Shown here: piece after piece, positions 1 to 32,624 of the stretch
Layout: each line of letters begins with the position of its first letter
Position numbering within the stretch: the first letter of the stretch is position 1
NCBI GenBank assembly: GCA_017522185.1
Contig: JAFWZZ010000011.1
Location: forward strand, 1-32,624
Direction: 5' to 3'
Source: Bacillota bacterium
Lineage (GTDB): Bacteria > Bacillota > Clostridia > Peptostreptococcales > Anaerovoracaceae
DNA length: 32,624 nucleotides
Translations under genes and position numbers: made by a program
Notes under the pieces: generated by a model
The model's database searches: none
The model's input: the letters and a program-made list of their open reading frames with translations, nothing else
Told to the model about the DNA's origin: nothing

Positions 1-12
1 GGATACGAAGAA

Positions 13-61
13 AGGGTTTGGATGGAGTTTGATACCAATTTTATCAAACTCCCCAAACCCT
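13..61 (-). terminator. Long imperfect hairpin downstream of the decarboxylase gene (candidate terminator)
   Basis: Positions 13-21 and 24-33 pair with 53-61 and 43-52: 19 base pairs, a 2-nt bulge (22-23) and a 9-nt loop. It lies about 90 bases past the stop of the minus-strand operon, so a terminator is the simplest reading. The run after the stem on the minus strand is only TTTC, which is weak for intrinsic termination. It could instead be a palindromic repeat or the end of a neighbouring element outside the window. I see no gene in 1-153. Confidence 0.45.
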
Positions 62-153
62 CTGAGTACGTTGTCTATGATTGTTTCGCCTGAGTGTTTG
101 TCTCGAATAGCAACATTGCCGCTTTTCTAATTTACAAACAGCCAAATCTCAAT

Positions 154-1593
154 TTATCTCCCAACCAGCACACGGCCTTTGTCATCGATACCCATGACCT
201 TCTCGCCGCGGGCCCTCAGGTCTGCACAATAGTCCAATACCTCCTGATCGATGATTTCGCCAGGACAGATAATTGGAATGCCTGGCGGATATGGAATGAT
301 GGATGCCGCGCAGACACGACCTGCCGCTTCTTCCATCGGTACGCTTTCTTTTGCTGTCGGAATGGCAGTCTGCTGCAGGCGTTTCATGGTCACCGTCTGG
401 GTTGCTTCCGGTGCTGCCAGCGGCACACCATCGGCTACCTCACAAAGACCATGTTCAGCCGCGATCTCTTTCAGCGCTTCCAGCAGCCGTTCGTAGTCAC
501 ATCGTTTATTGCCGATACCAGTCATGCACATCACGATGTTGCCGGTTACCAGTTCCGGGAAGATGGCTTTTTCGTTGAGCAGTTCTTCCAGTTCCAGTCC
601 ATCGATACCATAGGCGCTCATGTCCAGGTTGATCTTGGTATGGTCCAGCATCGGATGGGACATCACCCGAAGACCTTCCACCTGAACCGGTGCCTCTTCA
701 TAGAACCATTTCAGATTCTCTTCCCATTCTCTAATCAGTCGCTCTCCCTGACGATCCAGCAGGTCTGCGTTGATATCCAGAGATGCCATTAATAAATAGG
801 AAGGGCTCGTGCTCTCTATGAGCTGCAGTTTATCTTCAAATAAGTATTTATCAACTCTGTCCGTACACAGATTCACGATGGCGGACTGTGTAAAAGATGC
901 CAGTGTCTTATGGGTGCTCTGGATTACGATATCCGCGCCCAGATCGTCTGCAGCCTTAGACGGTTCACCTAAACAGGATCCGAAGAAATGCAGATGGGCA
1001 CCGTGAGCCTGGTCTACAATCAGCACCATGCCAGCGTCGTGTACGACAGAAGCAATCTCCTTGATATCACTGCACACCCCGTAATAATTCGGACTCGGCA
1101 GAATTACAGCCGATGCATCCGGATGCTCTGCGATGGACGTCCGGACAGAGTCTACAGAGATTTCTCCGGAAATTCCATAATCATCAATCATCTCAGGGTG
1201 CAGATATACCGGCTCTGCACCTGCCATCAGCAGGCCGTTGAAGATAGACTTATGGCAGTTCCGTGCCATAATCAGCTTGCCGCCACGGTGTACGCAGGTC
1301 AGGATGGATGCCACCAGCCCCGCGCTGCTGCCGTTAATCAGCAGGTAACTTTCCCGCACGCCGTACAGCCTGCGATACGCAGCCATGGTCTCTGCGATAA
1401 TGTCTTCCGCCTGATACAGGTTATCAGCCCCCGGAATTTCCGTGATGTCGCAATCCACGAAGTTATCCAGAAAGTCCCCGTATCCGTTTTCTCTGTAAAT
1501 TTCGCTTCCTTTATGTCCCGGCATATGGAAAGAAACAGGATTCTTCCCCGCGTGGGATAACAGGAACCGGGTTACACCTTTGTTCATATTCAT
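154..1593 (-). CDS. Orn/Lys/Arg decarboxylase family protein (PLP-dependent, short form)
   Basis: This is a fold-type I PLP decarboxylase of the Orn/Lys/Arg group, which makes polyamines or cadaverine from basic amino acids. The start shows the family motif FHMPGHKGS, followed by NGSSAG in the cofactor site, VDQAHGAH with the PLP-binding Asp, and STHKTL with the Schiff-base Lys. At about 479 aa it matches the short Bacillus YaaO/SpeA type that lacks the N-terminal wing domain. A GTG at 1602 and ATGs at 1593 and 1587 are possible starts. I chose 1593 because AGGTGA lies 5 nt before it. It follows the rlmA-like gene by 9 nt, so the two are co-transcribed. Substrate (Arg, Orn or Lys) cannot be read from the sequence. 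Confidence 0.9.
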   Translation of the reverse strand: MNMNKGVTRFLLSHAGKNPVSFHMPGHKGSEIYRENGYGDFLDNFVDCDITEIPGADNLYQAEDIIAETMAAYRRLYGVRESYLLINGSSAGLVASILTCVHRGGKLIMARNCHKSIFNGLLMAGAEPVYLHPEMIDDYGISGEISVDSVRTSIAEHPDASAVILPSPNYYGVCSDIKEIASVVHDAGMVLIVDQAHGAHLHFFGSCLGEPSKAADDLGADIVIQSTHKTLASFTQSAIVNLCTDRVDKYLFEDKLQLIESTSPSYLLMASLDINADLLDRQGERLIREWEENLKWFYEEAPVQVEGLRVMSHPMLDHTKINLDMSAYGIDGLELEELLNEKAIFPELVTGNIVMCMTGIGNKRCDYERLLEALKEIAAEHGLCEVADGVPLAAPEATQTVTMKRLQQTAIPTAKESVPMEEAAGRVCAASIIPYPPGIPIICPGEIIDQEVLDYCADLRARGEKVMGIDDKGRVLVGR

Positions 1594-1602
1594 CTGTTTC
1601 AC

Positions 1603-2451
1603 CTATTTCTTCCTTCCTACCAGCACTTCACCTTCGATGGTAATCTCCGTCACGCCGCTTAAGTCCAGTCTGCTCTTGTCCACATCAAAGAGCAACGGCG
1701 TCATGCGCACGAGATTCACCAGGTTTTCTCTGGAAAGTTCCCGTGTCGCAGTACACTTGACCCGGCTTACCAGTTCATAGTGGTCTTCGAAATAATCGGT
1801 CACATCTTCGTTAGAGTACTCTTTGTTCTGCAGCTGGTCGCTGACTGCTCTGCGCAGTTCCTGCAGATGAGCGCTGCCCGGCACCACCTTAATCAGATAG
1901 CCGTTGTCTGCAAGTACACGATTGAACTCCTTATAGTTGGCCGGCGTAAATACATCCAGGATGCAATCCACCACGCCGTCTTTGACCGGAATGTTGGTAA
2001 TATCCGCGACCATCCATTTCACGTTATCGTCTCCGGCAGCCACTTTGATGGCATCAGATGCGATGTCGAAGGCCAGCACCTGACCGGCCACGCCATTGCC
2101 TGCAAAAGCAGCTTCAATGGCTGCACTGTAGCCGCCCTCGCCGCAGCCTGCATCCAGCACCACCGGCGCCTCCATATTGCCCAGAAAGCGGCATGCCGTA
2201 TCCACGACTTCTCCTACGATATGGTCATAGTATCCCGCCGCGAAAAAGGCGCGGCGGCTTTTAAAGAAGCCTGCGTCATATCCCTTGAAGGATTTTGTCT
2301 GCTGTAACAGGTTTACATAGCCCTTGGCCGCAATATCGAAAGTATGCTCCTTCTTGCAGACCAGAGCGCCGCCATGGAAGCGGATTTTCTTCTTACATTT
2401 CGGGCATTGAAACAGGTTCTTTGCCTCATAAAATTTATCTACTTTGCTCAT
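1603..2451 (-). CDS. rlmA: RlmA-type 23S rRNA (guanine-N1) methyltransferase
   Basis: The N-terminus has a small zinc ribbon with C16, C19, C32 and H36. It is followed by the RlmA signature around DIAAKGYVNLL and a segment rich in Lys and Phe (residues 51-72). SAM motif I is VLDAGCGEGGYS (about 98-109). Members of this family methylate N1 of a guanine in helix 35 of 23S rRNA (G745 or G748); in some bacteria this affects macrolide binding. The length of 282 aa is typical. Which guanine is modified is not decidable here. It sits 18 nt after the cardiolipin synthase gene and 9 nt before the decarboxylase gene, in one operon. The ribosome binding site (GGAAAGAG) is only moderate. Confidence 0.9.
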   Translation of the reverse strand: MSKVDKFYEAKNLFQCPKCKKKIRFHGGALVCKKEHTFDIAAKGYVNLLQQTKSFKGYDAGFFKSRRAFFAAGYYDHIVGEVVDTACRFLGNMEAPVVLDAGCGEGGYSAAIEAAFAGNGVAGQVLAFDIASDAIKVAAGDDNVKWMVADITNIPVKDGVVDCILDVFTPANYKEFNRVLADNGYLIKVVPGSAHLQELRRAVSDQLQNKEYSNEDVTDYFEDHYELVSRVKCTATRELSRENLVNLVRMTPLLFDVDKSRLDLSGVTEITIEGEVLVGRKK

Positions 2452-2469
2452 TGTTTTCTCTTTCCATCT

Positions 2470-4005
2470 TTACATCATCGGACTCAATGCACGTAACAGT
2501 CCTTCGAACAGGATGCCAAAGAAGTTTTGTCTCAAATCCTTTGGCAGGATTTCTTTTGACCGGTCAAAGGTATCAAAACAGTCCGCCTTCAGTTCTTTCA
2601 GCGCCTCGCAGCCGATCATCATGGTTGCACATTCGAAATGCAGATACAGGCTTCGGTAGTCCATATTAATGGTTCCCACAACACCGATCTGGTCATCACT
2701 GACAAAACTCTTAGCATGGATGAATCCCGGTGTATACTCGTAGATACGCACCCCTGCCTTGATCAGCGGTCTGTAATAGGAACGGGTCAGCTTGAAGACC
2801 ATCTTCTTGTCTGGAATTCCCGGTGTGACCAGACGCACATCGACGCCACGCTTTGCCGCCATGGTCATAGCCGTCAGCATTTCGTTGTCGACAACCAGAT
2901 ACGGCGTAAAGATGTACACATAGTCCTTGGCCTGGTTCAGAATTTCCAGGTACACGCTTTCACCTACGTTTTCCTCATCCAGCGGCGTATCGCTATAAGG
3001 CTGCACGATGCCGTCTCCCGCAAAGGCCTCCGGATGATGCACATGGGGCCTGTAGGCCTCAAAGTCTTCTTCTGTCGGCACAAAAGCGTTCCACATAGTC
3101 AGGAACATGACGGTGTAATTCCAAACCGCATCCCCTTCCAGTCTGAGACCGGTATCCTTCCAGTGGCCGAAACGCACTTCTGCGTTGATATATTCGTCAG
3201 CCAGGTTATATCCGCCTGTATGGCAGATATAGCTGTCAATAATCGTCATCTTCCTGTGATCACGGTTGTTGTAAACCAGAGAAATGATCGGACGCAGCGG
3301 GTTAAACGCATGGACTTTAATTCCCGCCCCGCGAAGTTCCTTGAGAAACGCCTTCGGCATGGTCGGCAGTGTGCCCAGGTCATCGTAAATCAGGCGAACG
3401 TCCACACCCTGTGCCGCTTTTCGCTTCAGAACATCAAAGATTCCCCTCCACATCTCACCCTCGGAGATGATGAAGTATTCCATAAAAATCGTGTGTTCCG
3501 CCTTCTCCAGGTCTGCAAGCAGCTGGGGATAGGCATCGTCACCGAGAGAATAATAGGACGTCTTCGTGTTTTTCCACGCAGGATAAGGTCCGTGCTTACT
3601 CAGGTAGTTGACGATTCCTCCCAGTCTCGCACACTGGATTTCATCCAGAGACTCTGTCTGTTCCAAATCCTGACGGTGTTTCTGTTCGCAGGGTTCCAGC
3701 CTGCGGATCAAAGGCTTTGCCGGACGCTTGTTACCATAGAACAGGTATAGCAGCGCACCCAGAATCGGCATCAGACAGATAATCATCAGCCAGCCCATCT
3801 TATATGCCGGGTTATCATCTCTCCAGACAATATACAGGGCCATAATCACTGCGCCAACGGTAATCACTGCGGAAATGTACGGTGAATACCGGGCCAGATT
3901 AAAGAGAAACTCCCAGACGTATACCGCCTGAATCAGAATCAGGATCCCTGTAATGGTCATCGGATTGAAGACCTTGTGGAATCCTTTCTTCAGTTTTTCC
4001 ATCAT
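2470..4005 (-). CDS. cls: Cardiolipin synthase (phospholipase D superfamily)
   Basis: The protein condenses two phosphatidylglycerol molecules into cardiolipin and glycerol at the membrane. Three hydrophobic segments lie at about 17-37, 43-62 and 70-90, the last a PLDNc-type segment. Two PLD HxKxxxxD motifs follow: H250-K252-D257 and H430-K432-D437. The length of 511 aa fits bacterial Cls. The start has GGGAG 8 nt upstream; a second ATG follows directly and could also serve. A terminator lies between this gene and the upstream cyclodeaminase-like gene, so its transcription depends on read-through or an unrecognised promoter. It continues into the rlmA-like and decarboxylase genes. Confidence 0.95.
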   Translation of the reverse strand: MMEKLKKGFHKVFNPMTITGILILIQAVYVWEFLFNLARYSPYISAVITVGAVIMALYIVWRDDNPAYKMGWLMIICLMPILGALLYLFYGNKRPAKPLIRRLEPCEQKHRQDLEQTESLDEIQCARLGGIVNYLSKHGPYPAWKNTKTSYYSLGDDAYPQLLADLEKAEHTIFMEYFIISEGEMWRGIFDVLKRKAAQGVDVRLIYDDLGTLPTMPKAFLKELRGAGIKVHAFNPLRPIISLVYNNRDHRKMTIIDSYICHTGGYNLADEYINAEVRFGHWKDTGLRLEGDAVWNYTVMFLTMWNAFVPTEEDFEAYRPHVHHPEAFAGDGIVQPYSDTPLDEENVGESVYLEILNQAKDYVYIFTPYLVVDNEMLTAMTMAAKRGVDVRLVTPGIPDKKMVFKLTRSYYRPLIKAGVRIYEYTPGFIHAKSFVSDDQIGVVGTINMDYRSLYLHFECATMMIGCEALKELKADCFDTFDRSKEILPKDLRQNFFGILFEGLLRALSPMM

Positions 4006-4030
4006 TTCAAATACTCCCTTTCTATTCTGT

Positions 4031-4056
4031 AAAAAGGGCGGTCCTGCGGACCGCCC
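4031..4056 (-). terminator. Intrinsic terminator after the cyclodeaminase-like gene
   Basis: A perfect 9-bp GC-rich stem (4036-4044 with 4048-4056) with a 3-nt loop is followed on the minus strand by a run of five or more T. It lies 15 bases past the stop at 4072 and ends the glutamine synthetase-serS-cyclodeaminase transcript. Confidence 0.9.
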
Positions 4057-4071
4057 CTCTGTAGCGTCTGT

Positions 4072-5166
4072 TTATTTCAGCAATCCTAAACCAGAACATA
4101 CATTGTTCATGAAATCCTGCACGTTGGTCACGATACCCTCGGCAGATAAGCTGCCTCTGTCTCCCAGCTTGTTGGCTGCAAATTCAGAAGTATCTACCAT
4201 GTAGAAGTACAGCGGTCTGATGGTGCCATCTTCCAGCTTTCTGTAAGTCGGCGTCATGTTTCCAGCCGCGATGGTATGTAATACCGTTGCCAAACCGATA
4301 ACGGTTGTCGCCTTACGGATATGGGAACGGATGGTATCCTGCCCTTCATAAGTATGTTCATATACTTCCGGCAGCGGACCGTCGTCACGGATGGATCCGT
4401 TGAGAACGAAAGGCACGTCATTCTTCACGCAGGCGTGGATAATGCCGTCTTTGATGCCTTCTTCCTCGATAAACTTCGGAATGGAACCATGTGTATTGAT
4501 TCTGTTGATTGTGTCTAAATGGTTGTAATGTGCATTGAATCCCTGCTCCTGGGTCTTGATGTCGGTACCAAGAGCAGTTCCCAGATAGCCGCCTTCCAGG
4601 TCGTGGGTTGCCAGTGCGTTACCTGCCAGCAGCGCCTGCACGTAGCCGTTATCAATCAGGCTTGCGAAACAGTCTCTTGCCTTGGCGTCGAAAGAGCAGG
4701 CAGGACCCATTACCCAGACCACGTAACCGCCGTTTTCCTTTTCGTGTTTTAGCAGTTCGATCAGCTCCGCGTAATCACGGCTGAATCCGGTTTCTCTGCT
4801 TCGGTTCTGTCTGAACGCAAACGCATTGGTCTTTGCCGCCTCTTCCTTTTCGAAGCAGTTGACATGAACATAAATGCCTTCTTCGCAGTCTTCCGTTCTG
4901 CCGATTACAACCAGGTCGCCCTTCTTGATGTTACGAAACTCTCTGATATAGATTTTGCCGTTTTCATAGACTGGCACGCTGTCCATACGGCTGTCTTCCG
5001 CCAGGATCCACTTTCCTTCGATTTTGAAGTATTCCGGGAAGATGGACGTCGCATGGAAGCCCGTTGGCGCCGCCTTGTCTACAGGGGCCGGCATCAGCAC
5101 CGCATCCGGTGCATCGACGAACCTCTTTTCGGTAAAATCCGGTTCTATATACTTTGGTAATTTCAT
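4072..5166 (-). CDS. Archaeal-type ornithine cyclodeaminase-like protein (TIGR00300, LOR/SDH domain)
   Basis: The sequence matches the archaeal-type family by the conserved stretch MGPACSFDAKARDCFASLI, then GYVQALLAGNALATHDLEGG, a GTALGTDIKTQ segment and a HYNHLDTIN segment. The C-terminal half has TTVIGLATVLHTIAAGNMTP. Archaeal members convert ornithine to proline and ammonia with bound NAD; the domain is shared with the C-terminal part of plant LKR/SDH-like and cyanobacterial AgrE/ArgZ proteins. At 364 aa it is slightly shorter than archaeal proteins of about 400 aa. The reaction is inferred from the family. GGAGG lies 12 nt before the ATG, a rather long spacing. It follows serS by 21 nt and ends at a strong terminator. 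Confidence 0.8.
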   Translation of the reverse strand: MKLPKYIEPDFTEKRFVDAPDAVLMPAPVDKAAPTGFHATSIFPEYFKIEGKWILAEDSRMDSVPVYENGKIYIREFRNIKKGDLVVIGRTEDCEEGIYVHVNCFEKEEAAKTNAFAFRQNRSRETGFSRDYAELIELLKHEKENGGYVVWVMGPACSFDAKARDCFASLIDNGYVQALLAGNALATHDLEGGYLGTALGTDIKTQEQGFNAHYNHLDTINRINTHGSIPKFIEEEGIKDGIIHACVKNDVPFVLNGSIRDDGPLPEVYEHTYEGQDTIRSHIRKATTVIGLATVLHTIAAGNMTPTYRKLEDGTIRPLYFYMVDTSEFAANKLGDRGSLSAEGIVTNVQDFMNNVCSGLGLLK

Positions 5167-5187
5167 TCTAGTTATAAACCTCCAAGA

Positions 5188-6492
<1,305 letters not shown>

Positions 6493-8412
6493 TTATAATA
6501 AGTTCTTTTTGTAGTTTGTATATTTCACGGTCAGTTCGTTGAGTTTTCTCTGGATTTCCAACTGCAGCTCGGATGCCAGATTGTACTCGCCATTGTCCAG
6601 TGCGTCCTTTGCTCTTGTCAGCAGGCACTTTTCGGTAATGGTGTCCTTGGCCATTTCGTGTCTCAGTCTGTCGATTTCCAGCCAGTTCTTGATATCGTAG
6701 TCGGAGAAGTCGTCGTCCTTGTGGGCTTTGACGCATCCTCTGATGATATTCATGGTGTCTGGAATGATTCTGTCGTGAAGCTCTGTCTTCCACTGTGCCA
6801 GGGTCTGCTCACAGTAGGACTTCAGCACGATGCTCGGCATAACCTGGCCTTCCTTCAGCACATGGAGTCTGTCCTTGTGGTTTTCCAATGCACAAAGGTT
6901 TTCCCAAACGGTCGCCGGCGCTCTGCCGAAGAGTTTGTCTCTTTCTTCCTGGGTATAGTCATCAAAGACGTCATCTTCACTTCTGTATTCTCTCTCTGTT
7001 TCTAAGTAGAAATCCTCTTCGCCGCATTTCTTGGAAATGGATTTTTCCAGTTCAGCAGGCGTTTTTTCTGACTCCAGCACCGCCTTCATGCCATCTAAGA
7101 TAGCCATGTAAGCCGTTGCGATGACCAGATATGTATTACTCTTTGGGTTTGGAGAACGCAGTTCGAAACGTGTCGCCAGCGGATTCTTCGGGTCTCTGAT
7201 CAGGCCGGCCAGCACGGTTCTGTTTCTGGACGGTTCGTTTACGGAGCGGCCCAGAGAAGTTACGATACATACCGGTGCTTCATAGCCCGGCTTCAGTCTG
7301 TTGAATGCGTCGTTGCTGGAACTGATGAATGGATTCATAATTTCATAGTTTCTCAGCAGCCCCATCAGTCCGCCGTAGCCCAGCGGATTCATGTAATCCT
7401 TTGTGAAATCAGCCGGTGCGAAGAGGCTGACAACCTTACCGCTCTTCAGCTTTGCTGCCAGTCCCAGGTGAGTATGTTCACCGCTTCCGGCAACCCATTC
7501 AAAAGGTTTTGCCATGAAGGTAACGTCCAGACCGTGGTTGGTAAAGATATCACGCACCACGTATTTTACCTGGTTTTCGTTGTCGGCTGCCTGCAGGGCA
7601 GTCGTAAACTTCCAGTCGATTTCCAGCTGTTCCATTACATGATCGTAATGGCCGCTGTTTCCCATTCTCGCTTTAACACCGCCGACTTCTTTGTGGCCCA
7701 TTTCCACTTCGAATCCGTATTTGTCCAGCAGGGTCAGGGTATCTTCTAAGGCGGTTCTTACTTCACCGTAGGTTCTCTTCCAGTACTGTTCTTTCAGTAC
7801 CTGTGCCGTGAAGAGCTGCTCTCTGTCGCCTTTGTCATCCGGCGTCTTTACCCAGAATTCCAGCTCTGTCGCGCTGGTAAAAATCAGGTCTTCGATGTCG
7901 TCTACGCTGTCGATACCTTTGATATATTCAAAAACATAAGGATGTTTTCTCAGTTCGTCTAACAGTTCTTCTTTCACGCATTCCAGTGCGTCACGCAGGA
8001 CAACTCTGGAACCGCATTCAAAATCATCATTGTGTACCAGGAAGGAAGGAATTCTCAGAGTTCCTACCGGCAGTCCCGTCTTGAATCCGATGTTTCTAAA
8101 GTTATAATCTACGTACCAGTGCACGTTCAGGTCCGGAATGATATCTACCTTCGCATTGTTCAGTGCGGCAATGAGCGGCAGATTTACACTGGATCCATCT
8201 GTCTGTACACCGTTTTGCAGAATCTTTTCGATGTCCTCTAAAAACAGTTTTACCGGAATCTTTTCGTCGGTATCGTGGCCGGCAATGTCGATTCCCACCA
8301 GGGAAACGAATTCGACTTCAGGATGGTCGTTTAAGATTGCTTTGATCTCCTCTGCCGAATGGTTTTCCGCTGGAATTCTAAATAACATTTTGTCTATATC
8401 ATAGCCCAGCAT
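6493..8412 (-). CDS. Glutamine synthetase, GSI-like catalytic core with long C-terminal extension
   Basis: The enzyme joins ammonia to glutamate with ATP. The beta-Grasp part holds the GSI motif QTDGSS (about 70-75). The catalytic core has TELEFW, NSGHYDHVMEQLEI, KPFEWVAGSGEHTHLGL, RLKPGYEAPVCI and the RFELRSPNPKSN segment. From about residue 450 the usual GSI C-terminal domain with its adenylylated Tyr is not recognisable. In its place are about 190 residues, charged and helical, with repeated Glu/Lys-rich stretches. At 639 aa it is far longer than GSI (about 450) and unlike GSIII (about 700) in its motifs. The strong GGAGG lies 6 nt before ATG. serS follows at 30 nt. Confidence 0.88.
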   Translation of the reverse strand: MLGYDIDKMLFRIPAENHSAEEIKAILNDHPEVEFVSLVGIDIAGHDTDEKIPVKLFLEDIEKILQNGVQTDGSSVNLPLIAALNNAKVDIIPDLNVHWYVDYNFRNIGFKTGLPVGTLRIPSFLVHNDDFECGSRVVLRDALECVKEELLDELRKHPYVFEYIKGIDSVDDIEDLIFTSATELEFWVKTPDDKGDREQLFTAQVLKEQYWKRTYGEVRTALEDTLTLLDKYGFEVEMGHKEVGGVKARMGNSGHYDHVMEQLEIDWKFTTALQAADNENQVKYVVRDIFTNHGLDVTFMAKPFEWVAGSGEHTHLGLAAKLKSGKVVSLFAPADFTKDYMNPLGYGGLMGLLRNYEIMNPFISSSNDAFNRLKPGYEAPVCIVTSLGRSVNEPSRNRTVLAGLIRDPKNPLATRFELRSPNPKSNTYLVIATAYMAILDGMKAVLESEKTPAELEKSISKKCGEEDFYLETEREYRSEDDVFDDYTQEERDKLFGRAPATVWENLCALENHKDRLHVLKEGQVMPSIVLKSYCEQTLAQWKTELHDRIIPDTMNIIRGCVKAHKDDDFSDYDIKNWLEIDRLRHEMAKDTITEKCLLTRAKDALDNGEYNLASELQLEIQRKLNELTVKYTNYKKNLL

Positions 8413-8439
8413 GTAAGTCCTCCTTCAAAAAATACAATC

Positions 8440-8468
8440 ATGATATATACGGGTATTGGGACATCCAA
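8440..8468 (-). promoter_or_regulatory. Candidate sigma-A promoter for glutamine synthetase
   Basis: On the minus strand TTGGAT (8463-8468) and TATCAT (8440-8445) are separated by exactly 17 nt. Each matches 4-5 of 6 consensus bases. It lies 28 nt before the ATG and overlaps the hairpin at 8455-8483. It is the best candidate in this 89-nt gap but is not proven. Confidence 0.35.
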
Positions 8469-8483
8469 AATGAATGCCCCAAT
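8455..8483 (-). terminator. Hairpin between the UPF0182 and glutamine synthetase genes
   Basis: Positions 8455-8464 pair with 8474-8483 (10 bp with one G-U, 9-nt loop). It lies 19 nt past the UPF0182 stop. No T-run follows on the minus strand, so it may be a weak terminator, an mRNA-stabilising stem, or an operator overlapping the candidate promoter. Confidence 0.35.
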
Positions 8484-8501
8484 TCTGTTTCTTATTCTAC
8501 A

Positions 8502-11396
8502 TTAGGAAAGCTGATTTAACGCTTCTTCTAACTTATCCATGTGCTTGCCGTATTCTGCCCAGTCACCGCTCTGCAGCGCCTTCTGTGCATCGTCGTAAGC
8601 ATCAGCCGCCTGCTTGATCCAGTCGCTCTGGGTCTTGGTACCGCCGTCGCCATCTGCAGAACCGCTGTCAGAAACGCCTGTATCTGTCGCATCCGCATCG
8701 TCTCCGAACAGGGAGGCCAGTGCTTCGCCTAAAGTGTTTTCGTAAGCAATCTTGTCACCGTATGCAACGATAACCTTCTTTACTTCCGGAATCGCAGAAG
8801 CTGCAGCTTCCAGGTATACCGGTTCAACATACAGCAGGGAATCTTCAATTGGAATCACGAAGAGGTTACCTCTGCTGTAAGACGTTCCCTTGGAACTCCA
8901 TAATGTGAAGTCTGCGGAAATTTCAGTATTCTGGTTGATCTGTGCTTCGATCTGCATTGGACCGTATACAGTCTTGCTCTTTGGCACCGTGTACAGCACC
9001 ATTTCACCATAATGCTCGCCATCGTTTCTCGCTACCATCAGTGCCGTCATGTTCTGCTTGGACTTCGGTGTGAAAGGAATGGAGTTGATGAACTCAGCCT
9101 TCTTTTCTCCTGGCAGATTTACGATGTAGTAGTTCGGTGTCATCGGCTGTTCTTCCTTGCCATAGATTTCGTGTGCGATATCCCATTCGTCTTCTCTCTG
9201 GTAGAATACCTTCACGTCTTCCATATGGTAACGGCTGTATACGCCGGCCTGGATTTCAAACAGTTTGTTTGGATATCTGATGTGTTCCTTCAGGCTTTCC
9301 GGCATCTGGTCAAAGGACTTGAACAGTTTTGGATAAATCTTCTGGTAAGTCATAGCAATTGGATCCTGTTCATCTACGATGTAGTAATCCACGCTGCCGT
9401 TATATGCATCTACAACAACCTTTACGGAGTTTCTGATATAGTTCACGCCGCCCATCTTTCCTTCGTATGGTTCGGAATATGGGTAGTTGGAACTTGTTGT
9501 ATACGCGTCTACCATCCAGTACAGTTTTCCATCTGCAACGACTGCATAAGGGTCGTCTTCGTAGCTTAAGTACGGCATGATTTTACGTACTCTTTCGCTG
9601 ACGTTTCTGTTGATGATAATTCTGGAATCAGACTTGATGTTAGAAGACACCAGCAGTTTCATGCTCTGTTCTCTGACTGCAAATAAAGCTCTGTTAAAGA
9701 AGTTCAGCTTGATACCTGCATCTCCTGTGTACTTCGTGTACTTATTGGAGCTGCCGTCAGGATAGTCAAATTCTTCTTCGCTTGTGTTTACTAAAATATA
9801 GTCGTTGGATAATTCGCCAAAGTATACTTCAGGCTGTTCGATCTGAATTTCCTCTACAGTAGACTGTGGCGGAATGTTGCCAATCATTACGTCTGGCTGG
9901 CCGCTGGAAGTAACCTTGTCTACACGGGATAAGGTCACACCGTAACCGTGGGTGTACTTCAGGTGTCTGTTCAGCCAGGTGTCGTTGATCTTTTCTTTGT
10001 CGATTTCTCTAACAGACAGATAAGTCTGGGTATACTTGCCGTTTACCATATATCTGTCTACGTCTGTATCGTTGAACTTGTAGTACTGTCTGATACTCTG
10101 TGTCTGATTATAGAAAGTATTTACAGGCTGATAATCGTTGATACGGATATTGTTAATAGTTTCTGCATTTTCTACAATATCTGCGCTGGTCAGCTTATTA
10201 TCTGCCGCAAAGTTCTTTGTCGTTACATCATCCAGCTGGTAAGCATACTGTGTATACTCGATATTTCTTTCCAGGTACTTCTCTTCCTTGTTGATTTCGT
10301 CAGGAGATACGATGAAGCCCTGTACCACATATGCAGCACCTACGCCGATTGCGCCGACTGCAATCATAATAACAGGAATGGTCAGAATCTTGATGAACTG
10401 GTTTTTCTTAATCTGGAATGGCACCAGTACAGCACCAATCAGGGCCAGAACGCATAAGATTCTGTACATCCACAGTGTCACATTTACATCTGTGAAGCCT
10501 GCACCGTAAACCGCACCGGTGTGCACATGGAGCAGGTCAAACTGCAGTAAGAAGAAGTTTACCGCAATCATCACAAAGAAGATGACACCTAAAATGGATA
10601 ACTTGCCGCTTGCAATGGATAACAGCTGCTGCAGGTTGCCCTGATCCACCTGTTTCTTAGGCTTCGGTGTCTTCGGCATCTTTCTGCCGATGCCTTCGAA
10701 GATCTTATCGAACGGACTGTTTCCATGACCGCCGATGCCTTCAAACGGATTGCCACCGCCGGTATAGCGTTCTTCTTCCTCTGTGAAGTCTGCTGTAAAG
10801 TCCGCTCCTTCGTCTTCCCTCTCGAAGATGTCCGGTGTTCTCACTGTCAGCAGAATGCTGTAATAGATTACAGTAATGATAACCATTAACAGAATCAGGC
10901 CGATGAACACTTCGTTTAACTGCTTCAGGAAGTCCAGTCTGAAAATGTAGAAAGAAATGTCAATGCCGAAGAGCGGGTCTTTGATATCAAAGTCCGTCGC
11001 ATTGGCAAACTTCAGAATCTGGAACCAGAAGTTGGATACCGAATAGAAAGCAACTACGATACCGGCCAGCACGGAAATCAGGTTGGTCGTCTTGTTCAGT
11101 TTCTTCATATCGGTTTCTTCATGAGAAGCAATCTTCGTGAAGTAGCCCTTCTTCAGATGTCTCAAATAGATGTTAATCAGTGCCGTCAGCACCGCAAATA
11201 CCGGGATCCCCACAATCAAAGAGGTCTTCAGCTGTGTCAGGAACACGCTGACATATCCCATTTCCTTAAACCATAACCAATCAACGATAAAATTAATCAG
11301 CAGAACAAACGCTGCTGCTACAACAACCGCCAGCAGCAGTGCTATGGTTTTTCTACGTTCTTTCTGCACGTCTACGGCTTTCGTTTTTTTTCCCAA
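8502..11396 (-). CDS. UPF0182 (COG1615) family membrane protein
   Basis: This large integral membrane protein of unknown function has about seven transmembrane segments in the first 360 residues (for example 19-37, 50-72, 105-125 and three near 268-360). A long extracytoplasmic domain (about 370-870) follows, with the family's FFNRALFAVREQSMKLLVS and PYAVVADGKLYWMVDAY stretches. The end is an acidic, Asp/Ser/Ala-rich linker and a short helical tail. At 964 aa it has the usual size. The start is TTG at 11396, set by GGAGG 8 nt upstream; there is no nearby in-frame ATG. It follows the zinc-ribbon gene by 12 nt, so the two are surely co-translated in one operon. Confidence 0.9.
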   Translation of the reverse strand: MGKKTKAVDVQKERRKTIALLLAVVVAAAFVLLINFIVDWLWFKEMGYVSVFLTQLKTSLIVGIPVFAVLTALINIYLRHLKKGYFTKIASHEETDMKKLNKTTNLISVLAGIVVAFYSVSNFWFQILKFANATDFDIKDPLFGIDISFYIFRLDFLKQLNEVFIGLILLMVIITVIYYSILLTVRTPDIFEREDEGADFTADFTEEEERYTGGGNPFEGIGGHGNSPFDKIFEGIGRKMPKTPKPKKQVDQGNLQQLLSIASGKLSILGVIFFVMIAVNFFLLQFDLLHVHTGAVYGAGFTDVNVTLWMYRILCVLALIGAVLVPFQIKKNQFIKILTIPVIMIAVGAIGVGAAYVVQGFIVSPDEINKEEKYLERNIEYTQYAYQLDDVTTKNFAADNKLTSADIVENAETINNIRINDYQPVNTFYNQTQSIRQYYKFNDTDVDRYMVNGKYTQTYLSVREIDKEKINDTWLNRHLKYTHGYGVTLSRVDKVTSSGQPDVMIGNIPPQSTVEEIQIEQPEVYFGELSNDYILVNTSEEEFDYPDGSSNKYTKYTGDAGIKLNFFNRALFAVREQSMKLLVSSNIKSDSRIIINRNVSERVRKIMPYLSYEDDPYAVVADGKLYWMVDAYTTSSNYPYSEPYEGKMGGVNYIRNSVKVVVDAYNGSVDYYIVDEQDPIAMTYQKIYPKLFKSFDQMPESLKEHIRYPNKLFEIQAGVYSRYHMEDVKVFYQREDEWDIAHEIYGKEEQPMTPNYYIVNLPGEKKAEFINSIPFTPKSKQNMTALMVARNDGEHYGEMVLYTVPKSKTVYGPMQIEAQINQNTEISADFTLWSSKGTSYSRGNLFVIPIEDSLLYVEPVYLEAAASAIPEVKKVIVAYGDKIAYENTLGEALASLFGDDADATDTGVSDSGSADGDGGTKTQSDWIKQAADAYDDAQKALQSGDWAEYGKHMDKLEEALNQLS

Positions 11397-11408
11397 TGTT
11401 CTTCCCTC

Positions 11409-13346
11409 CTATATATTTTTTGTTTCTTTAATCTTAATGACGTTTTTGTTTGGATTTGCCTCTAAATATACCAGCTGCTTCTGCTGTGTCTGTTCCGGCT
11501 GCAGCTTATCTGCAGAAGTCACGTTTACGATTGCGTAAAAACCCTTCTGGCCGGTTCTGATTTCGCCGATTTCCAGACGGTTAATCATATAGCCTCTGGT
11601 TTCGTCGCCTTCCATCTTTTCCAGTTCTTCATAAAGGGCCGTCGTGTTATCCACATAATCCAGCACGTCTTTGTTCACATCATTGATTTTGTCCGGCAGC
11701 GCAGAGTAGTACTGCATCAGCGTGCCGACGATTTCATCTCCATATGTCACTTCTTTGCCGTCTTCCCCTTCGTACCAGGGGCTGTTCTTAAATGCATATG
11801 TATCTGCCAGTTCCTCGTAGCCGTAATCTTTATCTGCCTCAAAAAGCAGTTCTTTGCTTTCTACGATTTCTGCAATGTTTGTATTCTTTCCCTGCTGCGC
11901 CTTGATCAAAAGCTCAATTTCGCTGGGTTCTGCAGGCGCTTCTTCTACGGGTGTTGTCGGTTCTGCATCATCATTTCCCAGAATCAGGTCAACAACTTTT
12001 CCGTAGGTCTGGTTGATGAACTTCGCTGCTTCGGAATCCTTCGCAAAATTCTGGATGCCCAGGATACCCAGTTCGATGATAACCAGGATAATCAGTACCA
12101 CCGCGATAAACTTCAGGCAGCCGCCGCCTTTGCGGGCTTCTTCCTCTTCATCGTCTTCATCGTTGAAGATATCTGCAAAGGTCAGGTGTTCCTTCTCCGG
12201 TTCTTCTGCCGGTTCTGCCTCCGCTTCCTGATCCGACTCCCTGCCTTCCGGCATCAGCTTTTCCAGCTCACTCATCAAAACCTTCGCTTCCTGCATCAGG
12301 GTATCTTTTCCGGCTGTCTTCTTTACCGGTTCTGCTTCGGTCTCAATCAAGATACCTGCCGGCGGCATGGACCATGCAATTGCCACCAGCTCCAGAGGCT
12401 TCGGTTCCGGAACCGATTCTACTACCGGTGGTTCCTCCACAACCGGTTCTTCCACAACCGGTTCTTCCACAACCGGTTCTTCCACCTCAGCCACAGGAAT
12501 GTCCTCAACAGGGGCTGCTTCTGTCGCTGCAGGCTCTACCGGTTTCTTTTCGACTGTGCCCAGAATTTCTTCTACAGTCAGGGCCGGCGCATCTTCCTCT
12601 GCAGCCTTTTCCTGCAGACTGTTTTGGATTCTATCGTACTCCTGATCCAGCAGGTTCTGGTATTCCGCCTGCTTCTTGCTGAATACATAGAAACGGTCCG
12701 CATTGTCTGCCTTCATCTGAGATTTGTCTATGAGTCTGGTCGGTTCATCCATGGGACCTTCTCCGAAGTCCTCGATGATCTGCTCCAGAGACTTTACTTC
12801 GATTTCTTTTTCTCCTGCTGCTTCCACTACGGCCTCTTCTACCGGTGCGTCTTCCTCTGCTACAGGTTCTTCCGCCTCTGCCGCAGGAACCTCTTCAGGT
12901 TCTACTGCAGCTTCAGGTTCTTCCGCAGGCTCTTCCACGATCTCCAGCACCCCTTCCGGAAGCGCAGCCAGCAGCTCTTCTACTGTTTTCGGCATTTCCC
13001 CTAAAGGATCCTGTATTTCACGCTTTGGTTCCTTCGGCTCCACTTTCAGTTCCGCAGGCTTTGGAGAGGCCTGTCTCACTTTATCCTCTAATACAGAAGC
13101 CCAGTCGAAATCAACGGCTTCCGTCTTTCTATTCTCTGTCGGGAACCCGTCCAGATCCCACTGGAATTCATCCAGATGAACAACCTTCTTCGGTTTCTTT
13201 TCCTCAACAGGTTTTTCTCTTCTTTCCACGAAAAACATCGGCTCCAGGTCTGCCGCCTTTGGTTTTTCTGTTATAACTCTGGTTCCGCACTCCGGACAGA
13301 ACTTGTCGCCGCTGCCCAGCGGTTTTCCACAATTCTTACAAAACAT
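11409..13346 (-). CDS. Zinc-ribbon, acidic-linker, single-pass membrane protein
   Basis: The N-terminus is a classic zinc ribbon (CKNCGKPL...CPECGTRV, residues 3-22). A long acidic, Pro/Glu/Val/Ala-rich disordered region runs from about 40 to 405 and contains tandem VVEEP repeats. One transmembrane segment lies at about 413-433, preceded by GGGCLK. The C-terminal domain of about 200 residues is probably outside the membrane and has no motif I recognise. The layout suggests a cytoplasmic zinc ribbon on a flexible stalk with an external sensor or binding domain. GGAGGG lies 4-5 nt before ATG. It is the middle gene of a three-gene operon with the 150-aa membrane protein and the UPF0182 protein. 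No function can be assigned. Confidence 0.85.
   Translation of the reverse strand: MFCKNCGKPLGSGDKFCPECGTRVITEKPKAADLEPMFFVERREKPVEEKKPKKVVHLDEFQWDLDGFPTENRKTEAVDFDWASVLEDKVRQASPKPAELKVEPKEPKREIQDPLGEMPKTVEELLAALPEGVLEIVEEPAEEPEAAVEPEEVPAAEAEEPVAEEDAPVEEAVVEAAGEKEIEVKSLEQIIEDFGEGPMDEPTRLIDKSQMKADNADRFYVFSKKQAEYQNLLDQEYDRIQNSLQEKAAEEDAPALTVEEILGTVEKKPVEPAATEAAPVEDIPVAEVEEPVVEEPVVEEPVVEEPPVVESVPEPKPLELVAIAWSMPPAGILIETEAEPVKKTAGKDTLMQEAKVLMSELEKLMPEGRESDQEAEAEPAEEPEKEHLTFADIFNDEDDEEEEARKGGGCLKFIAVVLIILVIIELGILGIQNFAKDSEAAKFINQTYGKVVDLILGNDDAEPTTPVEEAPAEPSEIELLIKAQQGKNTNIAEIVESKELLFEADKDYGYEELADTYAFKNSPWYEGEDGKEVTYGDEIVGTLMQYYSALPDKINDVNKDVLDYVDNTTALYEELEKMEGDETRGYMINRLEIGEIRTGQKGFYAIVNVTSADKLQPEQTQQKQLVYLEANPNKNVIKIKETKNI
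12426..12485 (-). repeat. 15-bp tandem repeat coding VVEEP units
   Basis: Three exact copies of a 15-bp unit (12441-12455, 12456-12470, 12471-12485) and one diverged copy (12426-12440) code for five-residue units of the acidic stalk. Exact DNA copies point to recent slippage-driven change in stalk length. Confidence 0.85.
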
Positions 13347-13364
13347 AATGCCCTCCTAGCCTGT

Positions 13365-13817
13365 TTAATCCCTAATCTGTGCATTCAGCTCTTCAAAGGT
13401 ATACTGCCGCCCGTCCTTCGCAACTGCGCAGTCGCGGCTGAAATATTTTATCGTCGGCTCCACTTCTGGTTCCGACGCGTTCTCTTCTTTCTCATCCGGC
13501 GTATCTTCCTTTGCCGGCCGTGGTGCCTCTGTCGGCACTATGGCTGCAGCTGCAGCTGCCGGAACACCGCCTTCGGTCGTCACTCTGCCATCTATGTAAA
13601 TGACTTCCGTTCTCTTGTCATTCAGATGCTTTACATTGTCATTGATTTCGGATACGGTTTCGCTGATCTGTTCCAGCATTCTCCGCTTCCTGCCGGCACT
13701 GGCAATGGCCTTGCCGATGCAAATCACACCTCCAACGATAAGCACTGCAATGACTGCAATTTCTATCGGTTCCTGGTAAATCGTGATGTATTCACCGATT
13801 TTGCCAATTACGTTCAT
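13365..13817 (-). CDS. Single-pass membrane protein of unknown function (150 aa)
   Basis: One N-terminal transmembrane segment (about 17-37, PIEIAVIAVLIVGGVICIG) is followed by a basic stretch (GRKRR), a short helix (MLEQISETVSEINDNVKHLN) and an Ala/Pro/Glu-rich linker. A conserved-looking tail SRDCAVAKDGRQYTFEELN ends the protein. I do not recognise a named family. An upstream in-frame start would add 33 residues, but the ATG at 13817 has GGAGGA 7 nt ahead and lies just downstream of a good promoter; the longer form would begin upstream of the transcription start. It is the first gene of the operon with the zinc-ribbon and UPF0182 genes (18 nt gap). Confidence 0.75.
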   Translation of the reverse strand: MNVIGKIGEYITIYQEPIEIAVIAVLIVGGVICIGKAIASAGRKRRMLEQISETVSEINDNVKHLNDKRTEVIYIDGRVTTEGGVPAAAAAAIVPTEAPRPAKEDTPDEKEENASEPEVEPTIKYFSRDCAVAKDGRQYTFEELNAQIRD

Positions 13818-13847
13818 GGCATACTCCTCCAAATTACATTTCATAAT

Positions 13848-13876
13848 ATTATACAACAAAACCCATTTGATAGCAA
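13848..13876 (-). promoter_or_regulatory. Sigma-A promoter of the 150-aa/zinc-ribbon/UPF0182 operon
   Basis: On the minus strand TTGCTA (13871-13876) and a perfect TATAAT (13848-13853) are spaced 17 nt. Transcription would start near 13841, about 24 nt before the ATG at 13817, leaving a short leader with the GGAGGA site. Confidence 0.8.
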
Positions 13877-13887
13877 ACCGAAATGGC

Positions 13888-13930
13888 AAAAAAGAGCAGT
13901 CTCTTTTGGATTTCAAAAGAAACTGCTCCC
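13888..13930 (-). terminator. Intrinsic terminator after the Asn/Lys-rich peptide gene
   Basis: GAGCAGT (13894-13900) pairs with ACTGCTC (13922-13928), extended inward by CTTTT/AAAAG pairs. On the minus strand the stem is followed by TTTTTT. A plus-strand T-run is also present (CCCTTTT), so it may act in both directions. It separates the peptide gene from the promoter at 13848-13876. Confidence 0.8.
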
Positions 13931-13948
13931 TTTTCCGGACAAGCCGTT

Positions 13949-14059
13949 TTAGTATTCGTTCTTGTTGTTATTCTTATTGTTGTTCTTGTTCTGATTTTTG
14001 TTGTTATTCTTGTTGTTATTCTTATTCTGATTCTGGTTTTTGTTGTTTTTGTTTTCCAT
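13949..14059 (-). CDS. Asn/Lys-rich 36-residue peptide
   Basis: A short reading frame starts MENKNNKNQNQNKNNN and ends KNEY. Of 36 residues 21 are Asn, 8 Lys and 3 Gln, with a K-N-N-N/K-N-Q-N rhythm and Lys every fourth residue from residue 13. It has a strong ribosome binding site (GAGGAGGG, about 6 nt before ATG) and its own downstream terminator, which together support translation. It is very hydrophilic and basic, with no signal peptide and no hydrophobic segment, so it should be cytosolic and disordered. It follows ribokinase by 64 nt, probably at the end of the same transcript. I do not know its function. Confidence 0.65.
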   Translation of the reverse strand: MENKNNKNQNQNKNNNKNNNKNQNKNNNKNNNKNEY

Positions 14060-14123
14060 GTTCCATCCCTCCTCTGACAGTATTCTGTGCCGGACGGACG
14101 GAATTATGTTTGGAAAATTTTTA

Positions 14124-15002
14124 TCAGAACAATTCTGCTTCTGCCCGAAGCGGAATCGATGGCGCCGCGCCGGATCTCGTTACCGCGATGGATGCCGCCT
14201 TTGCTGCCAGACGCAGACAATCTGGGATTTCACGTCCTTCTGTCAAAGACGCCAGAAAGTATCCTGTAAAGGTATCTCCCGCACCCGTAGTATCCACGGC
14301 CTGCACGGAATAAGCCTCCTGCCGGCATACCCTTTGGCCACAGCCGTACAACGCACCGGCTTCTCCCAGTGTCAGCACAATCTCCGCGCCGGAATACTGT
14401 TCCGTCAGTTTCTGTAGAATGTTCGCAGGTTCCCGCTCTCCCGTCATCTGTTCGCCTTCCACCTCATTCAGAAGGAAGATGGAGATTTTGTTCAGATCTA
14501 CGTCCTGCAGTCTGTCGTTATAGGGGGACGGGTTCAGCGCAATCTTCAGGCCGCGGGCATAGGCTTTGTCGACGATTTCACTCAAAAGATTTATTTCGTT
14601 TTGCAAAAGCAATATGTCGCCGGCATCAAAAACGCCAAGCACCTCATCCACAAAGCCACTGGTCATGGTCTGGTTAGCCCCGCCGAAGAGGAGAATTGCA
14701 TTCTGACCGCTGTCTTCCACCTGAATTACCGCGTGACCGCTGGGACCCTCCAGGGTCCTGACATGGGTGCAGTCCACACCTGCTTCCTCCAGTGCAGTCA
14801 GAAGCATACTGCCGTCTTCTCCGATACAGCCCGCATGATACACCTTCGCACCGGCTCTCGCCAGGGCAATGGACTGGTTGAGACCCTTACCGCCGCAAAA
14901 TACGTCACGGGAAGATGCTGCCAGGGTTTCTCCCTGGCCACCGATATGTTCCACTCTGTAAATATAGTCCAGGTTCAAAGAACCGAAATTTACGATCTTC
15001 AT
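14124..15002 (-). CDS. rbsK: Ribokinase (PfkB family)
   Basis: The enzyme phosphorylates D-ribose to ribose 5-phosphate with ATP. The N-terminus has NFGSLNLDYIY, then the first PfkB signature GGKGLNQSIALARAG (about 38-52). The second signature DTTGAGDTFTGYF (about 239-251) holds the catalytic Asp and the anion hole. At 292 aa it is typical. The ribosome binding site is weak (AGGT), but the gene lies 18 nt after the nucleoside hydrolase gene and is likely translated with it. Together they release ribose from nucleosides and feed it into the pentose phosphate pathway. Confidence 0.92.
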   Translation of the reverse strand: MKIVNFGSLNLDYIYRVEHIGGQGETLAASSRDVFCGGKGLNQSIALARAGAKVYHAGCIGEDGSMLLTALEEAGVDCTHVRTLEGPSGHAVIQVEDSGQNAILLFGGANQTMTSGFVDEVLGVFDAGDILLLQNEINLLSEIVDKAYARGLKIALNPSPYNDRLQDVDLNKISIFLLNEVEGEQMTGEREPANILQKLTEQYSGAEIVLTLGEAGALYGCGQRVCRQEAYSVQAVDTTGAGDTFTGYFLASLTEGREIPDCLRLAAKAASIAVTRSGAAPSIPLRAEAELF

Positions 15003-15020
15003 AGCTTTACCTGCTTCCTC

Positions 15021-15941
15021 TTATTCCGGTTTGCTGATTTCCGCGATGAACCAGTCTTCGAAGGCTTCGCTGTCCACGTCCATGGCGTAGTTTACCTTCG
15101 GTTCGCGATCGTCTGTCTGGAACATGTTCGGCTGCATCACGGTGGTGCCTGCCGCCGGCCCTTCCAGGACGACTTCCAGGAACCGCTGGTCCATTGTGAA
15201 GAATTCAGGATGAATCATATAACAGATCGGGCATACGTCATGGAGACGGATACCTTCCTCGAATGTTCCGCCCTTATAGAAATCCATGATGCCGTACAGC
15301 ATATCCTGAATGCGGCCTCCCTGCTTCAGCATGGCCTCTGTCTTCTTTGTGGCGCAGGCTCTGTTGGTCACGTTGAGGCCCATCATAGTAATCGGCACGC
15401 CGGACTTCAGGACCATGGCCGCCGCATGAGGGTCGCAGAAGTAGTTGAATTCCGCACTGGAATTCACGTTGCCTCCAATAGTACTTCCGCCCATGCAGAT
15501 GATCTCGTCGATCTTTTCCTTCACTTCCGGATACATGTGGAAGAGGATTGCAATGTTCGTCTGACTGCCGATTGGAATCAGGGTAATCTTCTCATCACTT
15601 TCCATCAGGACCTTGCGCATGGCTTCTACCGCATGTAAATCTATCGGCTTTCTTGTCACCGGCGGAAAGTCGTAGCCATCCATACCGCTTTCCCCGTGAA
15701 TGAAACTGGAAGGCTGATGGGGTTTAATCAGCGGTCCCGGACATCCCATCGCAACAGGAATGTCCACGTCAAAAAACTCAACCAGCTTCAGCGCGTTGGC
15801 CGTGGTCTTATCTACCGTCACGTTTGCGCCTACCGTGGTAATCAGTTTGATATCTAAATCCGGGTGACGGAAGGCGACTGCCATCGCCGCTGCGTCATCG
15901 ATGCCCGGGTCTGTATCTATGATAATGCTTCTCTTTGCCAT
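15021..15941 (-). CDS. Nucleoside hydrolase (IunH/Rih family)
   Basis: The enzyme splits the N-glycosidic bond of ribonucleosides to free base and ribose. The calcium-binding signature DTDPGIDDAAAMAVAF is at residues 9-24. MGGS (about 151-154) and an NFFCDPHAA-like segment (EFNYFCDPHAAAMVL) with the further active-site residues follow. The length of 306 aa is normal. GAGGAGG lies 8 nt before ATG. Base preference (purine, pyrimidine or both) is not readable. It is 31 nt after the class V aminotransferase-like gene and 18 nt before ribokinase, which fits nucleoside salvage. Confidence 0.92.
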   Translation of the reverse strand: MAKRSIIIDTDPGIDDAAAMAVAFRHPDLDIKLITTVGANVTVDKTTANALKLVEFFDVDIPVAMGCPGPLIKPHQPSSFIHGESGMDGYDFPPVTRKPIDLHAVEAMRKVLMESDEKITLIPIGSQTNIAILFHMYPEVKEKIDEIICMGGSTIGGNVNSSAEFNYFCDPHAAAMVLKSGVPITMMGLNVTNRACATKKTEAMLKQGGRIQDMLYGIMDFYKGGTFEEGIRLHDVCPICYMIHPEFFTMDQRFLEVVLEGPAAGTTVMQPNMFQTDDREPKVNYAMDVDSEAFEDWFIAEISKPE

Positions 15942-15972
15942 GGTAATGCCTCCTCGCGTTTTCTCTTATGTG

Positions 15973-17010
15973 TTAGGATAACAGGTAGAAATCCATCTGG
16001 TCTGTCAGCTTCATCAGCGCCCAGACAGCGTCATTTACCTGAAAACGGTTGTTGTAATAGCCGATGCTCAGTCTCACAAGGCCGGTATCTGCCGTGCCCA
16101 GGGCTTCGTGCATCAGTCTGCTGCCGTGATGGCCTGCTTTCGTCACAATGCCATATTCTTTTCTCAGATATTCCTTCACTTCCTCCGGCGTATGGCCTTC
16201 CACGGAGAAGGCGATAGTCGGAATACGGGTGTTGGTTCCGAAGTTTCCGTAGACTTTCACCTTATCCAGAGACTGGCTGGACTCAAAGAACCGCTTTGCC
16301 AGTCTGTGCGGCCACATGGAAACGCCGTAGATGCCCTTTTCCAAAATGAAGCCGACGCTGACAAAGAGTCCGCCCAGCTTCTTCTCGTCAATTTCGCCGA
16401 TGATTTCTTTGTTAACCTCGTCAAAGGTTTTCTTTAACTTTTCATCCGCAAAGCAGATGCCGCCGATGCCGTATGGGCCCATCAGCTTCTTATGACTGGT
16501 AAAGCAGTATACGTCTACACCCAGGTTTACCAGGTTCACTTCTGCCGCTCCTGCAGTCTGACAGCCATCGGAGATAACCGGCAGCTTATGACGGCGCGCG
16601 ATGTTGCAGACTGTCTCCAGGTCGGCAATGTTTCCCGTTACGCTGCATCCGTGGGCGCAGACGATGGCTTTTGTGTCCTCTTTGATCAGTTCTTCCAGTG
16701 CATCGCAGTTCAACGTTCCATAAACATCGATGCCCAAAAGGTCGTAGGTCACACCCATGTCCTCCAGCACTGCGATGGTCGCATCCTGTTCCGTAACCGT
16801 GGTGATAACGTGGTCACCCTCTTTGAGGAAGGTGCGCAGAGCCAGCGCTACAGCCTGGGTGCCGCTCTGTGTAAATGCGATGTTTTCCGGATGTTTCATA
16901 CCAAAAAGTTCCGCGATCAAAGGTCTCACTTCCCCTTCGGTCTTCGGTGCCGCGCCTTTGACGCCTTCCGGTTTCTGCTGTGTTGTCGCTGCGTTATTAA
17001 AGAAAATCAT
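15973..17010 (-). CDS. Class V aminotransferase-like protein lacking the desulfurase cysteine
   Basis: The fold is that of the SufS/NifS-like cysteine desulfurase group: FFNNAATTQQKP at the start, SDGCQTAG for the PLP ring and TSHKKLMGP with the Schiff-base Lys (about residue 174). Two things are odd. The N-terminal stretch between KPEGV and the ELFG helix is about 25 residues shorter than in the family. The catalytic Cys loop, normally AGxHCAPLAH, reads AGHHGSRLMH, so Gly replaces Cys (about residue 296). It should not act as a normal cysteine desulfurase. I chose ATG 17010 because GGAGG lies 5 nt before it; the ATG 18 nt upstream has no such site. It is 33 nt after the histidine kinase gene. 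Confidence 0.8.
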   Translation of the reverse strand: MIFFNNAATTQQKPEGVKGAAPKTEGEVRPLIAELFGMKHPENIAFTQSGTQAVALALRTFLKEGDHVITTVTEQDATIAVLEDMGVTYDLLGIDVYGTLNCDALEELIKEDTKAIVCAHGCSVTGNIADLETVCNIARRHKLPVISDGCQTAGAAEVNLVNLGVDVYCFTSHKKLMGPYGIGGICFADEKLKKTFDEVNKEIIGEIDEKKLGGLFVSVGFILEKGIYGVSMWPHRLAKRFFESSQSLDKVKVYGNFGTNTRIPTIAFSVEGHTPEEVKEYLRKEYGIVTKAGHHGSRLMHEALGTADTGLVRLSIGYYNNRFQVNDAVWALMKLTDQMDFYLLS

Positions 17011-17043
17011 ATGCTCCTCCAAATTCATTCTGTTGATATTTTC

Positions 17044-18045
17044 TCAGACTTCAAATAATACGATTTTAATCGCGAAGTCTGTCTCGTCCTGTTTCGTTTC
17101 TATGTAGCCGCCGTAGTGTTTCGCGATGGTCTCCATGCTGGTAATGCCTATCTTTCTGCTCTCCACCACTTTCGGCGATTTGTCTTTTTTGTTGGATTGT
17201 CTAATGACGATGCGTCTCTTTTCCGTGTCGATAGTCAGGCTGACCGGCGCATCTGGGTCTGCGTATTTCAAAACGTTAGAGGACAGGTTGTCAAATATCC
17301 TGCGCAGTTCCTCCACGTCAAACTGCCCGCCGAATGTCGGACACCGGCTGATGTCGGCACTGCAGTCGAACTTTTCTTCCAGGCCTTCTTCCCATTCCTC
17401 CGTCAGCTGGGCCATCAGCAGCCTGCCGTCAGTAATCTCGCTCAACCTGCTGCCGCCGTCGAGGAGCCGCTCTGTCAGCGCCTTAATCTGTTCCGCTTTC
17501 GACTTTGTCAGTTCCAAAAAATCGTCCAGCTCTTCTTTGCTCAGATTTTCTCTGCCCTGCATATACTCCGCGTAAGACATGATAGCCGTCAGCGGCGTGC
17601 GGATATCGTGGGACAGATTCCGTTCCACCGCCTTCAGCTGGCGCTCTGTTTCTGCCAGGTAGTTGATGCTCTCTGCCAGCTCCGTCAGCTCGTTGTTCCC
17701 CTCCAGAGGGATTTCGTACTGCATCCGGTGGGTGCGAAGCGCCTCGATGCCATCTGTCAGCTTCCGGATATAGGCGAGTTTTCGTCCTACAAAGACCAGG
17801 AATAAGGTGATGAACAGAATCACCGATCCCAGGATGCTCAGATGCAGAACCATTTCGTCCAGCATGATGGACTGCAGGTCGTCGAGGCCGATCTGATTGG
17901 CCTCACAATATTCATATGCCAGAGTTCCCGCTGTTGAGTGCAAAAAGAAATAAAATATGGCGGAAACCACCGTGTCTGCCGCAATGAGAATCAGCAGCTC
18001 CCGGTTCAGTTTCGATCGTCTGGCGGTTCTTTCTTTAGTCGACAT
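17044..18045 (-). CDS. HisKA sensor histidine kinase
   Basis: This 333-aa membrane kinase is the partner of the OmpR-type regulator whose gene it overlaps by 11 nt. Transmembrane segments are at about 16-36 and 67-87, enclosing a short 30-residue outer loop. A HAMP-like stretch follows, then the H box NLSHDIRTPLTAIMSY with H146, and the N box DNLSSNVLKYA with N257. A clear DxGxG G1 box is not visible; the segment is short and Lys-rich (SNKKDKSPKVV) and is followed by IGITSMETIAKHYGG. The ATG at 18045 has AAAGGG close upstream; an upstream in-frame extension lies inside the regulator gene and looks like noise. The small outer loop suggests sensing in or at the membrane. Confidence 0.9.
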   Translation of the reverse strand: MSTKERTARRSKLNRELLILIAADTVVSAIFYFFLHSTAGTLAYEYCEANQIGLDDLQSIMLDEMVLHLSILGSVILFITLFLVFVGRKLAYIRKLTDGIEALRTHRMQYEIPLEGNNELTELAESINYLAETERQLKAVERNLSHDIRTPLTAIMSYAEYMQGRENLSKEELDDFLELTKSKAEQIKALTERLLDGGSRLSEITDGRLLMAQLTEEWEEGLEEKFDCSADISRCPTFGGQFDVEELRRIFDNLSSNVLKYADPDAPVSLTIDTEKRRIVIRQSNKKDKSPKVVESRKIGITSMETIAKHYGGYIETKQDETDFAIKIVLFEV

Positions 18046-18748
18046 AGTAACCCTTTCCCCATGCGGTCTTGATATATTTCGGGCTGCGGGAATTGTCTCC
18101 CAGCTTCTTGCGGATATTCTTGATGTGTACCATGATGGCACCGTCGCCAACCGGTTCCTCCTCCCAAATGCTCAGATAGATATTATCCAGGGAGTAAATC
18201 TTCTTTCTGTGGGTAGCCAGCAGCTCCAGAATCTTAAACTCAGTGTAGGTCAGGTTGATGGTTTCTCCGCCTCTCAGGATGGACTGGCTCTCCAGATCCA
18301 GGACCACATCCTGCAACTGGAGATGGTTTGGGTTTGCCGCCGGTTTTTCCGGTTCCGTCCTGGTCTGTTTCCCCTTGCCAGACCTTCTCAGGATTGCCTT
18401 CACGCGCATCAAAAGCTCCATGTTGGAAAAAGGCTTTACGATATAGTCGTCTGCACCCACGGAAAAGCCCATGACCTTGTCGGACTCTCCGGAATAAGCG
18501 GTCAGAAAGATCAAAGGCGCCTCTTCATATTTCGCCCTGATTTCCGATCCTGCCATGAAGCCCGTCATCTCCGGCATGTTCACATCCAGCAGATACAGAT
18601 CTACCGTTTCGTCTGCAAGTTCCACGGCCTGTCTGCCGTTTTCCGCCTGTATCACCGTGTAGCCTTCCCCCTTCAGCAGGAGGTTCAGGATATCACGGAT
18701 TTCCTTCTCGTCGTCTGCAATCAGAATGCAGTGTTTGTCGTCTCTCAT
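18035..18748 (-). CDS. OmpR/PhoB-family response regulator
   Basis: The 237-aa protein has a receiver domain (about 7-120) with acidic D12-D13, phospho-acceptor D55 in LLDVNMP, T83 and K105 in DYIVKPF. A winged-helix DNA-binding domain (about 143-236) follows, with LTYTEFKILELLATH and KYIKTAWGKGYYV. The start at 18748 has AGGGGA 7 nt upstream; further upstream in-frame codons lie in the leader and before the prolyl-tRNA editing gene stop. It follows that gene by 19 nt and overlaps its cognate kinase. Target genes are not evident from the window. Confidence 0.93.
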   Translation of the reverse strand: MRDDKHCILIADDEKEIRDILNLLLKGEGYTVIQAENGRQAVELADETVDLYLLDVNMPEMTGFMAGSEIRAKYEEAPLIFLTAYSGESDKVMGFSVGADDYIVKPFSNMELLMRVKAILRRSGKGKQTRTEPEKPAANPNHLQLQDVVLDLESQSILRGGETINLTYTEFKILELLATHRKKIYSLDNIYLSIWEEEPVGDGAIMVHIKNIRKKLGDNSRSPKYIKTAWGKGYYVD

Positions 18749-18767
18749 GATGTTCCCCTTTGTTTTT

Positions 18768-19256
18768 CTATAGTTCCAGAATCCGGTATTCGTATCCCAG
18801 GGCGTCAAAGAACCGGTACATGTCATCCATGGTAATGAACGCCGTTGCCGTGTTCACGTTAGGATGGAAGGTGATGTATCTCTCGTCCAGAATGCCTTGG
18901 TCCAGGATGATGTTCACGTCGTGTTCCTCGTTATTGAGGAGGCCAAAGATGGATACGGTTCCTGCAGGCAGGCCCAGCTTGTGCATCAGTTTTTCCCCGC
19001 TGCAGAAGTGCAGGCCCTTGGTCGGAATCAGCTCCTCCAGGGCCTTCATGTCGATGGGTTTTGCACCGTCTGTTACCACCAGGTAATAGGCCTTGCTCTT
19101 CTTGTTGCAGAGGAACAGGGTCTTGGTTTTCACGCCCTCTTCACCCTCGATATACCGGTCAGCTTCCTCCGTGGTCATGGCCGGCGGATGCTCGATGATG
19201 CGGTATGTTATATTCATTTCGTCGAGTTTTTCTTTTACAAAATGATATTGATTCAT
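18768..19256 (-). CDS. YbaK/ProX-type prolyl-tRNA editing domain protein
   Basis: The free-standing trans-editing domain hydrolyses mischarged aminoacyl-tRNA-Pro (Ala or Cys, depending on subfamily). Family features are the N-terminal helix, HPPAMTTEEADRY, KTLFLCNKKSKAYYLVVTDG with the conserved Lys, GTVSIFGLLNN and the end FHPNVNTATAFITMDDMYRFF. The length of 162 aa is typical of ProX/PrdX. The start at 19256 is preferred because GGGAG lies 6 nt before it; the ATG two codons upstream abuts that site. A strong promoter lies just upstream, so this is the first gene of the operon that runs to ribokinase. Confidence 0.9.
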   Translation of the reverse strand: MNQYHFVKEKLDEMNITYRIIEHPPAMTTEEADRYIEGEEGVKTKTLFLCNKKSKAYYLVVTDGAKPIDMKALEELIPTKGLHFCSGEKLMHKLGLPAGTVSIFGLLNNEEHDVNIILDQGILDERYITFHPNVNTATAFITMDDMYRFFDALGYEYRILEL

Positions 19257-19288
19257 GTCCATCTCCCTGTTGTCTCATAGTTAGCTAC

Positions 19289-19318
19289 ATTATAGCAGTT
19301 GGGACGGGTTTCGCGCAA
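19289..19318 (-). promoter_or_regulatory. Sigma-A promoter of the prolyl-tRNA editing/two-component/nucleoside salvage operon
   Basis: On the minus strand a perfect TATAAT (19289-19294) with an extended TGC in front, and TTGCGC (19313-19318) 18 nt upstream. Transcription would start about 25 nt before the ATG at 19256. Confidence 0.75.
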
Positions 19319-19320
19319 CT

Positions 19321-19351
19321 AAAATACGGGCAGGGCCTGTGGCCCCGCCCG
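19321..19351 (-). terminator. Terminator after the first CAP protein gene
   Basis: An 11-bp GC-rich stem with one A-C mismatch (19327-19337 with 19341-19351, 3-nt loop) is followed on the minus strand by TATTTTAG. It lies 29 nt past the stop at 19381 and just before the next promoter. Confidence 0.8.
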
Positions 19352-19380
19352 CGTGATGCAATATGCACAAAGCTGTGCAG

Positions 19381-22300
19381 TTATCTTGTCTTTACAGTCT
19401 TCACTTTGGACCATGCGGAGTAGTATTTTACACCTTTCACAGTCTTGTAAGCTCTAACCTTTACGTAATAAGTCTTCTTCGCCTTCAGTTTCTTGACTTT
19501 TACCGAAGCCTGGGAATACTTCTTCACTCTGGTAGTTTTCTTGTTCTTTGTGAACTTCTTATTGGTTGCTGTCAGCACTTCATAGCCTGTAACCTGTGCC
19601 TTCTTGCCTTTGGCCCATTTTGCAGTGATGGCTTTCTTTGCAGTTACAGGTTTCTTAATGATTGGGGCCTTTGGTACAATCTTAAAGGTCGCAGTCTTCG
19701 TTCCGGAGTATTTTCCTTTGAACTTGACAGTTACAGTTGCCTTGCCGATATTCTTATTGTTCTTGTAAGTAACCTTGTAGTTTGCAGATGAAATGATCCT
19801 GCCATTGGTATCTTTCGCGGTTACCACCGGTTTCCGGACTTTGCCTGTGTACACAACAGTTTTTGCAACGGTTATGGATTTCACTTTTGCAGTCACAGTT
19901 CCTGTGTTTGGCGTACCTGGAGCAGGTGTTATCGTTCCACCTGTAGATCCGCTGCCCTTGATTTCAAAGCTCAGGGTCTTGGTGCCGCTGTAGTTGCCCG
20001 TCATCGTAACAGTCACGTTGTATGTACCCGAATTCACACGTCCAGACGCGTAGGAAACCGTATAATCGGTGCCTTCTTTTAAGACTGCGCCAGCAGAATC
20101 TTTTACCGTCACAGCCGGTGTGCAGACATTACCGTTATAGGTATATGCGGTTTCAGAGAGGCTGAATGTCTTCGGCATACGAATCGTCGTTGTGGATTTG
20201 ACGGTTTTGCAGTCTTTGCATCTGGTCACAATCTCCCCGCCTATGCTCAAAGATGCCTTGCGAATTACAACCTGTTCATATGCGTGGTCTGTCAGCTTCG
20301 GAATGACCGTTTGTGGCTGAAGGGTTGTCTGGCAACCGCTGCATTTCAGAAGATCTGTCTTGCCATCTTTCTTACAGGTTGCTGCGGTTCCTTTTATAGC
20401 AACATAAGGGGTATGTTTACCTGTTGCAGGAATTACTGTCTGCTTCACGGTAACAGTGCCGCATTCCTTGCACTTCTTGCCGTCAGTCAGGCCGGTGGTC
20501 TTGCAGGTTGCTGCCTTGCCTTTGATGACTTCTTCTTCCTTATGGGGCAGCTTAGGAATGGCCTTAGCCTTTTCTGTATAATAACAGCCGGAACATTTCA
20601 ACTCTGGTGTCAGTCCCCAGCTGCTGCAGGTAGGATCCTCTCCTTCACGCAGTACCTGCATATCATGGGGCAATACAGGGATTTCTTCCAGGCCTGCTAT
20701 TACCTTTTTACAGTCATAGCACTTCGTTCCTGCCGTACGCCCTGGCGTGATACAGGTTGGCTCCTCACGCTTGTAATCCAGTAGGGCTGAATGGTTATAT
20801 CTGTTGGTGTCGCGGTATTCTTTCTTTCCGCACAGGCAGTATCTGCGTTCCTTCACTACATCATAGCAGTTTCCCGGGAACCAGGTCTTCCAGTTTCTCC
20901 AGCTGCAGGTATGGTTCCCTTGTTCCTGATCTACGACAGCTTTCTTGCTGACGGTTACGCTAATCTTAATCGCAGTTTTTTGATTTTCTGAGAACTTCAG
21001 TTCCATAGTGCCGGAGCCTTCAGTCTGGCCGGTCAGCACCAGGTTACCCTTATCGTCCATGGACGCTTTGGCGATGATTTTGCCGCCAGCATCCTTTGCA
21101 TCGGTATAAGATGTCGCTTTCAGTCTAACCGGACCGTTGACCTGCAGGTTTTTATAGTCTTCCAAAGTCGTATTGTTAGACACGGTGGAAATGGTCTTGC
21201 TTTCACCAAGATGAACGGTGGTTGTCTTTAAGGCGTTTACATCCAGATATTCCGTCTTTGTCTTCACGGTAAAGCAATCGGATTTGATATTCTTCTTAAA
21301 GGCGTTGTGATCAACAGAAGTATCTTCTTCAGCAGTGCTCTTCGCCGTTACCAGATCGTCATCAAAGAGCTGTACCCAGTAGGTAATGCCGTCCGCCTCA
21401 AAATGGCCAACGCCCATGCGGGTGTGATTTGGGTCGATCATATTCGCATAGTGATCTTTAGATTCAATCCAGCCCTGCACGGCTTCTTCTGCATCCAAGG
21501 ATGCGCAGGCAATGTTTTCTGTGGTTCCATTATCAATTCTGCCTGAATAAACGCCTTCTAATGCTGTATAGAATTCGCTGCCGTCAGGTCTTATATGGTC
21601 AAAGTTCAGAGATAATTCTGCAGCTCTCTGCATCGCTGCCTTGGTCAGTTCATCATCCAGAACCAGCGTACTGAGGGTATCATCTTTGGCTTTACGAGCC
21701 TGGTTGGTCAGCTTGACAACTTCGTCTACAGCATTATAGTCCTGCTGGCCGCCGACAGAAACATCCCATGTTTCTCCCGCTGAAACAGATACTTCCTGCT
21801 GGGTGTCACTGACACCGCCGAAGTGGTGTTTCAATGTGTTGTCGATAACGCCGGATAACGGTTTCCCGATTTCGGCATAACGAACCACATATGCCATGTC
21901 TGTCGTTCCTTCAACATATTCCTTGTTCTCCAGCCCTGTCTCGATAACAACTTCTTCTTCCGTAATCACCAGTACCAGTGGATAGTTATAAAAACTTTGA
22001 TCTTTAAAGACTCCGCTGTTATAAAGCATACTTAAATAGGCCTGAAACACATACCATCCATTGGGATGAAACTCAATTTTGCTGGCTGTGTCCTCGCTGA
22101 TGTAGTTATTTTTAAAAAAATTCAAGTCAACACGCGGCAGGCTTGGTCCACCTGCTTCGTATGCCACAACGTTTACTCTTGGATCGTCCAGCCAGCCTGT
22201 GGCATTGAGCTTGTCAAAGTCTGCTCTGTCTACACCACATCGCGTGCAGAAGAAAACCAGAACAGTAACACCGCCGGAAGGATGATTGGTATCATCATAT

Positions 22301-22545
22301 TTTACAGCAGTATTAAAGACTTTTTCATCTTTCCAGTCTCTGATTGGGGTCTTATTCCAAAAGGAAGTCAGATAGTCTATGACCGGTTTCTTTGAATAAT
22401 TCATATTCACGCCAGGCTGATAGACGTATTCATCTGCTGACGCAGTCTGTGTAGCTTGTGTCGTTTCTGCCATGACGGATGCCGGCATTACGCAGGTAAG
22501 TACCAGGCACAAAATCAGCGTCAGGGCTGTTAGTTTCTTTTTCAA
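19381..22545 (-). CDS. Secreted thioredoxin-like/CAP/Cys-rich-repeat/Ig-like/FN3-like surface protein
   Basis: A signal peptide ends near VMA (about 26-29). Residues about 85-205 look like a thioredoxin-like domain: a hydrophobic strand VTVLVFF then CTRC. A CAP (SCP/PR-1, YkwD-like) domain spans about 272-400 with DHIRPDG, ENIA, WIESKDH and MGVGHF, keeping the two His and the first Glu. A beta domain (about 440-535) and a Cys-rich array (about 548-790) with units like KAATCKTTGLTDGKKCKECG follow. Two Ig-like modules (about 798-866, 887-961) and a Lys-rich FN3-like module (962-1057) end it. No LPXTG is seen. Residue numbers count from an ATG at 22554; that ATG touches the GGAG. The TTG at 22545 is 9 nt from it, the exact offset of the ATG in the paralog at 26288, so I favour TTG. 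Confidence 0.88.
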   Translation of the reverse strand: MKKKLTALTLILCLVLTCVMPASVMAETTQATQTASADEYVYQPGVNMNYSKKPVIDYLTSFWNKTPIRDWKDEKVFNTAVKYDDTNHPSGGVTVLVFFCTRCGVDRADFDKLNATGWLDDPRVNVVAYEAGGPSLPRVDLNFFKNNYISEDTASKIEFHPNGWYVFQAYLSMLYNSGVFKDQSFYNYPLVLVITEEEVVIETGLENKEYVEGTTDMAYVVRYAEIGKPLSGVIDNTLKHHFGGVSDTQQEVSVSAGETWDVSVGGQQDYNAVDEVVKLTNQARKAKDDTLSTLVLDDELTKAAMQRAAELSLNFDHIRPDGSEFYTALEGVYSGRIDNGTTENIACASLDAEEAVQGWIESKDHYANMIDPNHTRMGVGHFEADGITYWVQLFDDDLVTAKSTAEEDTSVDHNAFKKNIKSDCFTVKTKTEYLDVNALKTTTVHLGESKTISTVSNNTTLEDYKNLQVNGPVRLKATSYTDAKDAGGKIIAKASMDDKGNLVLTGQTEGSGTMELKFSENQKTAIKISVTVSKKAVVDQEQGNHTCSWRNWKTWFPGNCYDVVKERRYCLCGKKEYRDTNRYNHSALLDYKREEPTCITPGRTAGTKCYDCKKVIAGLEEIPVLPHDMQVLREGEDPTCSSWGLTPELKCSGCYYTEKAKAIPKLPHKEEEVIKGKAATCKTTGLTDGKKCKECGTVTVKQTVIPATGKHTPYVAIKGTAATCKKDGKTDLLKCSGCQTTLQPQTVIPKLTDHAYEQVVIRKASLSIGGEIVTRCKDCKTVKSTTTIRMPKTFSLSETAYTYNGNVCTPAVTVKDSAGAVLKEGTDYTVSYASGRVNSGTYNVTVTMTGNYSGTKTLSFEIKGSGSTGGTITPAPGTPNTGTVTAKVKSITVAKTVVYTGKVRKPVVTAKDTNGRIISSANYKVTYKNNKNIGKATVTVKFKGKYSGTKTATFKIVPKAPIIKKPVTAKKAITAKWAKGKKAQVTGYEVLTATNKKFTKNKKTTRVKKYSQASVKVKKLKAKKTYYVKVRAYKTVKGVKYYSAWSKVKTVKTR

Positions 22546-22597
22546 AATGTTCATCTCCTTCTATGTCTATATAAAAATACACACTTCTACAGATAAC

Positions 22598-22664
22598 ATT
22601 TTAGCACAAAGATTTTTATCCGAATGCCGATGGCGTGAATGGTCGTTTTCAGGGTGCGAAATGC
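22598..22664 (-). promoter_or_regulatory. LytTR-type operator and promoter of the first CAP protein gene
   Basis: On the minus strand GCATTTCGC (22656-22664) and ACCATTCAC (22635-22643) start 21 bp apart. A TAAAAT -10 with TGC before it (22598-22603) begins 31 bp after the second repeat, and no good -35 exists. The same geometry occurs at 26353-26419 and 29601-29667. LytTR regulators bind such paired 9-bp repeats with 12-bp spacers; assignment to the regulator at 29738 is inference. Confidence 0.65.
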
Positions 22665-22672
22665 AGATATGC

Positions 22673-22703
22673 AAAACGGGCGGGCCATGAGTGGCCCCGC
22701 CCG
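22673..22703 (-). terminator. Terminator after the Cys-rich repeat protein gene
   Basis: GC-rich stem 22677-22687 pairs with 22692-22703 (11 pairs, one bulged C, 4-nt loop), followed on the minus strand by TTTTGC. It resembles the terminators at 19321 and 26434, including the flanking GCGTGATGCAATATG shared with 19351 onward. Confidence 0.8.
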
Positions 22704-22733
22704 CGTGATGCAATATGAACGAAATGTCGTTAT

Positions 22734-24263
22734 TTATTTTACTTTTACTTTCTTCACTGTAGACCAGTCGGAGTAAATCTTTACCCATCTGCCTACAACT
22801 TTCACGCTCTTATATGCTCTTACTTTGACATAGTACGTCTTCTTGGACTGTAGCTTCTTGATCTTTACGGATGTCTTCTTGTAACCGTTTACCTTTACGG
22901 TCTTACCGCCGAAGAAGTTCTTATTTGTCGAATACATGACTTCGTACCCGCTTACCTGGGCTTTCTTACCTTTCACCCATTTTGCGGTCAGCGTCTTCTT
23001 TGCAGAAACCGGTTTTTTGATGGTTGGTGTCTTTGGGACAACCTGGAACTTGGCCGTTGCCGTTCCGAAGTAATTGCCCTTGAACTTAACATCCACGTAG
23101 GCATTACCGATGGCCTTGTTCTTGCCATACTTCAAGGTGTAATCTCTTCCCTGCTTCAGCACCTTGCCTTTGGAATCCTTAACGGTTACTTTTGGTTTTA
23201 CATACTTGCCCGTATAGGCAACCTTTTCTTTGACGGTGATGGCGCCGATTTTCGGAATCTTCGTCTCGTCATAAGGCAGGTGACAGACACTGCAGATTTT
23301 GGTAATCGTACCATCCAGGGTCAGCATTGCCGGCACAGTGGAAACATACCCCTCTGCATGCGGCAGTCTGCTTAGGATCGTCTGTTCCGTCAGGAATTTA
23401 CCGCAGTCAGCACATTTCTCATAGGCACTAAGTCCATAGTCTGCACAGGTTGCCGGTGTACCCGGATCGATGATTACATTGTGCGGAAGCGGGCCCTCAC
23501 CGATTTCACCACAGACACCACAGACTGCAGAGGTCACACAGGTTTGTCCGAACCATTTGTGACCAAGTGCACTTCCTTCTGTTGCCTGACAATTTTTGCA
23601 GGTTTTCGGCGTTGTACAGGTTGCTGCTTTATAGGCGTGAGGCTTTAAGCCCCCTTCTGTCGCGCCACAAAGCGTGCAGGTCTTCGGTGCAGCACAGGTT
23701 GCGTCTTTCCACTTGTGCACGACAGTGCCTTCTGTTTCACCGCATTTCTTACATTTCTTCGGCGTAGTGCAGGTTGCTTCAGCAAAGTCGTGTTTGCCGT
23801 TTTTCACAGTTGCAGTTGCTTCACAAAGGGAACATTTTCCCTTTACGCAATTCACCCGTACATAACTGTGCTCCTTTGAGAGAGGACCATATTCAAAAGT
23901 TTCTGTTCCGACTGCTGTACAGTTTTCACAAGTATAATAGTATGTCGCCGGTGCAATACAGGTTGCATCAGATGCCTTATGTTTTAAAGCTCCGTTACTT
24001 GTAAACTGGTGTCCCGGTGCATCGTCAGCCTGTCCTCTGACATAACTTACACAGGTATCACAGAAAGCCTCGTACGTAGTTCCTACATCACATTTCGCAC
24101 TTTCATTTTTTGTGATGCTATTGGCCCTTATCGCTTCTGTATGTCCGCATTCCCACGCAACAGCATCTGCCGTCACTGCATACACAGGATTTGCCGTCCC
24201 AACTACTGCCATGGTGCATACCATGGCAAAAGCCGCGGCTAATGTTATCAGTTTTCTTTTCAT
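22734..24263 (-). CDS. Secreted Cys-rich-repeat/Ig-like/FN3-like protein
   Basis: A signal peptide (about 1-29, ending VYA) is followed by a Cys-rich array (about 37-330). Its middle part has units of about 22 residues of the form ATCTTPKTCKNCQATEG with a conserved His between units (KHDFAEATC, VHKWKDATC, PHAYKAATC, GHKWFGQTC). An Ig-like module (about 338-410) and a Lys-rich FN3-like module (about 411-509) follow and closely resemble those of the CAP proteins. There is no enzyme domain, so it is probably a structural or binding surface protein. Paired CxxC motifs suggest zinc binding or disulfides. It has AAGGAG 8 nt before ATG and lies 24 nt after the next gene upstream, in the same operon. 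Confidence 0.85.
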   Translation of the reverse strand: MKRKLITLAAAFAMVCTMAVVGTANPVYAVTADAVAWECGHTEAIRANSITKNESAKCDVGTTYEAFCDTCVSYVRGQADDAPGHQFTSNGALKHKASDATCIAPATYYYTCENCTAVGTETFEYGPLSKEHSYVRVNCVKGKCSLCEATATVKNGKHDFAEATCTTPKKCKKCGETEGTVVHKWKDATCAAPKTCTLCGATEGGLKPHAYKAATCTTPKTCKNCQATEGSALGHKWFGQTCVTSAVCGVCGEIGEGPLPHNVIIDPGTPATCADYGLSAYEKCADCGKFLTEQTILSRLPHAEGYVSTVPAMLTLDGTITKICSVCHLPYDETKIPKIGAITVKEKVAYTGKYVKPKVTVKDSKGKVLKQGRDYTLKYGKNKAIGNAYVDVKFKGNYFGTATAKFQVVPKTPTIKKPVSAKKTLTAKWVKGKKAQVSGYEVMYSTNKNFFGGKTVKVNGYKKTSVKIKKLQSKKTYYVKVRAYKSVKVVGRWVKIYSDWSTVKKVKVK

Positions 24264-24287
24264 TGTTCAAGCTCCTTCCTCTGGAGT

Positions 24288-26288
24288 CTATTTGACCTTC
24301 ACGGTTTTCACCTTACTCCAACTGGAGTAAACGTTGGTGCTCTGCGGCCAGTAGCCCCTGATTTTCACGTAATAGGTTTTCTTAGCCTTGAGACCCTTGA
24401 ATGTCCACTGCAGTTTGCTTGGGGAAGAAATGGTGAAGGTCTTTACGTTCTTCGTGAACTTCTTGTTGGTTGCTACCATCACCTCATAGCCTCTGATCTT
24501 GCCTTTCTTTGGCTTTGTCCATTTTGCGGTAATCGCCTTCTTGCCGCCCTTCACGGACTTCAGAGTTGGTGTGTAAACCTTGATATTGGTTGTCTTAAAT
24601 GTTCTTACAGGTGACCAGTCACCATATAACAGCTTATTACCGTTTGCCGTTTCAATGGTGGAACCAAGACGGATTCTTACATAATATGTTGTGTTCTTCT
24701 TCAGATTCTTGATGGTAACAGAGCCCTTCTTTTTGCCTTTTATCGTCTTGGCATTGGAGAAGTCCTTTTTGGTTGCATACTGTACCTGCTCAGTGGCTTT
24801 CGCATTAACAATAATTCTGTTATTTTCTGCAGTGCCGCTGACACTTGCACGTTTTGGCAGTTTCTTGAGGGTAATCTCTTTCGGAGTGGCAGAAGATCCC
24901 TTTACACCAACGGTTACCTTCAGCTCCTTTAGATAAGCCCCCGATGATACCTTGTCAAACCATTTGTTGCCAATGGTTGCGGTATTCTTGGAGAAGATGC
25001 CTTTTGCGAGAATCTTGTCTCCGGAATAAATCTTCACTTCAGCAGATGCCCCGATTGGATCCCATCCGATGACATATTCATTATCTTTATTGATATCGTA
25101 AACCTTCAAATTTTCCAGAGTGTACTGGATATCCTGTTTCTGGATATACAGGGTTCTGCCGCTGTACTGTACCGCTGCCCACTGATCATCGGTTCCTTCT
25201 GGCAGTGCATGCAGTCTGGTGTAGATGGATACTTCTACAGGGCTTGCAGAAGCGGTATCCTTTGCTTCATACAGCTTCGCCCAGTTGCCGGACTTCGGAT
25301 AAACCTTGATTGGGGAGGAACCCGCCGGTGTCACCGGATTGCTGCCCTTGTAGTTGATATACGCAGAATTCATGTAGCCGTAGTAATATTTGTGACCCAT
25401 GTAGTTGGTATCGTTACTGCCGCAGAACAGCACTTTGTAATAAGTTGCGGTGTCGCCCTCTGCCTGGGATGGGATTGGCGTTGGGTCTACAACGTACATT
25501 TCTGAATTTACAGTATATGCGTAGCAGTTACCGGATCCTGTGTCCCCTGGTTTTGGGAACACGCGCAGGTTATATGCAGTAACCTGGCCGATGCCGCTGT
25601 AGTATCTGTTTGGTGCGACTTCTTCTTCCGCATAAAGGTTCAGATATACTTTGTCTCTTTCTACTCTGTAGAAACCTGCCTGATGGGTTCTCAGCAACAT
25701 GTAGGCATAGCACTGTCTTGCATTGATGCCACTGTATCCCTTCAGACCGTCACTCCAGATGGTAACCCATTCGTCATCATAGGCTACAACCTGATACTTG
25801 GTACCTTCTCTGCAGATAAATTCCTGTGCACTTGCGTTGCTTGGCCAGCCCACGCGGGAATTGTCCGCATAACCCTGTCCGGAAATTGGGGAATTATACA
25901 GATTGTACAAGTGCTGCATGTTATCTGTGGAGATCCATCTTGGGTCAATCCACTGACCCTGAATATAGTATTCATACTTATCCCCTTCGGAATCCACAAC
26001 AGACTTGATGTTCACGAAAGCACCTAATCCGTCTTTACTTTCGCGGTCCATCATTTGGTTTTCGCCAATCAGCAGGGCTTCCCCTAAGACCTGTACGTTT
26101 GGCACCATGTCCTTAATCTTCAGGTTGGTGCCCTGACCAGACTCATACTTATGCTGTGCCTGCGGCGTATGGGTCTGCGTAATCTTCGCTTCTGCCTTTG
26201 TTGTGGCCAGACCAAGACCTGCGGCTACGACAAAGATGCACAAAAGCGATACCGTCAGCCATTTAGAAACCGTTTTTCCTTTTGTCAT
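24288..26288 (-). CDS. Secreted protein with tandem FN3-like C-terminal modules
   Basis: A signal peptide (about 1-34, ending AEA) is followed by about 330 residues rich in Tyr, Trp and Asn that I do not recognise. It has features of secreted beta-rich domains (YYIQGQWIDPRWI, YQVVAYDDEWVTIWSDG, KVYPKSGNWAKLYEAKDT) and an SH3-like flavour near residues 350-400. Two FN3-like modules (about 475-568 and 569-666) end it; the last is closely related to the C-termini of the other surface proteins. It has no Cys-rich array and no CAP domain. The ATG at 26288 has AAGGAG 9 nt upstream; an ATG 11 codons up lies before the ribosome binding site. It is first in a two-gene operon under the LytTR-type promoter at 26353-26419. 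Confidence 0.82.
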   Translation of the reverse strand: MTKGKTVSKWLTVSLLCIFVVAAGLGLATTKAEAKITQTHTPQAQHKYESGQGTNLKIKDMVPNVQVLGEALLIGENQMMDRESKDGLGAFVNIKSVVDSEGDKYEYYIQGQWIDPRWISTDNMQHLYNLYNSPISGQGYADNSRVGWPSNASAQEFICREGTKYQVVAYDDEWVTIWSDGLKGYSGINARQCYAYMLLRTHQAGFYRVERDKVYLNLYAEEEVAPNRYYSGIGQVTAYNLRVFPKPGDTGSGNCYAYTVNSEMYVVDPTPIPSQAEGDTATYYKVLFCGSNDTNYMGHKYYYGYMNSAYINYKGSNPVTPAGSSPIKVYPKSGNWAKLYEAKDTASASPVEVSIYTRLHALPEGTDDQWAAVQYSGRTLYIQKQDIQYTLENLKVYDINKDNEYVIGWDPIGASAEVKIYSGDKILAKGIFSKNTATIGNKWFDKVSSGAYLKELKVTVGVKGSSATPKEITLKKLPKRASVSGTAENNRIIVNAKATEQVQYATKKDFSNAKTIKGKKKGSVTIKNLKKNTTYYVRIRLGSTIETANGNKLLYGDWSPVRTFKTTNIKVYTPTLKSVKGGKKAITAKWTKPKKGKIRGYEVMVATNKKFTKNVKTFTISSPSKLQWTFKGLKAKKTYYVKIRGYWPQSTNVYSSWSKVKTVKVK

Positions 26289-26334
26289 TTCGTTCATCTC
26301 CTTCAAAATATTTTCACACATTTATAAAAATGGG

Positions 26335-26420
26335 TAATCTTTCACAACTATCAGTATACTCTTATTTTTAGCTGAGAACTGTTTGCGGTGTGAACGGTCG
26401 TTTTTTCGGTGTGAAATGCA
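26335..26420. repeat. 86-bp duplicated promoter segment, copy 1
   Basis: Matches 29583-29668 in 83 of 86 positions. It covers the LytTR-type repeats, the -10 region and the early leader of the gene at 26288. See the copy at 29583. Confidence 0.9.
26353..26419 (-). promoter_or_regulatory. LytTR-type operator and promoter of the tandem-FN3 protein operon
   Basis: On the minus strand GCATTTCAC (26411-26419) and ACCGTTCAC (26390-26398) start 21 bp apart. A TATACT -10 (26353-26358) lies 31 bp after the second repeat, with no good -35. ACCGTTCAC fits the published LytTR consensus [TA][AC][CA]GTTN[AG][TG] at 8 of 9 positions. Confidence 0.7.
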
Positions 26421-26433
26421 AAGAATTCCAATA

Positions 26434-26462
26434 GGAAACGGGCGGGTCTTATGACCCGCCCG
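26434..26462 (-). terminator. Terminator after the second CAP protein gene
   Basis: Perfect 10-bp GC-rich stem (26439-26448 with 26453-26462, 4-nt loop) followed on the minus strand by TTTCCTATT. The T-run is modest. It lies 27 nt past the stop at 26489. Confidence 0.75.
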
Positions 26463-26488
26463 CATCGCAAAATTGCTTTTTTATTCGG

Positions 26489-29400
26489 TTATTTTACCTT
26501 TACCTGTTTCACTGCAGACCAGTTGGAGTAGTATTTTACTTTCCCTACTGTCTTGTATGCTCTTACCTTTACATAGTAAGTCTTCTTGGCCTTTAGCTTT
26601 GTCACCTTGGCAGAAGTTGCTTTTGCTTTCTTTACAGTTACTGTCTTCTTGCCTACGGTGAACTTCTTGTTAGTTGCAACCATGACTTCGTAGCCAGTAA
26701 CTTTCTTAGCTACCTTGTTCCATTTTACCGTTACGGCCTTCTTTGCTGCTACCGGTTTCTTGATAGTTGGCGCTTTAGGAATAATCTTGAAAGTTACAGC
26801 CTTGGATCCTGAATAGCTTCCTCTGAACTTTACAGTTGCAGTCGCCTTTCCAACCTTCTTATTATTCTTATAGATTACAGTATAGCTGGCAGCGCTGACG
26901 GTCTTCCCCTTGGTGTCCTTCACAGTTACTTTCGGTTTCAATGCCTTACCCGTATAGACTACACTCTTTGCAATAGAAACTGATTTGATTCCGGCAACGG
27001 AAGTGACCGGAGTCTGGGTTGTGCCGGAAATCTTTGGAATGACTTTCTGTTTTACTGTAACAACACCGCAGACCGTACACTGTTTACCCTGTGTTAAGTC
27101 AGTGGATGTTTTCGTTGCAGCTTTTGCTGGAAGCGTCTTTTCCTTATGACCTAGTGCAGAAAGTTTTCTGATTTGGGTTGTGATATTACAGTACTTACAT
27201 TTCTCGTGAGACATATAACCAGCCTCTGTACAAGTCGCTGCTTTGGCTGGAACCATCACGAAATCATGATTCAATTTACTGATTGTCTTTTGTTTTACTG
27301 TCACAACGCCACATCGTGTACACTTCTTTCCATCAGACGTGCCTGCGGAATTGCAGGTAGCAGCTTTCCCCGGAATGATTTCTTCCTGATGACCCAATGC
27401 AGGGATAACCGTTCCTGCATCTGCCAGTTTGCCACAGCGGGTACAGTTTTTAGCATTGGTATATCCATCTTCTGTGCAAGTCGCCGCTTTATCTTCGACA
27501 CTTGCTCCTGGCTCGTGTCCCAGCGCAGGGATTGTTATACTTTGTGACGATGTTTTTGCACCACAGACGGAACACTTTTTGATTTTGGAGCCCGCCGTTG
27601 TACAAGTAGCCTCTTTTTCTACCACGTCAACTTCTGTATGTGACGTTTTCGGAATGGTTTTACCACCCTCTAGGTCTCCACAGTCCTTGCACTGATACAA
27701 GGCAGTGATACCCGTAGCCTTACAGGTTGCAGGGCGTTCATCTCTAAAGAATTCATATTCGTGGGTTGTAGTTCTCGGAATTTCCTCACGTGGAATCAGA
27801 ATCTTAAAACAACGAGTACAGTGAGTCTCTTCTGTCCAGCCAACCTGCACGCATGTCGGTGCCTCTGCTGGACGCACCGCTTCCACATGACGGATTGGTA
27901 TATCTTCAAATTGGAGTTCGCCGCAGATACAATATTTTCGATTCAGTCCCGTACCGTAACAGGAAGGAGCCCTCCACTCTCTCCATTCACTACTCCATAC
28001 ATGCTCATGTTTCGGAGGAATTTTGTACTCTACGTTTACCGTGAAAGGCGTCTTCTGCTCCTTTGCAAAGGTGATATTGAAACTACTTCTTCCCTCAGAT
28101 ACTGCATCTAAGATAAATCGTTGGTTCTCTTCGTCCAGCCGTATTTCCCCAATGTTGGACATGCCGCTGGTATCACATCCGTGTATTCGAATTGGCGTCC
28201 GCACATACTTTGATACTGCATTCATGTCACCCGTTGAGGTGATCTGTTCAAGCTCTGTTTCATGGTAAAAAGAGATCGCATGCTCACCGCTGTTTTGGAT
28301 AAACACATTTTTCGGTGCATAGATGTTCCAATGATATCCCAAAGAGCTGACCGGAACATAGTGGGTAACACTGCCAGTCTTTTCTAACGGCACCGACGTT
28401 ACTTCCTCCCAATATCGCACTTCGAAGATTTGCACCCAATAAATTTGGTCGCCGACTTGGGCATGACCCACACCCATTTTCACATTACCAGCATTTGTGA
28501 TATTATCGCGGTGCCCTTCAGAGTTCATCCAGCTATCCATGGCCTGCACAGGAGAAGTCTGGCCAGAGGCAATATTCTCACTATAATGCGCAGCGTTGTG
28601 ATACTTATCGATGTTTACGTCATCATCGTAGCCCATTTCCTCAAGAATCGTAGCGAAGATGGTTCCATTGGGTCGCCAATGATTATAATACACTGCCAGT
28701 TCCGCAGCACGCTTCATTGCAACCTCAGTCAAATCCGCATCCAATACAACCTCATTACGATTATAAGTTTGTACACGGGTCGAATTCACAAGTTCTGCCA
28801 CCTCGTATGCATAGTTATAATTTTGTGTCACCTTGACATCCAAGGTCCAGATTTCATCTGCAGCAATGTCGACTTTTTCATTGAGGCCTAAATCTGGAAA
28901 TAACCATGTTAATGTCTCAGTGATGATTTTCGCATCTGTTACATTCAAATCAACGAAACGGCCAACTCGTCTCAAGTCTTTTCCCCCATCTTCCATTACC
29001 ACTTCTTCTTCGGTAATGATGCCTACAGCCGGCGAATACTGCTTTTGGGGTCCCACGTAGCCATCAATGAAATGACCCCCTGCGTTACCTGCGTTAGCAT
29101 ACCACTTTACCTTATCTACATAATCAGAAGCGAAATTCTCCTGTAGACGCATCACTTCAAAAACTTCACAACTCCCCATCATGTACACGTTAATACGCTC
29201 ATCATCCAGCCATCCCTCACTTCCCAGTGTTTGTAACAGCTGGTTACTTCGTGGACAGTTATTCATGAAATTGATAAATACCGCCGCCCCATTGCGAGGA
29301 ACTTCATAGCGGAATACTTCATACTTGTCTGTAGCCATCTCTGTCGCCTTAAGGGCAAAGGTCAGACTTTGGTTACTGTTTTCAATCCACCAACAATCCT

Positions 29401-29542
29401 GAAGATTCTTTCGATCTTCATAGACATAGCCTTCGTTGGTATGTCTTTTCCCTTCTGCGGCCATGACACCTGTCGGTATAAGAACGATTACCATGACAAT
29501 CATCATGAGACCGAGAAGTCTCTTGTATATTGATTTCATCAT
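26489..29542 (-). CDS. Secreted thioredoxin-like/CAP/Cys-rich-repeat/Ig-like/FN3-like surface protein (paralog)
   Basis: Same domain order as the protein at 19381: signal peptide (to about 28), thioredoxin-like region (about 80-190), CAP domain (about 240-375 with NHWRPNG, SENIA, WMNSEGH, MGVGH), beta domain, Cys-rich array (about 510-840), one Ig-like and one FN3-like module. In the thioredoxin-like region the CTRC of the paralog reads MNNC, so only the second Cys remains. One array unit, AKAATKTSTDLTQGKQCTVCG, has lost its first Cys. The start is ATG 29542 or 29539, since GGAGG lies 4 or 7 nt before them; an ATG 51 nt upstream has no such site. It is divergent from the LytTR regulator gene. 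Confidence 0.87.
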   Translation of the reverse strand: MMKSIYKRLLGLMMIVMVIVLIPTGVMAAEGKRHTNEGYVYEDRKNLQDCWWIENSNQSLTFALKATEMATDKYEVFRYEVPRNGAAVFINFMNNCPRSNQLLQTLGSEGWLDDERINVYMMGSCEVFEVMRLQENFASDYVDKVKWYANAGNAGGHFIDGYVGPQKQYSPAVGIITEEEVVMEDGGKDLRRVGRFVDLNVTDAKIITETLTWLFPDLGLNEKVDIAADEIWTLDVKVTQNYNYAYEVAELVNSTRVQTYNRNEVVLDADLTEVAMKRAAELAVYYNHWRPNGTIFATILEEMGYDDDVNIDKYHNAAHYSENIASGQTSPVQAMDSWMNSEGHRDNITNAGNVKMGVGHAQVGDQIYWVQIFEVRYWEEVTSVPLEKTGSVTHYVPVSSLGYHWNIYAPKNVFIQNSGEHAISFYHETELEQITSTGDMNAVSKYVRTPIRIHGCDTSGMSNIGEIRLDEENQRFILDAVSEGRSSFNITFAKEQKTPFTVNVEYKIPPKHEHVWSSEWREWRAPSCYGTGLNRKYCICGELQFEDIPIRHVEAVRPAEAPTCVQVGWTEETHCTRCFKILIPREEIPRTTTHEYEFFRDERPATCKATGITALYQCKDCGDLEGGKTIPKTSHTEVDVVEKEATCTTAGSKIKKCSVCGAKTSSQSITIPALGHEPGASVEDKAATCTEDGYTNAKNCTRCGKLADAGTVIPALGHQEEIIPGKAATCNSAGTSDGKKCTRCGVVTVKQKTISKLNHDFVMVPAKAATCTEAGYMSHEKCKYCNITTQIRKLSALGHKEKTLPAKAATKTSTDLTQGKQCTVCGVVTVKQKVIPKISGTTQTPVTSVAGIKSVSIAKSVVYTGKALKPKVTVKDTKGKTVSAASYTVIYKNNKKVGKATATVKFRGSYSGSKAVTFKIIPKAPTIKKPVAAKKAVTVKWNKVAKKVTGYEVMVATNKKFTVGKKTVTVKKAKATSAKVTKLKAKKTYYVKVRAYKTVGKVKYYSNWSAVKQVKVK

Positions 29543-29582
29543 AAAACCTCCCTTGCGTTGTCGATTATCTTTAAAAAATTGA

Positions 29583-29668
29583 TAATCTTTCACAACTATC
29601 AGTATACTCTTACTATTAGCTGAGAACAGTTTGCGGTGTGAACGGTCGTTTTTTCGGTGTGAAATGCA
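29583..29668. repeat. 86-bp duplicated promoter segment, copy 2
   Basis: Near-copy of 26335-26420 with 3 mismatches, two between the -10 and the repeats and one just beside the downstream repeat. The direct repeats and -10 are identical in both copies. Confidence 0.9.
29601..29667 (-). promoter_or_regulatory. LytTR-type operator and promoter of the second CAP protein gene
   Basis: On the minus strand GCATTTCAC (29659-29667) and ACCGTTCAC (29638-29646) start 21 bp apart. TATACT (29601-29606) follows 31 bp after the second repeat. The upstream repeat ends 13 bp before the -35 of the divergent regulator promoter, so binding here may also affect the regulator's own expression. Confidence 0.7.
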
Positions 29669-29680
29669 GGAAGCTACACA

Positions 29681-29709
29681 TTGAAAAGGCTCCGAGGCGG
29701 GAGTATAAT
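29681..29709 (+). promoter_or_regulatory. Sigma-A promoter of the LytTR two-component operon
   Basis: TTGAAA (29681-29686) and a perfect TATAAT (29704-29709) with 17 nt between. Transcription would start near 29716, which excludes the in-frame ATGs at 29681 and 29708 as gene starts. Confidence 0.85.
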
Positions 29710-29737
29710 GAAAACATCAAGAAAAAGGAGACCGGAA

Positions 29738-30457
29738 ATGCTGAAGATTGCCATTTGTGATGACAACCTGCGCTACCGCCAGGAGATGGAAGCAAACGTA
29801 AAAGCCTGGGCACAGGAACAGAATATGGAGGTAGACGTTGCCGTTTTTGACCACGGCGATGCGCTGCTGGCTGCCTGTCACGCCCAACAGCCTGACATCA
29901 TTCTGCTGGATATTATGATGCCTCTCCTTAGCGGCATGGACGCTGCACATGAAATCAGAAAAGTAAATAAAGTGGTGAAAATCGTATTCTTTACTTCCGC
30001 ACCAGAATTTGCAATAGCGTCCTACGATGTAAAAGCCTCCGGCTACCTTTTGAAACCGCTTCAAGTGGAAAAATTCCGCAATGTCATGAACGACTGCATC
30101 GCTGATATACAGGTGGAGCCAGACCATCTCATCACCAGAACCAGCCATGGTTATCAAAAGGTATTTCTCCACCATATCGACTGCATAGAAGCCCAGAACA
30201 AAAGAGTTCTCATCCATCTGGATGACCATAGCACCCTTGAAGCGCTGGACACCTTTACCCACTTCACGGAAACGCTGCCTGCAGAAAAAGGATTTTTCAA
30301 GTGTCATCGCAGTTATATGGTGCATATGCCGAATATCGATCAGTTTACGACGACGGAAATCGTTACCAAGTCCGGGATCCTTGTTCCGATTGCAAGAGGC
30401 TGTGCAAAAGATTTTAAGGATGCCTATTTCCATTACATGTTCGAGAAAGGAGAGTAG
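29738..30457 (+). CDS. LytTR-family response regulator
   Basis: A 239-aa regulator of the AgrA/VirR type. The receiver domain has D8-D9, phospho-acceptor D58 in LLDIMMPLLSG and K106 in YLLKPL. The LytTR DNA-binding domain (about 132-233) has YIEAQNKR-like DCIEAQNKRVLIHL, the FFKCHRSYMVHMPNI stretch and the IARGCAKDFKDAYF end. It has AGGAGA 6 nt before ATG. It is the best candidate to bind the 21-bp-period repeats in front of the three secreted-protein promoters, one of which is in its own upstream region. Its kinase partner starts 3 nt downstream. Confidence 0.95.
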   Translation: MLKIAICDDNLRYRQEMEANVKAWAQEQNMEVDVAVFDHGDALLAACHAQQPDIILLDIMMPLLSGMDAAHEIRKVNKVVKIVFFTSAPEFAIASYDVKASGYLLKPLQVEKFRNVMNDCIADIQVEPDHLITRTSHGYQKVFLHHIDCIEAQNKRVLIHLDDHSTLEALDTFTHFTETLPAEKGFFKCHRSYMVHMPNIDQFTTTEIVTKSGILVPIARGCAKDFKDAYFHYMFEKGE

Positions 30458-30460
30458 GAA

Positions 30461-31729
30461 ATGTTCGAATTGCTTTTAGAACTATTCCGCCATGGAATGA
30501 CGATGCTCTTTGGAACTTTCCTTTCTGCTGTCTTTCTACGGGTGGAAATGAACCGGCGGAACGTTTTGATTCTATCGTTTTTTTCGGCGTTGGCACTGGG
30601 GCTGCAGGGGATACTTTTTGTGCTGCGGGACGTGACCTTCCTCACCATGTATTATCCGTTGATTGCCCATTTGCCGCTGGCTCTGCTCTTCGTCCTGGCT
30701 TTCAGGCAGAAGCTGATACATGTGGTCTTTGCCATTACAACGGCTTATCTGTGCTGTCAGATTGCAAACTGGGCGTCTATGGTCCCTACATCCTTCAGTG
30801 GTGATACCATGGCAGTCGATTTAACATACACGATTGTTTTAACCGCTACCTTTGCGTTTATCTGCAAATACGCAGCCGGCTCCTTTGTCAACCTGTACAG
30901 TAAACCGGTTGGCAGTTTTCTGACCTTTGCCATCGTGCCGGGCTTCTATTACGTGTTCGACTATCTGTCTACCGTGTATTCGGATCTTTTGTACAGTCAC
31001 AATATGCTGGTGGTGGAATTCACGCCGTTTCTGCTTTGCATGTGTTACATGTTTTTCTGCACGGTCTATTTCCGCCAATACGAAGAGAAGCTGGAGGTGG
31101 AACAGCATAATCAGTTAATGCAGATGCAGCAAAGCCGGGCCGAAAAGGAAATGAAGGCGATCCAGCACAGTGAGAAAACCATTGCGCTACTCCGCCACGA
31201 TATGCGCCATTTCCTCGGCACCGTATCGGAATACATCGAAACCAATCAGCTGGACAAGGCGAAGGATTATATCCGGGACATCATCGAAGTCACCGACAGC
31301 ACCAGGAAAAAAAAATACTGTGCCAACGACACAGTAAACATGATTCTGTCCTATTACGAGGAGACGCTGGAGTCCTTTTCGGTGCAGTTCACTTACGACC
31401 TGCAGTTACCAACCAGGGTGAAACTCTCCGATGTGGACTTGACTTCCATCCTGTCTAACGGCCTGGAGAACGCGATTCACGCCGTCTCCGCTCTGCCGGA
31501 AGAGCGTCGGCAGATTCACATGAGCCTTTCCGAAAAAGGCGGAAAGATTCTGCTTTCCATCAAAAACCCTTACGGACAGACACCGAAATTCGTAGGCGAC
31601 ATGCCGGTTTCCAAGGAAAGCGGCCACGGTTACGGCACCCAGAGCATTCGCTACACGGTGGAAAAACTGGGTGGCAACTGTCAGTTCGCACTGGTTGAAG
31701 GCCAGTTTGTGATGCGGGTGATTGTGTAA
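30461..31729 (+). CDS. AgrC/VirS-type sensor histidine kinase (GHKL)
   Basis: Six to seven transmembrane segments fill residues 1-205, typical of the HPK10 group. A short coiled linker follows, then the phospho-acceptor H246 in LRHDMRHFLGTVSEYIE, the N box GLENAIHA (N337), and a GHKL ATPase end with SIKNPYG and GHGYGTQSI. At 422 aa it has the usual size. Relatives detect peptides, often cyclic, but no AgrB/AgrD-like genes are present in the window, so the signal is unknown. It is translationally close to the regulator (3 nt) and ends before a good terminator. Confidence 0.94.
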   Translation: MFELLLELFRHGMTMLFGTFLSAVFLRVEMNRRNVLILSFFSALALGLQGILFVLRDVTFLTMYYPLIAHLPLALLFVLAFRQKLIHVVFAITTAYLCCQIANWASMVPTSFSGDTMAVDLTYTIVLTATFAFICKYAAGSFVNLYSKPVGSFLTFAIVPGFYYVFDYLSTVYSDLLYSHNMLVVEFTPFLLCMCYMFFCTVYFRQYEEKLEVEQHNQLMQMQQSRAEKEMKAIQHSEKTIALLRHDMRHFLGTVSEYIETNQLDKAKDYIRDIIEVTDSTRKKKYCANDTVNMILSYYEETLESFSVQFTYDLQLPTRVKLSDVDLTSILSNGLENAIHAVSALPEERRQIHMSLSEKGGKILLSIKNPYGQTPKFVGDMPVSKESGHGYGTQSIRYTVEKLGGNCQFALVEGQFVMRVIV

Positions 31730-31754
31730 GATGGATATCCTTAGATTAATACAA

Positions 31755-31792
31755 AAGACACCCTGACTCTTAATCAGGGTGTCTTCATTTTT
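31755..31792 (+). terminator. Terminator of the LytTR two-component operon
   Basis: A 12-bp perfect stem (31755-31766 with 31774-31785, 7-nt loop) followed by CATTTTT. It lies 25 nt past the kinase stop. Confidence 0.9.
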
Positions 31793-31973
31793 CCATGTAT
31801 TAAGGTGTCCCTCAGGGGTTTTGTGGCCTTGCGAGTTCGAGCCCTGGACACCCTGTGGGATTTCAGCTAAATGAGTCCAAACCGTCCCGGTCGACCCGGT
31901 GACCCCTGCAATGCGAACACCGTGCTCTGTCACAGTGGTTCAATACTTAACGGTGCATAAACAATCTTGCGGA

Positions 31974-32369
31974 TCAGTTGGACACTTTGCCGCTGCCGCC
32001 GCACACAGAGCATGTGCCGCCGCTGCAATAGATTCCGTCGCATAGCTTATTGACAGTTTCAAGCTCAGGCGAACCGTTAATATATACCCATTCGTCAGCC
32101 CAGATCCATTGATCGCCACCACATTCCTCACATTTCCCATCGCCATGGCAAACGCTACAAGTAACCGAATCAGAATTGGACTCGGGCAGAACAATTTCTG
32201 TAGTCGAATCTGTTTTCTCTTCCGACCAAGTCTCTTCCTGTTCGGAATCTTCGTAGATGGAAAGGTCTAAATAGGTACTGGGATGAACCTTGGGGGCCTT
32301 TTCGGCACAAGCAGAGAGTAGGGCCGCCGTGAAGAGTAGCAAAAGAACCAGTAACAAGGATTTCTTCAT
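31974..32369 (-). CDS. Small lipoprotein with DnaJ-like CxxCxGxG motifs
   Basis: The N-terminus is a lipoprotein signal (MKKSLLLVLLLL... with lipobox LLSAC, Cys at about 20), so it should be anchored to the outer face of the membrane. An acidic Ser/Thr/Glu linker follows, then CSVCHGDGKCEECGG and, near the end, a CxxxxC segment and CSVCGGSGK. CxxCxGxG is the zinc motif of the DnaJ central domain; here two full motifs and one partial are present, enough for one or two zinc sites. At 131 aa I know no named family. The ATG at 32369 is favoured by AGGAGA 8 nt upstream; a TTG two codons earlier is possible. It follows the partial gene at 32417 by 47 nt. Confidence 0.8.
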   Translation of the reverse strand: MKKSLLLVLLLLFTAALLSACAEKAPKVHPSTYLDLSIYEDSEQEETWSEEKTDSTTEIVLPESNSDSVTCSVCHGDGKCEECGGDQWIWADEWVYINGSPELETVNKLCDGIYCSGGTCSVCGGSGKVSN

Positions 32370-32416
32370 TATCAAATTCTCCTTTCCGCAGCAATTTTAT
32401 TTGGAATAGCGGTATC

Positions 32417-32624
32417 TTAGAATAAGAATAGCATCATTTTCTTTGGAATGCAACTCATTATCATCACCGACAACGCGAAGAACAGGGAAATGCCGCCAAT
32501 TAAAACACCGCCGAGCATATTCTTCAAACCCGAGGGAAGTTGGTAGACAAGCGCAAGAAGAAAACCGAGCGCAACCGTGACTTCCCTCAGAAAAGGAGAA
32601 GGAACGAAGTTATTAAAAAATCCC
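32417..32624 (-). CDS. C-terminal end of a membrane protein (partial, continues past the window)
   Basis: An open frame of 68 residues enters from the window edge and stops at 32417. It contains two hydrophobic segments, one around VALGFLLALVYQLP and one around MLGGVLIGGISLFFALSVMIM, and a basic-hydrophobic tail ending PKKMMLFLF. This is the pattern of the end of an integral membrane protein. I do not recognise the family. The start and N-terminal part lie outside the window. Its strand and 47-nt distance to the lipoprotein gene suggest one operon. Confidence 0.5.
   Translation of the reverse strand, partial: GFFNNFVPSPFLREVTVALGFLLALVYQLPSGLKNMLGGVLIGGISLFFALSVMIMSCIPKKMMLFLF

What the first reader, a model, noticed from the sequence alone, without database searches (positions are those of the whole stretch)
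22598..29667. Three promoters of secreted-protein genes share one LytTR-like operator with fixed geometry
Seen: in front of the genes at 22545, 26288 and 29542, a GCATTTCnC repeat and an ACCnTTCAC repeat start exactly 21 bp apart, and a TATACT or TAAAAT -10 lies exactly 31 bp past the second repeat in all three. The third copy differs in many other bases, so the spacing is kept by selection. No good -35 is present, as expected for activator-dependent promoters. Known: LytTR regulators bind two 9-bp direct repeats with a 12-bp spacer. Inferred: the regulator at 29738 activates all three units.
Basis: partly seen in the sequence, partly recalled or inferred. Interest (0 to 1): 0.75.

Follow-up and report, generated by a model that had tools for sequence, protein, structure and literature searches.

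The report
Conserved switch for surface-protein genes
A bacterium, probably a Firmicute, appears to turn on a small set of secreted-protein genes through one paired DNA tag placed at a fixed distance from each promoter and probably read by the regulator encoded next door; the design is of a known kind, and what is added is a specific gene set that can be tested.

Summary
Three tandem operators (22635-22664, 26390-26419, 29638-29667, minus strand) have repeats 21 bp apart and a -10 exactly 31 bp further on; two of the three are near-copies. The new targets are two paralogues of the 26288 gene and an operon-like run with two SipW-related signal peptidases. Of 24 loci with relatives of the neighbouring LytTR regulator, 20 carry a tandem pair at period 20-22 upstream, 16 of them with the best -10 at +31/32; shuffles averaged 0.54 and 0.02 (loci and matrix not chosen blind). 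Best reading: a two-component activator regulon for secreted proteins. Geometry is that of known LytTR activators (BrsR, VirR), so it is a new member of a known kind. Binding, activation and signal are untested; a second LytTR regulator lies near one site, and one genome has target and operator without a close regulator.

The parts
22635..22664 (-). LytTR-type operator 1: repeat 1 at 22656-22664 (GCATTTCGC), repeat 2 at 22635-22643 (ACCATTCAC), period 21
22598..22603 (-). -10 box TAAAAT (preceded by TGC, extended -10), 31 bp past repeat 2
19381..22545 (-). target gene 1: 1054-aa protein with signal-peptide-like start (by eye), CAP domain, fn3 slightly below cut-off (TTG start; an ATG at 22554 is possible)
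26390..26419 (-). operator 2: repeat 1 at 26411-26419, repeat 2 at 26390-26398
26353..26358 (-). -10 box TATACT, 31 bp past repeat 2
24288..26288 (-). target gene 2: 666-aa secreted-type fn3 protein, about 32% identical over its length to the C28 and C34 targets
22734..24263 (-). 509-aa secreted-type fn3 protein, 24 bp after target gene 2, probably the same operon
   Evidence: and spacing
29638..29667 (-). operator 3: repeat 1 at 29659-29667, repeat 2 at 29638-29646; in the divergent intergenic region shared with the regulator
29601..29606 (-). -10 box TATACT, 31 bp past repeat 2
26489..29542 (-). target gene 3: 1017-aa secreted-type CAP + fn3 protein, paralogue of target 1 (33% over full length)
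29681..29709 (+). ordinary sigma-70-like promoter of the regulator, TTGAAA-17-TATAAT (11 of 12)
29738..30457 (+). response regulator, receiver + LytTR DNA-binding domain, 239 aa
30461..31729 (+). sensor kinase, 422 aa: GHKL ATPase over cut-off, SpoOB-type helical segment just under its cut-off, hydrophobic N-terminal half by eye

Best explanation
The repeats are the operator of a LytTR-type response regulator. The kinase at 30461-31729 senses an unknown signal and phosphorylates the regulator at 29738-30457. The regulator dimer binds the two half-sites on one face of the DNA, two helical turns apart, and holds RNA polymerase at a -10 box 31 bp downstream in promoters that lack a good -35. It so switches on a regulon of six promoters: two paralogous CAP-domain secreted-type proteins, three paralogous secreted-type proteins of a second family (fn3 detected in one; one has a fn3 gene behind it), and an operon-like run with two SipW-related signal peptidases and secreted-type products. 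The regulator has its own ordinary promoter. Shown: the sites, their geometry, their restriction to six promoters in this draft, and the same layout upstream of many relatives of the regulator. Inferred: binding, activation, phosphorylation, and a role at the cell surface or in adhesion.
For: Out-of-sample genome hits; six sites only by refined pattern (control 0; the pattern was refined on these six) and by profile. Between the five independent promoters (10 pairs) the 30-bp operator is 70-83% identical, the next 30 bp 17-40%, although the distance to the -10 is kept. All six sites precede secreted-type genes or the signal-peptidase run. Tandem pair upstream of 20 of 24 relatives, best -10 at +31/32 in 16; shuffle means 0.54 and 0.02; the mean score over periods 14-29 peaks at 21 (21.8; next 19.5 at 16); 0 of 7 other LytTR upstream regions reach the threshold. 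Closest relative (57%, L076) has GCATTTCAC/ACATTTCGC between regulator and a secreted-type protein. The only other genome of 383 with a homologue of the 26288 protein at E up to 1e-25 has the operator before the one copy whose upstream DNA is held. Regulator promoter with -35 and -10. Geometry as in published BrsR, VirR and SilA sites.
Against: No binding or expression data. A paralogous LytTR regulator (32% identical) lies about 4.5 kb from the C28 site and could bind some sites. G216 has operator and target genes but no close relative of the regulator in a 99%-complete draft. The C27 site has its -10 at +33; L076 and L089 have it at +32. A G044 hit with 2 mismatches and a -10-like hexamer at +32 sits at a contig end in a genome whose best regulator is 29% identical. 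One search was not blind: the matrix was set after sites had been seen, L089 was put in the test set after its site was seen, and three loci of 29-31% identity (L085, L087, L088) were used as controls; counted as relatives they make it 20 of 27. Four of the 24 lack the pair at threshold (L106, L108, L110, L111), and in four with a pair the best -10 is elsewhere (L082, L113, L118, L119). Two of the 7 controls have their best -10 at +31 too (one tied).
Confidence: 0.82

Rival explanations
1. The operators are LytTR sites, but the paralogous regulator on contig C28, or both regulators together, bind them.
For: C28 regulator and kinase lie about 4.5 kb from the C28 site; six LytTR domains in the genome; G216 has the site without a close relative of the window regulator.
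Against: The region upstream of the C28 regulator has no tandem pair (score 18.4), while those of the window regulator and most of its relatives do; in the tree the C28 regulator falls outside the group of 24 rows that holds the operator carriers (support 87/82, root for drawing only, long branch).
Confidence: 0.15
2. The sites are leftovers of gene and promoter duplication and have no regulatory role.
For: Operators 2 and 3 agree in 82 of 85 bases; the targets other than the signal-peptidase run fall largely in two paralogue families.
Against: Operator kept at 70-83% while the following 30 bp are near random identity with the distance kept; the signal-peptidase gene is unrelated to the other targets (no match); same layout in other genera before unrelated genes.
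Confidence: 0.03
3. The tandem repeats bind an unrelated activator or repressor that happens to share targets with the two-component system.
For: No direct test; repeat 1 fits the general LytTR consensus (recalled) less well than repeat 2.
Against: Direct repeats of 9 bp with 12-bp spacer upstream of a promoter are the LytTR layout; presence follows this regulator family in 20 of 24 loci.
Confidence: 0.05

Closest known systems
VirSR / VirR boxes of Clostridium perfringens
   Same: Response regulator with a membrane kinase; two imperfect direct repeats upstream of promoters, at the same relative position and on the same helical face in all direct targets; many targets secreted (passages of PMC2838878)
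   Different: Half-site letters differ (VirR consensus recalled, not compared by tool); there the boxes stand upstream of a -35, here no good -35 is seen; different target genes
Streptococcus mutans LytTR regulatory systems (HdrRM, BrsRM)
   Same: 9-bp direct repeats, 12-bp spacer; the BrsR promoter has the same 31 bp between repeat 2 and -10 (passages and tables of PMC6193735)
   Different: Those regulators pair with an inhibitory membrane protein and autoregulate; here a receiver-bearing regulator is followed by a kinase and has an ordinary promoter
SilA of Group A Streptococcus
   Same: LytTR response regulator; direct repeats whose exact spacing is needed for activation; targets sought genome-wide by the site (passages of PMC2766830)
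   Different: Autoinducer-peptide system, 10-bp repeats with 11-bp spacer, bacteriocin-related neighbours
Staphylococcus agr (AgrA)
   Same: DNA-binding domain aligns weakly with AgrA structures (E about 0.008)
   Different: No AgrB match in the genome

Membership tests
LytTR-family response regulators | Receiver plus LytTR DNA-binding domain over curated cut-offs | tested here: met
   PF00072 66.7 bits (cut-off 30.2), PF04397 46.2 bits (cut-off 22.6)
LytTR-type operators | Two 9-bp direct repeats separated by about 12 bp upstream of a promoter | tested here: met
   definition from passages
LytTR-type operators | Match to the general half-site consensus | not tested
   By eye ACCGTTCAC fits 8 of 9 positions of the consensus as recalled, repeat 1 fewer; no call tested it
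LytTR-type operators | Bound by the LytTR protein; activation lost when repeats are mutated | not testable with these tools
   needs gel shift and reporter assays
agr quorum sensing | AgrB processing protein (and peptide gene, not searched) | tested here: not met
   no PF04647 match at E up to 0.001 in the 99.1%-complete genome; of 14 control genomes one rang, under the cut-off
LytTR regulatory systems (regulator + membrane inhibitor) | LytTR regulator paired with an inhibitory membrane protein, operon autoregulated by repeats (passages; absence of a receiver is recalled) | tested here: not met
   receiver and GHKL kinase present; -35/-10 promoter for the regulator

The most novel reading that the evidence does not exclude
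This is one branch of a widespread clostridial two-component family whose upstream promoter keeps its geometry (period about 21, -10 at +31/32) while half-site letters and the regulated, mostly envelope-related gene are exchanged. Half-site letters shift together with DNA-contact residues of the regulator: position 9 is T in both repeats for all 8 site-bearing regulators with a GR pair and Q/K at the AgrA-R233-like place, and for 1 of the 12 others in the tree. It would be a natural series for decoding LytTR specificity, and in this species it would couple a SipW-like secretion operon to other secreted proteins in one surface programme.
Probability: 0.55. Interest if true: 0.62.

Novelty: new member of a known kind. 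Interest (0 to 1): 0.5.

Why it matters
Control of the large secreted proteins of such bacteria is rarely known. Here sequence alone gives a compact, genome-wide regulon with a candidate regulator, testable with one purified protein. The layout shared by many relatives of the regulator offers a simple way to look for such regulons in other genomes, and a set of matched regulator-operator pairs for working out how LytTR domains choose their DNA.

Tried and rejected
Chance and coding-region scatter: rejected. Quorum sensing of the agr type: no AgrB in the genome (control weak). Solved relatives of the first SipW-operon secreted protein: one meaningless match, E 0.99. RNA of a known family in L079, L115 or the window: none at gathering score. 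Small transcript in Blautia L079: the strong hairpin with a T-run faces the other strand, so not claimed. tRNA genes in the window: none. Literature: no paper on this regulon seen in the listings (open-licence PMC only; up to 20 rows shown per search).

Rows dropped before counts. The 24 loci are the window; L076, L078-L080; L081-L083, L086, L089; L106-L119. Not used: L077 (no upstream DNA), L084, L090, L091 and own L043. The 7 controls were L038, L041, L042, L044 (own) and L085, L087, L088. L089 was added after its site had been seen, and the upstream regions of most loci had been printed before the matrix was chosen. L089 was left out of the tree. In one search site 29667 was left out of the pair comparison as a near-copy. 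In one search at most 7 first-look candidates per genome were scored, at most 3.
Full report
What was claimed.

The observation. It is exact. One search finds the pattern without mismatch at 22635-22664, 26390-26419 and 29638-29667 on the minus strand; 0.27 matches with up to 3 mismatches are expected in shuffles of the window. One search places TAAAAT, TATACT and TATACT exactly 31 bp past repeat 2. One search finds no useful -35 (best 1, 1 and 2 of 6). One caution: operators 2 and 3 agree in 82 of 85 bases (my count on the strings), so they count once.

Whole-genome test. The window is contig C3 of a 2,120,492-bp draft in 35 contigs, 99.1% complete. Of the 22 hits outside the window sites three stand out: C28:50086, C34:102381 and C27:88188. 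Each has CACC after repeat 1 and a start codon 101-126 bp after the first base of the site; two have the -10 exactly at +31, the third TAAGAT at +33 after TGG. Their best -35 matches are 3, 4 and 3 of 6. None of the other 19 has the CACC or a fitting -10 at +31, although two have a start-codon call downstream. A pattern refined on these six finds them with no mismatch, nothing else with up to 3 mismatches, and 0 in the control. A sequence profile built from five of them plus L076 and L089 finds the same six at E 6e-7 to 6e-6 and nothing else up to E 10, with the caveat that 150 of 321 first-look candidates were scored.

The targets. 'Secreted-type' means a signal-peptide-like start seen by eye. 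The C28 and C34 genes are paralogues of the 26288 gene over most of their length, at 30-33% identity; fn3 is detected in the 26288 protein, no Pfam family in the other two. The 22545 and 29542 genes are paralogues of each other at 33% with CAP domains over cut-off; fn3 is over cut-off in the second and just under it in the first. The C27 site precedes an operon-like run with two proteins that pass the cut-off of the signal peptidase I model TIGR02228 (100.6 and 90.0 bits, cut-off 51.85) and score on the SipW model under its cut-off (97.5 and 80.3, cut-off 190), one protein with an LPXTG anchor over cut-off, three proteins with similar leaders (AKYT-like motif, by eye; likeness to TasA-type cargo is recalled and was not confirmed: no Pfam or NCBIfam match for the three, and no real solved-structure match for the one tried), and a 1521-aa protein. 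Among five independent promoters (10 pairs) the 30-bp operator is 70-83% identical and the next 30 bp 17-40%, so there length, not letters, is kept.

The regulator. Receiver and LytTR domains, followed by a GHKL kinase. Its own promoter is TTGAAA-17-TATAAT, 11 of 12. The genome has six LytTR domains and no AgrB match.

Relatives. A scan of species genomes gave five relatives. L076 (57%) has GCATTTCAC/ACATTTCGC between the regulator and a divergent secreted-type protein, -10 at +32. L078, L079 (Blautia) and L080 have a period-20 variant upstream of the kinase-regulator genes with a -10 at +31 (in L080 tied with +29); L080 has a second such site before another secreted-type gene. In 393 genomes of the order, 16 including the own one have a regulator at E up to 1e-38. 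I scored up to 330 bp upstream of 24 loci (listed in Tried and rejected) with one generic half-site matrix. At threshold 21.9, 20 of 24 have a pair (100 shuffles: mean 0.54, most 3), all 20 with period 20-22, and in 16 the best -10 lies at +31 or +32 (shuffles: mean 0.02, most 1). The mean score over periods 14-29 peaks at 21 (21.8; next 19.5 at 16). Seven other LytTR upstream regions gave 0 of 7, though two of them have their best -10 at +31, one tied. This was not blind: the matrix was chosen after seeing sites, one locus (L089) entered after its site was seen, and three controls are 29-31% identical to the regulator; counted as relatives they give 20 of 27. The four misses are L106, L108, L110 and L111; by eye L106 has an imperfect pair and the other three seem to have coding sequence there. 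In L082, L113, L118 and L119 the pair is present but the best -10 is elsewhere.

Genes under these operators in relatives. Pfam finds LemA (L082, L086), Big_2 (L080, L081), ricin-type lectin (L080, L113, L116), WG repeats (L113, L116), a BspA-type repeat (L078), a B-repeat domain (L076), polysaccharide deacetylase (L107) and an M26 N-terminal region (L109); L112 has a lone receiver protein. By eye L083 and L117 are LemA-like and L106 is signal-peptidase-like. L079, L089, L114, L115, L118 and L119 gave no frame of 60 codons with a ribosome site within 420 bp.

Co-variation. Half-sites fall into types: TTC(A/G)C (window, L076, L078-L080, L115), TTC(A/G)G (L081, L109, L112, L119) and TTC(A/G)T or TTTAT (L082, L083, L086, L107, L113, L114, L116-L118). 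All 8 site-bearing regulators with a GR pair near the place of AgrA H169, and Q or K at the place aligned with R233, have T at position 9 of both repeats; of the other 12 in the tree with a called site (L106 called by hand) only L107 has. The contact role of H169, N201 and R233 is from passages of PMC12482169; the placing is by my alignment, with AgrA itself aligned only partly. The eight form one clade, so this may be a single event.

A further test. Among 383 genomes one other, G216, has homologues of the 26288 protein at E up to 1e-25 (42% and 36%). One copy has readable upstream DNA, and there stands ACCATTCGC-N12-ACCATTCAC followed at +31 by TAAATT, a weak -10. But G216 shows no close relative of the regulator (best 26%, residues 1-120). 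Either its regulator is missing from the draft, whose other copy starts 19 bp from a contig end, or another protein serves there. The own-type pattern with up to 2 mismatches is found in 2 of 61 relatives including the own genome; the other is a single G044 hit at a contig end. Profile R1 finds sites in 3 of 61: the own genome, G003 (the L089 site, which helped build the profile) and a weak hit in G024, E 0.06.

What it works like and what it is. It works like VirR, BrsR and SilA: direct repeats at fixed phase upstream of an activator-dependent promoter. Literature seen: passages of PMC2838878, PMC6193735, PMC2766830, PMC4227749 and PMC12482169; other papers only as search listings. By domain tests the regulator belongs to the LytTR response regulators. 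It is not agr by the AgrB test and not a regulator-inhibitor pair. I file it as a new member of a known kind, with a clean genome-wide footprint and a wide comparative one.

Noticed in passing
window 26335-26419 and 29583-29667: The promoters of the 26288 and 29542 genes agree in 82 of 85 bases although the proteins differ outside a shared C-terminal part, as after a recent promoter copy or gene conversion.
   Followed up: partly
L040 6992-17251 (contig C27): Operon-like run with two SipW-related signal peptidases, three proteins with similar leaders, an LPXTG protein and a 1521-aa protein, with transposase-like frames (by eye) just upstream of the operator.
   Followed up: partly
L038 10572-18001 (contig C28): A second LytTR regulator and GHKL kinase followed by a very large secreted-type protein (cut by the stretch end), about 4.5 kb from one of the six operators; no operator pair upstream of that regulator.
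   Followed up: partly
L079 7190-7540 (Blautia sp. MSJ-9): A well-formed operator with -10 at +31 upstream of the kinase gene points into DNA without a fitting protein gene near by; it may drive a short RNA or a very small peptide.
   Followed up: partly
L089 1-2006 (G003, same genus): Operator kept next to an interrupted regulator reading frame and split kinase frames; repeat 2 ends in T instead of C.
   Followed up: no
L082, L083, L086, L117: In several relatives the gene under the operator is a LemA-family protein (L082 and L086 by Pfam; L083 and L117 alike by eye).
   Followed up: partly
window 17044-18826: An OmpR-type regulator and kinase with VanR/VanS-like scores well below the curated cut-offs.
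   Followed up: no
window 19381-29542: Three of the four secreted-type proteins carry rows of short Cys-x-x-Cys repeats before the fn3 region (by eye); no Pfam family was reported for them.
   Followed up: no
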